Shown here in pieces: positions 1 through 64,000 of a stretch of DNA of 64,000 bases. The first letter of the stretch is position 1. The number at the start of each line of letters is the position of its first letter. The notes beneath the pieces are model-generated. The model made no database searches and had not been told where the DNA came from. It saw only the letters and a program-made list of their open reading frames with translations. This DNA comes from Algibacter amylolyticus (lineage in GTDB: Bacteria > Bacteroidota > Bacteroidia > Flavobacteriales > Flavobacteriaceae), in the NCBI RefSeq assembly GCF_014202225.1, contig NZ_JACHGE010000001.1, positions 43,320 to 107,319 on the forward strand. Reading direction: 5' to 3'. A program made the translations under genes and the position numbers.

Positions 1-222
1 GACTCTAATTGCGAATTAAAACTAAGATCCAAATTTGTTAATTCATTAGAGCCACAGTACAATCTTATTAAAGCTGTATTCGAACTTAAATCTAAAGTAC
101 TTAAGTTGTTATACGTACAAGACAATGACTCTAATTGCGAATTAAAACTAAGATCCAAATTTGTTAATTCATTAGAGCCACAGTACAATCTTATTAAAGC
201 TGTATTCGAACTTAAATCTAAA
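1..222. repeat. 126-bp tandem duplication inside the LRR gene
   Basis: Bases 1-96 are identical to bases 127-222, a period of 126 bp, which is two 21-codon leucine-rich repeats. The duplication is in frame, so it adds or removes repeats without breaking the protein. Perfect identity over the visible 96 bp indicates a recent event. Confidence 0.85.
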
Positions 223-620
223 TTTTTAATTAAATTCGAAGAACAATTTAAACTTGTTAAAGCCTTGTTAGAACTAACATCTAAACTTGTTAATAAATTG
301 AGAGAACAATTTAAATATTCCAAAGCAGAATTGGAACTGACATTTAATTCTGAAATAGGATTGTAAGCACAATTTAAACTCTTTAATGCTAAAAAATCTT
401 CTATACCTGTTAAATCTGAGATTAATTTTTTAGCAACGTTCAAAGATTCCACCCCAGCAATTCTTGATGTAGGAATAAACCCGTCGGGTTCAGAATTAAT
501 AAAATCGATTCCTAATTCAATTAAAGCTCTTTCAAAATTCCTATTCGGTATCTTAGTATTCTGACTAAAACCGAATGAATATAAACCCAAAAGTATAATC
601 AATGATGATTTAAATTTCAT
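1..620 (-). CDS. Leucine-rich-repeat exported protein, C-terminus cut by window edge
   Basis: Reading the minus strand from an ATG at 618-620 gives an open frame of 206 codons to the left edge with no stop. It begins with a signal peptide (MKFKSSLIILLGLYSFGFSQ), then a short N-terminal region, then 21-residue leucine-rich repeats of the form LxCSxNxLTxLDLSSNTAL from about residue 80 onward. This is the flavobacterial LRR type usually found in cell-surface proteins that end in a type IX secretion sorting domain; that C-terminus is outside the window. Two of the repeats are exactly duplicated (see the repeat at 1-222). The opposite strand is also open at 106-366, but only as the antisense of these periodic repeats. 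Family is clear, ligand unknown. Confidence 0.88.
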   Translation of the reverse strand, partial: MKFKSSLIILLGLYSFGFSQNTKIPNRNFERALIELGIDFINSEPDGFIPTSRIAGVESLNVAKKLISDLTGIEDFLALKSLNCAYNPISELNVSSNSALEYLNCSLNLLTSLDVSSNKALTSLNCSSNLIKNLDLSSNTALIRLYCGSNELTNLDLSFNSQLESLSCTYNNLSTLDLSSNTALIRLYCGSNELTNLDLSFNSQLE

Positions 621-884
621 AATTAATAAATATTTAATTATCAGCACAATATAACTAAAACTAAACACAAAATTTAATTTCAACAAATTAATATCCGTTT
701 ACTTTCATTAAAAGAAAAAAAATAACAAGCTGTACTTAAGAGTTTAGTTATCCATATAAATTGCCGTGATACTGATAACAAATATAAAAGTGTGGAAATA
801 CTATTAATCAAAAATATTGAACATCAATTAAAGAAGTTTCGACTCTAAATATTTAGTACAATAAGCATACAACCAATTAAAAAC
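621..884. other. Intergenic AT-rich stretch
   Basis: Between the LRR gene start and the tRNA terminator. I see no coding frame, RNA or clear repeat. The LRR promoter should lie at its left end, but no exact TAnnTTTG was found on the minus strand. Confidence 0.5.
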
Positions 885-916
885 AAAAAACCCGATACTT
901 TCGTATCGGGTTTTGT
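885..916 (-). terminator. Intrinsic terminator of tRNA-Asn
   Basis: A perfect 7-bp stem (CCCGATA at 891-897 with TATCGGG at 904-910) directly follows the tRNA on the minus strand and is followed there by a T-rich run. Confidence 0.8.
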
Positions 917-920
917 TTTG

Positions 921-994
921 CTCCTTCTCTAGGGCTCGAACCTAGGACCCTCTGATTAACAGTCAGATGCTCTAACCAACTGAGCTAAGAAGGA
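921..994 (-). tRNA. tRNA-Asn (anticodon GTT)
   Basis: The minus strand folds as a 74-nt cloverleaf: acceptor stem TCCTTCT/AGAAGGA with discriminator G, D-arm GCTCAGTTGGTTAGAGC, anticodon stem TCTGA/TCAGA with loop CTGTTAA (anticodon GTT), and T-arm with GGTTCGAGCCC. CCA is not encoded. Confidence 0.95.
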
Positions 995-1066
995 GTGTGC
1001 TTTTTTACTTAGCGAGTGCAAATATAAATTGTTTTTTAGTTTCTGCAAACATTTTTTAAAAAAATT

Positions 1067-2413
1067 TTAACCAAATATTGCTTTATAGATATCATTACCA
1101 TTCGCAAACAAGACTAGTGCTATTAAAATAAAGAAACCAACCATTTGTGCATACTCCATAAATTTGTCTCCAGGCTTTCTACCAGATATCATTTCGTATA
1201 ATAAAAACATAACATGTCCGCCGTCTAACGCAGGAATTGGCAATAAATTTAAAACCCCTAACATTATAGATAAAAAGGCTGTAATGCTCCAAAACACCTG
1301 CCAGCTCCAAAAGCTAGGAAAAATATCATAAATAGCTTTAAAGCCACCTACGCCTTTATACGCACCTGTACTTGGGGTAAAAATAGCACCTAATTGATCC
1401 CAATAAGAAACAACCTTATCTTTAGCCTTACCTAAACCAACAGGAATAGACTCTAAAAAGCTATAATCCTTTACATCAAAATTATAATACCCTAAAGTTT
1501 CTAAAGTTTCAGGAGTCGATGCTCCCGCTACTACAATACCTAGTTTAGCATCTTTATTAACTTTAAGCGGTACGTTAATTTCCTGTCCACCCCTTTTTAC
1601 GGTTGCCGAAACGTCCTGACCTTTAAATTTTTCTAAAACCGTTTTAACCTCATCAGCATATTTAGTTTTAACCCCGTTTAATCCTAAAAAGATATCGCCT
1701 TGTTTTAATCCACTAGCCTTGTTATAAGACGTATCTGGAACTTGAATAACAACAAAAGGTTGTCTTAAGCTAATAAAACCAGTTTCTTTAGAATCTAGTA
1801 ATTGCGCTAAAAAATCTTCAGGCATTGTTACGGTAGATTGTTTACCATCACGCTCTATTAAAATCTCATTTCCAAATAGTACTTTTTCAGAAATTTCAGA
1901 AAAAGTCTCAATTTTATCGCCATCAACAGCTAATATTTTATCGCCTGTAAGTAAACCTGCGTTATTTGCAACCGTACTTTCAATAACTAAACCATCGGTT
2001 ATATTTTCATTTGGCAAAAACGTATCACCATAAAAATAACTCATCCCAATATAAATGAAAATGGCTAATAAAAAGTTAACAGTTACACCACCAAGCATAA
2101 TAATTAAACGTTGCCATGCGGGTTTAGATCTAAATTCCCATGGCTGTGGTTCTTGTGCCATTTGCTCGGTATCCATACTCTCATCAATCATCCCCGAAAT
2201 TTTAACATAACCTCCCAAAGGCAACCAACCAATACCGTATTCTGTTCCGCCAATTTTCTTTTTAAACAAAGAAAACTTAACATCGAAAAATAAATAAAAC
2301 TTTTCTACTCTAGTTTTAAAAGCCTTTGCAGGAATAAAATGTCCTAATTCGTGCAGTACAATTAGCAACGAAAGACTTAGTAAAAACTGAGATATCTTTA
2401 TAACAAACTCCAT
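1067..2413 (-). CDS. rseP: Site-2 protease RseP (RIP metalloprotease)
   Basis: Inner-membrane zinc protease that cleaves transmembrane substrates such as anti-sigma factors. The HELGH zinc motif is at residues 21-25 in the first membrane helix, and the third zinc ligand lies in the LDG motif at 396-398. Two PDZ-like segments sit between (about 130-290), followed by C-terminal membrane helices. At 448 residues it matches the Bacteroidota family length. The ATG at 2411-2413 directly precedes the first helix. It is an isolated gene here, with the tRNA downstream; dxr, often the neighbour in other flavobacteria, is not adjacent. Confidence 0.95.
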   Translation of the reverse strand: MEFVIKISQFLLSLSLLIVLHELGHFIPAKAFKTRVEKFYLFFDVKFSLFKKKIGGTEYGIGWLPLGGYVKISGMIDESMDTEQMAQEPQPWEFRSKPAWQRLIIMLGGVTVNFLLAIFIYIGMSYFYGDTFLPNENITDGLVIESTVANNAGLLTGDKILAVDGDKIETFSEISEKVLFGNEILIERDGKQSTVTMPEDFLAQLLDSKETGFISLRQPFVVIQVPDTSYNKASGLKQGDIFLGLNGVKTKYADEVKTVLEKFKGQDVSATVKRGGQEINVPLKVNKDAKLGIVVAGASTPETLETLGYYNFDVKDYSFLESIPVGLGKAKDKVVSYWDQLGAIFTPSTGAYKGVGGFKAIYDIFPSFWSWQVFWSITAFLSIMLGVLNLLPIPALDGGHVMFLLYEMISGRKPGDKFMEYAQMVGFFILIALVLFANGNDIYKAIFG

Positions 2414-2548
2414 ATATAGCTTAACATTATTTTTTTAATCGCACAAAAGTAAGCTTTTAAACCAAGTTTAAAAAGAGAATCGCATAATGGCCACCGTTTT
2501 AACAATTATTTATGGTTGAAGAAAAACACTTTACACTAAAAATCGCCG

Positions 2549-2556
2549 TATTTTTG
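2549..2556 (+). promoter_or_regulatory. -7 element of the SCO1-like gene
   Basis: TATTTTTG matches the Bacteroidota -7 consensus TAnnTTTG and lies 26 bp before the start codon. No clear -33 box was recognised. Confidence 0.5.
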
Positions 2557-2582
2557 TTACGATTTAATTAAAAAGCTCTTAA

Positions 2583-3257
2583 ATGCTATCGTTTTTTAAA
2601 GAATATAAAGTATTTGCTATAGTTTTTGGCATCATTTCAATTATAATAATTACTATTATTTATAACACTTTAAATGTTTACCAACCGTTGCCTATTTACC
2701 AACCTACAATGGTAAGTACAGAGCTTGTTGATAGCACCATACAGCATCAAAAAAAATATCATAAAATAGCCGATTTTAGTTTAACAAACCAAAACGGTAA
2801 AACTATTACACAAAAGGATTACAAGGATAAAATTTACGTGGCCGATTTCTTTTTTACAACTTGCCAAACCATTTGCCCTATTATGACTACCAATATGGCA
2901 GAAATTCAAAACGAAATTTTAAACGATAATGAAGTTATGCTTCTCTCGCATTCGGTAACTCCAGAAATTGATACCGTTGCACAATTAAAACGTTATGCTA
3001 TTAAAAAAGGGGTTAATGATAAAAAATGGAACTTGGTTACTGGCGATAAAAAAGAAATTTACAAACTAGCCAGAAAAAGTTATTTAGCAGTAAAAGATCA
3101 AGGCGATGGCGGCCCTTTTGATATGGTACATACCGAAAACTTTATGTTAATTGACAAAAAGCGTCAAATACGAGGGTTTTATGATGGTACAAATACCGAA
3201 GATATTAAGCGCCTGATCAACGATATTGCAATACTTAAAGAATCTTATCAAGATTAA
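2583..3257 (+). CDS. SCO1/SenC family copper chaperone
   Basis: Membrane-anchored thioredoxin-fold protein that delivers copper to the CuA site of cytochrome c oxidase or acts as a thiol reductant. One N-terminal membrane helix (about residues 10-28) anchors the domain outside the membrane. The copper-binding CxxxC is C94-C98 (CQTIC) and the third ligand is H183 (MVHTENF), so all three ligands are present. Length of 224 is normal for the family. It is a single gene with its own -7 element and terminator. Confidence 0.92.
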   Translation: MLSFFKEYKVFAIVFGIISIIIITIIYNTLNVYQPLPIYQPTMVSTELVDSTIQHQKKYHKIADFSLTNQNGKTITQKDYKDKIYVADFFFTTCQTICPIMTTNMAEIQNEILNDNEVMLLSHSVTPEIDTVAQLKRYAIKKGVNDKKWNLVTGDKKEIYKLARKSYLAVKDQGDGGPFDMVHTENFMLIDKKRQIRGFYDGTNTEDIKRLINDIAILKESYQD

Positions 3258-3263
3258 AAGCAA

Positions 3264-3298
3264 AAAAAAAGCTCCTTTTAAATAAAAAGAGCTTTTGA
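3264..3298 (+). terminator. Terminator after the SCO1-like gene
   Basis: Stem AAAAGCTC (3267-3274) with GAGCTTTT (3289-3296). AT-rich flanks on both sides mean it may also serve the convergent small gene at 3318. Confidence 0.65.
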
Positions 3299-3317
3299 TA
3301 TTAAAAGTATATGTTGA

Positions 3318-3425
3318 TTATTTGAAACGTCTTTTTGCATTCCAAACTAGTGAACTTGCGTTGCTAAATTTTTTAGTTTTTGTTCCTACTTTACTTTCTA
3401 CTACAATTCTGTTACTCGTTTTCAT
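3318..3425 (-). CDS. Small basic protein of 35 residues
   Basis: An ATG-to-TAA frame on the minus strand encodes a 35-residue Lys/Arg-rich protein (starts MKTSNRIVVESK, ends WNAKRRFK) without a signal peptide or membrane helix. Support for a real gene is a -7 element TAGTTTTG at 3460-3467 on the same strand and a terminator hairpin just past the stop. A nucleic-acid- or ribosome-associated peptide would fit the charge, but that is a guess. Confidence 0.5.
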   Translation of the reverse strand: MKTSNRIVVESKVGTKTKKFSNASSLVWNAKRRFK

Positions 3426-3459
3426 AATGTATTAATTTTCATGGGGTTTATTGCGGCTG

Positions 3460-3467
3460 CAAAACTA
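3460..3467 (-). promoter_or_regulatory. -7 element for the 35-residue gene
   Basis: On the minus strand this reads TAGTTTTG, an exact TAnnTTTG, 35 bp upstream of the start at 3425. Confidence 0.45.
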
Positions 3468-3745
3468 ACCCCTTAATAATCAATGAGAAACAACACACTT
3501 GATGCATATATATGCTATATTAACCCCAAAGAAGATAAAAACGCCTTACATCTGATAATTCAATCATTTTGAGGTAAATGCCTTTTCTAGAAAGTGGAGT
3601 AAAACACTAATTTTTAAGGTTTTTAAACATAAAAACACTTCTGCACCTATTATCTTTTTAGCGTATTAAACTGACTAACAACAAACAATTGTTAAATAAT
3701 TACTTATTTTAAACTACTAAACTTTTCCCTTTTAAACTTTTACAT
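3468..3745. other. Intergenic between divergent promoters
   Basis: No coding frame is visible. It contains a 6-4-6 inverted repeat (AAATAA, TTAC, TTATTT at 3694-3709) about 40 bp upstream of the feoAB -7 element. That could be an iron-responsive operator, but it does not match the palindrome found at the DtxR gene. Confidence 0.35.
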
Positions 3746-3753
3746 TACTTTTG
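3746..3753 (+). promoter_or_regulatory. -7 element of feoAB
   Basis: TACTTTTG, an exact TAnnTTTG, 27 bp before the TTG start of feoA. Confidence 0.5.
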
Positions 3754-3779
3754 ACTCTTTAAAATCAATCTAAATAAGC

Positions 3780-4016
3780 TTGCAAGATATTTTATCACAT
3801 TTAAAACGTGGGGAACGCGCTATAATTATAGATGTTTCGTCAATTCACATTCCTTTAAAACTACTCGAAATGGGCTGTTTACCAGGAAATGCAGTGGAGC
3901 TAGTTCAAGTTGCGCCATTTCAAGACCCTATGTATTTAAATATAAACGGGTCGCATTTAGCTATTAGAAAAGAAACTGCTTCTCATATTTTAATTGAAAA
4001 AGTGACACATGAGTAA
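3780..4016 (+). CDS. feoA: Ferrous iron transport protein FeoA
   Basis: Small cytoplasmic SH3-like protein that supports FeoB. The 78-residue product has the family pattern (LKRGERAIIIDV at 8-19, LLEMGCLPGNAVELVQVAPF in the middle). No ATG is in a sensible place, so the TTG at 3780 is taken as start; it lies about 20 bp after the expected transcription start. Its end overlaps feoB by 8 bp, so the two are translationally coupled. Confidence 0.92.
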   Translation: MQDILSHLKRGERAIIIDVSSIHIPLKLLEMGCLPGNAVELVQVAPFQDPMYLNINGSHLAIRKETASHILIEKVTHE

Positions 4017-6108
4017 ACAAATAAATGTCGCACTAATTGGCAACCCCAACACTGGTAAAACATCAGTTTTTAATGCTTTAACAGGTTTAAACCAAAAGGT
4101 TGGAAATTACCCTGGTATTACTGTCGAAAAAAAGCAGGGTATTTGCAAATTGCCTCGTGGTGTAAAAGCGCATATAATTGATTTACCTGGTACATATAGT
4201 TTAAATGCATCGTCGCTGGATGAAAATGTAGTCATCGAACTTTTACTTAATAAAAACGATAAAGATTTCCCTGATATTGCTGTTGTTGTTACCGATGTTG
4301 AAAATCTAAAACGAAACCTTTTACTGTTTACTCAAATTAAAGATTTACAGATTCCTACGCTGTTGGTTATTAATATGGCCGACCGTATGAAGCGCAAAGG
4401 CATATCTTTAGATATCGATTATTTAGAATCTAAACTAAACACCAAAATAGCCCTAGTTAGCACAAGAAAAAATATAGGTATAGACACCTTAAAACAACTC
4501 ATTTCTAACTATAAAGAAATATCTGTTAAGCCGTGTTTAGACATGTCTGTTATCGATCCTGCTTACTTTGACGATTTAAAAAAAACATTTCCAAACCAAT
4601 TAATTTATAAGCTTTGGCTCGTTATAACCCAAGATGTAAATTTTGGTACCATTACAAGAAAAGAATTTAAAACTGTTGAAGATTTTAAAACCAAGCAAAA
4701 AGGCGATTTAAAACGTCTTCAACAAAAAGAAACCATAAAGCGCTACCAGTTTATTAACGAAATCCTTAAAAAAGGAAAAACTGTCGATTTATCGCAAGCC
4801 AAAGATTTACGCTCTAAATTAGACCGTGTTTTAACACATAAAGTTTGGGGTTATGTTATTTTTGGCGCCATTTTACTACTTATATTTCAAGCTATTTACG
4901 ATTGGTCTGGTATTCCAATGGACTTTATCGACGAATCGTTTTCATCGCTTAGCGAATGGGTAAAAAACCAATTACCAGAAGGGGCTTTTACCAGCTTACT
5001 AGCCGAAGGTATTATTCCTGGTTTGGGCGGTATCGTAATTTTTATTCCGCAAATTGCATTTCTATTTTTATTTATGGCTATTCTAGAAGAAACAGGCTAT
5101 ATGAGTCGTGTGGTGTTTTTAATGGATAGAATTATGCGTCGTTTTGGACTTAGCGGAAAAAGTGTAGTCCCATTAATTTCTGGAACCGCATGTGCTATTC
5201 CTGCTATTATGGCAACGCGTAATATTGAAAATTGGAAAGAACGCTTAATAACCATTTTAGTAACGCCATTTACTACCTGTGCTGCGCGTTTACCAGTTTA
5301 CCTTATCATTATTGCACTAGTAATACCAGAAGGTCGAATTCTTGGTTTAAGCTATCAGGCGTTAACCTTAATGTTACTTTACCTTATTGGTTTCGGGACC
5401 GCCATAACTTCAGCTTATATTTTAAACAAAGTATTAAAAATAAAAGGCAAAACATTTTTTGTAATAGAAATGCCTAATTACAAATTACCGCTGTTTAAAA
5501 ATGTAGCGATTACCGTAATTGAAAAAACAAAAGCCTTCATATTTGGTGCTGGTAAAATAATTTTAGCCATTTCTATTGTACTGTGGTTCCTAGCATCATA
5601 CGGACCTGGAGAACAATTCAATAACGCAGAAGAAATAATAAACACCAAGTTTGCTTCCGAAAATTTATCTCCCGAAGAAATACAACACAAAGTAGCGTCA
5701 CATAAACTAGAACATTCCTTTATAGGTATTGCAGGTCATGCTATAGAACCAGCTATAAGACCTTTAGGTTACGACTGGAAAATTGGTATTGCTTTAATAA
5801 GTAGTTTTGCGGCTCGCGAGGTATTCGTAGGTACTTTAGCCACTATTTATAGTGTTGGAAGCGACGAGGAAGAAACCATAAAAAACCGAATGGCAGGCGA
5901 GGTAAATCCAATTTTAGGAGGTCCTTTATTTACCTTAGCATCAGGCATATCATTACTACTCTTTTATGCGTTTGCTATGCAGTGTATGAGCACCTTAGCT
6001 ATTGTAAAACGAGAAACAAACTCATGGAAATGGCCTATATTACAACTCGTTATAATGACGGCTTTTGCGTATATTGTAGCTTTAATTGCTTTTCAATTTT
6101 TGAAATGA
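4009..6108 (+). CDS. feoB: Ferrous iron transporter FeoB
   Basis: Inner-membrane Fe(II) importer with an N-terminal G domain and a membrane core, 699 residues. The G-domain motifs are GNPNTGKTS (11-19), DLPG (58-61) and NMAD (122-125). A helical spacer follows, then two Gate-type membrane blocks from about residue 280. It overlaps feoA by 8 bp and is followed 27 bp later by the Cys-rich small protein. All expected motifs are intact. Confidence 0.97.
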   Translation: MSKQINVALIGNPNTGKTSVFNALTGLNQKVGNYPGITVEKKQGICKLPRGVKAHIIDLPGTYSLNASSLDENVVIELLLNKNDKDFPDIAVVVTDVENLKRNLLLFTQIKDLQIPTLLVINMADRMKRKGISLDIDYLESKLNTKIALVSTRKNIGIDTLKQLISNYKEISVKPCLDMSVIDPAYFDDLKKTFPNQLIYKLWLVITQDVNFGTITRKEFKTVEDFKTKQKGDLKRLQQKETIKRYQFINEILKKGKTVDLSQAKDLRSKLDRVLTHKVWGYVIFGAILLLIFQAIYDWSGIPMDFIDESFSSLSEWVKNQLPEGAFTSLLAEGIIPGLGGIVIFIPQIAFLFLFMAILEETGYMSRVVFLMDRIMRRFGLSGKSVVPLISGTACAIPAIMATRNIENWKERLITILVTPFTTCAARLPVYLIIIALVIPEGRILGLSYQALTLMLLYLIGFGTAITSAYILNKVLKIKGKTFFVIEMPNYKLPLFKNVAITVIEKTKAFIFGAGKIILAISIVLWFLASYGPGEQFNNAEEIINTKFASENLSPEEIQHKVASHKLEHSFIGIAGHAIEPAIRPLGYDWKIGIALISSFAAREVFVGTLATIYSVGSDEEETIKNRMAGEVNPILGGPLFTLASGISLLLFYAFAMQCMSTLAIVKRETNSWKWPILQLVIMTAFAYIVALIAFQFLK

Positions 6109-6135
6109 AATTAGTTTAATTTCGACTTAAAGAAT

Positions 6136-6273
6136 ATGAACGAGATTATTCAAAACATATTAGTTTTTACAGCAATAGCTTTAGCCTTGACTTTTTTGGT
6201 TAAAAAATTCTTCTGGAAAAAATCCAAACCTAAAAAAGCCTGCGGTGGAGACGATGGTTGTGGTTGCCATTAA
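6136..6273 (+). CDS. FeoB-associated Cys-rich membrane protein
   Basis: A 45-residue protein starts with ATG 27 bp after feoB. It has one membrane helix (about residues 5-24), a basic stretch (KKFFWKKSKPKK) and a C-terminal Cys/His tail ending CGGDDGCGCH. This matches the FeoB-associated Cys-rich membrane protein family, which sits next to feoB in many Bacteroidota and Firmicutes and is thought to take the place of FeoC. The tail could bind iron or a metal cluster; that is inference. Confidence 0.8.
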   Translation: MNEIIQNILVFTAIALALTFLVKKFFWKKSKPKKACGGDDGCGCH

Positions 6274-6367
6274 GCACTAATAAATTTAAAACAAAATACA
6301 TTTACCTTCTGCTTATTTACTCTTTTTATTGTTTCTTTATGTTTTATCAAACAAACTTAAACAACCA

Positions 6368-7243
6368 ATGAGAAAACCACTTTTACTTACACTAATTGCA
6401 TTCGTATTATTTTCAGTAAACACCACAGCGCAAAAAAAGGGAAAAACAATCGCTTTATTTGATGAGGATTTAAGTCTTTTCGAGAAATGGAATGGCGTAC
6501 CTCACAAAACTATTCAAGGACTACCCGAAGGCACTTACCAATCTGATAATGTGCATAAAGGAACAGCCTTAGGCCTAAATAACGACCTAAAAAATGTTTT
6601 CATAATTATTAAAGAAAACAACGAACCTGTGTTAAAAATTACAGGCGAAATTTATGGTGGCTTAACCACTATAGCATCTTACAAGAATTATCATTTAAGC
6701 ATCTATTTTAAATGGGGCGATAAAAAATGGGAACCAAGACTAGCAGATCTTAGAGACTCTGGTATTTTATACCATGCCCATGGCGAACACGGAAGTTTTT
6801 GGAATACCTGGAAAGCAAGTTTAGAATACCAAGTACAAGAAACCGACTTAGGCGATTTTATTCCCCTTGGTGGCACAACAGGAAAACCTCAAGTCGAAAT
6901 TAGAGGTACCCAAGCTACTCCAAGAAATAAATACAACCCTAACTCTAACGTATATTTAGAAAAAATAGGCTACACAAGCGCTTCTAAAGAACCAGACGCT
7001 CCTCATGGCGAATGGAACCATCTAGAAATTTACGTAGTTGGAAACGATGCAGTGCACCTAGTTAACGGCGAAGTGGTTATGGTTGTTGAAAATGCTAAGA
7101 AAAGAGACGGCAGCATTCTAGACCACGGGCAAATTCAATTACAATCTGAAGCTGCCGAATGCTACTATAAACAATTCACGTTAACAGGTATTAAAAAGTT
7201 TCCGAAATTTATTAAAAAGCAAGTCCGATTTAAAAAGAGCTAA
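6368..7243 (+). CDS. DUF1080 (3-keto-disaccharide hydrolase-like) exported protein
   Basis: The product is 291 residues with a signal peptide (MRKPLLLTLIAFVLFSVNTTAQ) and a single jelly-roll domain of the DUF1080 / 3keto-disac_hyd type, as seen in motifs around YGGLTTIASYKNYHLSIYFK, GSFWNTWKASLEYQ and HGEWNHLEIYV. Members bind or hydrolyse sugar derivatives in the periplasm. An in-frame TTG at 6329 would put extra residues ahead of the signal peptide, so the ATG at 6368 is preferred. It is an isolated gene followed by a terminator; the substrate is unknown. Confidence 0.82.
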   Translation: MRKPLLLTLIAFVLFSVNTTAQKKGKTIALFDEDLSLFEKWNGVPHKTIQGLPEGTYQSDNVHKGTALGLNNDLKNVFIIIKENNEPVLKITGEIYGGLTTIASYKNYHLSIYFKWGDKKWEPRLADLRDSGILYHAHGEHGSFWNTWKASLEYQVQETDLGDFIPLGGTTGKPQVEIRGTQATPRNKYNPNSNVYLEKIGYTSASKEPDAPHGEWNHLEIYVVGNDAVHLVNGEVVMVVENAKKRDGSILDHGQIQLQSEAAECYYKQFTLTGIKKFPKFIKKQVRFKKS

Positions 7244-7268
7244 ACATTCATACCTTTTTCAGATTTAA

Positions 7269-7307
7269 CAAAAATCCTCATTTTATAATTTAAAGTGGGG
7301 ATTTTTG
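7269..7307 (+). terminator. Terminator after the DUF1080 gene
   Basis: Imperfect stem (7270-7284 with 7292-7306: AAAATCCTCATTT against AAAGTGGGGATTTT, with G-T pairs) ending in a T run. Confidence 0.65.
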
Positions 7308-7318
7308 CATTTTTTAGT

Positions 7319-7350
7319 TACATTTGTAAAATATTTAAGCTTACTTAAAT
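7319..7350 (+). promoter_or_regulatory. Promoter and operator-like palindrome of the metal-import operon
   Basis: A -7 element TACATTTG (7319-7326) is followed at the expected transcription start by a perfect 7-4-7 inverted repeat, ATTTAAG-CTTA-CTTAAAT (7333-7350). DtxR-family repressors bind palindromes of this kind overlapping the start site. The position suggests that the product of the first gene represses its own operon when metal is bound. Confidence 0.6.
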
Positions 7351-7370
7351 TTTATTTAAAGCAAACACAA

Positions 7371-8030
7371 ATGTCTGTAGCAGTAGAAAACTTTGTAAAA
7401 GCCATTTATAAAAATGGAAAAAGTAATAACAACGATACCAAACCTGGTAACATCGCAAAAGAGTTAGGTATATCCAATGCCGCTGCCACCGATATGGCTA
7501 AAAAACTTGCCGTTAAAGACCTCATTAATTACGAAAAATACCAAGAGCTAAAACTAACTGATAAAGGCACCAAAATGGCCTTAAACGTAGTTAGAAAGCA
7601 TCGGTTATGGGAAGCTTTATTGTTCAAACTTTTTGATATGTCGTTACATGATATTCACAGAGAAGCCGAATTATTAGAACACCAAACATCCGATTTACTA
7701 GCCAATAAAATAAGTGAATATTTGGGCAACCCCAAGTTCGATCCTCACGGCGACCCCATACCAAACGCCAATGGAGAAATCACAACAACCGATACCTCTA
7801 TTTCACTTTCAAACACTAAAGAAGGTAAACAATACATCATTTCTCGTTTAATGAGCGACGATAAAGAATTCTTCGACTTTTGTTCCCAAAACGGCCTAAA
7901 ATATGGCAATACGGTTTTGGTTTCAAAACAATTCAGTTCTAATAAAATGACACAAATCTCAATAAACAACAACACCATTCTTTTAAATGAAGATTTCACA
8001 TCAATTATTTACGTTAATGAGCAAGATTAA
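7371..8030 (+). CDS. DtxR-family metal-dependent transcriptional regulator
   Basis: The 219-residue protein has a winged helix-turn-helix (about 22-65, recognition region ELGISNAAATDMAKKL), a dimer/metal-binding domain (H77 in VRKHRLW, E100 and E103-H104 in AELLEHQ, then DPHGDPIPN) and a C-terminal FeoA/SH3-like domain (about 145-219). The N-terminal site reads VENF, with Asn where MntR has Asp, so Mn versus Fe cannot be decided. An upstream in-frame extension from 7305 would start before the promoter, so the ATG at 7371 is used. It is the first gene of the metal-uptake operon and overlaps the next gene by 14 bp. Confidence 0.9.
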   Translation: MSVAVENFVKAIYKNGKSNNNDTKPGNIAKELGISNAAATDMAKKLAVKDLINYEKYQELKLTDKGTKMALNVVRKHRLWEALLFKLFDMSLHDIHREAELLEHQTSDLLANKISEYLGNPKFDPHGDPIPNANGEITTTDTSISLSNTKEGKQYIISRLMSDDKEFFDFCSQNGLKYGNTVLVSKQFSSNKMTQISINNNTILLNEDFTSIIYVNEQD

Positions 8031-8811
8031 AATCATATTAACCATTTTAGGTATTTCAAGCTTTTCAGCATTTTCACAAGACAACCAAAATAATGTAGAC
8101 GCCTTAGTAACCGATAGGCCCGATGCTACCGAGGCATCATCAACCGTAGGCAAAGGTGTTATACAATTTGAAACTGGCGGACTATACGAGTCTTTCGAGT
8201 TCAATAATATCAAATCAGAAAACTACACCTACAACACCATGCTAATACGTTACGGTATTTTAGATAATGTAGAATTTCGTTTAGGATGGGATTTTGTTGA
8301 GGGCACAACCAAAATAAACAACACCAAACTAGATAATGTTACCAGCGGATTGTCTCCCTTACTTTTAGGACTAAAAATAGACATAACCGAAGAAAATGCC
8401 GCCATGCCAGAAATAGCATTAATAGGTCACGTATTTCCGGTGTTTAGTGCATCTGCAGATTATAGACCAGAATACACAGGTGTAGATTTCAGGCTATCCT
8501 TATCGCACACCTTAAGCGAAAAATCGAGTTTAGGGTACAATATAGGTGCCCAATGGGGCGATGATTCTGCCGAAGCAGCCGCCATTTACACCATAGCCTA
8601 CGGCTATAGCATAACCCATAAATTTGGTATGTACGCCGAGCTTTACGGCGACCTTCCAGAAGATAGTAAAGCCAATCATTATTGGGATGCCGGCCTTACC
8701 TATTTAGTCTCTAACGATTTACAACTAGACACCTATTTTGGCACAAGCATTACCCAAGGTCAAGACCTTTTACTAGGCCTAGGTTTAAGCTACAGAATAC
8801 AAAAAATATAA
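8017..8811 (+). CDS. Outer-membrane beta-barrel, phenol-degradation MetA-like transporter family
   Basis: This 264-residue protein has a signal peptide (MSKIKIILTILGISSFSAFSQ), the sequence VTDRPDATEAS and then alternating amphipathic strands ending in an aromatic-containing C-terminal strand (LLLGLGLSYRIQKI). This is the pattern of the PF13557-type family annotated as transporters. It sits between the DtxR regulator and the metal-binding lipoprotein, so it may let the metal cross the outer membrane. An ATG at 7987 is in frame, but only 8017 gives a normal signal peptide. Role in metal uptake is inferred from context. Confidence 0.78.
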   Translation: MSKIKIILTILGISSFSAFSQDNQNNVDALVTDRPDATEASSTVGKGVIQFETGGLYESFEFNNIKSENYTYNTMLIRYGILDNVEFRLGWDFVEGTTKINNTKLDNVTSGLSPLLLGLKIDITEENAAMPEIALIGHVFPVFSASADYRPEYTGVDFRLSLSHTLSEKSSLGYNIGAQWGDDSAEAAAIYTIAYGYSITHKFGMYAELYGDLPEDSKANHYWDAGLTYLVSNDLQLDTYFGTSITQGQDLLLGLGLSYRIQKI

Positions 8812-8820
8812 CACCAAAAC

Positions 8821-9726
8821 ATGAAAAAAACAATACTAACTCTACTTATAGCACTGGTTCTTTTAGGCTGTAAAAACAAAAAACAAACCAACGGAAAACT
8901 TAACGTCGTTACCACCACCTCTATGATAACCGATTTGGTTAAAAACATAGGCGGCGAGCACATTAACTTACAAGGTTTAATGGGCAGTGGCGTAGACCCA
9001 CATTTATATAAAGCTAGCGAAGGCGATGTCACCAAACTCTCCAGCGCAGATATTATTTTTTACAACGGCCTACACCTAGAAGGCAAATTGGTAGAAGTTT
9101 TCGAGAAAATGAAAAACATAAAAACCATTGCCATTAGCGATGCTATAGACAAAAACACCCTAATAGGCTCGGAGTATTTTGCCTCCAATTACGATCCACA
9201 CATTTGGTTTAATGTCGATTATTGGATACAAGCCACAGCCTTTGTAACCCAAAAACTTAGCGAAGCCATCCCAGAACACAAGGACGCTTTTCAAACCAAC
9301 GGCGCTAACTATATAAAACAATTAGAAAGCCTAAAAACAAAATTAACCGCTAAAATAGAAACACTTCCAAAAGAACAACGTATTTTAGTAACAGCACACG
9401 ATGCCTTTAACTATTTCGGAAAATCTTTTGGCTTCGAGGTCGTTGGTTTGCAAGGCATCTCAACAGCCACCGAAGCCGGAGTGCAAGACGTTCAAAAACT
9501 ATCAAGCTTCATAATTGAAAAGAAGGTGAAGTCCATTTTTATTGAAAGTTCGGTGCCAAAACGCACCATCGAAGCCCTTCAAGCAGCCGTAAACTCAAAA
9601 GGCCACAATGTAACCATTGGCGGCTCTTTGTACTCCGATGCTTTAGGAAATTCCGGAATCATAGAAGGCACATATATAGGCATGTTCGAGTATAACGTAA
9701 ACACCATAATAAATGCATTAAAGTAA
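8821..9726 (+). CDS. Metal ABC transporter binding lipoprotein, TroA/ZnuA type
   Basis: Periplasmic cluster A-I solute-binding protein of 301 residues. The lipobox is LLGC with C17 as the acylated Cys. Likely metal ligands are H61 (DPHLYK), H127 (DPHIWF), H193 (TAHDAF) and D273 (LYSDALG), the His-His-His-Asp set of TroA and ZnuA rather than the Glu-containing set of PsaA/MntC. No His-rich loop typical of ZnuA is present. Together with the DtxR regulator and two permeases, this resembles a Tro system for Mn/Zn/Fe. Confidence 0.88.
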   Translation: MKKTILTLLIALVLLGCKNKKQTNGKLNVVTTTSMITDLVKNIGGEHINLQGLMGSGVDPHLYKASEGDVTKLSSADIIFYNGLHLEGKLVEVFEKMKNIKTIAISDAIDKNTLIGSEYFASNYDPHIWFNVDYWIQATAFVTQKLSEAIPEHKDAFQTNGANYIKQLESLKTKLTAKIETLPKEQRILVTAHDAFNYFGKSFGFEVVGLQGISTATEAGVQDVQKLSSFIIEKKVKSIFIESSVPKRTIEALQAAVNSKGHNVTIGGSLYSDALGNSGIIEGTYIGMFEYNVNTIINALK

Positions 9727-9734
9727 TTTTATTC

Positions 9735-9815
9735 GAAGCTATTTCCTGCTATACGCTATATCTTTTTTTGCCATATATGGCAGCAAAAAAAGGATGCCGC
9801 TTCTATCAGGGCTAA
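9735..9815 (+). repeat. Dispersed structured element, partial or diverged copy
   Basis: It lies between the binding-protein and ATPase genes. The core ACGCTATATC-T7-GCC, a near-palindromic loop CCATATATGG, and A7-GGATGCCGCTTC match the central hairpin of the copy at 30346-30435, but the GGGCGYTA closing stem is missing. It is in the same orientation as the operon. Confidence 0.55.
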
Positions 9816-9900
9816 GTTATCAGCTAAGGTCAGTTTAAAATTAACAATTTGAAGAGTACAAAATAGAACATAGAAAATTTAAAAAAACACAAAAAATAAA

Positions 9901-10083
9901 AGAAAGTCAACACCCAAGTTTCGACACAGTCGAAATCATCAATCTGCAGAAATAAAGAGCGAAGGCATGGAGTCGCAAAGCGCAGCTTTAAGCGCGAAAT
10001 TCCGAGAGCGAATGGTACTTTAGCAATTTCCTCAGATTGATATGATTTTTTGGTTCGTTTTGCATCAAGGCAAAATGAACATA
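9901..10083 (+). repeat. 183-bp direct repeat, copy A
   Basis: The same 183 bp recur at 10967-11149 with six differences by my reading. The unit contains a perfect hairpin TTTCGAC-ACA-GTCGAAA near its left end and a second hairpin at its right end (TTCGTTTTGC pairing with GCAAAATGAA). It ends 14 bp before the ATPase start codon. Confidence 0.85.
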
Positions 10084-10097
10084 TAAAAAAACAGAAT

Positions 10098-10871
10098 ATG
10101 GCGCAATCATCAGAAACAAACAAAAACGCAACATCTGTAGGCGCAATAGCCGTAAAAGTAGACGACCTCACCGTAGCCTACAACTACAAACCCGTACTTT
10201 GGGATATCGATTTAGAAATTCCAGAAGGTGTACTTATGGCCATTGTAGGACCAAACGGCGCCGGAAAATCAACATTAATTAAGTCTATTTTAGGCATATT
10301 AAAACCCATAGCCGGAAGTGTCGAAATTTTTGGCAAGCCCTACGAAAAACAACGCCAAATTGTAGCCTATGTGCCACAAAAAGGAAGTGTAGATTGGGAT
10401 TTCCCAACAACAGCCTTAGATGTTGTAACTATGGGAACTTACGGAAGTTTAGGCTGGATAAAACGCCCAGGACAGAAAGAAAAAAAAGCAGCTTTAGAAG
10501 CGCTTGAAAAAGTTCGCATGTTACCCTTTAAAAACCGACAAATAAGTCAGCTTTCTGGTGGTCAACAGCAGCGTATATTTTTAGCACGAGCCTTAGTACA
10601 AAACGCTTCTATTTATTTTATGGACGAACCCTTTCAAGGTGTCGATGCCACAACCGAAATAGCTATAATCAATATTTTAAAAGAATTACGAAAAGCCGGA
10701 AAAACGGTAATTGTAGTCCATCACGATTTACAAACCGTACCAGAGTATTTCGATTGGGTAACTTTTTTAAACGTAAAAAAAATAGCCACAGGACCAGTTA
10801 AAGATATATTTAACGACGATAACTTAACAAAAACCTATGGTATAAATTATAAAGTAAGTATACAGGAGTAA
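10098..10871 (+). CDS. Metal ABC transporter ATP-binding protein
   Basis: A 257-residue ABC ATPase with Walker [10 protein letters not shown] (51-59), signature LSGGQQQR (152-159), Walker B IYFMDEP (172-178) and a switch His in VHHD. It energises the two permeases downstream. An in-frame ATG at 10050 lies inside the 183-bp repeat and would add 16 residues that look like translated repeat, so 10098 (MAQSSETN) is chosen. It is separated from both neighbours by copies of the repeat, unusual inside an operon. Confidence 0.93.
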
Positions 10872-10873
10872 GA

Positions 10874-10929
10874 GTTAGAAGTTAGAAGTTAGAAGTTAGA
10901 AGTTAGAAGTTAGAAGTTAGAAGTTAGAA
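10874..10929 (+). repeat. Heptanucleotide tandem array (8 x GTTAGAA)
   Basis: Eight perfect copies of GTTAGAA start 3 bp after the ATPase stop codon. The array is intergenic, so copy-number changes would alter only the spacer ahead of the permease genes. Confidence 0.92.
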
Positions 10930-10966
10930 AGAATAAAAATAAATTGGAAGTAAAAAAGAATCAGGC

Positions 10967-11149
10967 AGAAAATCAACACCCAAGTTTCGACACAGTCGAA
11001 ATCATCGATCTGCAGAAATAAAGAGCGAAGGCATGGAGTCGCAAAGCGCAGCTTTAAGCACGCAATTTCGAGAGCGAATGGTGCTTTAGCAATTTCCTCA
11101 GATTGATATGATTTTTTGGTTCGTTTTGCATCAAGGCAAAATGAACATA
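10967..11149 (+). repeat. 183-bp direct repeat, copy B
   Basis: Second copy of the repeat at 9901-10083, in the same orientation and exactly 1066 bp away, ending 52 bp before the first permease gene. Recombination between the copies would delete the ATPase gene. Confidence 0.85.
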
Positions 11150-11200
11150 ACATAAAAAGAAAAGCGAAAAAAGGAAGTCATTCCTGCCTTTGCAAGAATT

Positions 11201-12328
11201 ATGGATATAACAGAATACATAAAACTAGTTTTTACAGACTACACCCTAAGAACAATAACCTTAGGCACCGCCATTTTGGGCGCTGTTACAGGTATGCTAG
11301 GTAGTTTTGCTGTACTACGTAAACAAAGTCTTTTAGGCGATGCTATTTCTCATGCCGCTTTACCAGGTATTGCCATTGCTTTTTTAATTACAGGCGCAAA
11401 AGACAGCAATGTGCTATTATTAGGCGCATTAGTAAGCGGACTAATTGGCACATTCTGGATAAAAGGCATTATTAGTAAAACCCATTTAAAGTCAGATACC
11501 GCATTAGGCTTAATTCTCTCGCTCTTTTTCGGATTTGGTATGCTTTTACTCACCTTCATTCAAAAACAACCAAACGCAAACCAAGCAGGGTTAGATAAAT
11601 ACTTATTCGGTCAAGCCGCCACCTTAGTAGAAAGCGACGTTTGGCTAATGGCGATTGTGACAGGCGCATGTTTATTTGTTTTATTGCTATTTTGGAAAGA
11701 ATTCAAAATCTTACTTTTCGATGCCGACTATACCAAAACACTTGGCTTTAACACCAAATTTATCGATATTTTAATAACCACGTTCATCGTTTTAGCCATC
11801 GTTTTAGGCTTACAAACGGTAGGTGTTGTATTAATGAGCGCCATGTTGCTAGCTCCTGCCGCTGCTGCAAGACAATGGACAAATAGCTTAAGCGTAATGG
11901 TTTTTCTAGCAGCTATATTTGGAGCGTTTTCGGGCGTGTTCGGAACCGCCATTAGTGCCAGTCAAAACAACCTTTCTACAGGACCAGTAATTGTAATAGT
12001 AGCGGGTGTTTTTGTTCTGGTATCCTTTATATTTTCTCCTAGTCGTGGTTTATTATTCAAACAAATACGTTTTATAAAAAACCGTCGCGACTTACAGCTT
12101 CAAAAAACATTATCGTTCATGTTTCATATAGCAGAAACACACGAAAACATTTCTCATCCACACGCTATTAAAATTTTAAATAATTTTCAAGGTTTCACAA
12201 AAGGCTCCCTTCAAAAATTAGTAGAAAAAAACTATGTAAAACTAGAAGGTACCATGTGGAGCTTAACCGAAGAAGGCTTTAAAACAGCATCCAATTTGTA
12301 TAATCAACAAACTAGCAACAATGAGTAA
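11201..12328 (+). CDS. Metal ABC transporter permease with winged-helix-like C-terminal tail
   Basis: ABC-3 family permease of 375 residues; about 280 residues of membrane helices (typical ISHAALPGIAIAF and APAAAARQW motifs) are followed by a cytoplasmic tail of roughly 90 residues. The tail carries FTKGSLQKLVEKNYVKL and ends WSLTEEGFKTASNLY, the helix-wing-helix pattern of DtxR/MarR-like domains. Standard ABC-3 permeases end after the helices. The ATG at 11201 begins the first helix region. It overlaps the next permease by 8 bp, so the two are likely coupled. Confidence 0.9.
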   Translation: MDITEYIKLVFTDYTLRTITLGTAILGAVTGMLGSFAVLRKQSLLGDAISHAALPGIAIAFLITGAKDSNVLLLGALVSGLIGTFWIKGIISKTHLKSDTALGLILSLFFGFGMLLLTFIQKQPNANQAGLDKYLFGQAATLVESDVWLMAIVTGACLFVLLLFWKEFKILLFDADYTKTLGFNTKFIDILITTFIVLAIVLGLQTVGVVLMSAMLLAPAAAARQWTNSLSVMVFLAAIFGAFSGVFGTAISASQNNLSTGPVIVIVAGVFVLVSFIFSPSRGLLFKQIRFIKNRRDLQLQKTLSFMFHIAETHENISHPHAIKILNNFQGFTKGSLQKLVEKNYVKLEGTMWSLTEEGFKTASNLYNQQTSNNE

Positions 12329-13481
12329 TGCGCAAATAGAAATACAGCTAATTGCAAGTTTGGTGGCCATAGCTTGCGCCATACCAGGAACCTTTTTGGT
12401 ATTACGAAAAATGGCTATGATTAGCGATGCTATAAGCCATTCCATTTTACCCGGTATTGTCATTGGATTTTTTATCACTCAAGATTTAAACTCACCTTTA
12501 CTTATTTTGCTTGCCGCTTTAACCGGAATTATTACCGTGGTTTTGGTCGAATACATTCAAAAAACAGGCTTGGTAAAAGAAGATACCGCTATTGGGTTAG
12601 TGTTTCCTATTCTGTTTAGTATTGGTGTTATTATGATAGCAAAAAATGCTAACGATGTGCATCTCGATGTTGATGCCGTTTTACTAGGCGAACTCGCTTT
12701 TGCACCTTTTGATAGGCTTATTATTGCAGGATTAGATGTTGGTCCTAAATCCCTTTGGATTATTGGAAGCATTCTAATAATAACCATTGGATTACTATTG
12801 GCCTTTTTTAAAGAACTAAAAGTAAGCACCTTTGATGCTGGCTTATCAGCGGCATTAGGGTTCTCTCCAGCTGTTATACATTATGGATTAATGACGGTTT
12901 CGTCTGTTACCACAGTTGGCGCTTTCGATGCCGTTGGTGCCATTCTAGTAGTTGCTTTAATGATTGCTCCTGCAGCAACAGCATATTTACTAACAAACGA
13001 ATTAAAACGCATGCTTATCTACGCCATCTGTTTTGGCGTATTTAGTGCTATTGCAGGATATTGGCTAGCACATGTGCTAGATGCATCCATTGCAGGATCT
13101 ATAACCACCATGTTAGGACTACTATTTTTGGTTGTATATCTATTTGCACCAAGAAAAGGGATTATTGCAGTTATGTATCGCGAAAAGCAACAACGTACAG
13201 AGGTCTCTTTATTAACCTTTTTATTGCATTTAAAAAATCATACCGAAGAGCGCGAGCGCCATGTTAATCACCTTAACGAACATATAAATTGGCAAAAAGT
13301 ACGCTCTAAAACAGTTTTAGATTTAGCATTAAAGAATAACATGATTCAGTTTGATAAAAACATAGTGTCTTTAACCGAAAAAGGCGAACAATTTACATCT
13401 CAAGCTATCGATTATATTATTACAAATCAAGATAATAAGATTGAACACATGAAAGATGATTTCTTTTTGTTTAGAGGCTAA
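12321..13481 (+). CDS. Second metal ABC transporter permease with C-terminal tail
   Basis: ABC-3 permease of 386 residues, partner of the preceding one in a heterodimeric channel. Membrane helices fill about residues 1-285 (motifs ISDAISHSILPGIVIGF and IAPAATAYLL), followed by a ~100-residue cytoplasmic tail with SKTVLDLALKNNMIQF and VSLTEKGEQFTSQAIDY, again like a winged helix, and a charged end. It is the last gene of the operon; a new gene starts 12 bp later. Confidence 0.9.
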   Translation: MSNAQIEIQLIASLVAIACAIPGTFLVLRKMAMISDAISHSILPGIVIGFFITQDLNSPLLILLAALTGIITVVLVEYIQKTGLVKEDTAIGLVFPILFSIGVIMIAKNANDVHLDVDAVLLGELAFAPFDRLIIAGLDVGPKSLWIIGSILIITIGLLLAFFKELKVSTFDAGLSAALGFSPAVIHYGLMTVSSVTTVGAFDAVGAILVVALMIAPAATAYLLTNELKRMLIYAICFGVFSAIAGYWLAHVLDASIAGSITTMLGLLFLVVYLFAPRKGIIAVMYREKQQRTEVSLLTFLLHLKNHTEERERHVNHLNEHINWQKVRSKTVLDLALKNNMIQFDKNIVSLTEKGEQFTSQAIDYIITNQDNKIEHMKDDFFLFRG

Positions 13482-13493
13482 TTTTAATATAGA

Positions 13494-14171
13494 ATGGCAC
13501 ATACCACACCAAAACTTATTTACTTTATTTTTAGTGCAATTCTTCTTTTTACAAGTTGCAAAAATGCTAACAAAAACATAGATTTTGAATTGCAAGAAGG
13601 CGATTTACTTTTTCAAGACACAGGAACAGATGCCATTGATAATGCCATAAAATCGGTTACAGCAACATCGGTTGCTAAAAATTACTCGCATGTTGGAATA
13701 GCGATGAAAAGTAACGACGATTGGTTTGTAGTTGAGGCTATACCTAAAACAGGAATCACCAAAACACTTTTACAAGATTTTCTTGATCGTAATACCAACA
13801 GCTTAAACAAATCCAGAACTACAGTAGCGCGATTAGACAACAGCTATTCACAATATATTCCTGAAGCCATAAATTATGGTTTAAAACGTCTAAATATTCC
13901 GTACGATTCTGGTTTTGCTTGGGACGATAGAGCTTATTATTGTTCTGAACTGGTTTACAAAATGTTCTCCGTTCAAGATTTAAATGAAACGCCTATGCCT
14001 TTTGAAACCAACCCGATGACATTTAAAGACAGCACCGGACAAACCACTGAAGGTTGGATTGCGTATTACAAAAAACTTAATGAGCCTATACCTGAAGGAG
14101 ACACTGGAACAAACCCTAACCTGATGGCGAGTAGCTCACACTTGGAATTTATTTTTGATTATTCAAAATAG
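13494..14171 (+). CDS. YiiX-like permuted NlpC/P60 lipoprotein
   Basis: A 225-residue protein with a lipobox (LLFTSC, C22) and the permuted papain-like amidase fold of the YiiX/YaeF (C92) family. The catalytic His is H66 (NYSHVGIAM) and the catalytic Cys is C150 (YYCSELVY), the reversed order that marks the permuted family. Members are thought to cleave amide or lipid bonds at the envelope. It follows the metal permease by 12 bp and precedes yraN by 3 bp, so it may be co-transcribed with both. Confidence 0.85.
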   Translation: MAHTTPKLIYFIFSAILLFTSCKNANKNIDFELQEGDLLFQDTGTDAIDNAIKSVTATSVAKNYSHVGIAMKSNDDWFVVEAIPKTGITKTLLQDFLDRNTNSLNKSRTTVARLDNSYSQYIPEAINYGLKRLNIPYDSGFAWDDRAYYCSELVYKMFSVQDLNETPMPFETNPMTFKDSTGQTTEGWIAYYKKLNEPIPEGDTGTNPNLMASSSHLEFIFDYSK

Positions 14172-14174
14172 GAA

Positions 14175-14534
14175 ATGGCACAACACAACGAACTTGGTAA
14201 AAAAGGTGAACAATTAGCAGTAGATTTTCTTCTGAAAAACAACTACGCCATTATTGAGCGCAACTACCGTTTTGATAAAGCTGAAGTAGATATTATTGCA
14301 CAAAAAAAAGATATTCTAGCTATTATAGAAGTAAAAACACGCTCGACTACCGATTTTGGAAATCCGCAAGACTTTGTAAAACCCAAACAAATTCAGCGTT
14401 TAGTAAAGGCGGTTGATGAATATGTTACTGTAAACGATTTAGACGTTGAAGTACGATTTGATATTATTGCTATTGTAAAAGAAGGTAAAGGCTTTAATAT
14501 TGAGCATTTAGAAAATGCTTTTTACCACTTTTAG
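14175..14534 (+). CDS. YraN family (UPF0102) endonuclease-like protein
   Basis: A 119-residue cytoplasmic protein with the restriction-endonuclease-like core: GEQLAVDFLL (helix 1), AEVDIIAQ and IIEVKTR, giving the D...ExK active-site pattern. Function in vivo is poorly known, but family members resemble Holliday-junction nucleases. It starts 3 bp after the YiiX-like gene. Confidence 0.9.
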   Translation: MAQHNELGKKGEQLAVDFLLKNNYAIIERNYRFDKAEVDIIAQKKDILAIIEVKTRSTTDFGNPQDFVKPKQIQRLVKAVDEYVTVNDLDVEVRFDIIAIVKEGKGFNIEHLENAFYHF

Positions 14535-14589
14535 TAGAAAATTAACCCGATGATAATTACTGCAGTTTAATTATTATTTTTACAATTAC

Positions 14590-15315
14590 TTAGACTTTTT
14601 CCATAACATCATCAGTATCCAATTCGATAAAATCTTTTGTCTGGCTAATGAGCCCAGATATTATTAGATACTGCGATATCCCATAAAAAAGCATAACAGT
14701 AACCCCTTCATAAGCAATATCACTACGATAAAACAATTTTAAACCAGCTATACTATCCGACAAAACTGAAAACAAAACACCAATTAAAACTAAATAATAA
14801 CTTTTTTTATTCACATCTGGTTTTCTTAAAATTGCAAAAATTAAAGTACCTAACGCTATAAATAAATATAACAGTATTATTAAATAATAATTACTATTCA
14901 TGTTTTGATTTATTAAAATTAAAATGCCAGACATGTATACAAAACAAAGTATGAGGATAGGTATTAATTTTTTAAAACTGAAATCAATACTATTGTAAAA
15001 TCTGAAAACATAAAACATCTTAGCAACAATAAAACTGCATATACCAACCATATTATAAATGTGGATTTCATTAAAAATGAGCATGATATCTCCTAACATG
15101 AAGAACATTAATGCAGAAATTACAAATACGCGTTTTACTGAAGATATTTCTTTTTCATTTAAAAGGTAATAAGCGAGTAACAGTATTGAAAGGATTGCCT
15201 TAGAAATCAATCTATAAGTAGAAGCTCCAAAATTTATTTTTATGTAAATATCAGTAACTAATACCGTAAAAAACAAAATTGCGAATATGTAATTATTTCT
15301 AAAAATTACAACCAT
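14590..15315 (-). CDS. YhhN family membrane protein (lysoplasmalogenase-like)
   Basis: An integral membrane protein of about 241 residues with eight predicted helices. LGDIMLIF and SDSIAGLKLF hold the conserved acidic residues of YhhN/TMEM86 proteins, which in some organisms hydrolyse lysoplasmalogens. An in-frame TTG at 15333 is possible but lies near the likely transcription start, so the ATG at 15315 is preferred. Substrate in bacteria is uncertain. Confidence 0.78.
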   Translation of the reverse strand: MVVIFRNNYIFAILFFTVLVTDIYIKINFGASTYRLISKAILSILLLAYYLLNEKEISSVKRVFVISALMFFMLGDIMLIFNEIHIYNMVGICSFIVAKMFYVFRFYNSIDFSFKKLIPILILCFVYMSGILILINQNMNSNYYLIILLYLFIALGTLIFAILRKPDVNKKSYYLVLIGVLFSVLSDSIAGLKLFYRSDIAYEGVTVMLFYGISQYLIISGLISQTKDFIELDTDDVMEKV

Positions 15316-15390
15316 AGAATTGATTTGAAACAATTAAAAATAGGAAAAATTCTACTTAAAACAGCAATTTATCTTTTTACCATTTTTAAA

Positions 15391-16725
15391 CTACTCTTCC
15401 TCTACCTCAAAGTATTCCTTTAGAACCTCAAAATCTAAAGGCTTAGCAACAATTTTTTTGTCCTTATCTAGTATAAAATATGTTGGTGTTGAAGATACGC
15501 CGTAGGCATTACCTATTTTATTATCCCATTTTCCTTTTCCATAAACATGGATAAACTCTGGATAATCATAAGTTAAATTTTTCCAACCATAAGGCTCATC
15601 TTCCAAACCTATGGCAACCACTTTTACTTTGTTTTTTTCGAAGGTATTTACAAACTTTTGCAACTGCGGTACCTCATCTAAACAATGAGAACATGTGCTA
15701 CTCCAGAAAACGATAACGTAATTTTCGGCACCTTTTAAATCGGTTAATTTTTTAGTTATAACCTTGCCTTTTTCTTCAATTTCAATATTAAAATTAGGCG
15801 CTACAGTACCCTTTGAAAGGTTTTTATATAAAATTAAGTCTTTTAATAATTGTTGGTCATTTAAATTAACAGCAACGTCCATTAGATAATTTTCACCAAT
15901 ATAGTTAGCCACAGCTTCTTCTCTTAAATCTGCCATTTGTTGCCACAAATCAAACAATAAAATACGTTGCACTTCTTTTGGAGCTGTTTTCATATGCCCG
16001 AAAACGACATCGATATTTTCTTTGTAATTCTCAACCTCATCTTTAGTTTCAGAGGACATTCCAAACACATAATTAAGCATACGTTCTTCTAAAAAATTTG
16101 AACTTTGAAGTACTGGATTATTAAAATCTACATAATCAAAATAGTGCGCTTTTAAATTGGCAATATAGGTTTCAACAGGCTCGATAGTTTCTGGCACATA
16201 AGGTTTATTCGCTTTTATAAACGCTAGCGCTCTTGTACCTTGTGCCGCTTTCTCGAAATTCTCTTGCGTTTCCTTTTGCGTTTTAAATATGGCTTTTAAA
16301 GCCTTTTTATCTTCGCTCTCCTGACTAAAATAGTTTCCTATACTTTGGGTAACCATAGACATGCTATTGGTATAAGCCGCTAATAATTTGTTTTCGGTAG
16401 ATTTTATAAACTCAACCCCAGTTTCAGAATTAAACGTTAACTCGATATCTTCTTTTCCGTTGTAAATAATATCAAAATTATAATCCTCTTGAGGCACTGC
16501 ATACACCAAACGGTAAGTGCCTTTAGTTTTTGTAGAATCTAACTTAAACTCAAAACTTCCATCTTCCTGTATTTCAGCATTGGTAACATAATCCGATATG
16601 GTTGGATTTACTTTATACAACAAGGCAAAATTATAATCTTTTGCAGGCGTAAATTTCCCTTTAATAGTATGTTGTGCTATTAATAAACCTGGAAGTATTA
16701 GTGTTAAAAGTAATAAGCGTTTCAT
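15391..16725 (-). CDS. TlpA-like thiol-disulfide oxidoreductase
   Basis: An exported protein of 444 residues with a signal peptide (MKRLLLLTLILPGLLIAQ), a beta-rich N-terminal region of the kind found in Bacteroidota TlpA proteins, a helical middle, and a C-terminal thioredoxin-fold domain (about 300-444). The active site is CSHC in SSTCSHCLDEVPQL, followed by the cis-Pro region STPTYF. It probably reduces or isomerises disulfides in the periplasm. It starts 34 bp downstream of mfd on the same strand. Confidence 0.9.
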   Translation of the reverse strand: MKRLLLLTLILPGLLIAQHTIKGKFTPAKDYNFALLYKVNPTISDYVTNAEIQEDGSFEFKLDSTKTKGTYRLVYAVPQEDYNFDIIYNGKEDIELTFNSETGVEFIKSTENKLLAAYTNSMSMVTQSIGNYFSQESEDKKALKAIFKTQKETQENFEKAAQGTRALAFIKANKPYVPETIEPVETYIANLKAHYFDYVDFNNPVLQSSNFLEERMLNYVFGMSSETKDEVENYKENIDVVFGHMKTAPKEVQRILLFDLWQQMADLREEAVANYIGENYLMDVAVNLNDQQLLKDLILYKNLSKGTVAPNFNIEIEEKGKVITKKLTDLKGAENYVIVFWSSTCSHCLDEVPQLQKFVNTFEKNKVKVVAIGLEDEPYGWKNLTYDYPEFIHVYGKGKWDNKIGNAYGVSSTPTYFILDKDKKIVAKPLDFEVLKEYFEVEEE

Positions 16726-16759
16726 TTATGTAATATATTTTCTAATTAAAAATCAATAA

Positions 16760-19700
16760 TTAAGCCACAATTGACTTTAAAGCTTCTAAAGCATGTTTAA
16801 CGGTTTTAATAGCTTCAAAACTTAGCATTAATCGTAAACCATTTCTAGTTTGCTTCTCTTTCATTTTACAAGCCCCAGGATTTTTTTGTACAAATTGTAA
16901 GACTTTAGTAAAATTAGGACTCTGATAAAAACTACTTTGTTGGTCGTTAATAAAATACCCTATTAACCTGCCTTTTTTCATGATAACTTTATCGAACCCT
17001 ATTTTAGTAGCTAACCACTTTATTTGGACACTATTTAATAAATCGGTCACTTGTTTTGGTAAAGCTCCAAAACGGTCTATTAATTCCTTTTCAAAGGTAT
17101 GCAATTCTTCTTCGGTTTTCAGGTTGTTTAGCTGGGTATATAAACTTAATCGTTCGGCAATATTATTAACGTAACTATCTGGAAATAAAAGCTCAAAATC
17201 AGTATCGATGGTTACATCTTTTACATAAACTTTATCGGCTTCATCTTCATCATACAAATCTTTAAATTCGGTTTCCTTAAGCTCGTCGATAGCTTCATTT
17301 AGAATTTTTTGATACGTATCAAACCCAATTTCGTTAATAAATCCACTTTGCTCACCACCTAATAAATCGCCAGCACCACGAATTTCTAAATCTTTCATGG
17401 CAATATTAAAACCACTTCCTAACTCGGTAAATTGCTCTAGTGCTGTTATTCGTTTTCTGGCATCATCGGTCATTGCTGAATATTCTGGTGTAATAAAATA
17501 ACAGAATGCTTTTTTGTTGCTTCTACCAACACGACCACGCATTTGGTGTAAATCGCTTAATCCAAAATTATTGGCGTTATTTATAAAAATAGTATTTGCA
17601 TTAGGAACATCTAATCCACTTTCTACTATAGTTGTACTCACCAAAACGTCGAACTCGCCATCCATAAAAGCCAGCATAAGTTGCTCTAGTTTTTTGCCAT
17701 CCATTTGCCCGTGCCCAATACCAATTTTAGCATCGGGAACTAAACGCTGAATTAATCCAGCAACTTCTTTAATATTTTCAATACGGTTATGTATAAAATA
17801 AATTTGTCCGCCACGTTCAATCTCATAACTCACCGCATCACGGATGGTTTCTTCGCTAAAACGAATAACATGACTTTCTATTGGATATCGATTTGGTGGT
17901 GCGGTTGTAATAACCGACATATCGCGAGCCGCCATTAAACTAAATTGCAAAGTTCTAGGAATTGGTGTTGCGGTTAGCGTTAACACATCCACATTATCCT
18001 TAATAGTTTTAAGTTTTTCTTTTACGGCAACCCCAAACTTTTGCTCTTCATCGACAATTAAAAGCCCTAAATCTTTAAACTTTACGTTTTTATTTACCAG
18101 TTGATGCGTACCGATAATAATATCGACTTTTCCTTGCTCTAAACCTTCTAAAGTCTCGCGTTTTTCTTTAGCTGTTCTAAAACGGTTAACATAATCGACA
18201 GTAACCGGAAAATCCTTTAAACGCTTAGCAAACGATCTAGAATGTTGATACGCCAAAATAGTAGTTGGCACTAAAATCGCTACTTGTTTACCATTATCGA
18301 CTGCCTTAAATGCTGCACGAATGGCAACTTCTGTTTTACCGAAACCAACATCGCCACAAATTAGGCGATCCATAGGGCGTTCGCTTTCCATATCGGCTTT
18401 AATATCTGCGGTAGCAGTACTTTGGTCTGGTGTGTCCTCGTAAATAAAAGATGCTTCCAGCTCGTGTTGCATGTAGCTATCTGGATTGTATTGATAGCCT
18501 TTTTCGGTTTTACGTTTAGCGTATAATTTTATTAAATTAAAAGCTACATGTTTTACACGTGCTTTAGTTTTTTGTTTTAAGGTTTTCCAAGCATTACTTC
18601 CTAATTTATAAACTTTAGGAGGCTTGCCGTCTTTACCATTAAACTTGGTAATTTTATGTAAGGAATGAATACTTAAATACAGCACATCGCGTTCGCCATA
18701 CACCAATTTAATAGCCTCTTGCTTTTTACCTTCAACATCTATTTTTTGAAGCCCGCCAAAACGCCCAATACCATGATCGATATGCGTTACATAATCCCCA
18801 ATATCCAGATTGGTAAGCTCTTTTAACGTAATGGCTTGCTTTTTAGCATAACCGTTTTTAAGCTGAAATTTATGGTAACGCTCGAAAATTTGATGATCGG
18901 TATAGCAAACAATTTTACTATCATGATCTATAAACCCTTGATGTAGCGATAAAATTATGGTGTTATAAGGTGCGACTTCTAGATTAGAATCGTCGAAAAT
19001 ATCATGAAAACGTTTGGCTTGTTGCTCGCTAACACAGGCAATATAATTGGTATACCCTTTATTATGATTGGCATTTAAATCTTCAATAAGTAAATTGAAT
19101 TGCTTGTTAAATGCAGGTTGTGGCGTGGTATCGAATACAATTTGATTACTTAAATCCTTAGAAAAAACGTTTTGCGTACCAAATTCTATAATAGAAAAAT
19201 CGAGCAACTGCTTTTTTAATAGGGTTGCATTACAGAATAACTCTTGAGGTTTGGCATGTTTTATTTCTCCTGAGAGTTTATTATATGCGACTTCGGCCTT
19301 TTCAAAAAACTCATCGATTCTAGAAAATAGTAAATCGGCATTTTTTAAACAGACTACTGTTTTTTGAGCAATGTATTTTAAGAAACTCTGGCGGGATTCC
19401 TCCAGAAGTTTATTAGCCACATTAGGAATGATGTTGATTTTTTTAATTTGCTCGATGGATAATTGCGTTTCCACATCAAAGGTTCGAATACTATCTACCT
19501 CATCGCCAAAAAACTCAATTCTATATGGCACATCGTTGGAGAATGAAAACACATCTACAATACCACCACGCACTGAAAACTCACCAGGTTCGGTTACAAA
19601 ATCGACACGTTTAAACTTATACTCAAAAAGCATTTCATTTACAAAGTCGATTGATAAACTATCATTTACACCCACTTTTAAGGTATGGCGCTCCAACTCT

Positions 19701-20107
19701 TTTCTAGTAACTACTTGCTCGAAAAGGGCATCGGGATAGGTTACAATTATAGCAGGTTTTTTTTGCGAATTTATCCGGTTTAAAACCTCGGCACGTAATA
19801 ACACATTAGCATTATCGGTTTCTTCTATTTCGTAAGGCCTGCGATAACTACCAGGATAAAACAACACATCTTTGGAGCTTAATAACTGCTCTAAATCGTT
19901 TAGATAATGAGCGGCTTCTTCTTTGTCGTTAAAAACCAATAAAAATGGTTTGTCGGCTGCTTTAAAAATGCTAGAAATAACAAAGGAAAAAGAAGACCCT
20001 ACAAGCCCCTTAATATGTGTTTTAGACCCAATTTGGGCCATAGTAGTTTGCAGATTTTGCGTTTGCAAAGCCTGTAAATAGGTTTGAGAGATACTCGTTT
20101 TACTCAC
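16760..20107 (-). CDS. mfd: Transcription-repair coupling factor Mfd
   Basis: Removes stalled RNA polymerase and recruits UvrA. The 1115-residue protein has the UvrB-homology N-terminus, the RNA polymerase-binding domain with DYVTHIDHGIGRF, the helicase motor (Walker A GDVGFGKTE, Walker B VDEEQKFG, motif III TATPIPRTL, motif VI QMRGRVGRS) and the C-terminal UvrA-inhibitory domain. The start is a GTG at 20105-20107. Length and all motifs are normal. Confidence 0.97.
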   Translation of the reverse strand: MSKTSISQTYLQALQTQNLQTTMAQIGSKTHIKGLVGSSFSFVISSIFKAADKPFLLVFNDKEEAAHYLNDLEQLLSSKDVLFYPGSYRRPYEIEETDNANVLLRAEVLNRINSQKKPAIIVTYPDALFEQVVTRKELERHTLKVGVNDSLSIDFVNEMLFEYKFKRVDFVTEPGEFSVRGGIVDVFSFSNDVPYRIEFFGDEVDSIRTFDVETQLSIEQIKKINIIPNVANKLLEESRQSFLKYIAQKTVVCLKNADLLFSRIDEFFEKAEVAYNKLSGEIKHAKPQELFCNATLLKKQLLDFSIIEFGTQNVFSKDLSNQIVFDTTPQPAFNKQFNLLIEDLNANHNKGYTNYIACVSEQQAKRFHDIFDDSNLEVAPYNTIILSLHQGFIDHDSKIVCYTDHQIFERYHKFQLKNGYAKKQAITLKELTNLDIGDYVTHIDHGIGRFGGLQKIDVEGKKQEAIKLVYGERDVLYLSIHSLHKITKFNGKDGKPPKVYKLGSNAWKTLKQKTKARVKHVAFNLIKLYAKRKTEKGYQYNPDSYMQHELEASFIYEDTPDQSTATADIKADMESERPMDRLICGDVGFGKTEVAIRAAFKAVDNGKQVAILVPTTILAYQHSRSFAKRLKDFPVTVDYVNRFRTAKEKRETLEGLEQGKVDIIIGTHQLVNKNVKFKDLGLLIVDEEQKFGVAVKEKLKTIKDNVDVLTLTATPIPRTLQFSLMAARDMSVITTAPPNRYPIESHVIRFSEETIRDAVSYEIERGGQIYFIHNRIENIKEVAGLIQRLVPDAKIGIGHGQMDGKKLEQLMLAFMDGEFDVLVSTTIVESGLDVPNANTIFINNANNFGLSDLHQMRGRVGRSNKKAFCYFITPEYSAMTDDARKRITALEQFTELGSGFNIAMKDLEIRGAGDLLGGEQSGFINEIGFDTYQKILNEAIDELKETEFKDLYDEDEADKVYVKDVTIDTDFELLFPDSYVNNIAERLSLYTQLNNLKTEEELHTFEKELIDRFGALPKQVTDLLNSVQIKWLATKIGFDKVIMKKGRLIGYFINDQQSSFYQSPNFTKVLQFVQKNPGACKMKEKQTRNGLRLMLSFEAIKTVKHALEALKSIVA

Positions 20108-20126
20108 CTAATTTTGTTTTGAAGTG

Positions 20127-20134
20127 CAAATATA
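20127..20134 (-). promoter_or_regulatory. -7 element of mfd
   Basis: On the minus strand this reads TATATTTG, an exact TAnnTTTG, 20 bp before the GTG start. Confidence 0.5.
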
Positions 20135-20224
20135 CGGTTTAGAATTATTTTTTAGTGGATTTGCCATGATTGAACCCTTATATTAACCAAAATAATTATG
20201 AGGCTCCTAAATAGTTGTACGCCC

Positions 20225-20311
20225 GCGTTAGGGATTGTACTGAAAAGCCCACAGCGGAGGAACGTAGCGAGGACTTGCAAGGAAAAGCCCGACCCTTGTG
20301 GTAACGCCCAA
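20225..20311 (-). repeat. Dispersed structured element, complete copy
   Basis: Read on the minus strand it begins TTGGGCGTTACCACAAGGGT and ends CAATCCCTAACGC; GCGTTA pairs with TAACGC to close the structure. It lies between the divergent mfd and TerB genes, upstream of the mfd -7 element, so it is not part of the mfd leader. Confidence 0.75.
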
Positions 20312-20350
20312 AAAAGTAAACTTTCAATTCAAAATATTAAAAAAAATATG

Positions 20351-20358
20351 TAGGTTTG
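20351..20358 (+). promoter_or_regulatory. -7 element of the TerB gene
   Basis: TAGGTTTG, an exact TAnnTTTG, 21 bp before the start codon at 20380. Confidence 0.5.
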
Positions 20359-20379
20359 CACCACTAAATAAAAAATATT

Positions 20380-20811
20380 ATGTCGTTTTCAGATTTATTT
20401 GACAGTGGTTTTAAGAAGCGTAATGAGAGTCATTTTGCATCGATAGTTCGAGTTGCCATGGCTGATGGAGTTATTTCGCCGGAAGAAAAAGCGTTTTTAG
20501 ACCGTTTGGCACAACGTTTAGAAATTGGAGAAGGCGATTACAAGGCTATTTTAGAGAATTACAATTCGCATTCTATTAACCCACCTGCTTCTTACGATTT
20601 ACGTTTAGAGCGTTTGTATGATTTGGTTCGTATGGTACATGTTGATAATATTAAAGGAGACCCTGAGCACTTGCTTTTGAATAAAATTGCTGTAGGTCTT
20701 GGTTTTCACGCTGTAAATGTAAAATACATTACAGACAAAGCTTTAACTTTAGTGAGTAACGGTGTGGATTTAGATACTTTTATCGACCAAATAAGAAACA
20801 TGAATAGATAA
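20380..20811 (+). CDS. TerB family (tellurite-resistance-like) protein
   Basis: A 143-residue all-helical cytoplasmic protein of the TerB/TerB_C type, with the acidic metal-binding pattern DGVISPEEKAFLDRLA near residues 29-42. Family members are linked to stress or metal sensing but have no enzyme activity. It is single, with its own -7 element and a strong terminator. The DnaJ-type protein at 38879 carries a related TerB domain. Confidence 0.85.
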   Translation: MSFSDLFDSGFKKRNESHFASIVRVAMADGVISPEEKAFLDRLAQRLEIGEGDYKAILENYNSHSINPPASYDLRLERLYDLVRMVHVDNIKGDPEHLLLNKIAVGLGFHAVNVKYITDKALTLVSNGVDLDTFIDQIRNMNR

Positions 20812-20830
20812 ATCTATTTAAATATATTAT

Positions 20831-20862
20831 AAAAAAAGCGCTCTATTTTGAGCGCTTTTTTT
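20831..20862 (+). terminator. Strong terminator after the TerB gene
   Basis: A perfect stem AAAAAAGCGCTC / GAGCGCTTTTTT around a short loop, ending in seven T. Confidence 0.85.
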
Positions 20863-20897
20863 ATCGACTAATTTTAAGATTTTAACTAAAACAGAAA

Positions 20898-21111
20898 TTA
20901 AACAGATGGCTTTAGCGGGCCTAATTTTGTAGGAATTGTAAAACTAATCTTGTTTTTTTGTATATTTACCTGTATCGTAATAGTATAATTTTCACCTTAC
21001 CCTAAGAGTTTTATTGTCATAATCTATATATAAAGTATTCCTTGTACAAGGGTTTTTATGACGCATAGCAATTTTATAACCACTTAATTTATGTGCTATG
21101 AAAGTGACTCG
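20898..21111 (-). pseudogene. Possible frameshifted gene remnant
   Basis: The minus strand at 20898-20996 reads as a plausible protein C-terminus (GENYTITIQVNIQKNK, then FTIPTKLGPLKPSV, stop) with a stop codon directly upstream. Shifting by one base near 20997 continues as NTLYIDYDNKTLRV and about 20 residues more upstream to a stop at 21112. The two parts read well together but neither has a start. No family was recognised. It may be a decayed gene or chance. Confidence 0.3.
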
Positions 21112-21254
21112 TTATTCGACATTTTTTTCAACCTTAAAACAGAAACTTGAACATACCAAGGCCATAACCTCTGTTTGTTATTTAGCACACAGTAACGGCG
21201 TGAAATTTATTATTGCCTTTAATTTTATTAACGCAAATTTTAAATAATAATATT

Positions 21255-23030
21255 ATGAGTAATAAACCTTTTCATTTAGGCATAACCATGGCAGGTGCAG
21301 TATCTGCTGGGGCATACACTGCGGGATTTATAGATTATCTTTATGAAATTTTAGAATTATGGGAAGAACAAAAATCTGTGATTAGGAAAAAACTAAGCAA
21401 CAACCAGACATTAACGACTTACGAGAAGCAAATTCCGTTACACGACGTTTGTATTGAAGCACTTGGTGGTGCATCGGCAGGTGGAATGGTTGGCATGATA
21501 ACAGCACTTTCTACATTTTCGAAAACTCCACCAGTAAAATTACCTACCAATCTTAAAACAGGTAATATTTTATATGATAGTTGGGTGCTTTTGGATGACG
21601 ACGATAAGGTAAAGACCTTCGAAAAAATGTTGAACACCGAAGATTTGGATTCTAGCGATGATATACCGTCGCTATTAAACTCTAAACCTATAGATCGGAT
21701 TGCAGACAAGGTTTTTAACGAATTAGTATCCAAAGAAAATAAAAGAAAAAGACCACATTATATTTCTGAAGATTTAAGAATTATACTTACCCTTTGTAGC
21801 TTACGTGGCGTGCCTTTTGAGTTTAAGTTTGGAAACGTATCGTCGGCCAATTTTCCATACACACCCGGACACCGCATGAGTGAGCATATGATAATTGCCC
21901 ATTTTAAAATGAAATATGATGAGGTAGCCGATAAGGATGTTTATTTAAAATTCGACCCATACAACGAAGCCTCTAAAGCTTTACTTAAACTATGTACCAA
22001 AGCTACTGGCGCGTTCCCAATTGGTTTAGCACCCAGACATTTTAAAGACCAATTAAGCACAACCTATTTAAAAAACTGTATTTTAAGAAATCTTGAGATA
22101 GACGAAAAGGATAAATCGGTAATAGACATAAAAATAAACGACAATTATTTCGATTTTACCGATGTTGATGGCGGTACCATTAACAACGAACCATACTCTG
22201 AGGTTGTTCAAGTTTTAGAAAGTATAATACCTAATTACGACCCTAAACTACCTATGTTTGGAACGATAATGGTAGACCCTTTCCCTAATTTTTATAACCA
22301 AGACGAACCTGGTGGCGTAGAAGATATTTTCTCGCCAACATTATTCCAAAAAAGTATTTGGAGCGTTATCCCTAAACTTTACACCACGCTTAGAGAGCAG
22401 GTAAGCGTAAAACATAGCGGATCTTTTTACAAAGATTATTTGCGCCTCTTAGTGTTTCCTGTTAAGTGGGAGCATCTTGGAGTTCTAAAAAACCATCCGC
22501 CTATTTCTTGTGCGTCTTTAGGCGGTTTTGGTGGCTTTTTAGACATAGAATTTAGAAAGCATGATTTCTTTTTAGGCCGAAATAATGCGCGTAATTTTTT
22601 TAGAGCCTACTTTATGCTAGAACACGATAAAAACAATTTACACCCCTTGTTTGAAGGTTTAAGTGACCATGCCTTAGCCATATTTAAACGCAAAGCCACT
22701 AACGATAGTGGTGTAGAAGCCACCTACTTCCCTATTATTCCAGATTTAAATTTTATAGAAGATAAAGAAAACGGAAATACAAATCCATTTTCGTATACCA
22801 TTGAGGAGTTTCCAAAATTGGCACCCAACTATTTTAATACTATTGAACCTGCTTTAAAAAATAGAATTAACAACATTCTTACCTCGGAAATTAATAAACG
22901 ATTTAAAGAAAAGTGGCTAATACGAAATGCACTAAAGTTAGTAAAAGGTCTTATTACTAAACGCCTTACCAAAAGTACTATTGATGTCATGAAAAAAGAT
23001 TTCAAAAACAGAAGTATGCTGGCCGAATAA
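21255..23030 (+). CDS. Patatin-like phospholipase
   Basis: A 591-residue protein whose first 80 residues contain the patatin signature: oxyanion loop GAVSAGAYTAG (14-24) and nucleophile elbow GGASAGG with Ser74. The catalytic Asp is D305 in DVDGGTINN. There is no signal peptide, so it acts in the cytoplasm or at the inner membrane. The length exceeds single-domain patatins; the extra C-terminal half has no recognised domain. The ATG at 21255 is chosen because residues before it in the open frame do not fit the family. Confidence 0.85.
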   Translation: MSNKPFHLGITMAGAVSAGAYTAGFIDYLYEILELWEEQKSVIRKKLSNNQTLTTYEKQIPLHDVCIEALGGASAGGMVGMITALSTFSKTPPVKLPTNLKTGNILYDSWVLLDDDDKVKTFEKMLNTEDLDSSDDIPSLLNSKPIDRIADKVFNELVSKENKRKRPHYISEDLRIILTLCSLRGVPFEFKFGNVSSANFPYTPGHRMSEHMIIAHFKMKYDEVADKDVYLKFDPYNEASKALLKLCTKATGAFPIGLAPRHFKDQLSTTYLKNCILRNLEIDEKDKSVIDIKINDNYFDFTDVDGGTINNEPYSEVVQVLESIIPNYDPKLPMFGTIMVDPFPNFYNQDEPGGVEDIFSPTLFQKSIWSVIPKLYTTLREQVSVKHSGSFYKDYLRLLVFPVKWEHLGVLKNHPPISCASLGGFGGFLDIEFRKHDFFLGRNNARNFFRAYFMLEHDKNNLHPLFEGLSDHALAIFKRKATNDSGVEATYFPIIPDLNFIEDKENGNTNPFSYTIEEFPKLAPNYFNTIEPALKNRINNILTSEINKRFKEKWLIRNALKLVKGLITKRLTKSTIDVMKKDFKNRSMLAE

Positions 23031-23111
23031 GCTCATAGTTTTTTTAAAAAAATTTATAATATCCTTAACAGTTAAACTTTTACCTTTGGGGTATTAATTA
23101 ATAATAGTACC

Positions 23112-23456
23112 GTGTTTAGGTTTAACCAATTCGTTTTAACGCTTTTTATAGGTCTGTCGACTTTCTTTTTTACAGAAAGCCAAAATAACTACGCCGAAAA
23201 AACACCAGTAACCCAGCATAAGGTACTTAAAATCACCGCCTTAAACAACCAAGGCATTATTGTAAACTCGTATCTAGATTTTACAGTAAATTCCTTTAAA
23301 GAGGACCAAGTCTCATTTTTTAAAAATTTATATTTAAAAAATAAGGTGTGTAAAGAGCAGCAAGAAAATTACTTGGTGTATCAAAAAGCATGTAAACTTA
23401 TTAGTATTAGCTTACCAATAAGGCAAATTATTTTCCCACACCATTCATTTACGTAA
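23112..23456 (+). CDS. Small exported protein, function unknown
   Basis: A 114-residue protein starting with GTG at 23112, with a signal peptide (MFRFNQFVLTLFIGLSTFFF) and no recognised domain. Two cysteines (in NKVCKEQ and QKACKLI) could form a disulfide. A -7 element TACCTTTG at 23081-23088 supports this start. Confidence 0.6.
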   Translation: MFRFNQFVLTLFIGLSTFFFTESQNNYAEKTPVTQHKVLKITALNNQGIIVNSYLDFTVNSFKEDQVSFFKNLYLKNKVCKEQQENYLVYQKACKLISISLPIRQIIFPHHSFT

Positions 23457-23550
23457 ACGCCATTTTTTTTATTAAAACTTTGGCAACACTAGGCTTATAT
23501 TTTAGGCTTGGGGTTGATTTATTATACATTAAATCATAAAATTTACAACC

Positions 23551-24045
23551 ATGAAAATATCATTCACATTACTAGCCATACTAGTAACTTTAAGCGTTAT
23601 CATTCCTTTTTTAATATTTGTTTTAAAAGGCTTAAATACGAGTACTAAAAAAGAAGTAGAGAAATTAACAAAACAAAATAATTTAAAATACGGCTATAAA
23701 GAAGTTTGGAATAACAAGTTTATTGGTATTACTGAAGATAACACCACACTCACTTACATTCATTTAAAAGCTGAAGATAAACAGCATGAAAACGTAGCAT
23801 TATCGGAAATTAAAAGTTGCGAATTGGTTACCAATTACAAATCGGATAAAAACAAAATGAACCAATTAATTCGATTAGACTTAAGACTAACTTATAAATT
23901 GGCTAATAAAAAAGATTTGGTTATTAATTTTTTCGACACCGATGACATGTACATGGAAAATTACGAAATGAACAGAGTTAAAAACTGGAAAGACTTAATT
24001 TCTACCAAACTACAGAACCCCGAAGCTTTAAAAAAAGCATCATAA
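23551..24045 (+). CDS. Membrane-anchored protein, function unknown
   Basis: A 164-residue protein with one N-terminal membrane helix (about residues 5-29) and a soluble remainder of alternating beta-like segments (VWNNKFIGITEDNTTLTYIH, QLIRLDLRLTY). The soluble part looks like a PH-like or similar small beta domain, but this is only an impression. The gene shares its terminator with the convergent tex. Confidence 0.6.
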   Translation: MKISFTLLAILVTLSVIIPFLIFVLKGLNTSTKKEVEKLTKQNNLKYGYKEVWNNKFIGITEDNTTLTYIHLKAEDKQHENVALSEIKSCELVTNYKSDKNKMNQLIRLDLRLTYKLANKKDLVINFFDTDDMYMENYEMNRVKNWKDLISTKLQNPEALKKAS

Positions 24046-24056
24046 ATTCTCTTAAT

Positions 24057-24089
24057 AAAAGCATTAATCTAAAACAGGTTAATGCTTTT
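24057..24089. terminator. Bidirectional terminator between 23551 gene and tex
   Basis: An 11-bp perfect stem AAAAGCATTAA (24057-24067) / TTAATGCTTTT (24079-24089), with T runs in both directions. It reaches the tex stop codon. Confidence 0.75.
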
Positions 24090-26205
24090 ATTTATGTAAT
24101 TTTAATTGAATACGCTTTCGCGGAACATCAACCTCTAGCACTTTTACTATAATTTGTTGATGTAAACTAACATGTTCATTTACATCTTTTACAAAACTAT
24201 CTGATAGGTTTGAAACATGAATAAGTCCGCTTTCCTTAATTCCCACATCTACAAAACAGCCAAAATTGGTAATATTATTAACAATACCAGGTAGCAACTG
24301 CCCTTCGCGTAAATCGGTTATGGTTTTAATGTTTTGATTAAAGGCAAATACTTTAGCTTGCTCACGAATATCTAATCCTGGTTTTTCAAGCTCTTTTATA
24401 ATATCTTCGAGCGTTAGTAAGCCAACAGAATCTGTGCAATATTGTTTTAAATTTATTTTTTGAAGTATTTCTTTATTGCCTATTAAATCTTGAACAGATT
24501 TTCCTAAGTCTTTCGCCATTTTTGTGACTAACCCATAACTTTCTGGGTGTACAGCAGAATCGTCTAACGGATTTTTAGCATCCTTAATTCGTAAAAAGGC
24601 AGCACCTTGCTCGAAAGCTTTCCCGCCTAAACGCGGTACTTTTTTTATATCGTTTCTTGAGGTAAACACACCATTTTCGTTTCTGTAATTAAAAATATTT
24701 TCGGCTAGTTTTGGTCCAATTCCAGATACCGAACTTAACAAAGGTTTACTTGCTGTGTTAATATTTACACCAACAGCGTTTACACAGTTTTCTACAACAA
24801 CATCCAATTGTTTTTGAAGCTTAGTTTGGTCTACATCGTGTTGATATTGCCCAACGCCTATGGATTTGGCATCGATTTTAACCAATTCGGCTAATGGATC
24901 TTGCAAACGGCGCCCAATAGAAACCGATCCACGAACCGTAACATCGTAATCTGGAAATTCCTCTCTTGCTATTTTTGATGCCGAATAAATACTGGCTCCT
25001 GCTTCGCTAACTACAAACACCTGCACATCATTTTTAAAATGTACTTTTCTAATTAAGGCTTCGGTTTCTCGCGATGCGGTTCCGTTTCCAATCGCTATGG
25101 CTTCAATTTTATAGGCATCGCAAAGCGAACTTATTTTTTTCATGGCACCAACACTATCGCTTTTTGGTGGATGCGGATAAATAGTTTCGTTGTATTTTAA
25201 TTGTCCTTGTGCATCTAAACACACTACTTTACAGCCTGTTCTAAATCCCGGATCGATAGCTAAAACACGTTTTTCGCCTAATGGCGAGCCTAACAACAAT
25301 TGTTTTAAGTTTTTAGCAAATACACTTATGGCAGACTCATCGGCTTTATCTTTAGCAATTTGAAGCGCTTCACTACTTAACGATGGTAGCAACAAGCGCT
25401 TGTAAGCATCTTTTATAGCAGCTTCTATTTCTTCCGCGCAAGCGTTATTACTTTTAATAATACGGCGCTCGATATTATCTAAAGCACGATCGTTGTCAAT
25501 TTCTATTTTTACCCGAATAAAACCTTCTTTTTCGGCTCGTAAAATTGCTAACAGACGGTGCGAAGGAATTCGGCTTAAATTTTCTTCCCAATCGAAGTAA
25601 TCTCTGAATTTCTGAGCGTTTTCATCGTTGGCTTTTGTTTTTATCACTTTCGTGGAAATCATAGCGAAACGCTCTAACTGTCGGCGTATGTTATTACGAA
25701 GATCGGTACGCTCGTTAATCCATTCGGCAATAATATGTCGTGCGCCTTCTAGAGCATCTTCAACCGATGCCACATCTCCTTTTATATATTTAAAGGCAAT
25801 AGACTCCACATCGTTTGCATTTTGGCTCATAATAATTTTGGCCAAAGGCTCTAAACCTAGCTGTCGTGCTTTTTCCGCTTTAGTTTTTCGGCTTTTTTTA
25901 TAGGGTAAGTATAAATCTTCTAGCGTTACTAAATCTTGAGTAGCTTCAATTTTTTGTTTTAATTCCGGCGTTAAAACGTCTTGCTCTTGTAAGGCTTTTA
26001 AAATGGCTTTTTTACGCTTTTCTAGAGCCTCAAATCCCTCTTTATATTTAACAATATCGCCAATTTGAACTTCATCTAAGTTTCCTGTGCGCTCTTTTCG
26101 ATATCTTGATATGAACGGAATGGTACAGTCCTCATTTAATAATGCGATGGTGTTTTTTACCGATTGCTCTGGAAGTCGGGTTTGGCCAATTATATATTTT
26201 ATCAT
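24088..26205 (-). CDS. tex: Tex family RNA-binding protein
   Basis: A cytoplasmic nucleic-acid-binding protein linked to transcription. The 705 residues contain the helical Tex N-terminus (PFISRYRKERTGNLDEVQ), a YqgF-like RNase H-fold (LAIDPGFRTGCKVVCLD), a helix-hairpin-helix (SVSGIGPKLAENIFNYR) and a C-terminal S1 RNA-binding domain (LLPGIVNNITNFGCFVDVGI). Length and domain order are typical. Confidence 0.95.
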   Translation of the reverse strand: MIKYIIGQTRLPEQSVKNTIALLNEDCTIPFISRYRKERTGNLDEVQIGDIVKYKEGFEALEKRKKAILKALQEQDVLTPELKQKIEATQDLVTLEDLYLPYKKSRKTKAEKARQLGLEPLAKIIMSQNANDVESIAFKYIKGDVASVEDALEGARHIIAEWINERTDLRNNIRRQLERFAMISTKVIKTKANDENAQKFRDYFDWEENLSRIPSHRLLAILRAEKEGFIRVKIEIDNDRALDNIERRIIKSNNACAEEIEAAIKDAYKRLLLPSLSSEALQIAKDKADESAISVFAKNLKQLLLGSPLGEKRVLAIDPGFRTGCKVVCLDAQGQLKYNETIYPHPPKSDSVGAMKKISSLCDAYKIEAIAIGNGTASRETEALIRKVHFKNDVQVFVVSEAGASIYSASKIAREEFPDYDVTVRGSVSIGRRLQDPLAELVKIDAKSIGVGQYQHDVDQTKLQKQLDVVVENCVNAVGVNINTASKPLLSSVSGIGPKLAENIFNYRNENGVFTSRNDIKKVPRLGGKAFEQGAAFLRIKDAKNPLDDSAVHPESYGLVTKMAKDLGKSVQDLIGNKEILQKINLKQYCTDSVGLLTLEDIIKELEKPGLDIREQAKVFAFNQNIKTITDLREGQLLPGIVNNITNFGCFVDVGIKESGLIHVSNLSDSFVKDVNEHVSLHQQIIVKVLEVDVPRKRIQLKLHK

Positions 26206-26315
26206 GCTAGTATGAAGCTCTAATTTTAAACCAAATCTAAAAAAATTAAATGTATTACAGCGCTAGTTTATACCTTATTGAAATTTATCCTGTTTCATGG
26301 ACGTTTGCAACTGTT

Positions 26316-27881
26316 TTATTGCTTTGTTTTCTTTAGTGGTGTGTTTAACCAATACTTTAAACTATCATCAAATTTATTTAAATGACTTTGAGATAATGGC
26401 TGGGATTTATTAACATATTGCAAACCTAAATCTGGTTTTTTATTTGAAAAAACTTCTTGAACAAAAACTTCCCTAAACTGGTTAACATTAAAAAAAAGCG
26501 GCTTATTTAATACTTTATTTGCAGTATCGAGAATGTTTTTGGGATATAGCGTGATTTGAGCACCATCCAAAATAGCATATTTTTTAAATGTATTGGCTTT
26601 TAAATGTATTTTAATGGACTTGCTACCCACTAATTCTATAGATTTTATAGGAAGAAAAATATTCGTGTAATACAGTTTAAAGTTTCTCTTTTTTAGTGTA
26701 CTCGGATTAACGGGATTATTAAAATCGACATGAACAACATCTACCGAATCTTTTAAATACACCGCAGTTGTTTTAAAGCTTGTTTCGTCCAAAACTTTAA
26801 AGGCATTATTAAAAGAAAGGTAATTTAAATACATGACATTATTTTTGGGCGTATACTCTAAATTAATGGCGTATTTGCAGTTTTTTGCTTCCCCTTCAAA
26901 AACGGCATACTTTATTTTATGAATCTCAAAATTACCTTTGGATATATAAATAGTACCCTGAACCTTGAAGCGTTCTTGTAATTTCTTGTTTTTCCTTTTA
27001 GAAAGCTCACTGTTTATTTTGAATTTCTTGATTATACCAATTTCATAAATGGGTTTGTCGTTTAGAAAAGTAGTTCTTAGTAGCTCAAAATCATGATTTT
27101 TCATAAAATCGGTTTCCAAATTGTAAATAAAAGCAAGATTTTTAATGTCGTGATTTCTAATAGGATCATGCAGTTGCAATATGCTCAACTCATTTCCGCC
27201 CATAGCTATTATGTTTGCGTTCTCAATATATTTAGAAGACTTATTATCATAAGGCACAGAGAACCTTTCGCTTTGTTTAAAATCGGTATTTAAAGCATAC
27301 GAATAAAGAGCTGTTTTATTTTCTTTATTTAAGAATTGGTTGGTTTTAAAGCCAGCATCGAAAACCTCAATAAGACCTTCATTTAAATTAAAGTATTGAT
27401 TTTCGAAAACCTGATAATCTCGATAGTATGCTAAATATGAAAAAGGATTTACGGCGTAATTAATTTTAATATTCTGCACTGCGTTATTTACAATTTGATT
27501 GGCAGTTAAAATTCGACCTTCCTTTTTTGCTATGTTTTTTGTAATGGTTATCGTTTCTAAAACCTCAACTTTGGGTGCTATTTTTACAATATTGAGAACC
27601 GCATTATCAAAAACATTAAGATTTACATATTTGGTTTTAAAACCAATGGCAGATATTAATAAGCTATCATGTTGCGTTTGGATGTCTTGGGGCAATCTAA
27701 AATTACCAGCTTCATCGGCAATTAAACCTCTGGAGGTTTTAGCGATTCTAATGGTTGCAAAACTTACGGGTATGTTGGATATACTATCTACAACTTTTAC
27801 AGATAAAAAGCTGTTTTCTTGAGCAACCAAGTTAAATGATAAAAAAACGAAGAAAAGAAGCGTAGTTAGTGTATGTTTCAC
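26316..27881 (-). CDS. Carboxypeptidase-regulatory-like domain protein, exported
   Basis: A 521-residue protein with a signal peptide, followed by a CarboxypepD_reg-like beta domain (SVKVVDSISNIPVSFATIRI, then GLIADEAGNFRLP) at about residues 25-110. The rest resembles the large Bacteroidota family of outer-membrane-associated proteins that follow such a domain, but without a TonB plug or barrel. Likely envelope-located; function unknown. It is an isolated gene on the minus strand. Confidence 0.75.
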   Translation of the reverse strand: MKHTLTTLLFFVFLSFNLVAQENSFLSVKVVDSISNIPVSFATIRIAKTSRGLIADEAGNFRLPQDIQTQHDSLLISAIGFKTKYVNLNVFDNAVLNIVKIAPKVEVLETITITKNIAKKEGRILTANQIVNNAVQNIKINYAVNPFSYLAYYRDYQVFENQYFNLNEGLIEVFDAGFKTNQFLNKENKTALYSYALNTDFKQSERFSVPYDNKSSKYIENANIIAMGGNELSILQLHDPIRNHDIKNLAFIYNLETDFMKNHDFELLRTTFLNDKPIYEIGIIKKFKINSELSKRKNKKLQERFKVQGTIYISKGNFEIHKIKYAVFEGEAKNCKYAINLEYTPKNNVMYLNYLSFNNAFKVLDETSFKTTAVYLKDSVDVVHVDFNNPVNPSTLKKRNFKLYYTNIFLPIKSIELVGSKSIKIHLKANTFKKYAILDGAQITLYPKNILDTANKVLNKPLFFNVNQFREVFVQEVFSNKKPDLGLQYVNKSQPLSQSHLNKFDDSLKYWLNTPLKKTKQ

Positions 27882-27959
27882 AGTATATGGTTATACTAAA
27901 AACAGGCACAAAAACAATGCCATGTCCCTTACAATAACAGAAAATTGAAAGCTTTAAAA

Positions 27960-28121
27960 TTAAGCCACTTTTTTAAGTAAATCGAAACACGGGCATTTTT
28001 TACAACGCTTGTTTTCTCCTTTTTTAAATTTTTTACAGCAACTTGTTTTTACTTTTTCAGGAAGTTCTATTCCTAATTTTTGTAATTTTTTAATTGCCTT
28101 TTTTTTCTTTTTATTCCCCAC
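27960..28121 (-). CDS. Small Cys/Lys-rich protein of 53 residues
   Basis: The minus strand encodes 53 residues from a GTG at 28119-28121: a lysine-rich N-terminus (MGNKKKKKAIKKLQKLGIEL), then TSCCKKFKKGENKRCKKCPC and a short hydrophobic end. Five cysteines arranged as CC...C..C.C suggest a small metal-binding (zinc) peptide. The open frame continues upstream of the GTG without another good start. I recall similar peptides in other flavobacteria but cannot confirm. It lies between ferritin and the CarboxypepD_reg gene. Confidence 0.6.
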   Translation of the reverse strand: MGNKKKKKAIKKLQKLGIELPEKVKTSCCKKFKKGENKRCKKCPCFDLLKKVA

Positions 28122-28199
28122 GACAGAATCTACTATTCTAATAATGAGGGCAAAAATAAGTTATTTTAATTAAATCTAAATAAGCTTAAATGTTAAAAT

Positions 28200-28718
28200 T
28201 TACTCTGGCGCGTTAGAAGCAGCAGTTGTAACTGTTAAATTTTCAATATCTCTATCAAATAAATACAGTCCGCCTTTATCGTCGCCAATCATATTTATTT
28301 TATCTAAAATAGTTCGTGCTACGGCTTCTTCTTCTATTTGTTCGGCAACATACCACTGCAAGAAGTTATGTGTTGCATAATCCTTTTCTTGAAGACTAAT
28401 GTGTACCAATTCGTTAATACTATCTGACACAAACACCTCGTGCTCAAATAATTTTTCGAACATTTCTTTAATAGACTTAAAAGTAACGTTTGGAGCTGAT
28501 AACGCTGAAATTTTAGCGTGTCCACCACGTTCGTTTACAAACTTTACAAGTTTTAACATGTGTTCGCGTTCTTCATCAGATTGTGCATACATAAAATTGG
28601 CTACACCTTCTAGACCTTTAACTTCTGCCCAACATGCCATAGCTAAATAAATTTGAGACGATTCTGCCTCTATTTTTATTTGATTATTTAATGCGTTTTC
28701 TATGGTTTTTGATAACAT
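28200..28718 (-). CDS. Ferritin (non-heme, FtnA type)
   Basis: Cytoplasmic iron-storage protein of 172 residues, a four-helix bundle. Ferroxidase-centre residues are present: E17 (KIEAES), E50 and H53 (DEEREHM), E94 (FEHEVF) and the E126-Q127 pair (VAEQIEEE). Normal length for bacterial ferritin. Confidence 0.93.
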   Translation of the reverse strand: MLSKTIENALNNQIKIEAESSQIYLAMACWAEVKGLEGVANFMYAQSDEEREHMLKLVKFVNERGGHAKISALSAPNVTFKSIKEMFEKLFEHEVFVSDSINELVHISLQEKDYATHNFLQWYVAEQIEEEAVARTILDKINMIGDDKGGLYLFDRDIENLTVTTAASNAPE

Positions 28719-28776
28719 AATATTTCGTGTTTATGTAAAGTTACACATTTACTTTGTGGCTTTCAAAATACCGCAA

Positions 28777-28812
28777 CAAAAAAAGGTTATTCTTTTTACA
28801 GAATAACCTTTA
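28777..28812 (-). terminator. Terminator of the cupredoxin-like gene
   Basis: A perfect 12-bp stem (28782-28793 with 28800-28811). On the minus strand it follows the cupredoxin-like gene and ends in a T run. Confidence 0.8.
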
Positions 28813-28834
28813 ATGCTATTAATAATACTAAATA

Positions 28835-29224
28835 CTACTGAACCGTCAATGTGTATTGTGGCGTTGGGTTTAATGGGCAGAAATACACATATTCTCCAGC
28901 GGCCAATGTTGTTGGGTTCGATTTTTCGGTTTTACCATCAGCTACTGCTGTTGTAACATAAGCAGTTTTAATATGATTTTCTGGTTTGCTGGCATCGTCT
29001 CCTTTTTTAACAAGTACCAAACCTACTTTTTCTGCTGCATGATTATTTGAAATTTCAAACACATAGGTTCCTGGGCTAACTGTTAAACCTTTTTCGGTAA
29101 ACTCACCTGGAGTTTGTTCTAATGCAATAGTTTTAACAACAGCTTTGTCCATCATTTTATCTTGTGCATTTGAATTGAATGTAAATGCTAATACGATTAC
29201 TAAAATTGATACTACTTTTTTCAT
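28835..29224 (-). CDS. Exported cupredoxin-like protein lacking a full copper site
   Basis: A 129-residue protein with a signal peptide (MKKVVSILVIVLAFTFNSNA) and a plastocyanin-like beta-sandwich. The C-terminal copper loop would read YxCxxHxxxxM in a true blue-copper protein; here it is YFCPLNPTPQYTL, keeping the Cys but lacking the second His and the Met. It may bind metal differently or be structural. It lies downstream of the AhpD-like gene on the same strand with an 89-bp gap. Confidence 0.72.
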   Translation of the reverse strand: MKKVVSILVIVLAFTFNSNAQDKMMDKAVVKTIALEQTPGEFTEKGLTVSPGTYVFEISNNHAAEKVGLVLVKKGDDASKPENHIKTAYVTTAVADGKTEKSNPTTLAAGEYVYFCPLNPTPQYTLTVQ

Positions 29225-29313
29225 GTTTTAATTGTTTTTGTGTTCTCGTTAAATGAGAAATTTTATGATTTAATTATTTGAATTTTATACCTACAAGGTT
29301 TTATTAAATTTAT

Positions 29314-29862
29314 TTATACGGCTGCTACTTCTAAGGGTTGCGCTACAGGAAAATCTACTGGTACTTGTGTTGTACTGTGTATGTAATTAGATATTGTTTT
29401 ATCGCCTACTAAAGAAATAGTATCTATTAAATTCCCTTTTGTGTATCCGGCGTTAAAGAAGTTTTCTAAAACATTAGCATCGGTTTTTCCACGGTTTTCG
29501 GTAACGTTTTTAGCTAATTTTGCTAAGGCATCTAATTTATTATCGAAAGATGCACGTCCTGCTCTTAATTCTAAAATTTGATCATCGGAAAAACCATTCA
29601 TTTTCCCGATAGCTGTGTGTGCAGATAAACAATAAATACAATCGTTTACTTGACTTACCGCTAGATTTACTACCTCTTTTTCTTTTGTCGATAATGATGT
29701 TTTTGCATTGGCAAAATTTAAATAATTCTCTAATGCTGTGTCGCTATTAGCGTATGTTGCATATAAGTTTGGTACAAAACCTAAAGCTTTGTTTAGGTTA
29801 TCGAAAATAGCTTGGTTATTTTCACTTACTTGGTCTCTTGTTGGTACATTAAATGTGCTCAT
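29314..29862 (-). CDS. Carboxymuconolactone decarboxylase / AhpD-like protein
   Basis: A 182-residue cytoplasmic helical protein. The AhpD-type catalytic motif C75-x-x-C78 with H82 (NDCIYCLSAH) is complete, so it is probably a thiol peroxidase or peroxidase-recycling enzyme rather than a true decarboxylase. Its promoter shares a 15-bp box with that of the 50-residue gene just upstream, and an AraC regulator lies nearby. Confidence 0.88.
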   Translation of the reverse strand: MSTFNVPTRDQVSENNQAIFDNLNKALGFVPNLYATYANSDTALENYLNFANAKTSLSTKEKEVVNLAVSQVNDCIYCLSAHTAIGKMNGFSDDQILELRAGRASFDNKLDALAKLAKNVTENRGKTDANVLENFFNAGYTKGNLIDTISLVGDKTISNYIHSTTQVPVDFPVAQPLEVAAV

Positions 29863-29907
29863 AATTTTATTTTTTGTTTTAAATATTGTTATTTATTTTT
29901 CTTGGTA

Positions 29908-29972
29908 CAAAGGTGCAACAGTTATAAAGTGCTTACCATGTAAAGACTTCCTTTTAGCTTGTCGATTTTTCC
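29908..29972 (-). promoter_or_regulatory. Promoter of the AhpD-like gene with shared upstream box
   Basis: On the minus strand: box GGAAAAATCGACAAG (29958-29972), then 42 bp, then CACCTTTG (29908-29915) at the -7 position followed by TACC. The -7 differs from consensus by one base, as expected for an activator-dependent promoter. The arrangement is repeated at 30177-30241. Confidence 0.6.
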
Positions 29973-29997
29973 TTTATTAAGTTAAATCGTCAAACTA

Positions 29998-30150
29998 CTA
30001 AGCGATATAAGGTCTCTCTGCATCGCAATAAAAATCTGAAAGGTGATTTTGCTCGCAATGTGTTTTTGGTGAGATTGTATGGGTTACTTCTTTTCTTTTG
30101 CCTTTAAATATTTCAATTAAGTTGAATATTGATATGTGTTTTAAATTCAT
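29998..30150 (-). CDS. Small protein of 50 residues under the shared promoter type
   Basis: An ATG-to-TAG frame on the minus strand encodes 50 residues (starts MNLKHISIFNLIEIFKGKRK, ends DAERPYIA) with two cysteines and several histidines and no signal peptide. It has a good promoter (TACCTTTG with TTTG 18 bp upstream) and the same upstream box at the same spacing as the AhpD-like gene, so it is probably real and co-regulated. Function unknown. Confidence 0.6.
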   Translation of the reverse strand: MNLKHISIFNLIEIFKGKRKEVTHTISPKTHCEQNHLSDFYCDAERPYIA

Positions 30151-30176
30151 GACGTTGTTGTTTTAATTGTTCGGTA

Positions 30177-30241
30177 CAAAGGTATATTAGGAATACGTGT
30201 TACAAAATGGCTAGATTGCCTTAGGACTTGTCGATTTTTCC
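30177..30241 (-). promoter_or_regulatory. Promoter of the 50-residue gene with shared upstream box
   Basis: On the minus strand: box GGAAAAATCGACAAG (30227-30241), then 42 bp, then -7 element TACCTTTG (30177-30184) followed by TACC. A TTTG lies 18 bp before the -7 element. Between box and promoter the pattern AAGGnAnTCTnnnCAT is also shared with 29908-29972. Confidence 0.65.
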
Positions 30242-30345
30242 CTAACTACTGTTTTATACAGAATTATTTGATTGCAGAGATTTTTTGGGCAGGTTATTTA
30301 CAGATAATACTGCTTTAGGTTATATTATGACCTTGGCGGATGATT

Positions 30346-30435
30346 GCGCTAGGGATTGTAGCGACATCCTTTTTTTGTTTTCGCCTATGGCAAAAAAAGA
30401 TTTAGCGGAAAGCCCGACCCTTGGGTAGCGCCCAA
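30346..30435 (-). repeat. Dispersed structured element, complete copy
   Basis: Read on the minus strand: TTGGGCGCTACCCAAGGGT, then GGGCTTTCCGCTAAATC, a T7/A7 hairpin, GGATGTCGCTACAATC and CCTAGCGC. The closing pair GCGCTA/TAGCGC shows the C-G form of the stem. It begins 8 bp after the AraC stop codon, in the gene's own orientation. Confidence 0.75.
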
Positions 30436-30442
30436 ATAAAAC

Positions 30443-31285
30443 TTAAGATGCTTTTTGAAGCTGTTTTTTGAATTCGGAAGGTGATAATTGGGTTTGCTTT
30501 TTGAATAAACGGCTTAAATGCGAGGCGTCTTCAAATCCAACTTCGTAGGCTATTTCTTTTGCTGTTTTATCGGTGTAGATTAATAGGCGTTTAGTTTCGA
30601 GCACGATACGCTCGTGGATAAGTTTTAGCGGACTTGTGTTTAATTTAGCAAAGGTATTTGATAATGTTTTTGGCGATTTAAATAATTTACTGGCGTAAAA
30701 AGCTACGTTATGCTCGGTTTTAAAATGCGCTTCGACCAAAATATTAAACTCGCGTAATAAATCTATTTTAGCATTTGTAGCCGTTTCTACAAAGCCTTCT
30801 TTGGCCTTTAGCAATCGCGTGCTTATTATAATGAAACGCGCCATGAGCATGCGTAGCATTTCGGCTTGAATGGTATCTTTAGTTTCGAACTCGTCTAAAA
30901 ACACATCGTGCAGTGTGTTGAACTTTCGGCTTTCTTCTAGGCTTAATTCCATGATTGGAATGTGCACATTACCAAAAAACAATAAGCCTGCACAACTTAC
31001 TTCTTGGTCGTGGTCTTTTATGCAATAAAACTCAGGATTAAATTGATATACCACCAAATCTGTACCTGATACAAATTGAAAATATTGTACAACGGTTAAT
31101 GCTAAAATACTGTTTGGCTCGATGGTATATGGAATGCTATCTACCACGATTTGAGCTCTAGAATTATTGGTTCTAATAAACGTGTATAAATGTGGCTGAG
31201 TGGCTTTTTTGTAAGGCGCAAGAAGCTCCTGATCTCCTATTTTTAAGATGGCATTGGTTGAAAATTCTGTGAATGTTTGCATCAT
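30443..31285 (-). CDS. AraC-family transcriptional regulator
   Basis: A 280-residue protein with an N-terminal cupin-like sensing domain and two C-terminal helix-turn-helix units (about 185-275; second one KEIAYEVGFEDASHLSRLFKKQ, preceding SPSEFK). It is the obvious candidate to bind the box shared by the two promoters at 29908 and 30177. The ligand is not predictable. The start is the first of two adjacent ATGs. Confidence 0.88.
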   Translation of the reverse strand: MMQTFTEFSTNAILKIGDQELLAPYKKATQPHLYTFIRTNNSRAQIVVDSIPYTIEPNSILALTVVQYFQFVSGTDLVVYQFNPEFYCIKDHDQEVSCAGLLFFGNVHIPIMELSLEESRKFNTLHDVFLDEFETKDTIQAEMLRMLMARFIIISTRLLKAKEGFVETATNAKIDLLREFNILVEAHFKTEHNVAFYASKLFKSPKTLSNTFAKLNTSPLKLIHERIVLETKRLLIYTDKTAKEIAYEVGFEDASHLSRLFKKQTQLSPSEFKKQLQKAS

Positions 31286-31339
31286 AGATAGTGAGTCTTT
31301 TTTAAAACGGAAACATTACAAAACTTTAATAAAATATAA

Positions 31340-31371
31340 AACAAAAGGCCTAACCGTAATGGCTAGACCTC
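31340..31371 (-). terminator. Terminator of the OmpA-family gene
   Basis: A 10-bp stem with two G-T pairs (31346-31355 with 31361-31370). On the minus strand it follows the OmpA-family stop and ends in a T-rich run. Confidence 0.65.
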
Positions 31372-31403
31372 TTGAGATCAATTTGGGGATATTTTACTAT
31401 TTA

Positions 31404-32108
31404 TTAGTTTTGAGTATCCTGCTTTGCTTCTTCAATCATTTTTTCGTTAGGCACAATGGCAACGTTTACTCTACGGTTTTTAGCACGTCCTTCGGCCGTT
31501 GCATTATCGTGCATTGGTTGGCTTTCTCCAAACCAATTTGTTGTAAATCTTGAGCTGCTTAACCCTTTACCAGTTAAATAATTGGTTACTGCATAAGCTC
31601 TGTTTTTAGATAACGTCATGTTAGACTCTTCTCCACCTACACTATCTGTATGTCCAACCACTAAAATATTAGTATCTGGATATTCTTTAAATACTGCAGC
31701 TAATTTATTTAAGGTTTCTTGAGATGCGCCATTAACATTGAATTTAGCCGTATCGAAATATACACCACTAGTTTCGTCGAAAGTCACCACAATACCATCG
31801 TCTACACGTTCTACCTGTGCACCTGGAATTTCTTCTTCAATTTTTTGCGCCTGCTTATCCATTTTATTTCCAATAAGCACACCTGCGCCACCGCCAATAA
31901 CACCACCAATAACAGCACCTAACTCGCCGTTACCACCTTTACCAACATTGTTACCAATAATAGCTCCTAAAAGCGCACCGCCAGTGGCTCCTATTACGCC
32001 TCCTTTTTGTTTGTTATTTGCGTTTTGTACCGATTTACAGTTTGTAAAACTTATAGCCATCATAATGCTAAAAAGTACTATTGTTGTTTTTTTGATATAT
32101 GTTTTCAT
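31404..32108 (-). CDS. OmpA-family lipoprotein with glycine-zipper domain
   Basis: A 234-residue lipoprotein (lipobox SFTNC, C24). The N-terminal part is a glycine-zipper region (GGVIGATGGALLGAIIGNN and repeats, about 38-85), and the C-terminal part is an OmpA peptidoglycan-binding domain (about 115-225) with VVGHTDSVG and NRAYAVTNYL plus AKNRRVNVAI. It likely ties the outer membrane to peptidoglycan, as Pal- and YiaD-type proteins do. Confidence 0.92.
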   Translation of the reverse strand: MKTYIKKTTIVLFSIMMAISFTNCKSVQNANNKQKGGVIGATGGALLGAIIGNNVGKGGNGELGAVIGGVIGGGAGVLIGNKMDKQAQKIEEEIPGAQVERVDDGIVVTFDETSGVYFDTAKFNVNGASQETLNKLAAVFKEYPDTNILVVGHTDSVGGEESNMTLSKNRAYAVTNYLTGKGLSSSRFTTNWFGESQPMHDNATAEGRAKNRRVNVAIVPNEKMIEEAKQDTQN

Positions 32109-32166
32109 ATGTGTTGTAATTATAATTAGATAAAATTAATTTTTAATATACTTAGCTCAGTAAAAA

Positions 32167-32646
32167 TTATAGTTTAGAAAAATTCATGCTGATAACAAAA
32201 GGAGCTCCATCAACAGAAACGGTTTGTTGCCATTGCATATCGGTTTCGGATAAGGCAGTAAGATTTAATTTAAAACCTTGATTTGTTTCAGATTTACCTT
32301 TTTCGTTGGTTGGTTTTAAAAGAAAATTATACAAACCTGTAGCTTCATCAACTTCGTTTATTGTAAACACAAAATTTCTGTTTCCTGTATCGCAGGCTAT
32401 TCCATTAATAGCGTACATACCTGTATTGTTATTTGGTATAAAACTCCATGTACTATTTTCAAAACATTCCTTTGATGCATCATTTAAAAGCGTAACATTA
32501 TAGGTTCCTGGTTTGCTGTAAGTAATGTTAGTTAACGTCCAATCGCCTTTAATAACTTTTTTAGATGTTCTTACTGTTTTTGATGTTCCGCAAGACATTA
32601 AACATACCGTGCAGAGTATAAATAATAGGTTTTTCATATTTTTCAT
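32167..32646 (-). CDS. Lipocalin-like lipoprotein
   Basis: A 159-residue lipoprotein (lipobox CLMSC) with the Bacteroidota lipocalin-like pattern KGDWTLTNITY...CFENSTWSFIPNN...GMYAI, a small beta-barrel. A -7 element TAATTTTG lies at 32668-32675 on the same strand, so an in-frame ATG at 32670 is excluded; the ATG at 32646 (or 32637) is the start. It sits 58 bp upstream of the OmpA-family gene on the same strand, so they may form an envelope unit. Confidence 0.78.
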   Translation of the reverse strand: MKNMKNLLFILCTVCLMSCGTSKTVRTSKKVIKGDWTLTNITYSKPGTYNVTLLNDASKECFENSTWSFIPNNNTGMYAINGIACDTGNRNFVFTINEVDEATGLYNFLLKPTNEKGKSETNQGFKLNLTALSETDMQWQQTVSVDGAPFVISMNFSKL

Positions 32647-32667
32647 AAGTGTTATTTTATTTGGTTT

Positions 32668-32675
32668 CAAAATTA
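32668..32675 (-). promoter_or_regulatory. -7 element of the lipocalin-like gene
   Basis: TAATTTTG on the minus strand, an exact TAnnTTTG, 21 bp before the ATG at 32646. Confidence 0.5.
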
Positions 32676-32793
32676 ATAATTAGCCATACGGTGGCTTGAT
32701 GCATTCAATAAAATTATTGATGCGTTTGGTAATACATACGAGAAATATGGGTGTGTTGGTTTTATAACCCTGAAATAAAAAATAAAGTTGGAT

Positions 32794-34239
32794 TTAAAAT
32801 TTAACCAGATTAAATTCTGCGTTTTTCATGTTAAAATAACTAAATAACAATTGATCTTTATGAAAGAAAACATCCTCTCCCGATATATGTTTTAAACTTT
32901 CAGAATAGTTTTTTATTTTTTCGAAAACATTATCATCTACTTCTCCTTTTAGATAGTTAAAATCCAAATCTAGCTTCGTGTTAAAATAAGTTGACTTTGT
33001 CCCTGCGTATGATTGATAACTAGAAAAAACAGGATTAGGCGAAGGCATATAATGTACTTGGTTATTAATAGTAATTGGTGTTGGACCAGACATTATCATT
33101 GGAGCTCCCATTGAATAACTAACGTCCTTAACCCCGCCAATTGTAAAATGATACGCATCATCTTTTTTGTAAACACTTACTCCCAAATTACCAGAAGAAA
33201 TTTTACGTAAAAATTTAGATGTTTCCTCAAATTCTCTTTTAGTAACAAAAGGTAAAGCTGTGTTACCATCTTGAATAATGGGAGAGTTTTTAATATCTAT
33301 TGGTGTTTCTTTATTAAAATAATAAGATTTTAAAACCTCATTCTCCAAGCTTTTTACCTCAAAAATCATTTCTTTATTGGAGCTTGCAATTTGAAATAAT
33401 TTATTATCAAAGAAATAGGAATTAAACTTTTTAAATTCATCAATCTTTCCTTTTGGATAATTGTATTTCTTTTTTTCGATTGAAAAATTGACTAAATTAA
33501 TACTATAAACTACCGTAAACTCTGTAGAATTATCGAATGTTAAATATAAGTTATCGTTCTGAACATAAATTTTATTCTCTTTAGATACTTGTTCAATAGC
33601 GTTTGGAATTCTATTATCTATTTTTACAACATTAGGCTTAATAGTTGCCCAAAAGCCATTGCTCAAAAAATCTTGAGTATAAAGCTTTTGATTTTTTTCT
33701 AGTTTTAAAGTATGACTTTTAATGATTTCAAATTCATAATCGGCATTCAATTTTCTAATAATTATTTCATCATCCTTGTTTGAAGTACTTAACACATATA
33801 ATATATTCTTATGAGAAATAGTTTTAAGATATCTATCATTTTGGAAATCGATTTTTAATTCCTTCAAAATACTTGACTTTGAATCAAAATCGACTGTAAA
33901 AACACAAAACCTATTTTTTATTGAGTTGGAGTATAATAGACTATATTGAGAACCTAAAATTGTTTCACCTAAAACAACATTGTACTTACTCTTCTTTTTG
34001 TAAACAAAATCGAATTTAGACTTAACTTGAAAGTTTTCATCAAACAAAAAAGCAAAACTATTTTTCCGCTCCCTAACAAGAATGGCTAAATCATTATTTA
34101 CAGCATTAGAAAAAGAATATGTTCGTTTTTTTATTTGCTTAGATTCCTGATTTACTTTAAAATTCAACACACTTTCTTGACTCAAGCATGAATAATTATG
34201 CAAAAAAGCAAAAGTCAATAAAAAACATAGGTACCTCAT
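32794..34239 (-). CDS. Exported protein, function unknown
   Basis: A 481-residue protein with a signal peptide (MRYLCFLLTFAFLHNYSCLS). The rest is rich in beta-type segments with recurring units such as NDLAILVRERKNSFAFLFDE and NILYVLSTSNKDDEIIIRKL, which suggests a beta-propeller, but no family was recognised. It lies 11 bp downstream of metG on the same strand. Codon use and base content resemble its neighbours. Confidence 0.65.
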   Translation of the reverse strand: MRYLCFLLTFAFLHNYSCLSQESVLNFKVNQESKQIKKRTYSFSNAVNNDLAILVRERKNSFAFLFDENFQVKSKFDFVYKKKSKYNVVLGETILGSQYSLLYSNSIKNRFCVFTVDFDSKSSILKELKIDFQNDRYLKTISHKNILYVLSTSNKDDEIIIRKLNADYEFEIIKSHTLKLEKNQKLYTQDFLSNGFWATIKPNVVKIDNRIPNAIEQVSKENKIYVQNDNLYLTFDNSTEFTVVYSINLVNFSIEKKKYNYPKGKIDEFKKFNSYFFDNKLFQIASSNKEMIFEVKSLENEVLKSYYFNKETPIDIKNSPIIQDGNTALPFVTKREFEETSKFLRKISSGNLGVSVYKKDDAYHFTIGGVKDVSYSMGAPMIMSGPTPITINNQVHYMPSPNPVFSSYQSYAGTKSTYFNTKLDLDFNYLKGEVDDNVFEKIKNYSESLKHISGEDVFFHKDQLLFSYFNMKNAEFNLVKF

Positions 34240-34249
34240 AAAGATATTT

Positions 34250-36328
34250 TTAACTCACCTGCAACCCATTACTAACACTAGTATCGTCTGGATTTACAAA
34301 CACCAATTTACCATCGGGAGTTTCAGTCATTAAAATCATACCCTGACTTTCTACACCTCGTAAAGCTCTTGGTGCTAAGTTTACTAATACAGTTACACGT
34401 TTACCAACCACTTCTTCTGCTGTAAAACTTTCAGCAATACCAGAAACAATGGTTCTTGTGTCTATACCAGTATCTACTTTTAACTTTAAAAGCTTTTTAG
34501 TTTTTGGCATTTTTTCGGCTTCTAAAATAGTACCCACACGAATATCTAGTTTTGTAAAATCTTCAAAAGTAATAGTATCCTTTTGAGGCTCTGTTTTAGC
34601 ATTGGCTATTTCGTTAGCTTTTTTACTAGCTTCTAATTTATCCAATTGGAATTGAATGGTTTTATCTTCAATTTTAGAGAATAACAATTCTGCTTCTCCT
34701 ATTTTATGTCCTGCTGGAAGTAATACGTCTTTTGTATTTATTTCGTTCCAAGTGTTCTCGATACGATTCTCCTGTGTCGAATCACCTGAACTAACTTTAA
34801 GAATACCTTTTAACTTTGTTGATGTAAACGGTAAAAACGGTTCGCTTAAGGTTGCTAAAGCAGATGCTATTTGCAAAGCTACATACATAATTGTTTTTGT
34901 ACGCGCTTCGTCTACTTTAATCATTTTCCAAGGTTCGGCATCGGCTAAATATTTATTTCCTAGTCGTGCTAAATTCATTAATTCTTGACCAGCCTCTCTA
35001 AAACGGTAACGTTCAATAGAACTTGCTATAACATCTGGATATGCTTTAATGGCTGCTAAAGTTTCTGTATCAACATCTGTAAAATCGGCCGGAGTTGGCA
35101 CAACACCTTCGTAATATTTATTGGTTAATACCACAACACGGTTAATAAAATTACCAAAAATGGCTACCAACTCGTTATTGTTTCTAGCTTGAAAATCTTT
35201 CCAAGTAAAATCGTTATCCTTGGTTTCTGGCGCATTAGCATTTAAAGCATAACGCAAAACATCTTGTTGCCCAGGAAATTCTTCTAAATACTCATGTAAC
35301 CAAACGGCCCAATTTTTAGAGGTAGACAATTTATTGCCTTCTAAATTTAAAAATTCGTTTGCAGGCACGTTATCTGGTAAAATAAAACTGCCTTCGGCCT
35401 TTAACATGGCTGGAAAAATAATACAGTGGAACACGATATTATCTTTACCAATAAAATGCACTAATTTGGTGTCTTTATCTTTCCAATACGGTTCCCAATC
35501 TTTCCCTTCGCGTTGCGCCCATTCTTTGGTAGATGATATATAACCAATAGGCGCATCAAACCAAACGTAAAGTACTTTACCTTCGCCCCCTTCTGCTGGT
35601 ACCGGAATACCCCAATCTAAATCTCTAGTTACCGCTCTAGGACGTAAACCATCGTCTATCCAAGATTTACATTGCCCGTAAACGTTAGATTTCCAATCTT
35701 TTTTATGCCCTTCTAAAATCCATTCTTTTAAAAATGCCTCGTGCTTATCTAAAGGTAAAAACCAGTGTTTGGTTTGTTTTAAAGTAGGCAAATTTCCTGT
35801 AATGGCCGATTTAGGGTTTATTAAATCGGTTGCATTATGACTTGTTCCGCAGTTTTCACATTGGTCGCCATAGCTTTCTTCATTACCACATTTAGGACAA
35901 GTTCCTATTACAAAACGATCGGCTAAAAATTGATTGGCCTCGGCATCGTATAATTGCTCTGAAGTTTCCTCAATAAATTCACCTTTTGCATCTAAAGTCT
36001 TAAAAAACTCTGAAGCTGTATCATGATGAATTGGAGCCGAGGTACGCGAGTAATTATCGTAGGTAATCCCGAAATCTTCAAACGATTTTTTAATTATTGC
36101 ATGGTATTTATCTACAATATCTTGAGGCGTAACCCCTTCGTTTTTAGCTTTTATGGTAATAGGCACACCATGCTCGTCGCTTCCTCCAATAAGTAAAACG
36201 TCGTTTCCTGTTAAACGCAAATAACGTGCGTAAATATCGGCTGGCACGTACACGCCTGCTAAATGCCCAATATGAATAGGACCGTTAGTATAAGGAAGTG
36301 CAGTTGTAATGGTATATCTTTTCGGCAT
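34250..36328 (-). CDS. metG: Methionyl-tRNA synthetase
   Basis: Class I aminoacyl-tRNA synthetase of 692 residues. The HIGH motif is HIGH at 19-22, the KMSKS-like motif is KLSTSKN, the zinc knuckle has [17 protein letters not shown], and the C-terminal tRNA-binding (Arc1p/EMAP-like) domain begins near [12 protein letters not shown]. The open frame extends 11 codons upstream, but [16 protein letters not shown] is the family start, so 36328 is used. Confidence 0.97.
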
Positions 36329-36430
36329 TGTAATGTCTTTATTTGAGCCGCAAAAGTACACAATTTGAAATCCATATAAAACGAGTATTTATAAATTTTA
36401 AACGTGTAAAAAAAAATGTACTTTTACCTT

Positions 36431-37447
36431 ATGCTAAGAAATTTTCAAACTTTATACTTGTTTTGCTTTGCTATTTTCTTCGGAATACAACTTAGTAACG
36501 CCCAAAACAAAGGAACAGATAAACCAAACACGACTTTGAAACAACCACCATACTTAAAGGCAGGCGACACTGTTGCTATTGTAGCGCCTTCTGGAATTTT
36601 AAAAAATAGAGAAGACGAAATTAAGCAAGCGCAAGACCTTTTAAAACGCTGGGGCTTGCACTCGGTAGTTGGAAAACATGTGTTTAATGCCGAAAATCAT
36701 TTTGCTGGAACGGACGATGAGCGTTGCGAAGATTTACAAAAAGCAATGGATGATCCTAAAATTAGTGCGATTTGGTGCGCTCGTGGTGGCTACGGCACAG
36801 TTAGAATTTTAGATAAGTTGAATTTTGAACTATTTAATAAACACCCTAAATGGCTTATTGGATATTCTGATATTACAGCACTTCATAGCCAAATACACAA
36901 CCAAGGTGTTGAGAGCTTGCACGCCATAATGTGCGTGAGCCTACCAAAGGATGAATTAGAAATTGAAGCTAGTATTAATACGTTTAAAAATGCCCTTTTT
37001 GGAGCTCCTTTAACGTATACTTTAGAAGGCTCTACCTATAATAAAACGGGACAAACTTCGGGGCAATTAGTAGGCGGAAACCTTACCTTATTACACACAA
37101 TGTTAGGCTCGGACACTAGTATTAATACCGATGGTAAAATTTTATTTATTGAGGAGATTGGCGAGTATAAATACCACATAGACCGGATGCTACAAAGTTT
37201 AAAACGTGCTGGCTATTTTGATAATTGTAAGGGCGTAATTGTTGGCGGCATGAGTAAAATGCGAACCAACACAACATTATGGGGAACATCGGTTGAACAA
37301 CTTATACTTGATGCTCTAGCCGATTACAGCTTTCCTATTGCTTTTAACATGCCGGCAGGACACGACAAAGACAATAGAGCTTTAATTTTAGGTAGAACCA
37401 TAAATTTATTGGTTAGTAAAACAAATTCTACAATTATTTTCGAGTAA
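36431..37447 (+). CDS. S66 peptidase (LD-carboxypeptidase / MccF-like), exported
   Basis: A 338-residue protein with a signal peptide (MLRNFQTLYLFCFAIFFG...NAQ) and the S66 fold. The nucleophile Ser is in WLIGYSDITALH, the Glu in FIEEIGEYKYHIDRML and the His in MPAGHDKDNRAL, so the Ser-Glu-His triad is present. It probably trims murein tetrapeptides in the periplasm. An earlier in-frame ATG at 36416 is possible, but starting at 36431 leaves a cleaner signal peptide. Confidence 0.9.
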   Translation: MLRNFQTLYLFCFAIFFGIQLSNAQNKGTDKPNTTLKQPPYLKAGDTVAIVAPSGILKNREDEIKQAQDLLKRWGLHSVVGKHVFNAENHFAGTDDERCEDLQKAMDDPKISAIWCARGGYGTVRILDKLNFELFNKHPKWLIGYSDITALHSQIHNQGVESLHAIMCVSLPKDELEIEASINTFKNALFGAPLTYTLEGSTYNKTGQTSGQLVGGNLTLLHTMLGSDTSINTDGKILFIEEIGEYKYHIDRMLQSLKRAGYFDNCKGVIVGGMSKMRTNTTLWGTSVEQLILDALADYSFPIAFNMPAGHDKDNRALILGRTINLLVSKTNSTIIFE

Positions 37448-37542
37448 ACAAAACGAATATTTAAACCCCTTATCTATTATTTTTAATAGTTAATAAAGGA
37501 TGCTATAATCTTGCATTTTTAATTATTAAAAATATACCCTAA

Positions 37543-37782
37543 ATGAAGAACAAATTACAAGTACTATTTGTAGCCATAATACTTTTGGTTACCATAGACG
37601 CACAAGCAAACGACCGTATTAACTCGAGTTTTAATTTAAACAATCCAGATGTACGCAAGTGTTTAATAGAATCTACACAAAGTGAAGGCTGGAAAATGGC
37701 AGCTTTATATTATGACGAGAATAAAAAATTAGTAATGATATTTGAAAAAGGAGAAGACAGCAAAACCTACGTAAGCAAATAG
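37543..37782 (+). CDS. Small exported protein of 79 residues
   Basis: A signal peptide (MKNKLQVLFVAIILLVTIDAQA) is followed by a 57-residue mature part containing SEGWKMAALYYDENKKLVMI. No family recognised. It is monocistronic, with a terminator hairpin 22 bp past the stop codon. Confidence 0.65.
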   Translation: MKNKLQVLFVAIILLVTIDAQANDRINSSFNLNNPDVRKCLIESTQSEGWKMAALYYDENKKLVMIFEKGEDSKTYVSK

Positions 37783-37802
37783 ATTTCTAAACATAATAAT
37801 TT

Positions 37803-37850
37803 ACAAACCAGTTATTCATTTAATAATGATTAGCTGGTTTTTTTTTATAT
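37803..37850. terminator. Terminator between 37543 gene and DUF1569 gene
   Basis: Stem AAACCAGTTATTCATT / AATGATTAGCTGGTTT (one mismatch region) and a T run on the plus strand. Convergent genes on both sides may share it. Confidence 0.75.
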
Positions 37851-37857
37851 TTTTTAA

Positions 37858-38310
37858 TTACACTCCAAATTGATTTAAATGATGGTCTAAATGTTTATAA
37901 AACATATTGTTCCATTCTTGAGTAGATAAAAGCCCAAAAGAGTGCGATTCTTTACCACTAAAATGCTGCTCGCCTAAACCTTGTGCTTTCCATAAGTAAT
38001 CTGTTAAACGCGCTTTTTCTTCAACAAAATTCTTAGTATCTGATATTACAAATTGTGGTGCTGTACGACTATTCCTTTTATAAGGCTTATCACCCACCAC
38101 GATGTTTTTTACAAATAATTTAAGCATTAATTTAGTAAACCCTTTTGGTTTTGGGTGTATATCTTCGAAGGTCATTTCGTAAGTCACGTTACAATGTGCT
38201 AACATTTGGTCCACACTCATTTTACCCCACAAAGGTTGTGCTGTTGGCGAAAGGCTGTTAATTCTATTAATTACAGCTTGGGTTTCCTTAGTTTCAAAGA
38301 TATTCTTCAT
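37858..38310 (-). CDS. DUF1569 family DinB-like protein
   Basis: A 150-residue cytoplasmic four-helix protein with the DinB-like metal-binding His pattern: MLAHCNV in the first third and FYKHLDHHLNQFG at the C-terminus. The DUF1569 family has no defined reaction; related DinB-fold enzymes are thiol transferases. A separate DinB-like gene lies at 62238. Confidence 0.8.
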   Translation of the reverse strand: MKNIFETKETQAVINRINSLSPTAQPLWGKMSVDQMLAHCNVTYEMTFEDIHPKPKGFTKLMLKLFVKNIVVGDKPYKRNSRTAPQFVISDTKNFVEEKARLTDYLWKAQGLGEQHFSGKESHSFGLLSTQEWNNMFYKHLDHHLNQFGV

Positions 38311-38469
38311 TATTAAAAATTAGGTAGATTAAAACGTTGTACTGCAATTTATTTATTTAATCTCTAATTATAAAAATATTAAGTCAAGTTTTAAATTATA
38401 TCGACATATAACTTTTTATTTGAGTTAACATCTAAATGATATACACTAATCTTTACTATTTTCTTACAG

Positions 38470-38477
38470 TAGCTTTG
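38470..38477 (+). promoter_or_regulatory. -7 element of the YqaE gene
   Basis: TAGCTTTG, an exact TAnnTTTG, 24 bp before the start codon. Confidence 0.5.
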
Positions 38478-38501
38478 TATTGAACATAAAAACATACAAA
38501 C

Positions 38502-38654
38502 ATGTCTATTTTAACTATTGTATTAAGCATTTTATTACCACCTGTAGCTGTTGCTATGAAACACGGTATTGGAACCACATTACTAATAAGCATTTTACTA
38601 ACTATTTTAGGTTGGTTGCCAGGTGTTATTCATGCGTTGATAGTAAATAAATAA
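38502..38654 (+). CDS. YqaE/Pmp3 family membrane peptide
   Basis: A 50-residue protein of two hydrophobic helices joined by a short loop: ILTIVLSILLPPVAVAMKHG and LLISILLTILGWLPGVIHAL. This is the PMP3 (UPF0057) pattern, with the LPP and GWLPGxxHA motifs. Such peptides affect membrane potential and salt stress. It is followed 26 bp later by another small membrane gene. Confidence 0.92.
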   Translation: MSILTIVLSILLPPVAVAMKHGIGTTLLISILLTILGWLPGVIHALIVNK

Positions 38655-38680
38655 CACATTAATTTTAAATATATAAAAAG

Positions 38681-38848
38681 ATGAAAAAAGAAAAAGAAAA
38701 TTTTGAATTTATAAAAGAAACTGACGATGATAAAGGAAACTATATTTTACAAAAAGATGCAACCACAAAGAAAACAACCACTTTTGTAGCTATTGTTTTA
38801 GCAATATTAATTGTAGCAGTTATTGCTACCAGCTTCTTTTTAAACTAA
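38681..38848 (+). CDS. Small single-helix membrane protein of 55 residues
   Basis: An ATG frame 26 bp after the YqaE-type gene encodes a charged N-terminus (MKKEKENFEFIKETDDDKG) and one C-terminal helix (TTFVAIVLAILIVAVIATSF). The close spacing and the shared terminator suggest co-transcription. No family recognised. Confidence 0.65.
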   Translation: MKKEKENFEFIKETDDDKGNYILQKDATTKKTTTFVAIVLAILIVAVIATSFFLN

Positions 38849-38857
38849 TTAAACAAG

Positions 38858-38881
38858 ATTCCTGCCTGCGCAGGAATTTTA
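38858..38881 (+). terminator. Terminator of the YqaE operon
   Basis: A perfect 8-bp stem ATTCCTGC (38858-38865) / GCAGGAAT (38870-38877) followed by T. It overlaps the end of the convergent DnaJ-type gene. Confidence 0.7.
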
Positions 38882-39655
38882 GAATCCACGCTCCTTTTGG
38901 ATTTGCTCGTAGGCAGCTTGAACCTGTCTAAATTTTTCTTCGGCACCTTTTTGGTGCTCCTTACCTAAATGGATTACTTTATCTGGATGGTATTTTTTAG
39001 CCATTTTTCGGTAGGCTTTTTTAATCTCATCAACCGTAGCGCTTTTAGCAATTTCTAGAACTTTATACGCATTATCGCTACTGTTATAAAACATGGCTTT
39101 AATACTTTCATAATCTCTAGAACTAATACCTAAATAGCCGGCTATGGTATAAATTAGCTTAACCTCATCTTCGGTTACTGCGCCATCGGATTTTGCAATT
39201 CCAAATAGAAAGTGCATAAGTTGTAAACGCGATGGATGATCCATCATTTGGCGAATTTGCAAACATACTGGCCTAAGCGAAACGTTTTGATTATTTATAT
39301 TTTTAAATAGCTTAAAGGCTTGGTTTGCACGCTCCTTGCCGTACATATTTAAAAACTGCTGACGCACAAAATCTAACTCGTTTTGGTCTTGTTTACCATC
39401 GGCTTTTATAATTACCGAAGCTAAAATGAGTAAACTTACTTCAAAATCGCCCGATTGGGTTTGTGGCCGCTGCCTAGGTTGCGTTCTGTAGGTAGTTCGA
39501 CCTTGGGTTTTGGTTTGTCTATCTCCTAAAAGCGAACCGCCATTTCCATCGGCCATAGCATCTACAACACTGCCTAAAGCTAAACCTATTATTGCCCCAA
39601 TGGGACCACCAAAAGACCAGCCTATTGAGGCGCCTATCCATTTTGAAAAACTCAT
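38879..39655 (-). CDS. DjlA-like protein: TerB domain plus DnaJ domain
   Basis: A 258-residue protein with a short glycine-rich N-terminal hydrophobic region ([20 protein letters not shown]), a TerB domain (about 72-185, [17 protein letters not shown]) and a C-terminal J domain (about 195-258) with the HPD motif in [10 protein letters not shown]. This is the DjlA layout, so it is probably a membrane-tethered DnaK co-chaperone. Confidence 0.9.
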
Positions 39656-39840
39656 GTAATTATTTTATTTTTAATACGACCTAAATATAACATTGTTAGT
39701 CGAATATTTGGTTGTTTTGTTACATTTCTAACGCGTTAAGGATAGAAACGGTATCCTTTTTTGTGAACTGTTAAGCTTATTTACAGGTGTTAATTTATTA
39801 TAGCCTAATAACTTGATTGTAAAACTAAAGGCATTAAACA

Positions 39841-39904
39841 CAAAAAAGATATAGTGGATAGCCTGACCTTATAACGCCATAAGCGTTTTAAGGGAACGCC
39901 CAAA
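39841..39904 (-). repeat. Dispersed structured element, truncated copy
   Basis: Read on the minus strand: TTTGGGCGTTCCC, a hairpin with AACGC/GCGTT, GGTCAGGCTATCC and ACTATATCTTTTTTG. This is the first half of the element; the closing TARCGC half is absent or unrecognisable. Confidence 0.55.
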
Positions 39905-39926
39905 GCCTAATTGCACGATTTTTGAT

Positions 39927-39934
39927 TAACTTTG
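39927..39934 (+). promoter_or_regulatory. -7 element of the bacilliredoxin gene
   Basis: TAACTTTG, an exact TAnnTTTG, 36 bp before the ATG. Confidence 0.5.
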
Positions 39935-39970
39935 CACAAATATTAATTATCAAATAAAAAATTTAAAAAT

Positions 39971-40381
39971 ATGTATCCAGCAGAATTAGTAAAACCAATG
40001 CGTGAGGATTTAACCAAAGTAGGTTTTGAAGAATTACATACTGCCGAGGCTGTTGATGCTGCCTTAGCTAAAGAAGGAACAACATTAGTGGTTGTAAATT
40101 CGGTTTGTGGTTGTGCAGCAGCAAATGCGCGTCCAGGTGCTAGAAAGAGTTTAGAGAATGCTAAAAAACCAGACCATATTGTAACGGTTTTTGCAGGTGT
40201 TGATAAAGAGGCTGTTGATGCAGCTCGTGGCCATATGGTTCCGTTTCCTCCAAGTTCACCTTGTATGGCGTTGTTTAAAGATGGCGAATTGGTGCACATG
40301 TTAGAGCGTCACCACATTGAAGGTCGTCCTGCAGAATTAATTGCAGAAAACCTTGTTGATGCTTACAACGATCATTGTTAA
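39971..40381 (+). CDS. Bacilliredoxin (BrxA/BrxB, YphP/YqiW family)
   Basis: A 136-residue cytoplasmic thioredoxin-fold protein that removes bacillithiol or similar thiols from proteins. The characteristic CGC site is C46-G-C48 in VNSVCGCAAANARPG, and a later Cys is in SSPCMALF. Bacillithiol synthesis also occurs in Bacteroidota. It is single, with its own promoter and terminator. Confidence 0.92.
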   Translation: MYPAELVKPMREDLTKVGFEELHTAEAVDAALAKEGTTLVVVNSVCGCAAANARPGARKSLENAKKPDHIVTVFAGVDKEAVDAARGHMVPFPPSSPCMALFKDGELVHMLERHHIEGRPAELIAENLVDAYNDHC

Positions 40382-40437
40382 AAAGACCTCGTGCTTTATC
40401 GCTCTTTAAAAACAAAGAGAGATTAGCCGAGAAAAAT

Positions 40438-40470
40438 ATAAAAACCACGATTTAGTCGTGGTTTTTATAG
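40438..40470 (+). terminator. Terminator of the bacilliredoxin gene
   Basis: A perfect 10-bp stem AAAACCACGA / TCGTGGTTTT at 40441-40464, then TT. Confidence 0.85.
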
Positions 40471-40524
40471 TTTTACACGCAACCATTTTTAAATTTTAAC
40501 ATCTTTTAAATAAATTACAAAAAG

Positions 40525-40920
40525 ATGAAAAAGCCATTTTCAATACTTGTTTTAGTTACGTTTTGTTTGTTATTATTTTCTACACAATGTAATGAAGACA
40601 CTGGTTTATCGCAAATAGATGAGGAATTACAATTGAAAGATTTAAAATCTGAAATTGAAGATTTAGCCAATACATCTACTTGCGGAGATGGTTTTGAATG
40701 TACATATATTGCCTTTGGCAGCAAGCCTTGTGGTGGCCCTTGGAGCTATTTAATTTACTCTACATCTATTGATACTGAAACACTTGAAGAGCTGGTTGAA
40801 AATTACAACAGAAAAGAATCGCTTTATAATGAATTATGGGGCATCGTGTCTGATTGTGCCGTTGCTATACCACCAACTACGGTAAGTTGCGAAAATAATG
40901 CTTGCGTTGCTGTGTACTAA
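40525..40920 (+). CDS. Cys-rich lipoprotein, function unknown
   Basis: A 131-residue protein with a lipoprotein signal (LLLFSTQC, C22) and six further cysteines in the mature part (TSTCGDGFECTYIAFGSKPC, then C in SDCAV, SCENNAC). The CGGPWSYLIYS segment is reminiscent of a small Bacteroidota lipoprotein family. Function unknown. Confidence 0.7.
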   Translation: MKKPFSILVLVTFCLLLFSTQCNEDTGLSQIDEELQLKDLKSEIEDLANTSTCGDGFECTYIAFGSKPCGGPWSYLIYSTSIDTETLEELVENYNRKESLYNELWGIVSDCAVAIPPTTVSCENNACVAVY

Positions 40921-40944
40921 AACATAGTTTATTATTTTTGGGGC

Positions 40945-41682
40945 ATGTTAAAACTATTGTCCTATCCATTATCGGTTATCTACTATTTATTTTTTGGATT
41001 AACACTGCTTGTGTTTCATCCAATACAGTGGTTTTGTTTTAATGTTTTTGGAAAAAAAACACACCAACAAAGCGTTTATATACTTCAATTTTGTTTAATG
41101 CGATGTGCCAATATTTTAGGTACTCGTTTTTCGTTTATAAACGAGCACAATATAGAGCCTAACCGCCCATTAATTATTGTTGCCAACCACCAAAGTTTAC
41201 ACGACATTTATCCTTTAACTTGGTATATGCGTAAACGAAACCCCAAGTTTATTAGCAAAATAGAATTAGGTAAAGGCATACCAAGTGTATCGTATAACTT
41301 ACGCCATGGTGGTGCCGCGTTAATAGACAGAAAAAACCCAAGACAATCCCTACCAGCGCTAATGAAATTTGGCGAGTTTATTGAAGAAAACAACTATGCT
41401 GCTGTTATTTTTCCAGAAGGCACACGTAGTAAAGATGGCACGGTAAAACCGTTTCAAAGAAAAGGCTTAGAGATTTTATTTAAAAAAATACCATCGGCGT
41501 TAATAGTGCCTGTTAGTATAAATAATTCCTGGAAAATGTTACGATATGGAAAATTCCCTATGGGATTAGGTAATCATCTTAAATTTACTGTACATAAACC
41601 CATAGATTTAGCTATATTTGTTAATAAGGAAGATCTTATTGAAACTGTTGAATCGACCATAAAAAACCACATTAAAAATTAA
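40945..41682 (+). CDS. 1-acyl-sn-glycerol-3-phosphate acyltransferase (PlsC-like)
   Basis: A 245-residue inner-membrane enzyme that adds the second acyl chain to make phosphatidic acid. Motif I is NHQSLHD, with its NHxxxxD core, and the substrate motif is FPEGTRS. Two hydrophobic segments are near the N-terminus. It starts 24 bp after the Cys-rich lipoprotein gene and is followed 12 bp later by an acyl-ACP desaturase, a sensible lipid pair. Confidence 0.92.
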   Translation: MLKLLSYPLSVIYYLFFGLTLLVFHPIQWFCFNVFGKKTHQQSVYILQFCLMRCANILGTRFSFINEHNIEPNRPLIIVANHQSLHDIYPLTWYMRKRNPKFISKIELGKGIPSVSYNLRHGGAALIDRKNPRQSLPALMKFGEFIEENNYAAVIFPEGTRSKDGTVKPFQRKGLEILFKKIPSALIVPVSINNSWKMLRYGKFPMGLGNHLKFTVHKPIDLAIFVNKEDLIETVESTIKNHIKN

Positions 41683-41694
41683 ACTAGGTAAAAT

Positions 41695-42696
41695 ATGTCT
41701 TTAAAGAATAAAAGATTAGAGGTGATGAAGTTTTTGGAAAAAGACGTGGATGCGCTAATGGAAAAATATTTAATTCCAATAGACAGCATCTGGCAACCAT
41801 CGGATTTTTTACCAAATTCTGAAACTACAGACGAGTCTTTTTTTGAGGATGTTAAGGAAATTCGAGAGTTAGCTAAAGATTTACCATATGATTTTTGGGT
41901 TGTTTTAGTTGGTGATATGATTACTGAAGAAGCATTACCAACTTACGAATCGTGGTTAATGGATGTTGAAGGTGTAGACCAAGTTGAAAACGGTGGAAAC
42001 GGCTGGGGAAAATGGGTGCGCCAATGGACTGGAGAAGAAAACAGACATGGCGATGTGCTTAACAAGTACTTATACCTTTCGGGACGTGTTAATATGAAGG
42101 AAATTGAAAAAACCACACAACACCTTATTACAGATGGTTTTGATATTGGTACAGACCGAGATCCTTACAAAAACTTTGTATATACTAGTTTTCAAGAACT
42201 AGCAACTTATATTTCGCATAACCGTGTAGCTAAAATTGCAAAAGATTATGGCAATAAACGTTTATCGAAAATGTGTAAAATTATTTCTGGAGACGAAATG
42301 CGCCACCACCACGCCTACTCTGAGTTTGTAGAACGTATTTTTAAAGTAGACCCTAGCCAAATGATGATGGCTTTTCATTATATGATGAAACAAAAAATTA
42401 CCATGCCGGCTCACTTTTTAAGAGAATCTGGAGGTAAAGCAAGTTCTGCTTTCGAAGAGTTTTCTAACACTGCACAGCGTATTGGTGTATACACATCAAA
42501 CGATTATGTAGATATTTTACAAAAACTAATTAACCGTTGGGAACTAGATAAAATTACAGGGTTAACCGATGAAGCTGAAAAAGCTAGAGACTATTTAATG
42601 AAACTTCCAGCAAGAATGTATCGCTTATCTGAGCGCATGAAAATTCCGGAAAACTCGTTCCAATTTAAATGGGTTGAGCCTGCTATTATAAAATAA
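41695..42696 (+). CDS. Acyl-ACP desaturase (soluble, diiron)
   Basis: A 333-residue soluble desaturase of the stearoyl-ACP type (FA_desaturase_2). The diiron ligands are in GEENRHGD and GDEMRHHHAY, the two ExxH motifs. It introduces a cis double bond into acyl-ACP. It lies 12 bp after the plsC-like gene, so membrane unsaturation and acyl transfer are probably co-expressed. Confidence 0.92.
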   Translation: MSLKNKRLEVMKFLEKDVDALMEKYLIPIDSIWQPSDFLPNSETTDESFFEDVKEIRELAKDLPYDFWVVLVGDMITEEALPTYESWLMDVEGVDQVENGGNGWGKWVRQWTGEENRHGDVLNKYLYLSGRVNMKEIEKTTQHLITDGFDIGTDRDPYKNFVYTSFQELATYISHNRVAKIAKDYGNKRLSKMCKIISGDEMRHHHAYSEFVERIFKVDPSQMMMAFHYMMKQKITMPAHFLRESGGKASSAFEEFSNTAQRIGVYTSNDYVDILQKLINRWELDKITGLTDEAEKARDYLMKLPARMYRLSERMKIPENSFQFKWVEPAIIK

Positions 42697-42766
42697 AATT
42701 CCAAAAAACATAAAACGCTAAACACCAACAACAGTGTTTAGATAAGGAGTTTAATAGACAATACAA

Positions 42767-43105
42767 TTGGTTAATTACAATAATAAACATTTTAGACCTG
42801 TTTCTACTTCTAATAATAGCGAAACCACTTCGGCCACCATTTTTGTTTATAAACAAAATGGATCTATTTTAACTTCAAACTATAGTGGCGGTAATATTAT
42901 AGAAGGGCATTTAATTGGTTTGGTTAATGAAGATGGCACTATCAATATGCGATACCATCAAGTAAATAAAAAAGGCGAGTTAATGACAGGCACTTGTATT
43001 TCTACCCCAAAAATTAACCCAAACGGAAAAGTAACACTTTACGAAAATTGGCAGTGGACCTCTGGCAATCTATCAAAAGGCACCTCAATTTTAGAAGAAA
43101 TTTAA
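42767..43105 (+). CDS. Small beta-rich protein, annotated elsewhere as N-acetylglutamate synthase-like
   Basis: A 112-residue cytoplasmic protein with repeated short strands (ILTSNYSGGNIIEGHLIGLV, INMRYHQVN, GKVTLYENWQWTSG). It resembles a Bacteroidota family often annotated as N-acetylglutamate synthase, which is probably wrong: there is no GNAT motif. The start is a TTG at 42767, since no ATG fits. The HD-domain gene starts 5 bp later. Confidence 0.68.
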   Translation: MVNYNNKHFRPVSTSNNSETTSATIFVYKQNGSILTSNYSGGNIIEGHLIGLVNEDGTINMRYHQVNKKGELMTGTCISTPKINPNGKVTLYENWQWTSGNLSKGTSILEEI

Positions 43106-43110
43106 TACCC

Positions 43111-43773
43111 ATGACACCAGAAGATATTATAAACAAAACCAAAATTTTTGTTCAAGAAGAATTAACTAATGCTGAAGGTGGGCACGATTGGTTTCATATA
43201 GAACGGGTGTATAAAAACAGCCTATTAATTGCAAAGGCAGAACCTGTAGACACTTTTGTTGTTGCACTAGGCGCCTTACTTCATGATATTGCCGATAGTA
43301 AATTTCATAACGGCGATGAAACCATAGGACCAAAAAAAGCACGAGAATTTCTCTTTAAACTTAATGTAGACTCCAAAACCATAGAACATGTTGTAAACAT
43401 TATAAATAATATTTCGTTTAAATCTAGCTTATCCACTAATAATACAACAGCTTTTAGGTCGCCAGAACTAGATGTTGTGCAAGATGCCGACCGTTTAGAT
43501 GCTATAGGCGCCATTGGTATAGCGCGTTGTTTTAACTATGGAGGCTTTAAAAACCGAGCACTTTATAACCCAGATATTGAGCCTAATCTTAATATGACTA
43601 AAGCGGAATACAAAAACTCAACTGCACCAACTATAAATCATTTTTACGAAAAGCTGTTATTGCTAAAAGATAAAATGAATACTAAAACAGGTAAAAAGTT
43701 GGCAAATGCACGCCATGAGTATATGCTTGACTTCTTAAAGCAATTTTATAGCGAGTGGAATGGCGAAAAGTAA
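43111..43773 (+). CDS. HD-domain phosphohydrolase
   Basis: A 220-residue cytoplasmic metal-dependent hydrolase. HD-superfamily ligands are H in GGHDWFHIERV, HD in LLHDIADSKF and D in DVVQDADRLDA, as in YedJ-like proteins acting on nucleotides. The open frame extends 21 codons upstream into the previous gene, but MTPEDIINK at 43111 fits the family. It is the last gene of the PlsC-desaturase strand group. Confidence 0.88.
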   Translation: MTPEDIINKTKIFVQEELTNAEGGHDWFHIERVYKNSLLIAKAEPVDTFVVALGALLHDIADSKFHNGDETIGPKKAREFLFKLNVDSKTIEHVVNIINNISFKSSLSTNNTTAFRSPELDVVQDADRLDAIGAIGIARCFNYGGFKNRALYNPDIEPNLNMTKAEYKNSTAPTINHFYEKLLLLKDKMNTKTGKKLANARHEYMLDFLKQFYSEWNGEK

Positions 43774-43858
43774 CTCTATTGCTAATACGCTACTTAAAGA
43801 ACTACAATTTCATTATTTATAATAGAAAGGATACCTTATTACATTATAAACCAAAGAA

Positions 43859-44734
43859 TTATTGAATCATTAATTTGATCTCCTTGCGGTAGCTAGACGC
43901 ACTTTTACCTGTAATGTCGTTAAATACCTTATTAAAGTGTGAAAAGTTATTAAAACCGCACTCAAAACAAACGTCGGCAATACTCATTTCACTTTCTTCC
44001 GATAGTAATTTTGTAGCGTGTACCACACGATACTCATTAACCACCTGTGTAAAAGTTTTACTAGTAGCCTTTTTAAAGTAACGACAAAAAGCAGGAACCG
44101 TCATACTTACTATATCTGCAATTTCATCTAAAGCAATATGATGTTGAAAATTTTCGCGAATATATTTAAATACCGATCCTATTTTAGCACTTTCCTGCGC
44201 TTCGGCTTCAAAAGCAAATCCATCGGCATTCAATAAGGTGTAATCATCTGTTTTAGCTAAATAGTTTAAAATTTCTAAAAACTTTAAAACACGTTTTAAA
44301 CCATCATGTTCTAAAAGCTTTTCAATTTTAAGTCCTATTTTCTTTTTGGTATCAATTTGAAAACGAATACCTTTTTTAGCACGCTCAAAAAGCGCTACAA
44401 TATTTGCCATTTCCGGCACATTAAGAAAATCTTCGCCTAAAAAATCAGATTTAAACTGTATGATGGTCTCTGTTCCGTTGGCTGTAAGCCTATCAGAAAA
44501 CCCATTATGCGGTAAATTAGCACCTATTAATATAAGTTGACTATTATTAAAGTAAGATAAATGGTTACCAATATGTGTTTTTCCTTGTCCTTTATTAACG
44601 TAAACCAACTCCATTTCTGGATGAAAATGCCAGAAAGCGTTGAGTCTATCTGCCTGTTTCAAGTGTTGTTTAACCAAAATTGAACTTCCAAAACTTGGGG
44701 TAAGTTTCTCTAAAGTAGGTTTCTTTTTAATCAT
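43859..44734 (-). CDS. AraC-family regulator beside the paralogous cassettes
   Basis: A 291-residue regulator with an N-terminal cupin (about 20-90, FWHFHPEMELVYVNKGQGKT) and two helix-turn-helix units at the C-terminus (about 195-285, ALDEIADIVSMTVPAFCRYF and IADVCFECGFNNFSHFNKVF). It is divergent from the first of four paralogous exported-protein cassettes and is the natural candidate to control them. Cupin-containing AraC proteins often sense sugars, but the ligand here is not predictable. Confidence 0.88.
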   Translation of the reverse strand: MIKKKPTLEKLTPSFGSSILVKQHLKQADRLNAFWHFHPEMELVYVNKGQGKTHIGNHLSYFNNSQLILIGANLPHNGFSDRLTANGTETIIQFKSDFLGEDFLNVPEMANIVALFERAKKGIRFQIDTKKKIGLKIEKLLEHDGLKRVLKFLEILNYLAKTDDYTLLNADGFAFEAEAQESAKIGSVFKYIRENFQHHIALDEIADIVSMTVPAFCRYFKKATSKTFTQVVNEYRVVHATKLLSEESEMSIADVCFECGFNNFSHFNKVFNDITGKSASSYRKEIKLMIQ

Positions 44735-44837
44735 GCGAGCAATAATTTAAAGCAAATTTACTACATATTATGCATACATTGTATATTTAATTACCTTAAA
44801 TATATGCTATTTTAACTTAACAATGAATTAACGTTAT

Positions 44838-44909
44838 ATTAACAGTTAATCTAGCATATAAAGTGGTCAAAATTGATGTTTTCTTAACTCCCCTTCTACC
44901 ATACCTTTG
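44838..44909 (+). promoter_or_regulatory. Cassette 1 upstream element and promoter
   Basis: A 13-bp palindrome ATTAACAGTTAAT (44838-44850), a conserved stretch ending TGATGTTTT near 44883, and the -7 element TACCTTTG (44902-44909). Distance from palindrome start to -7 end is 72 bp, the same in all four cassettes. Confidence 0.7.
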
Positions 44910-44938
44910 TACCGTTGAACATTATGACCCCCATAATT

Positions 44939-45532
44939 ATGAAAAACACATTTAAAAGTACAAAGAAAGGAATCCTAATGGTAGCATTATTAGCTACGTT
45001 TATAGGGTTTGCAAAAGACTCTAATTCACTTATTAAAAAAGGAGCTAGAGAAACAGCCTTAGTATTAGAAAACGTAAAAGTTGGTAACCTACTTACCATT
45101 AAAGACAATTACGGAATTATACTATACAAAGAAGCAATTAAAATTAAAGGTATATATACTAAAGGATTTGATTTAACTGAATTGCCAAATGGTGAATATG
45201 TTTTTGAACTTGAAAAAGATTTAGAAATTAATACAATCCCGTTTACAGTAGCAAATAGTGTTGTAAGTTTTGATAAAACAGCAGAAACGACTACTTATAA
45301 ACCTTACGTAAAGCAAGAGAACGGTTTAGTTTATGTAACAAAATTTAATCCAGAGCTTAAGGAAACAACTATTAATGTTTATGCTCTTGAAGGTACAGAA
45401 GCAACATTACGTTTCTCTGAAGAAATTACGAATAGTCAAACTATCGAAAAAGTATTCAAATTAAGAAAAGGAAATTACAAAATAGAAATAAGCTCAGAAA
45501 ACAATGAGCATACAGTATTCATTAATAATTAG
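44939..45532 (+). CDS. Exported paralogous protein, cassette 1
   Basis: A 197-residue protein with an N-terminal signal sequence (KGILMVALLATFIGFA). The mature part contains GNLLTIKDNYGIILYKEAI, YTKGFDLTELPNGEYVFELE and IPFTVANSVVSFDK, a beta-sandwich-like pattern ending TVFINN. No known family is recognised; the segment FDLTxLPxGxYxFEL resembles type IX sorting-domain strands, but the end lacks a sorting motif. Upstream in-frame TTG and ATG codons exist, but paralogues 2-4 all begin at MKN/MKK, so 44939 is used. It is one of four tandem copies. Confidence 0.82.
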   Translation: MKNTFKSTKKGILMVALLATFIGFAKDSNSLIKKGARETALVLENVKVGNLLTIKDNYGIILYKEAIKIKGIYTKGFDLTELPNGEYVFELEKDLEINTIPFTVANSVVSFDKTAETTTYKPYVKQENGLVYVTKFNPELKETTINVYALEGTEATLRFSEEITNSQTIEKVFKLRKGNYKIEISSENNEHTVFINN

Positions 45533-45564
45533 TTTAATGTCTTATTTAGTTTAGTTTAGTTTGT

Positions 45565-45596
45565 AAAAGTGGGCTGTGGTGGCCCACTTTTTATGT
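45565..45596 (+). terminator. Cassette 1 terminator
   Basis: Stem AAAAGTGGGCT / GGCCCACTTTTT around GTGGT. The GTGGGCT...CCCAC hairpin recurs after cassettes 2, 3 and 4. Confidence 0.85.
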
Positions 45597-45726
45597 TTTA
45601 ATATCTCCTTAAAACATCTAAACTTCTATATCTCCATTAAAATTTAAAGCACTCTTTACGTTAACTCATTTCAAAAAAAAGAGTAAGGTTTTTATCTATG
45701 TTAAATTAACCTAAAAATGATGCAAA

Positions 45727-45798
45727 ATTAACAGTTAATTTAGCATACAAATCCATCAAAACCAATGTTTTATAAGGCTTTTTAACGTTATATATTTG
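45727..45798 (+). promoter_or_regulatory. Cassette 2 upstream element and promoter
   Basis: Palindrome ATTAACAGTTAAT (45727-45739) and -7 element TATATTTG (45791-45798), 72 bp overall, with the shared stretch TTAGCATACAAATCCATCAA between. Confidence 0.72.
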
Positions 45799-45825
45799 TA
45801 GTGTTAATTAATAACAACACGCATT

Positions 45826-46419
45826 ATGAAAAAGACAATGAAAAACACGAAAAAAGCAATTTTAATGGTAGCATTTTTAGCTACAGTAGTAGGATTTGCA
45901 AACGACTCTAATTCACTTATTAAAAAAGGAGCTAAAAAAACAGCAATCGTATTAAAAAATGTAAAAGTTGGTAACCTATTAACTATTAAAGATAATTACG
46001 GTATTGTTTTATATAAAGAAGCTATTAAAACAGAAGGTTCATACACTAAAGGATTTGATTTAACACAATTACCAGATGGAGACTATGTTTTTGAACTTGA
46101 AAAAGATTTAGAAATTAACACCATCCCTTTTACTGTATTACATAACCAAGTAACTTTTAATAAAACCGACGAGGTTACTTACTTTAAGCCTTACGTAAAA
46201 CAAGATCAAGATTTAGTTTATGTAACAAAACTAAATCCAGAACTTAAAGAAACAACTATTAATGTATATGCTATTAATGGTACAGAATCAACACTTCGTT
46301 TCTCTGAGAAAATCACGAACACTCAATCTATCGAAAAAGTATTCAAATTAACAAAAGGAAATTTTAAAATTGAAATAAACTCTGGTAATAAAGAGTATAC
46401 AACATTCATTAATAATTAG
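45826..46419 (+). CDS. Exported paralogous protein, cassette 2
   Basis: A 197-residue paralogue of cassette 1, and its closest match (most residues identical by eye). Signal peptide AILMVAFLATVVGFA; same segments (NLLTIKDNYGIVLYKEAIK, GFDLTQLPDGDYVFELEK) and the C-terminus YTTFINN. Start at ATG 45826, 27 bp after the -7 element. It is followed by the shared GTGGGCT hairpin terminator. Confidence 0.82.
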   Translation: MKKTMKNTKKAILMVAFLATVVGFANDSNSLIKKGAKKTAIVLKNVKVGNLLTIKDNYGIVLYKEAIKTEGSYTKGFDLTQLPDGDYVFELEKDLEINTIPFTVLHNQVTFNKTDEVTYFKPYVKQDQDLVYVTKLNPELKETTINVYAINGTESTLRFSEKITNTQSIEKVFKLTKGNFKIEINSGNKEYTTFINN

Positions 46420-46449
46420 TTTAATGTCTTATTTAGTTTAGTTTAGTTG

Positions 46450-46477
46450 TAAAGTGGGCTGTGGTGGCCCACTTTCA
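46450..46477 (+). terminator. Cassette 2 terminator
   Basis: Stem AAAGTGGGCT / GGCCCACTTT, as in cassette 1. Confidence 0.85.
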
Positions 46478-46615
46478 TTTTTATATAATATCTTGATTTT
46501 CCAAATGCTTTTAACAGCATTTTTTTTTGCTTTAAATGTAACGATCTTCCCTTAAAATTCATCTTAAATTAAACCACTTTTAGGACACATTAAGTTTACC
46601 TAAAAATGATGCAAA

Positions 46616-46687
46616 ATTAACAGTTAATTTAGCACATAAATTAGTCAATACCAGTGTTTTACAGCACCCTAATCTACTATATATTTG
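46616..46687 (+). promoter_or_regulatory. Cassette 3 upstream element and promoter
   Basis: Palindrome ATTAACAGTTAAT (46616-46628) and -7 element TATATTTG (46680-46687), 72 bp overall. Confidence 0.72.
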
Positions 46688-46714
46688 TATTGTTGAACGT
46701 TAATACACCCTATT

Positions 46715-47326
46715 ATGAAAAACACAATTAAAAACTCGAAAAAAGGAATCTTAATGGTAACATTGTTTGCTACCTTATTAAGTTTCGCAAATGAAGCTAA
46801 ATTAATTAATATTAAAAACGAGGCTAAAAAAACGTCACTAACCTTAAACAATGTAAAACAAGGCAACTTACTATCTGTAAAAGATGCATTTGGTATAACA
46901 CTATATAAAGAAATCATTCAAGAAACTGGAAGCTACACAAAAGGTTTCGATTTAACGGTTTTACCAAATGGCGATTATCTTTTTGAACTTAATAAAGACC
47001 TAGAAATTAAGACAATACCTTTTACAGTAAAGTCTAGTATAGTGTCTTTTAATAAAGATAAAGAAACCACTGTTTTTAAACCAACTGTGCGCGTAGAAGG
47101 TGATCTTGTATTTGTATCGAAACTTACTTTAGAAGGAAACCCTTTAAATATTAAGGTTTACTATACAGAAAAAGGATCTAATAATTCAGATTTAATTTTT
47201 TCTGAAGATATTGAAAACACTAAGATTATAGAACGCACATTTAAATTAGAAAACCAAGAACTAGGATCTTTTAAAATTGTAATTCTTTCTGAAGGAAACG
47301 AATTTATTAAATACATAAATTCTTAA
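46715..47326 (+). CDS. Exported paralogous protein, cassette 3
   Basis: A 203-residue diverged paralogue with signal GILMVTLFATLLSFA, NLLSVKDAFGITLYKEII, GFDLTVLPNGDYLFELNK and a longer C-terminal half ending FIKYINS. Start at ATG 46715, 27 bp after the -7 element. The N-terminal half is best conserved with copies 1, 2 and 4. Confidence 0.82.
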   Translation: MKNTIKNSKKGILMVTLFATLLSFANEAKLINIKNEAKKTSLTLNNVKQGNLLSVKDAFGITLYKEIIQETGSYTKGFDLTVLPNGDYLFELNKDLEIKTIPFTVKSSIVSFNKDKETTVFKPTVRVEGDLVFVSKLTLEGNPLNIKVYYTEKGSNNSDLIFSEDIENTKIIERTFKLENQELGSFKIVILSEGNEFIKYINS

Positions 47327-47347
47327 TCTCTAACCAAACCAGATACT

Positions 47348-47377
47348 AAAAGTGGGCTAAACCAGCCCACTTTCTTT
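47348..47377 (+). terminator. Cassette 3 terminator
   Basis: Stem AAAGTGGGCT / AGCCCACTTT with loop AAACC. Confidence 0.85.
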
Positions 47378-47521
47378 AAATTTTACAGCATGTTTATTTC
47401 TCAAGCCTACTATTGCAACCATATCCACAAACAAAAAAAATTCAAATTAGAACAGGAGAAATCCAATAAACTAATAAACAGTGAATTGCAAAACCAAAAT
47501 ACGACTGTTATAAAACAAAAA

Positions 47522-47719
47522 ATGAGCAATAATTGGAATAAAAAAGGTGTGTTTTATTCTATATGGATTATACTCAATTTAGTAGTTCTTTCAAGTTTAT
47601 TTCATTTCATCTCTAAAACCGACTGGCTCTTCTTATATTTTGTAGTAACATTTATATATTGCTCACTATATTGGATGCTTGCAGAACTAGTATTTAACAA
47701 GTTATTTGTTAAAAATTAA
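47522..47719 (+). CDS. Small two-helix membrane protein between cassettes 3 and 4
   Basis: A 65-residue protein (MSNNWNKKGVFYSIWIILNL, then a second helix WLFLYFVVTFIYCSLYWMLA) inserted between two cassettes. The open frame extends upstream to 47390, adding 44 residues without a signal or known domain; MSNNWNKK reads as the more natural start. It is not related to the cassette proteins. It may be a remnant of the insertion that lengthened this spacer. Confidence 0.5.
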   Translation: MSNNWNKKGVFYSIWIILNLVVLSSLFHFISKTDWLFLYFVVTFIYCSLYWMLAELVFNKLFVKN

Positions 47720-47782
47720 CAACTAAATTTTTAGCCAAAACTGGTAAAGAATTATCTCCTAATACTACATAAAAATTTATAT

Positions 47783-47808
47783 TAAGAGTGGACACTAGTC
47801 CACTTTTT
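47783..47808 (+). terminator. Terminator after the small membrane gene
   Basis: Stem AAGAGTGGAC / GTCCACTTTT with a T run. It is similar in shape, but not identical, to the cassette hairpins. Confidence 0.75.
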
Positions 47809-47876
47809 TAATGCTTATTATTCTCAACTTTTACTGAACATTAAGTAACATTATTTTTACCTTAAAATGATGCAAA

Positions 47877-47948
47877 ATTAACAGGTAATCTAACACATAA
47901 ATTGGTCAATACCAATGTTTTAAATAACATTATTGCGTTCTATATTTG
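47877..47948 (+). promoter_or_regulatory. Cassette 4 upstream element and promoter
   Basis: Near-palindrome ATTAACAGGTAAT (47877-47889, one mismatch) and -7 element TATATTTG (47941-47948), again 72 bp overall. Here the middle also holds ATTGGT-CAAT-ACCAAT, a perfect 6-4-6 inverted repeat. Confidence 0.72.
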
Positions 47949-47974
47949 TAGTGTTGAACGTTAATACCCCTATT

Positions 47975-48580
47975 ATGAAAAACACAATTAAAAACTCAAA
48001 AAAAGGAATCTTAATGGTAATTATGTTTACTACCATGCTAAGTTTCGCAAACAATGCTTCTCTATTTAATATTAAAAATGAAGCTAAAAGAACCTCACTT
48101 ACTTTACTAAATGTAAAGCAAGGAAACTTACTATCCGTAAAAGATGTAAATGGCATAGTTTTATATAAAGAGTCCATGCAAAAATCTGGAAACTACACAA
48201 AAGGATTCGATCTAACAGCTTTACCAGATGGCTCGTATGTTTTTGAGCTAGATAAAGACATGGAAATTAACACGATACCTTTTACGGTAAAGTCAAATAT
48301 TGTTCTTTTCGATAAGGAAAAGGAAACCACTATTTACAAGCCTATGTTTGTGGTAAAAGACAATGTAGTTATGCTAACAAAATTAGCACTTAAAGAAGCT
48401 CCTTGCCATATCAAAATATACTTTTTAGGCGATCATGGCGAAGAATTAATGCATGCTGAAACTGTAGAAAACACTAAAACTATAACAAAAGCTTACAAAC
48501 TTGCTGGCTTGAAGTATGGTGGATACAAAATTGTATGCAACTCGGATGGCAGAGAATTCACAAAAGCTATAAACATCTAA
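47975..48580 (+). CDS. Exported paralogous protein, cassette 4
   Basis: A 201-residue paralogue closest to cassette 3 in its N-terminal half (signal GILMVIMFTTMLSFA; NLLSVKDVNGIVLYKESM; GFDLTALPDGSYVFELDKD), with a diverged C-terminal half. An upstream in-frame start at 47933 would precede the promoter, so ATG 47975 is used. It closes the array. Confidence 0.82.
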   Translation: MKNTIKNSKKGILMVIMFTTMLSFANNASLFNIKNEAKRTSLTLLNVKQGNLLSVKDVNGIVLYKESMQKSGNYTKGFDLTALPDGSYVFELDKDMEINTIPFTVKSNIVLFDKEKETTIYKPMFVVKDNVVMLTKLALKEAPCHIKIYFLGDHGEELMHAETVENTKTITKAYKLAGLKYGGYKIVCNSDGREFTKAINI

Positions 48581-48604
48581 ATACCTAATTTAGAAACTGT
48601 TGAT

Positions 48605-48634
48605 AAAGGTGGGCTAATTTAGCCCACTTTTTTG
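48605..48634 (+). terminator. Cassette 4 terminator
   Basis: Stem AAGGTGGGCTAA / TTAGCCCACTTT followed by T; it may also serve the convergent crotonase gene. Confidence 0.82.
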
Positions 48635-48648
48635 TTGGCATAACTCAA

Positions 48649-49431
48649 TTATTTCCCCGGAAAATCAGCCTTACGTTTTTGCAGGAAAGCTGTAGTTCCT
48701 TCTTCAAAATCATCGGTACCAAAACAGTTTCCAAATTCCAGAACCTCAACACTAAACCCATCTACACCATCCTTAAAATTAGCATTTATGGCGCGTATAG
48801 CTGCACTAATTGCAACGGTTGAATTTCGGGAAATTTTAGCTGCTATTTTTTCGCAAAGCGGAAGTAATTCATCTTGCGTAGTAACATGATTTACTAAGCC
48901 ATAACTTAAAGCTTGGTTAGCATCAATCATGCCTGCTGTCATAATCATCTCCATAGCGCGCCCTTTGCCCACCAATTGCGGTAAACGCTGTGTACCTCCA
49001 TAACCAGGAATAACACCAAGAGACACCTCCGGAAGCCCTAATTTAGCATTATCGCTAGCTACTCTAAAATGAGCAGCCATAGCCAACTCTAAACCTCCGC
49101 CAAGTGCAAAGCCATTAACTGCAGCAATGACTGGAGTAGATAAATTTTCGACAAAATTGAATAATAACTCCTGTCCTTTTGCCGCTAATTGTGTGCCTTT
49201 ACTAACATCGAAATCTGAAAACTCGCTTATATCTGCTCCTGCAACAAAGGCTTTTTCTCCGCTACCGGTTACAATAATAACCTTAGTATCAGCATCGTTA
49301 TCTGCATGGTTAAAAGCTTCGTGTAACTCCTGTATAGTCTCTCTATTTAAGGCGTTTAGCTTTTTAGACCGATTAATAGTTATGGTTGTTATGCCATTAT
49401 TTTCTTCTGAAATGATGTTGTTATAACTCAT
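48649..49431 (-). CDS. Enoyl-CoA hydratase/isomerase (crotonase family)
   Basis: A 260-residue cytoplasmic enzyme of fatty-acid beta-oxidation or related acyl-CoA chemistry. The oxyanion-hole segment is AFVAGADISEF (near residue 60), followed by NGFALGGGLELAMAAH and the catalytic region LPEVSLGVIPGYGGTQRLP with two active-site acids. Exact substrate is uncertain. It is the first gene of a minus-strand run. Confidence 0.92.
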   Translation of the reverse strand: MSYNNIISEENNGITTITINRSKKLNALNRETIQELHEAFNHADNDADTKVIIVTGSGEKAFVAGADISEFSDFDVSKGTQLAAKGQELLFNFVENLSTPVIAAVNGFALGGGLELAMAAHFRVASDNAKLGLPEVSLGVIPGYGGTQRLPQLVGKGRAMEMIMTAGMIDANQALSYGLVNHVTTQDELLPLCEKIAAKISRNSTVAISAAIRAINANFKDGVDGFSVEVLEFGNCFGTDDFEEGTTAFLQKRKADFPGK

Positions 49432-49434
49432 AAT

Positions 49435-49853
49435 TTATTCTTTAAACACGGTTAAGCCTTCTATATGAAATGTCTCGGATTCGTAAAATTTTAACGCCGT
49501 TTTTACAATTTTATCTGATTTATCTCTGGGCGATTTTGTAATATATCTAGCTTTTGAATTATTCAAATTTACAGAAAACTCTGCATTTAATTCTGATGGT
49601 TTGCTATAAAATAAAATTTGCTTTCCTTCATGCTTCCAAGTGCCTTTACCATAAAAATGTTCTTCTGTGTTTCTTGGGGATGTAGCAGAAATGTCTCTAA
49701 AAAATGATATAAAAACGTACCATCTGCATTTAATGTTATGGTCCATTTTAATTTATTGCCATCTGTAAGGTCTGGTTTTCTTACATACACTCCTGTTTGC
49801 GAAAACACATTAAAAGTTAAACCCATAAAAACCATAATTATAATTGACCTCAT
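49435..49853 (-). pseudogene. Small exported protein interrupted by a one-base frameshift
   Basis: From ATG 49853 the frame encodes a signal peptide (MRSIIIMVFMGLTFNVFS) and about 50 residues up to NADGTFLYHF; the natural continuation RDISATSPRNTEEHFYGKGT lies in another frame that runs to 49435. The break falls at a run of six A on the plus strand (49699-49704); a seventh would restore one open frame of about 139 residues. It may be a true mutation, phase variation or a sequencing error. The product resembles a small lipocalin-like secreted protein. It overlaps the kinase gene by 4 bp. Confidence 0.7.
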
Positions 49854-51337
49854 GAGAATTTAGGAAATGTTACTTTAAATGTTGCACCCTTATCTTTTTC
49901 AGATTCAAAAGATATAGTGCCTTTGTGCGTTTCTACAATATTTTTTACCATAGCCAACCCAAGTCCCATACCACTTGTTTTGGTTGTAAATTTTGGCTCG
50001 AATACTTTATCTTTATTTTCTTCGGCTACACCTGTACCATTATCTGCAACCGTAATAACCACATTACCATTTCCTTTAGCCACATGAACTACAATTTTTG
50101 GTGTTCGATTATCTGGCATAGCCTGAATAGCATTTTTAACCAGATTTGTAACCACACGAATAAGTTGTGTTCTATCAAACTTTGCTATAATTTCTTCGGC
50201 ATCGAAGGTGAATTCTATGTGATACTCGTTAAAAATATCTAGCGCTAGCTTTATAATTTCGACTACATTTAGGGTTTCGTTTTGCTGCGCAGGCATTTTA
50301 GCAAAGTTTGAAAATGCCGATGCTATGGAACTCATGGTATCTATTTGCTGAATTAAGGTTTTACTGTACTCATCGAGTTTAGAATGAATGTTTTCGTCCT
50401 CTGGATTAAACTTACGTTGAAAATTTTGCACCGTTAGTCGCATGGGTGTTAACGGATTTTTAATTTCGTGAGCAACCTGTTTTGCCATTTCTCTCCAGGC
50501 CTGTTCGCGCTCGCTTTTTGCTAGTTGTATGGCACTTTCCTCTAGCTCATCAATCATACTATTATAGGAGGTTACAAGTGCTGAAATTTCTTCGCTGGTA
50601 TCGTCTACATTTATGCGTTCGTTTCGCTTCTCTAACCTTGTGGTGTTAATAATGTCGCTAATAAGTTTTAAAGATTTTGTTATGTATTTTGATAACCAAA
50701 ATGCAATTGCAATTGCGGTTAGCAACACCACCATAAATGCAAAAACTAAACGTTTTAAAAACTCTTCGAGCTCTTTATCCAGAAAATCGTCTTTTTCTAA
50801 ATACGGTATGTTTAAAATGGCGACCGCTTTAGATTTATTATCGGTAATGTATGTGTAAGATGATTGAAAGGTCTCTCCGTTTTCTTTATGAATATCGACA
50901 TGCCTATGTTGCGTTATTTCTGAAGAATTATTGAAGGCTACGTTATGGGTTAAAGCATTCATTATTTCGGCAGAGATACATTTATCTACAAGCTCGGTTT
51001 GCAACCCAGGTTTTGAGGAAATTAACAGGCCGCCATCTAAATTATACAAATTTATTTGCAGCTTATGAATATCTGCAATATTGTAAATTTCATCTTTAAA
51101 AATTAAGGGTATGTTTTCTGTTTTAACTTCCCAGGTGTTTTGGCGTCCGTTTAAATAGCGTTTTATATGAGTTTGTACGTTTTCTTCTTTACGTTCTAAA
51201 CGGCCTTCATGATAATCTTTACTTTGCTCGTTATACTGGTAAATAGCTACCGCCGAAATAAGCACAGATGCAAACATTACTAGCAGTATCATTGCTAAAA
51301 AGATGCGTGTGCGTAAGGATAAGTTTTTTAATTTCAT
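49850..51337 (-). CDS. NtrY-like sensor histidine kinase with HAMP domain
   Basis: A 495-residue inner-membrane kinase: first membrane helix (about 8-33), a ~155-residue sensor region outside, second helix (about 190-212), HAMP (about 213-265), then DHp and catalytic domains. The H-box is AHEIKNPLTPM, with N-box LVKNAIQAMPD, G1 VADNGTGV and G2 GMGLGLAM. The open frame begins 13 codons earlier, but MKLKNLSLRTRIF is a better start. No response regulator gene is adjacent. Confidence 0.9.
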   Translation of the reverse strand: MKLKNLSLRTRIFLAMILLVMFASVLISAVAIYQYNEQSKDYHEGRLERKEENVQTHIKRYLNGRQNTWEVKTENIPLIFKDEIYNIADIHKLQINLYNLDGGLLISSKPGLQTELVDKCISAEIMNALTHNVAFNNSSEITQHRHVDIHKENGETFQSSYTYITDNKSKAVAILNIPYLEKDDFLDKELEEFLKRLVFAFMVVLLTAIAIAFWLSKYITKSLKLISDIINTTRLEKRNERINVDDTSEEISALVTSYNSMIDELEESAIQLAKSEREQAWREMAKQVAHEIKNPLTPMRLTVQNFQRKFNPEDENIHSKLDEYSKTLIQQIDTMSSIASAFSNFAKMPAQQNETLNVVEIIKLALDIFNEYHIEFTFDAEEIIAKFDRTQLIRVVTNLVKNAIQAMPDNRTPKIVVHVAKGNGNVVITVADNGTGVAEENKDKVFEPKFTTKTSGMGLGLAMVKNIVETHKGTISFESEKDKGATFKVTFPKFS

Positions 51338-51407
51338 TGGTTTAAATATAGCAATAATCAAACCAAAACAGACCAACGAATTAAAAAATTGAAGTTAGCA
51401 GATAAGT

Positions 51408-51495
51408 GCGCTAGAGATTGAACGGTTTGTTTGAGCTCCCCGACTTTTTTGGAGGGAGCGAGTAGTGAAAGCCCGACCCTTGTGGTAGCGCCCAA
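51408..51495 (-). repeat. Dispersed structured element, complete copy
   Basis: On the minus strand: TTGGGCGCTACCACAAGGGT, CGGGCTTTCACTACTCGCTC, a loop, then CCGTTCAATCTCTAGCGC. The closing stem GCGCTA/TAGCGC is intact. It lies between the HemJ-like gene and the kinase gene, in their orientation. Confidence 0.75.
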
Positions 51496-51542
51496 CTTCT
51501 TGATACAACTTTGACATAAAAATAATTGGGAATGACTGTTAT

Positions 51543-52091
51543 TTAGGCTTCGGGATTTTTATCGCGAATGTTTTTGTAGACCTTAAAGCCTAACATAATT
51601 AGCACGCCAAGAATAAGTATACCTGCAACACCCCAAATCCAGTTTATGGCACTTTTTAAAATAACTAAAAAGATAACTGCAAATAAAATGAAAGTAGCGC
51701 CCTCATTCCAGATGCGCATAAAACTAGATGTTTTGTTTACCACACCGTTTTGTAATTGCTTAAAATAGTGATGCGTTTTTAAGTGGTAAATAAACAATAA
51801 CACTATAAAACCCAATTTTACTTGCATCCATGGTTGATAGGCTAAATATGGGTTAATTGCAAATAGAGCTAAACCAAAAACCAAGGCTAAAATTGCCGAT
51901 GGCCATGTAATGATAAACCACAGGCGTTTTGCCATGAGTTTTAGTTGTTTTCCTAAAATTTCTTTTTCGGGTGATGGTTTATGAAAGGCTTCAATTTGGT
52001 AAACAAACAAACGCGGAATATAAAATAAACCGGCAAACCAGGTGATTACAAAAATAAGATGAAAGGCCTTTATGTATTGGTAGTATTCCAT
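51543..52091 (-). CDS. hemJ: Protoporphyrinogen oxidase HemJ
   Basis: A 182-residue membrane protein of four helices (UPF0093/HemJ) that oxidises protoporphyrinogen IX. The conserved His is in IKAFHLIFVITWFAGLFYIP, and MAKRLWFIITWPS and KTHHYF are also typical. Its place beside hemH and hemA supports the assignment over unrelated CopD-like proteins. Confidence 0.9.
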   Translation of the reverse strand: MEYYQYIKAFHLIFVITWFAGLFYIPRLFVYQIEAFHKPSPEKEILGKQLKLMAKRLWFIITWPSAILALVFGLALFAINPYLAYQPWMQVKLGFIVLLFIYHLKTHHYFKQLQNGVVNKTSSFMRIWNEGATFILFAVIFLVILKSAINWIWGVAGILILGVLIMLGFKVYKNIRDKNPEA

Positions 52092-52094
52092 AGT

Positions 52095-53465
52095 TTAAGT
52101 GGCTTGAGATATAGGTTCGCTTTCTGGATTTAAATTCTTGATAATTTCTCTATTTAAAAAATAAGCTGTTACTATTGTTGCTAATACATCGGAAATTGGA
52201 AAGGCTATCCACACGCCTAATTCGCCATAAAATATAGGTAAGATAAAAATTAGTGGAATAAAGAAAAAACCTTGCCTTAATAAAGTTAGCAACAAGGCTT
52301 GTCTTGCTTTACCAATAGCCTGAAAATAAGCTGCACCAATAAGTTGTAGTGCAATTATAGGTGTAGCTGCAAATACCCATCGCATGGCTGGAGGTGTTTG
52401 TAACATAACCTCTGCATTATCTGTAAAAAGCCGTGTTATGGCTTCTGGAAACACCATTAATAATATAAAAACTAAAGTGGCTAAACCTGCTGCGTATTTA
52501 ATGGCGGTATAAATACTTTCTTTAACTCTGGCATATTTAAACGCACCATAATTAAACCCTGCAATAGGCAAAAAGCCTTGTGTAATGCCGTAAACCGGAA
52601 ACAAGGCAAACATTAGCATACGCCCCACAATGGCATAAGCGGTAACCGATGTTTCGCCACCTAGATTGAACAAAATATTATTCATAAACAGGTACGTAAT
52701 ACTCACTACGGCTTGTCTTGCCAAGGTAACAAAACCTAATGATGCGATTTCTAACACAATAGGTTTATGGAGTCCGAAATGGTATTTTTTTATTTTTAAT
52801 TCGGAGTTTTTAGATAAGAAAAACCAAAAAATAAATGCAAAACAAAATACGTAAGCTAAAGTGGTTGCCCAAGCTGCTCCTGCCATTCCTAAATCTAAAA
52901 GGTTTATAAATATATAATCTAGAATAAGGTTGCCTACCGATGGAATCATCATGGCATACATGGCAAATTTTGGTTTTCCTTCTGCTCGAATTACCGTATT
53001 TCCCATCATGGATAGTGCTAAAAAGGGCACGCCATAAAGCACGATGGTATAATATATTTTTGCGGGCTCTAAAATGTTGCCTTTTCCGCCAAAAGCAGGG
53101 ACAATACCATCTATAAACCACAACCCTACAATAACCATAGAAATGGTTAATACTAGAGTTAACGTAATTTGATTACCAAAAGTTTTTAACGCTTTATCTG
53201 GATTATTAGCACCTAAAGCTCTAGATATTATTGAAGAACCACCAACGCCTATAGACATACCTAAGGCTGCAATAAAAAAAGAAACTGGCAACACCACGTT
53301 AATAGCCGCAATAGCTGTTGAACCTATCCATTGCCCAACAAAAATAGTGTCTACTAAAATGTTTAGAGACATGACTAAAATACCAATAGATGCAGGAATA
53401 GCTTGCTTAACTAAAAGTTTGCTTATGGGTAGTGTTCCTAAATCTTGTGATGCTGTTTTAGACAT
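52095..53465 (-). CDS. MATE-family efflux transporter
   Basis: A 456-residue transporter with twelve membrane helices in two repeats (MatE domains; SLNILVDTIFVGQWIG and SIGVGGSSIISRALG in the first half). Usually exports drugs or metabolites using Na+ or H+. It ends 3 bp before hemJ and overlaps the hemH stop by one base, so it is probably in one operon with them. A role in porphyrin export is possible but only inferred. Confidence 0.92.
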   Translation of the reverse strand: MSKTASQDLGTLPISKLLVKQAIPASIGILVMSLNILVDTIFVGQWIGSTAIAAINVVLPVSFFIAALGMSIGVGGSSIISRALGANNPDKALKTFGNQITLTLVLTISMVIVGLWFIDGIVPAFGGKGNILEPAKIYYTIVLYGVPFLALSMMGNTVIRAEGKPKFAMYAMMIPSVGNLILDYIFINLLDLGMAGAAWATTLAYVFCFAFIFWFFLSKNSELKIKKYHFGLHKPIVLEIASLGFVTLARQAVVSITYLFMNNILFNLGGETSVTAYAIVGRMLMFALFPVYGITQGFLPIAGFNYGAFKYARVKESIYTAIKYAAGLATLVFILLMVFPEAITRLFTDNAEVMLQTPPAMRWVFAATPIIALQLIGAAYFQAIGKARQALLLTLLRQGFFFIPLIFILPIFYGELGVWIAFPISDVLATIVTAYFLNREIIKNLNPESEPISQAT

Positions 53466-54505
53466 TAAAGGGTTACTGTTTTTTTAACAGGCGTCCATTC
53501 TTCAGCGATATTAGCTATAACCTGAGCAAAATCTTCACGATCATTTAAGCATGGAATAACTGTAAAATCTTTTCCGCCAACTTCATGGAATAACTCTTCG
53601 CCCTCCATGGCAATCTCCTCTAAAGTTTCTAAACAATCGCTAACAAAGGCTGGAGTTACAATTGCCATTTTTTTAATGCCGGCTTTCCCTAATCGCTCTA
53701 TGGTGCGATCGGTATAAGGTTGCAACCAAGGATCGAAACCTAGTCTAGATTGAAAGGATGTTGAATATGTGCCATTTTTCATGCCTAATGCTTTTGCAAC
53801 ATTAACCGTGGTAATTTCACATTGATGTCTGTAACAAAACTCGTGTTGCTGACTTCCTTTTTTAAAGCAGCATTTACCATCCATTTTACAATTACCATTA
53901 GTAATATCACTTTTACGAATATGGCGTTCTGGAACCCCATGATAACTAAAAAGGATATGTTCGTAATCTAAACCTTCTAGTTTTTCTGCTATACTTTTTG
54001 AAAGTACTTCTATATAATCTTCACGTTTATAAAAAGCAGGTGTTCTTGTTATTTTCACATTTGGAAAATGTTCTGAAACCAACTCATCTACCTTAACATC
54101 TATAGTTTCGGTCGTGGCCATGGCAAATTGCGGATATAAGGGAATGGTTTTTATTTCTGTACAGCCTTTATCAACTAATTCTTGAAGCCCTTTTTTTATG
54201 GTCATACTACCATAGCGCATTGCCAATGCAACAGGCATTTCTAGTTTTTCTTGAACTTTATCTTGAAGCTTTTCGGATAATACTATAAGAGGAGAACCCT
54301 CGTCCCACCATATTTTTTTATAAGCTGCTGCCGATTGTTTTGGTCGTGTATTTAAAATAATACCTTTTACTAAAATCGTTCTAGCCCAAAGCGGCACATC
54401 AATTACGCGCTCGTCCATTAAAAACTCACCTAAATACTTTTTTACATCTTTAGGACTTGGACTATCAGGAGAACCAAGATTAACTAATAAGATTCCTTTT
54501 TTCAT
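53465..54505 (-). CDS. hemH: Ferrochelatase HemH
   Basis: Inserts Fe(II) into protoporphyrin IX. The 346-residue protein has the catalytic His in FSYHGVPERH and the SFQSRLGFDPWLQPYT motif. Between them is a Cys-rich insertion (NCKMDGKCCFKKG...FCYRHQC) with five cysteines, typical of some Bacteroidota ferrochelatases and possibly holding a metal centre. The open frame extends 9 codons upstream, but MKKGILLVN is the normal start. Confidence 0.95.
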   Translation of the reverse strand: MKKGILLVNLGSPDSPSPKDVKKYLGEFLMDERVIDVPLWARTILVKGIILNTRPKQSAAAYKKIWWDEGSPLIVLSEKLQDKVQEKLEMPVALAMRYGSMTIKKGLQELVDKGCTEIKTIPLYPQFAMATTETIDVKVDELVSEHFPNVKITRTPAFYKREDYIEVLSKSIAEKLEGLDYEHILFSYHGVPERHIRKSDITNGNCKMDGKCCFKKGSQQHEFCYRHQCEITTVNVAKALGMKNGTYSTSFQSRLGFDPWLQPYTDRTIERLGKAGIKKMAIVTPAFVSDCLETLEEIAMEGEELFHEVGGKDFTVIPCLNDREDFAQVIANIAEEWTPVKKTVTL

Positions 54506-54612
54506 ATTGCAAAAATACGATAGAAATAGCAATGAAAATGTATAGTATAAAATATTTTAACTGTTATACTATAAGTAAAAATTATAGACCCTAGCTTTAG
54601 TATTATAAAATC

Positions 54613-54762
54613 TTATTTATCGCTCTGGTGATATAACTTTGGACGTTCCTCGTTATAATCGCAATCTTGAAAAATACCGCAAGACACATTTGTTCTTGCT
54701 AACGATTTTGTAATTGCCATGTGTTTGGATAGGGCTTCTATTTCTGGGCTTAGGTATTTCAT
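54613..54762 (-). CDS. Small protein of 49 residues
   Basis: ATG-to-TAA frame on the minus strand encodes 49 residues (starts MKYLSPEIEALSKHMAITKS, contains SCGIFQDCDYNEERPKLYH). Two cysteines, no signal peptide. A near-consensus -7 TATCTTAG lies upstream. It sits between hemH and an AraC gene. A gene with unknown role is more likely than chance, given the clean frame and position. Confidence 0.5.
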   Translation of the reverse strand: MKYLSPEIEALSKHMAITKSLARTNVSCGIFQDCDYNEERPKLYHQSDK

Positions 54763-54825
54763 AATATTAAGGGCATTTGTTTTTATGTTAGTCTAAGATA
54801 ATAGAAAAAACTTACAATAAAAAAA

Positions 54826-55746
54826 TTACCCCAAAGACATCACATATTTTTTAGGTGTTGTTCCATACTTCTTTTTAAAGGCAGCAATAAAATGACTAGA
54901 AGTACTGTAGCCCACCTTGTGCCCTACTTCGTTTACATTATCGTTTCCTGCTTCTAACAATTTTCGCGCTACTTCCATTTTATAATCCAATAAAAAACTA
55001 AAAACCGAGTCGCCATATATTTGTTTAAAACCTTCTTTTAGCTTTTTAAGGCTTAAACCAATTTCGTCTGCTAATTCCTGTAAACCTGGTGGTTCTGCCA
55101 TGCGTGAAATAACAATTTCTTTGGCTTTTCTAATTTTTATAACATTGGTTTCATCCACCAAAAACGGACATTGCTCTACATCGGCATCTTCACTTCTATT
55201 AAAATATAAACTTAACAGCTCGTATGCCTTTCCTTTAAAATACAACGATTTTATAGATTGGTTAAGATTGTAATTTATGAGTTGATTTAACACAATAGCC
55301 ATAGATGGCGAAATTACCCCGTCTTTATAATACTTTTTATCCTTATTATCATCACTTAAAAAGGTAATATAATCGGCTTCTTGCGAAAACAAGCCATGAA
55401 ATTTTTTAATAGAAATCAATACAGAAACCATCCATGAATGGGGATTTAACTCTAAATGAATAGGAAGATCGCGTTGCGGGTTGTAAAGTAGCAAAGAGTT
55501 TTCTTCAAGAATATTTAAACGATAGCGTCCTTCGTTAAATACAAACTGACTTGAACCTTTTACGCAAAAGTGAAATTGAATATACTCGCTATCTATTTCT
55601 TTAGCAAGAGATTGCATTTGGCTATTATCATTTTTATATGTTAATACCATAACACCATCATCAACAGTTGTTTCATTAAAAGTACTTTTAGCGACACTTT
55701 TATCGTTATTTATTTCTTGATTCATATTCATTTTATTTAGATTCAT
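54826..55746 (-). CDS. AraC-family regulator divergent from hemA
   Basis: A regulator of about 306 residues with an N-terminal sensing domain and two C-terminal helix-turn-helix motifs (about 215-300, LADEIGLSLKKLKEGFKQIY and VNEVGHKVGYSTSSHFIAAF). Three ATGs near the start (55746, 55731, 55725) all fit. It is divergent from hemA across 168 bp and is likely to control heme synthesis; this is inferred from position. Confidence 0.86.
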   Translation of the reverse strand: MNLNKMNMNQEINNDKSVAKSTFNETTVDDGVMVLTYKNDNSQMQSLAKEIDSEYIQFHFCVKGSSQFVFNEGRYRLNILEENSLLLYNPQRDLPIHLELNPHSWMVSVLISIKKFHGLFSQEADYITFLSDDNKDKKYYKDGVISPSMAIVLNQLINYNLNQSIKSLYFKGKAYELLSLYFNRSEDADVEQCPFLVDETNVIKIRKAKEIVISRMAEPPGLQELADEIGLSLKKLKEGFKQIYGDSVFSFLLDYKMEVARKLLEAGNDNVNEVGHKVGYSTSSHFIAAFKKKYGTTPKKYVMSLG

Positions 55747-55884
55747 TCTAAATTAAACAGTAAAAACACGCCCAATTCACTACAAAAATATGATATTTAT
55801 CATGTTTTACTAAAAAACAACGTTAAAAAACCACAATCGACACTAAAAGTTCTTTAAGCGTTACTTTTTAACAACGCATCACTA

Positions 55885-55892
55885 TATTTTTG
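55885..55892 (+). promoter_or_regulatory. -7 element of hemA
   Basis: TATTTTTG, an exact TAnnTTTG, 22 bp before the hemA ATG. Confidence 0.5.
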
Positions 55893-55914
55893 CTTCACAT
55901 TTTCAGGTACAGCA

Positions 55915-57177
55915 ATGCAGAAATATAATATAAGTAAAAGTAGTTCCTTTTATGCTATTGGTTTAAGTTACAAAAAAGCCGATGCAGATATAAGAGGACA
56001 TTTTAGTTTAGATGAAGACTCTAAGCTTACATTGCTTAATCAAGCAAAGGAAAATGGTATAGAAAGTTTAGTAGTTACTTCTACCTGCAACAGAACGGAA
56101 ATTTATGGTTTTGCACAACACCCTTTTCAACTTATTAAACTGCTTTGCGATAATACTCGCGGAACCGTTGAAGAATTTCAGGATGTCGCTTACGTATATA
56201 AAAATAAAGAGGCTATCTCGCATATGTTTCGCGTTGGTTCTGGTCTTGATAGTCAAATTCTTGGTGACTTCGAAATTATAAGCCAGCTAAAAATTAGCGC
56301 TAAACTATCTAGAAAATACGGCTTATTAAACAATTTTACAGAGCGTTTAGTAAATGCGGTAATACAAGCCAGTAAACGTATTAAAACAGAAACCGATATT
56401 TCATCGGGCGCAACATCTGTATCGTTTGCCTCTGTGCAGTATATTTTTAAAAATGTTGAAAATGTTTCTGATAAAAATATTTTATTATTCGGAACAGGAA
56501 AAATAGGAAGAAACACTTGCGAAAACTTAGTTAAACACACTAAAAACGAGCACATTACTTTAATAAATAGAACTAAAGACAAAGCAGAACAAGTTGCCGG
56601 AAAATTTAATTTGTTGGTTAAAGATTATGCCAATTTACAAGAAGAAGTAAGCACCTCTGATATATTAATAGTTGCCACTGGCGCACAACGCCCAACTATT
56701 GATAAACACCTTATTCAAACAAACAAACCGCTTTTAATTTTAGATTTATCTATCCCTAAGAATGTTAACGAAAACGTTCAAGAATTAGATAATGTCTCAT
56801 TAATTCATTTAGATCATTTATCTCAAATGACCGATGAAACTTTAGAGGCTAGAAAAGCACATATTCCTTCCGCGGAAGCGATTATAGAAGAAGTTAAAGC
56901 AGAATTTAACAGTTGGTTAGAAACTAGAAAGTTTGCTCCAACTATTAAAGCTCTAAAACATAAATTATCTGATTTTGCTAGTGCAGAATTAAACACCCAA
57001 CGCAAGAAAAACGTTGATTTTAATGAAGCGCAAGCCGAATTAATTAGCAATAACATCATTCAAAAAATCACCAATCATTTTGCACATCATTTAAAAGATG
57101 ATGATGTCTCTACTGATGAAAGCCTGGAACTTATTAAAAAAGTATTCCAATTAGAACCGTCTACAAAAAATGTCTAA
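55915..57177 (+). CDS. hemA: Glutamyl-tRNA reductase HemA
   Basis: First committed enzyme of the C5 heme pathway, 420 residues. The catalytic Cys is C58 in TSTCNRTEIYG, the NADPH-binding domain has LLFGTGKIGRNTCENL, and the C-terminal helical dimer domain is present. It overlaps the following hemC-hemD fusion by 8 bp. Confidence 0.96.
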   Translation: MQKYNISKSSSFYAIGLSYKKADADIRGHFSLDEDSKLTLLNQAKENGIESLVVTSTCNRTEIYGFAQHPFQLIKLLCDNTRGTVEEFQDVAYVYKNKEAISHMFRVGSGLDSQILGDFEIISQLKISAKLSRKYGLLNNFTERLVNAVIQASKRIKTETDISSGATSVSFASVQYIFKNVENVSDKNILLFGTGKIGRNTCENLVKHTKNEHITLINRTKDKAEQVAGKFNLLVKDYANLQEEVSTSDILIVATGAQRPTIDKHLIQTNKPLLILDLSIPKNVNENVQELDNVSLIHLDHLSQMTDETLEARKAHIPSAEAIIEEVKAEFNSWLETRKFAPTIKALKHKLSDFASAELNTQRKKNVDFNEAQAELISNNIIQKITNHFAHHLKDDDVSTDESLELIKKVFQLEPSTKNV

Positions 57178-58744
57178 AACCATAAGAATTGGTACTCGCG
57201 ATAGTGAATTAGCACTATGGCAAGCCAACATTGTTAAAAAATTACTTGAAGAAGCTGGTCATAAAACCGAACTCGTACCTGTAAAATCTACAGGCGATTT
57301 AGTTTTAGACAAACCCCTTTACGAGCTTGGTATTACTGGTATATTCACCCGTACATTAGATATCGCTATGTTGAATAACGACATAGATATTGCTGTACAT
57401 TCTTTAAAAGACGTGCCAACAGTTTTACCAAACGGAATTATACAAGCAGCTGTTTTAAAACGTGGCAATGTTAACGATACATTGGTTTTTAAAGACAATG
57501 AAGAATTTTTAGGCGCAAAAGAAGCCGTTATTGCTACCGGTAGTTTACGCCGCCGTGCGCAATGGCTAAACCGTTTTCCAACGCATACCATTACCGATTT
57601 ACGTGGTAATGTAAATTCGCGTTTACTAAAACTGGAAGATAACGACTGGAATGGTGCTATTTTTGCCGCTGCAGGTATTGGCAGAATTGGAATACGACCA
57701 GAAGAAGCTATTAATTTAGACTGGATGATTCCTGCACCTGCACAAGGCGCTATAATGATTACGGCTTTAGAGGAAGACGAGTTTATAAAAGAAGCCTGTG
57801 CCGCATTAAACCACGAAGAAACCGAAATTTGCACCACTATAGAGCGCGAATTTCTAAATAAATTAGAAGGTGGCTGCACAGCTCCAATAGGCGCTTTAGC
57901 ATACATTAAAGATGAAGAAATCAACTTTAAAGGTGTACTATTAAGTCCAGACGGAACCAAAAGAATAGACGTTACCCGAGTTAAAAAACTTGGTGAACAT
58001 CATGATATGGCACAATATTGCGCCGATTTTGTAATTGAGCGTGGTGGTAAACGCTTAATGGATAAAATTAAAAATTCAGACAGAAAAACAAACGTATATT
58101 CTACAAAGAGTTTTACCGAAGACCAACGTTTACTGTTTCATGAAAAAGTAGTTGCAGAAAGTTCAGATTTTATTAAAATAAGCTTAAATCGTATCGCGCC
58201 ACGTTTATTAAAAAATGAAATCGAAAATGTAGTGATTACCAGCAAAAACGCGGTAGAATCTTTAACTACAAACTATTCGGCCATAGAGTTACAGTTCAAA
58301 AATATTTACTGTGTAGGCCGCAGAACAAAACGTTTGGTCGAAAATAAAATAGGCAAGGTTAAGCATACCGAAAAGAATGCAAAAAAACTTGCTGAATATT
58401 TAATCGATTATATTGAAGGCACCGAGGTTACTTACTTCTGTAGCGATTTAAGATTAGACGATTTACCTAACATTCTTGAAGAAAACAATATAAAAGTTAA
58501 CGAAATAGAAGCGTATCAAACCAAGTACGATGGTGTAAAAGTTAACGACTCAGTAGAATCTGCTATGTTTTACAGTCCATCAACCGTTGAAAGTTTTGTT
58601 AAAGCAAATAACACAGAGGTTATTGCTTTTTGTATTGGAGAAACCACAGCTAAAGTGGCTAAAAAACATTTTAAGGATGTTAGAGTTGCAAAAGTACCAA
58701 CTGTAGAGAGTGTTATCGAGTTGGTTAATGAGCATTATGTGTAA
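57170..58744 (+). CDS. Fused porphobilinogen deaminase / uroporphyrinogen-III synthase
   Basis: A 524-residue protein. Residues 1 to about 300 are HemC: D81 in HSLKDVPT, ATGSLRRRAQ, and the dipyrromethane cofactor Cys C236 in LEGGCTAPIGAL. From about 305 the remainder has the two-domain HemD fold (YSTKSFTEDQ, KNAVESL, YSPSTVESFV). Stand-alone HemC is about 310 residues, so one chain carries out both steps from porphobilinogen to uroporphyrinogen III. No stop or second start separates them. Confidence 0.92.
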   Translation: MSKTIRIGTRDSELALWQANIVKKLLEEAGHKTELVPVKSTGDLVLDKPLYELGITGIFTRTLDIAMLNNDIDIAVHSLKDVPTVLPNGIIQAAVLKRGNVNDTLVFKDNEEFLGAKEAVIATGSLRRRAQWLNRFPTHTITDLRGNVNSRLLKLEDNDWNGAIFAAAGIGRIGIRPEEAINLDWMIPAPAQGAIMITALEEDEFIKEACAALNHEETEICTTIEREFLNKLEGGCTAPIGALAYIKDEEINFKGVLLSPDGTKRIDVTRVKKLGEHHDMAQYCADFVIERGGKRLMDKIKNSDRKTNVYSTKSFTEDQRLLFHEKVVAESSDFIKISLNRIAPRLLKNEIENVVITSKNAVESLTTNYSAIELQFKNIYCVGRRTKRLVENKIGKVKHTEKNAKKLAEYLIDYIEGTEVTYFCSDLRLDDLPNILEENNIKVNEIEAYQTKYDGVKVNDSVESAMFYSPSTVESFVKANNTEVIAFCIGETTAKVAKKHFKDVRVAKVPTVESVIELVNEHYV

Positions 58745-58765
58745 ATTTTTACCATAAAATATCTT

Positions 58766-58792
58766 CCTGCAAGGTTTTAAAAACCTTGTAGG
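58766..58792. terminator. Hairpin between hemCD and hemE
   Basis: Stem CCTGCAAGGTTT / AAACCTTGTAGG with one G-T pair and a short AT loop. No T run follows, so it may be an attenuator, processing site or short interspersed repeat rather than a full terminator. Confidence 0.5.
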
Positions 58793-58857
58793 TATTAAAT
58801 AATATAACAGAAAATAGACTTATAGGGTTCTAAAACCTCTCGGGTCAAAACAGAGAT

Positions 58858-59886
58858 ATGAGCATTAAAAACGATTTATTTTTACGAGCATTAAAAGGAG
58901 AAACAGTTAATCGTCCACCCGTATGGATGATGCGTCAAGCAGGTCGTTACCTTCCAGAATTCATGGAAATAAAGGCTAAATACGATTTCTTTACACGTTG
59001 CCAAACGCCAGAGTTAGCAAGCGAAATTACAGTACAACCTATCCGTCGTTACGGCATGGATGCAGCAATTTTATTCAGCGATATTTTGGTAATTCCTCAA
59101 GCCATGAATATTGAGGTGCAAATGAAACCAAATTTTGGTCCGTATTTACCAAATCCTATTCGCTCTCAAAAAGATGTCGATAATGTTATTGTTCCAGATG
59201 TAACCGTAGCTCTAGATTACGTTTATCAAGCCATTAAAGCAACCAAAGAAAAACTGAATAACGAAATTCCGTTAATAGGTTTTGCAGGTTCACCATGGAC
59301 CATTTTATGCTATTGCGTGCAAGGTCAAGGCAGCAAAAATTTCGATAAAGCCAAAGAGTTTTGCTTTACAAACCCAATTGCAGCACACCAATTATTACAA
59401 AAAATCACAGATACCACTATAGCTTACCTTAAAGAAAAAGTAAAAGCAGGATGTAACGCTGTTCAGGTTTTCGATTCTTGGGGCGGTATGCTATCACCAG
59501 TCGATTATCAAGAATTCTCATGGCAATATATCCAACAAATTATAGATGCCTTAAAAGACGATGCTCCGGTAATCGCCTTTGGTAAAGGGTGTTGGTTTGC
59601 GCTCGACGAAATGGCTAAATCTGGTGCTTCTGCACTTGGTATAGACTGGACCTGTTCTGCGCGTAACGCACGTTATTTAACTGGCGGAAACATTACACTA
59701 CAAGGTAATTTCGACCCAACACGTTTATTTTCTCCACCAGCCGAAATCAAAAAAATGGTGCACCAAATGATTAACGATTTTGGTAAGGATAAATACATTG
59801 TAAACCTTGGTCACGGTATTTTACCAAACATTCCATTGGATAATGCCAAAGCGTTTATCGATGCCGTAAAAGAATACGGAAATTAA
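58858..59886 (+). CDS. hemE: Uroporphyrinogen decarboxylase HemE
   Basis: Decarboxylates uroporphyrinogen III to coproporphyrinogen III. 342 residues with [16 protein letters not shown] (substrate-binding Arg pair), LFSDILVIP (catalytic Asp) and [10 protein letters not shown]. Length and motifs are normal. Confidence 0.96.
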
Positions 59887-59892
59887 AATATT

Positions 59893-60021
59893 TTGGGCGT
59901 TACCTACTTTTTTATGTAACAATCGGTTTTAAAAATATACTTATCGTTATAAAAAAGTAGGTCGCGCTTTCACTACTCGCTCTCTGCGAGGAGCTCAAAC
60001 AGACCGTTCAATCCCTAACGC
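59893..60021 (+). repeat. Dispersed structured element, complete copy with extra hairpin
   Basis: TTGGGCGTTACC, then an added hairpin with perfect 11-bp ends TACTTTTTTAT / ATAAAAAAGTA, GGTCGCGCTTTCACTACTCG, a GCGAG-containing arm and CCGTTCAATCCCTAACGC. It fills the gap between hemE and the EI24 gene, in their orientation. Confidence 0.75.
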
Positions 60022-60033
60022 AACAGAAACGTT

Positions 60034-60792
60034 ATGATAAAGAACATCATTTCAGGAATTAAAGCATACTTCGGTGCTTTCAGTCTAATTTCAAAATTAA
60101 AACTCTGGAAATATTTTGCTATTCCTATGCTAATTAGCCTAGTAACCGCAATCGTTGTTTTTGGTTCAGCTTACGGTTTGTCAGATAATATTGGCGCATT
60201 CATATCAAAAATCTGGATTTGGGATTGGGGTAAAGAAACATTCGCGTCCATAAGTAATTTTATTGGCGGAATAATCATCGTGGTTATTGGGCTCATCCTT
60301 TTTAAACACATCATTATGGCATTATCAGCGCCATTTATGAGTCCCGTTTCCGAAAAAATTGAAGCTCATTTTACAGGTAATCCACCACATTCACACCGAA
60401 ATACAAGCTTTTCAGAACAATTATGGCGAGGTATCCGAATAAACATAAGGAACCTGTTTAAAGAACTATTGTTTACCATTCCTATTCTGCTTTTAAAATT
60501 TATTCCTGTAGTTAATATATTTTCAACCATTTTACTCTTTATGCTACAAGCCTATTATGCCGGTTTTGGCAATATGGATTACACACTAGAGCGTCATTAT
60601 AACTATAAAGATAGCTTACAATTTGTAAGCAAACACAAAGGTTTAGCAATAGGTAACGGTATCGTTTTTATCCTGTTTTTATTAATTCCGGTAATTGGTG
60701 TAATTTTAGTGCTACCCTTATCGGTAACAGCAGCTTCAACAAAAACGGTAGAAGCGATTCAAATTAAAAACAAACCCATACATGCAGCTTAA
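60034..60792 (+). CDS. EI24-domain (CysZ-like) membrane protein
   Basis: A 252-residue inner-membrane protein with several helices of the EI24/CysZ family (GIKAYFGAFSLISKLKLWKY at the N-terminus, MAPFMSPV-like segment ALSAPFMSPVSEKIEAH). CysZ imports sulfate, but many flavobacteria carry this gene in the heme cluster, where its role is unknown. It overlaps the next gene by 11 bp. Confidence 0.85.
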   Translation: MIKNIISGIKAYFGAFSLISKLKLWKYFAIPMLISLVTAIVVFGSAYGLSDNIGAFISKIWIWDWGKETFASISNFIGGIIIVVIGLILFKHIIMALSAPFMSPVSEKIEAHFTGNPPHSHRNTSFSEQLWRGIRINIRNLFKELLFTIPILLLKFIPVVNIFSTILLFMLQAYYAGFGNMDYTLERHYNYKDSLQFVSKHKGLAIGNGIVFILFLLIPVIGVILVLPLSVTAASTKTVEAIQIKNKPIHAA

Positions 60793-61324
60793 CTTTGGAT
60801 CTTATCGCATTACACCTATTCACCCAAAAGATGGATGGTCTTTATGCAACTTTACTGTAACCAACGAAGACCGATTAAAACGCTATTTTCCAAAAACTTT
60901 AGAACAGAATTTAACACCCGATTTATCAAATATTTTTGTTGCTAAAAAAGCAAAACAGTTTGAATCCGAAGAAGAATTTTTATTCACTATTAAGGAAATT
61001 GAAACCCACAAATTAATTGGTTTAGTGTATATTAAAGAAGTTAATTGGACTACCAAACAAGGTGAATTTGCGTATTGCATCGACTACAATTTTGAAGGTA
61101 AAGGCATAATCACCGAAGCTGTAAAACAGCTATCAGACCACGCATTTGAAAACTTAGGTTTAAAAACGCTTCAAATTATTGCGCATAAAAGTAATATAGG
61201 TAGTTTAAAAGTTGCCAAAAACAACAATTTTACGCATATTAAAACATTAAAAAACGAACACACACCTCCAGGAGAACAGCCTTTAGATATGGAGTTGTAT
61301 GAGCTTTATAAAGAGATTGAATAA
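60782..61324 (+). CDS. GNAT-family N-acetyltransferase
   Basis: A 180-residue protein of the RimJ/RimL-like GNAT type: the acetyl-CoA loop is FEGKGIITEAVKQLSDHAFE, followed by LKTLQIIAHKSNIGSLKVAK. The substrate is unknown. It overlaps the EI24 gene by 11 bp and its stop precedes hemF without a gap, so all three are co-transcribed. Confidence 0.86.
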   Translation: MQLNFGSYRITPIHPKDGWSLCNFTVTNEDRLKRYFPKTLEQNLTPDLSNIFVAKKAKQFESEEEFLFTIKEIETHKLIGLVYIKEVNWTTKQGEFAYCIDYNFEGKGIITEAVKQLSDHAFENLGLKTLQIIAHKSNIGSLKVAKNNNFTHIKTLKNEHTPPGEQPLDMELYELYKEIE

Positions 61325-62227
61325 ATGAAAGACAAATTCTACCAATACATACAAACTTTACAAGACAGCATAACCTCAAAACTAGAAGCTATTGATGGCA
61401 AAGCTAAATTTCAAGAAGACATTTGGAAACGACCAGAAGGTGGTGGTGGCCGCACGCGTGTTATTGAAAACGGTAATGTTTTTGAAAAAGGAGGTGTTAA
61501 CATTTCTGGTGTACATGGTAAATTACCAGACAGCATGCAAAAGTATTTTGGCGTAGAAGATGCCGATTTTTTTGCCTGCGGATTAAGTTTGGTTTTGCAT
61601 CCTAAAAACCCAATGGCACCAACCGTACATGCCAATTGGCGTTATTTTGAAATGTATGATAAAGCAGGAAACATTGTAGACCAATGGTTTGGCGGCGGAC
61701 AAGATTTAACGCCATATTACTTGTTTGAAGATGATGCTAAACACTTTCACCAAACCTGTAAAACAGCTTGTGATAAGCATAATCCAGAATTCTACCCAAA
61801 ATACAAAGCACGTTGCGATGAGTATTTTTATAATGCACATCGAAATGAAGGCCGAGGTTTAGGCGGTTTATTTTTCGATTATTGCAAAGCTACCGATGAT
61901 ATAAGTATGCAAAATTGGTACAATTTTGTAACCGAAGTTGGCAATAGTTTCTTAGAAGCTTATGTTCCTATTGTTGAAAAACGTAAAGATTTAACATATA
62001 CAGATGCCCAACGTAACTGGCAAGAAATTCGTCGCGGACGCTATGTAGAGTTTAATTTAGTACACGATAAAGGCACCCTTTTTGGCTTAAAAACTAACGG
62101 ACGTATAGAAAGTATTTTAATGAGTTTACCACCGCATGTACAATGGGTTTACGACCACCATCCGGAAGCTGGAAGCGAGGAGGCAAAACTATTAGAAGTT
62201 TTAAAAAACCCTGTGAGTTGGGTATAA
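61325..62227 (+). CDS. hemF: Aerobic coproporphyrinogen III oxidase HemF
   Basis: Oxygen-dependent oxidase that converts coproporphyrinogen III to protoporphyrinogen IX. 300 residues with GGGGRTRVIENGNVFEKGGV, PTVHANWRYFE (substrate-binding) and RGRYVEFNLVHDKGT. It starts directly after the GNAT gene. HemF and HemJ together imply an aerobic heme route. Confidence 0.96.
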   Translation: MKDKFYQYIQTLQDSITSKLEAIDGKAKFQEDIWKRPEGGGGRTRVIENGNVFEKGGVNISGVHGKLPDSMQKYFGVEDADFFACGLSLVLHPKNPMAPTVHANWRYFEMYDKAGNIVDQWFGGGQDLTPYYLFEDDAKHFHQTCKTACDKHNPEFYPKYKARCDEYFYNAHRNEGRGLGGLFFDYCKATDDISMQNWYNFVTEVGNSFLEAYVPIVEKRKDLTYTDAQRNWQEIRRGRYVEFNLVHDKGTLFGLKTNGRIESILMSLPPHVQWVYDHHPEAGSEEAKLLEVLKNPVSWV

Positions 62228-62237
62228 AATAGTATTC

Positions 62238-62717
62238 ATGAATTCTAGAATTTTACAGCTTGTTGAAAGTTTAAATAATACATTTCAAGGCAATCCTTGG
62301 TATGGCGATTCTTTAATGTTTCAACTCAAAAACATAGACATTAAATTGGTAAATAAAACACTTCCAAATTCTAAAAACTCCATAGCCAATTTAATTCAGC
62401 ATGTAATTAATTGGAGGGTCTTTGCTATTGAAAAACTTCAAGGAAACGAAGCTTTTGATATTGAAATGAATTCTGAAGCAGATTGGAAATTAATTACCAT
62501 AAAAAGTCAAAAAGAATGGAAGGTCTTGTTAAATGAATTAACCTCAACCCAAAACAAAATCATTGAGATTTTAAAACTTCAAAAAAACGATGCTTTTTTA
62601 GAACAAAAAACAATTGGCAAAACATATAGTTTAAAATTTTTAATTGAAGGTGTAGTTCAACACGACTTGTATCATTTAGGGCAAATTGGATTATTAAATG
62701 CTTATTTTAAAGACTAA
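62238..62717 (+). CDS. DinB-family protein
   Basis: A 159-residue four-helix DinB-like protein with metal-ligand His in LIQHVINWRV and HDLYHLGQIGLL. Family members are thiol-S-transferases, including bacillithiol-type enzymes, but the substrate is unknown. It follows hemF by 10 bp. Confidence 0.84.
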   Translation: MNSRILQLVESLNNTFQGNPWYGDSLMFQLKNIDIKLVNKTLPNSKNSIANLIQHVINWRVFAIEKLQGNEAFDIEMNSEADWKLITIKSQKEWKVLLNELTSTQNKIIEILKLQKNDAFLEQKTIGKTYSLKFLIEGVVQHDLYHLGQIGLLNAYFKD

Positions 62718-62727
62718 TTTAAAATTT

Positions 62728-63114
62728 ATGGACTGTTACTGCGGAAGTTTAAAAACCTACTCGAATTGCTGCCAAAAGGCTCATATAAACATAACTGAAG
62801 CCAAAACCGCAGAACAACTTATGCGATCTAGATACGCCGCCTTTGTTAAAGCCGATGGCGATTATTTAATGGCAAGTCACCATCCTTCTACCCGACCAAT
62901 AAAAGAAAAAGCGTCGATTGTAAAATGGGCAAAATATGTAGAATGGATAAAGTTAGAAGTTCTAGAAACAACAAAAGGCACCGAAACCGATACCGAAGGT
63001 ACCGTAACCTTTCAAGCGTATTTTTATGAGAAAGGAAAAGTGGAAATCATTTACGAAAAATCCGCTTTTGTAAAAGAAAACAATACTTGGTTCTATTTAG
63101 GTTTGAGTAAATAA
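62728..63114 (+). CDS. YchJ family (UPF0225) protein with SEC-C motif
   Basis: A 128-residue protein with an N-terminal zinc-binding SEC-C motif (MDCYCGSLKTYSNCC, C3-x-C5 ... C14-C15) and an NTF2-like fold (LMRSRYAAFVKADGDYLMAS). An earlier in-frame start at 62698 is less likely; MDCYCGS is the family start, 10 bp after the DinB gene. Confidence 0.88.
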   Translation: MDCYCGSLKTYSNCCQKAHINITEAKTAEQLMRSRYAAFVKADGDYLMASHHPSTRPIKEKASIVKWAKYVEWIKLEVLETTKGTETDTEGTVTFQAYFYEKGKVEIIYEKSAFVKENNTWFYLGLSK

Positions 63115-64000
63115 CTACTTCCAAAAAATCACCTCTTTAGACACCTCTTTAAACGCATTATAAGCATGAAATAATCGTGCCTTTAAAAGAAGTTTTCGGC
63201 CATCAACTTGTCGTGTAAACACCAATTTATTTCTACCCAAAAATTTTGTCCAATGCTTCTTAAAAACGAGTGCATTTTCCTTCTTGTTACCAAAAATTTC
63301 AGGAACAGGATAAAAATTTTCAACGTTAAGTCGTTTTCTAAAAAAACTGGTCTTTATAATTAAATATCGAGGCGAATCTACAGGATCTAACATTTCGGTT
63401 AATGCCCTAGAAAATAAAGCACTCTCATAATTATTAGCTCCAACTAGCATACACACCACATCTCCTTTATCTAAACGAGATGCAACCACTTGAATATTTT
63501 GAATATTAGTATTTAAAAGCTTCAACTCATGCATGGTATTAAGTATGGCTAAACCTATTTTTTTAATCTTTTTATGCAAGTATCCATAACGTAAATACAA
63601 CGACACCGCTTTGTATAATTTTAAACCAAAACGAAACACGAAAGCGCCCATAAACGCATAAATAAAATACGTTAACCCGCGACTAATTATAAGTTGCAGA
63701 CCTTCTAGAATAAACTCAAAATAAAACCACAACATGGTTAGCGATAATTCGGCAACAAAAAACCGTACAACATCAAAAAAGTAAATTTGCTTTTGGGCTT
63801 TATAAGGTTTCTCATCTAAATAAAGCCATTTAACTTGTTTAGTTAATTTTGTACCGCTTCCAATGGAACTTGCCCATTGCTTTGTTATTACTGGTCTTTG
63901 TCGAGATTTTTGTAAAGTTTCAGTATTTAGGCTATCAATAGCTTCTACCGATAGGTTTTCAGGAAAATTAAGGCGATCAAAACCATTAGATATAAAAGGA
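63115..64000 (-). CDS. Large protein cut by right edge, possible helicase-related C-terminus
   Basis: The minus strand stays open from the stop at 63115 to the right edge with no stop (about 295 codons), so the start lies beyond the window; the ATG at 63735 is internal. The region includes hydrophobic stretches (LTYFIYAFMGAFVFRFGL), and the C-terminal part (LDPVDSPRYLII, LVFTRQVDGRKLLLKARLFH) reminds me of the ends of certain DEAD/DEAH-type helicase-family proteins. This likeness is weak and from memory; a membrane-associated protein of unknown function is equally possible. Confidence 0.6.
   Translation of the reverse strand, partial: PFISNGFDRLNFPENLSVEAIDSLNTETLQKSRQRPVITKQWASSIGSGTKLTKQVKWLYLDEKPYKAQKQIYFFDVVRFFVAELSLTMLWFYFEFILEGLQLIISRGLTYFIYAFMGAFVFRFGLKLYKAVSLYLRYGYLHKKIKKIGLAILNTMHELKLLNTNIQNIQVVASRLDKGDVVCMLVGANNYESALFSRALTEMLDPVDSPRYLIIKTSFFRKRLNVENFYPVPEIFGNKKENALVFKKHWTKFLGRNKLVFTRQVDGRKLLLKARLFHAYNAFKEVSKEVIFWK

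Follow-up and report, generated by a model that had tools for sequence, protein, structure and literature searches.

A candidate AraC-family regulon for tandemly arrayed exported Ig-like proteins in Algibacter amylolyticus

Four paralogous genes of Algibacter amylolyticus and the araC-type gene beside them look more like a single, small, dedicated regulon than a repertoire of antigens. The locus is judged to be an AraC regulon, hitherto uncharacterised, whose abundant exported products serve a binding or structural role. The whole picture, a small dedicated AraC-family regulon for exported Ig-like proteins working by the mechanism proposed below, is given a probability of roughly two in three. 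The supporting evidence is drawn from sequence comparison and consists of paralogy, repeated cassettes, a conserved operator block, the distance of a half-site within the araC promoter, co-occurrence across genomes, codon bias and purifying selection.

Four cassettes and their products

The window, which is the whole 64,000-nucleotide stretch of DNA that was analysed, contains four paralogous ORFs on the plus strand, each predicted to encode an exported two-domain protein: copy A (44939-45532, 197 aa), copy B (45826-46419, 197 aa), copy C (46715-47326, 203 aa) and copy D (47975-48580, 201 aa). Copies B, C and D are 77, 55 and 49% identical to copy A, respectively. The sequence-only reading had placed each gene in its own cassette of promoter, gene and hairpin terminator, and the coordinates bear this out. 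The putative operator/promoter regions lie at 44838-44909, 45727-45798, 46616-46687 and 47877-47948, with the -7 element TACCTTTG in copy A and TATATTTG in copies B, C and D, and GTGGGCT-type hairpins follow all four genes at 45565-45591, 46451-46475, 47349-47373 and 48605-48631, all on the plus strand. The distance from palindrome start to -7 end is exactly 72 bp in every copy, and the starts of copies A to C are exactly 887 and 889 bp apart, both as originally read; comparative evidence also favours promoter to terminator as the unit of duplication. Copy D starts 1260 bp after copy C because a membrane-type ORF of 109 aa (MFISQAYYC..., 47390-47719, plus strand) and its own terminator-like hairpin (47784-47807) intervene. 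A search with the operator model found no separate operator for this ORF. In genome G023, an operator precedes a 56-aa ORF whose beginning is similar.

Copy number varies from 1 to 5. The near-identical promoters and the high codon adaptation of several copies would fit a pure dosage array, in which the copies are interchangeable and persist solely because they increase the output of a single product, and codon usage suggests strong expression of copies A and B. The codon bias of copy D is average (rank 24 of 50). In the tree of the family, 37 and 46 of the 103 rows fall into two paralogue clades of old origin (six of the 109 proteins were omitted, those of L050-L053 because they were too distant and two on account of their length, and partial matches in larger ORFs of genomes G042, G043 and G056 were not counted as members). 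Copies A and B belong to the proximal clade and copies C and D to the distal clade. Both clades are represented in eight of ten genomes of the genus, and even copies C and D share only 61% identity overall and 42% in domain 2, which makes a purely dosage-driven array doubtful.

The products look like exported proteins with signal-peptide-like N-termini and a tandem pair of DUF3244-related Ig-like domains. A shared N-terminal core with a divergent C-terminus, as first proposed, was recovered among all within-genome paralogue pairs, where identity is 0.68 in domain 1 and 0.48 in domain 2. Aligned by hhalign as possible repeats of each other, the two domains gave a probability of 18.6% (E 2.7e-4). 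The initial impression that the proteins belong to no known family holds for the window copies, none of which reached a Pfam or NCBIfam cut-off; DUF3244 (PF11589) scored 14.5, 12.8, 20.9 and 16.3 bits in copies A to D against a gathering score of 25. It does not hold for the relatives, as three of the 20 scanned singly passed the DUF3244 cut-off (L058, 26.2 bits; L062, 26.0; L077, 34.6, with two DUF3244 stretches); the other 17 fell below it or gave no match. Likewise, when the AlphaFold model of copy C (m810ed4a28308) was compared with the PDB by VIA-align, a comparison that tests mostly residues 96-203, DUF3244 was the top match of domain 2, yet tied with unrelated Ig folds. A PDB sequence search with the exported proteins returned no significant match (best E 0.35). 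Unlike DUF3244 proteins of solved structure (3d33, 4g5a), the window proteins have two tandem domains instead of one, score below the cut-off and are encoded in a tandem array with a dedicated AraC-type regulator.

Other assignments were considered for these domains. Isopeptide domains of the CnaB/SpyCatcher type require an acidic partner together with a conserved lysine and an asparagine or aspartate, which lie on the first and last strands. These residues are not conserved in domain 1, and this assignment was rejected. The biofilm scaffolding protein RbmA of Vibrio cholerae is 4% identical over 83 residues and ties with unrelated Ig folds, and an RbmA-like matrix role was retained only as an analogy.

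Both domains are also weakly similar in sequence to the type A sorting domain of type IX secretion (TIGR04183/PF18962), and there is a fold match to the C-terminal domain of RgpB. The exported proteins might thus be type IX cargo with C-terminal sorting domains, ending on the surface or outside the cell. Yet none of 40 members passed the PF18962 cut-off of 27 bits (best 24.9 bits, E 2.6e-5), and six of the eight Por_Secre_tail stretches whose position was seen lie on domain 1 and not at the C-terminus. In the window, copies A, B and D scored 19.7, 18.2 and 20.4 bits with PF18962 and copy C gave no match; with TIGR04183 (cut-off 23 bits), copies A and D scored 16.7 and 13.5 and copies B and C gave no match. 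Unlike type IX cargo, the family has no separate cargo domain. It is rather unlikely that type IX secretion accounts for these proteins.

The operator and its candidate regulator

The upstream palindrome ATTAACAGTTAAT, originally read as conserved, is exact in three of the four window copies; copy D has the imperfect form ATTAACAGGTAAT, and across all genomes only 4 of 104 stacked copies are exact. The palindrome was rejected as the operator. The conserved element is a longer block, GnTAAnnTAGCATATAAAttgGTCAAAATcaATGTTTT-N19-TAnnTTTG, also delimited as TAGCATATAAA...GTCAA. TAnnTTTG is the -7 consensus of Bacteroidetes sigma-A promoters in an excerpt of PMC9723704. It is present in all four window copies, and it lies 20-65 nt before the chosen start in 104 of 109 non-redundant copies, the other five having none in range. 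An NTGNTTT box lies exactly 19 bp upstream of it in 98 of these 104. This and the other tallies given here overstate independence, because related loci are not independent.

The operator is specific. With up to three mismatches, the pattern matched five times in the 4.35-Mb genome and its reversed control not at all, so its occurrence is not attributable to chance. The five clear sites precede the four exported-protein genes and, 41 kb away, a gene for a 35-aa basic peptide (MKTSNRIVVESKVGTKTKKFSNASSLVWNAKRRFK; 3318-3425, minus strand). This fifth operator/promoter (3457-3524, minus strand), with TAGCA 50 bp before its -7 element TAGTTTTG, matched an operator model trained on 40 of 87 eligible upstream sequences at E 2.2e-4; the next-best match in the genome had E 0.02. 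A homologue of the peptide gene has its own site in genomes G008 and G009.

The divergent araC-type gene (43859-44734, minus strand) encodes 291 aa. Its C-terminal HTH_18 domain scored 72 bits (cut-off 33.6), which places it in the AraC/XylS family, and matches in a PDB sequence search cover the C-terminal half only. The N-terminal half has a cupin-like HxHPE...LPH pattern and falls below the Pfam cut-offs for AraC_binding (16.1 vs 21.1 bits) and Cupin_2 (17.3 vs 27.2). Both parts of the pattern are invariant in the orthologue alignment, which has 80 invariant columns in 24 rows, the window protein being counted twice. The locus resembles those of AraC/XylS activators with divergent, autoregulated genes in the HTH_18 domain, in the conserved block directly upstream of a -33/-7 promoter and in the shared half-site of the araC gene. 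It differs in the N-terminal half, which is under the AraC_binding cut-off, and in its small exported proteins and peptides as targets. The targets of AraC/XylS proteins are usually catabolic enzymes.

The AraC-type protein likely regulates the four genes, as had been proposed from its position, and comparative evidence points the same way. The araC promoter, with a -7 element TAAATTTG (44753-44760, minus strand) 26 nt before the start, contains the half-site of the targets as an inverted copy, GTTAAAATAGCATATATT (44799-44816, minus strand), which is likely autoregulatory. Its TAGCA lies 49 bp upstream of the -7 element in 43 of 53 loci and 50 bp in three more, compared with 50 bp in the targets; the inverted half-site is absent from copies C and D. 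AraC orthologues occur in 26 of 60 genomes, scoring at least 294 bits, whereas the next paralogue scores 207. Orthologue and exported proteins are found together in 23 of the 60, one alone in four and neither in 33, and the regulator-target pair recurs in a second family (f5, genomes G053 and G040). It could be argued that another factor owns the block and that araC is adjacent only because gene order is conserved (HD gene, araC, targets, enoyl-CoA hydratase). The neighbouring genes are indeed conserved, binding of the block by AraC is inferred from sequence, and the operator model gave no site in six genomes whose AraC orthologues are more distant (G011, G020, G021, G027, G040 and G053). Nevertheless, the same half-site recurs with the same spacing in the araC promoter and is retained where araC is unlinked, and 20 of the 21 genomes with a model match at E ≤ 1e-3 have an AraC orthologue, although many of these genomes contributed sites to the training of the model. 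A non-AraC owner of the block is therefore improbable. The match in genome G024 (E 1.3e-4), which lacks an AraC orthologue, is probably due to chance.

Proposed mechanism and context

In the proposed regulon, the AraC-type protein would sense a small molecule via its N-terminal half and act on its own promoter. Binding at the half-site, which lies roughly 50 bp before the -7 element, would activate the four monocistronic genes and the distant small-peptide gene. The products would be abundant in the periplasm, on the surface or in the surroundings, where they probably bind or coat something, domain 1 being conserved and common to them and domain 2 freer to vary. Tandem duplication may have provided higher dosage and a few stable sub-types. 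A broader version, offered tentatively, is an inducible system serving as protein coat, matrix or capture device. The whole genomic output of an autoregulated sensor would here be tandem-DUF3244-like exported proteins plus tiny peptides, basic or membrane-type, that vary between species; domain 2 and the accessory peptide would be exchanged, whereas the sensor and domain 1 would not change.

The literature searches found no work linking DUF3244 with Flavobacteri, no Flavobacteri work on AraC and no RbmA work in Bacteroidetes; among the matches listed for Algibacter or AraC with secreted protein, none was on Algibacter by title. In the excerpts of the papers searched, DUF3244 is mentioned merely as table entries. 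Across the Flavobacteriaceae, the locus couples a tandem DUF3244-like version with a single sensor, a single operator and a promoter geometry that is fixed. If the regulator indeed has a single purpose, this would be the first regulatory context for DUF3244-type domains. Given the specificity of the operator, identifying the inducer would open the function to direct testing, and a simple reporter is available in the araC promoter.

Selection on the copies

Whole-gene dN/dS was 0.12-0.30 across 17 orthologue or paralogue pairs. By domain, it was 0.07-0.35 in domain 2 and 0.09-0.53 in domain 1, the value of 0.53 coming from one pair, the first copies of L074 and L077. Copies C and D each have one Algibacter pectinivorans orthologue, 80 and 82% identical. 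Among within-genome paralogue pairs, neither gene conversion nor shuffling of cassettes showed up as a general pattern. Conversion was rejected as a general explanation for the conservation of the 5' half, as fourfold sites within genomes diverge alike in domain 1 (0.54) and domain 2 (0.50). Signal peptides diverge less at these sites within genomes (0.28), and codon constraint is the simpler cause because divergence is also low between genomes (0.34). An antigen-like or surface-variant repertoire with fixed regulation and a product selected for variation, as the sequence-only reading had suggested, is highly improbable, for although the greater divergence of domain 2 and the range of copy number would suit it, purifying selection and the persistence of orthologues speak against antigenic diversification, as do the scarcity of conversion and the nature of the relatives, presumably mostly marine environmental bacteria, judging from their names. 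A possible exception is locus L063, where copies 2 and 3 may have been converted in the 5' half; their fourfold differences are 0/10 in the signal peptide, 2/24 in domain 1 and 7/18 in domain 2.

Gene order and conservation of the locus

The AraC-type regulator gene araC (43859-44734, minus strand) and four divergent paralogous genes (copies A to D, at 44939, 45826, 46715 and 47975) are flanked on one side by an HD-domain gene (43108-43773) and on the other by an enoyl-CoA-hydratase-type gene (48649-49431, named by inspection). The four copies are predicted to encode exported two-domain proteins. The genome is 4.35 Mb, shares its genus group with Algibacter pectinivorans, and encodes an AraC 98% identical to that of relative G002. 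The locus is best read from sequence as part of a dedicated, autoregulated AraC regulon comprising abundant predicted exported two-domain proteins and a species-specific peptide. The AraC-type protein would regulate its own gene and would switch on both the exported proteins and the peptide gene. Given the lifestyle of the host genera, the signal could plausibly be related to carbohydrates.

Re-reading the window upheld the cassette coordinates of the sequence-only reading, the 887/889-bp spacing between copy starts and the 72-bp distance from palindrome to -7 box; a hairpin scan likewise found the GTGGGCT terminators. A profile of the four proteins matched 27 of 60 related genomes, own genome counted, including short matches within larger reading frames (G042, G043, G056) and partial matches only (G011). 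All nine other genomes of the genus carry one to three copies. A named-genome scan revealed family members at 45 loci in Algibacter, Mariniflexile, Seonamhaeicola, Tamlana, Flavivirga, Confluentibacter, Hyunsoonleella, Yeosuana, Flaviramulus, Polaribacter and others, and 8 of 247 genomes in a class-wide sample matched at E <= 1e-8 (own genome counted). The usual order is HD gene, divergent araC, one to five copies and enoyl-CoA hydratase. Among the 109 non-redundant copies gathered, 95 are followed by a terminator-like hairpin, versus 28 of 545 shuffles.

A common putative operator geometry

Promoters of 104 of the 109 copies were aligned on the -7 box, the remaining five having none in range. 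The consensus is TAAcaGaTAA.aTAGCAtAtAAAtt.gTcAAaATcaATGTTTT-N19-TAnnTTTG. PMC9723704 gives TAnnTTTG as the -7 consensus for sigma-A in flavobacteria. The palindrome previously proposed as the conserved regulatory element is exact in just three of the four window copies and in 4 of 104 overall, its commonest form being ATTAACAGATAAT (15 copies). What relatives conserve is a longer block with a 19-bp spacer before the -7 box, exact in 98 of 104 copies.

A second, inverted half-site lies upstream. In 76 of 104 copies its score exceeds the 99th percentile of shuffles, and the most frequent gap is 28 bp (50 copies); by this scoring it is absent upstream of window copies C and D. Read on the other strand, the inverted half-site lies 49 bp upstream of the araC -7 box in 43 of 53 loci, with three further loci at 50 bp; the matching distance in target promoters is 50 bp. 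By sequence, araC and its neighbours thus share one putative operator geometry, and it is mainly for this reason that AraC, already suspected in the sequence-only reading, is named as the likely regulator of both.

AraC is matched at 40 of the 45 named loci. In the five genomes without linkage (L061, L074, L077, L078, L088; the L074 and L078 loci end at a contig edge), an orthologue with 78-83% identity lies elsewhere or on another contig, and all four unlinked araC genes with upstream sequence keep both sites, as read by eye. In G023, none of the five copies has a linked araC; this genome's seven operator-model matches fall at the five copies, at the distant araC and before a 56-aa MFISQ ORF.

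At the search thresholds used, with orthologues set at >=294 bits (next paralogue, 207 bits), AraC and the exported proteins were both found in 23 of the 60 genomes and neither in 33, AraC alone in three and the proteins alone in one (G035), counts that are not independent trials because the genomes are akin. In G035 (L050), the AraC orthologue adjoining the exported-protein gene is broken into two overlapping frames, reflecting either a sequencing error or a decaying gene. Of the AraC-alone genomes, G040 has a divergent member overlooked by the first profile (42 bits against a profile built from all 103 members and 238 bits against the G053 member), G021 a weak 113-aa relative (18 bits), and G015 a site preceding a small MYLT-type ORF. 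Counting against the AraC-operator link, six genomes of the set with more distant AraC orthologues lack an operator-model match, and G024 has a match without an orthologue.

Extent of the proposed regulon

The operator model recovered the sites of copies A to D (E 1e-19 to 9e-15) and a fifth (3457-3524, minus strand; E 2.2e-4); beyond these, no match in the 4.35-Mb window genome was better than E 0.02. A pattern search found the same five sites, and its reversed control none. The fifth site, with a TAGCA-to--7 distance of 50 bp, precedes a 35-aa basic peptide gene (3318-3524 with the operator, minus strand) between SCO1-like and FeoB-like genes (named by inspection), 41 kb from the array; the corresponding distance is 31-35 kb in G009 and G008. 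Of 40 genomes, 3 encode the peptide, each time with the site upstream.

In other genomes this site stands before different small ORFs: one for a 45-aa membrane-type peptide in G004 and G006, and MYLT-type ORFs in the araC divergent gap of G007 (L040:4445-4681), G005 (L038:5062-5391) and G015 (L165:1766-2108). A Pfam search with the L040 ORF gave no match. Weak operator-model matches in G001, G010, G019, G024, G033 and G034 have no gene in common.

Between copies C and D lies a 109-aa membrane-type ORF with no family assigned (47390-47719), also found in A. pectinivorans (L034). Its N-terminus, MFISQ.YYC, weakly resembles the G023 56-aa ORF (E 0.008).

Divergence and predicted expression of the exported proteins

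The suggested antigen-like repertoire is not supported: whole-gene dN/dS is 0.12-0.30 (17 pairs, some with dS near saturation), and C and D each have one A. pectinivorans partner in the tree, A and B jointly pairing with a third. The tree contains an old proximal clade of 37 rows, to which A and B belong, and a distal clade of 46 rows with C and D, as well as later duplications. By domain, dN/dS over the same pairs, with the same saturation, is 0.09-0.53 for domain 1 and 0.07-0.35 for domain 2. Since domain 1 is conserved and domain 2 freer, the proteins may combine a common anchor or partner with a variable target.

Measured against the ribosomal operon, codon adaptation is 0.70, 0.78, 0.66 and 0.57 for A to D (mean of 50 window ORFs, 0.564). 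In 53 of 58 cases over all loci, the best-adapted copy scored above the best-adapted neighbour, and first and last copies did not differ.

In G021, the family-like 113-aa ORF (L194) is single-domain-sized and divergent from the AraC orthologue, and may point to a one-domain ancestor.
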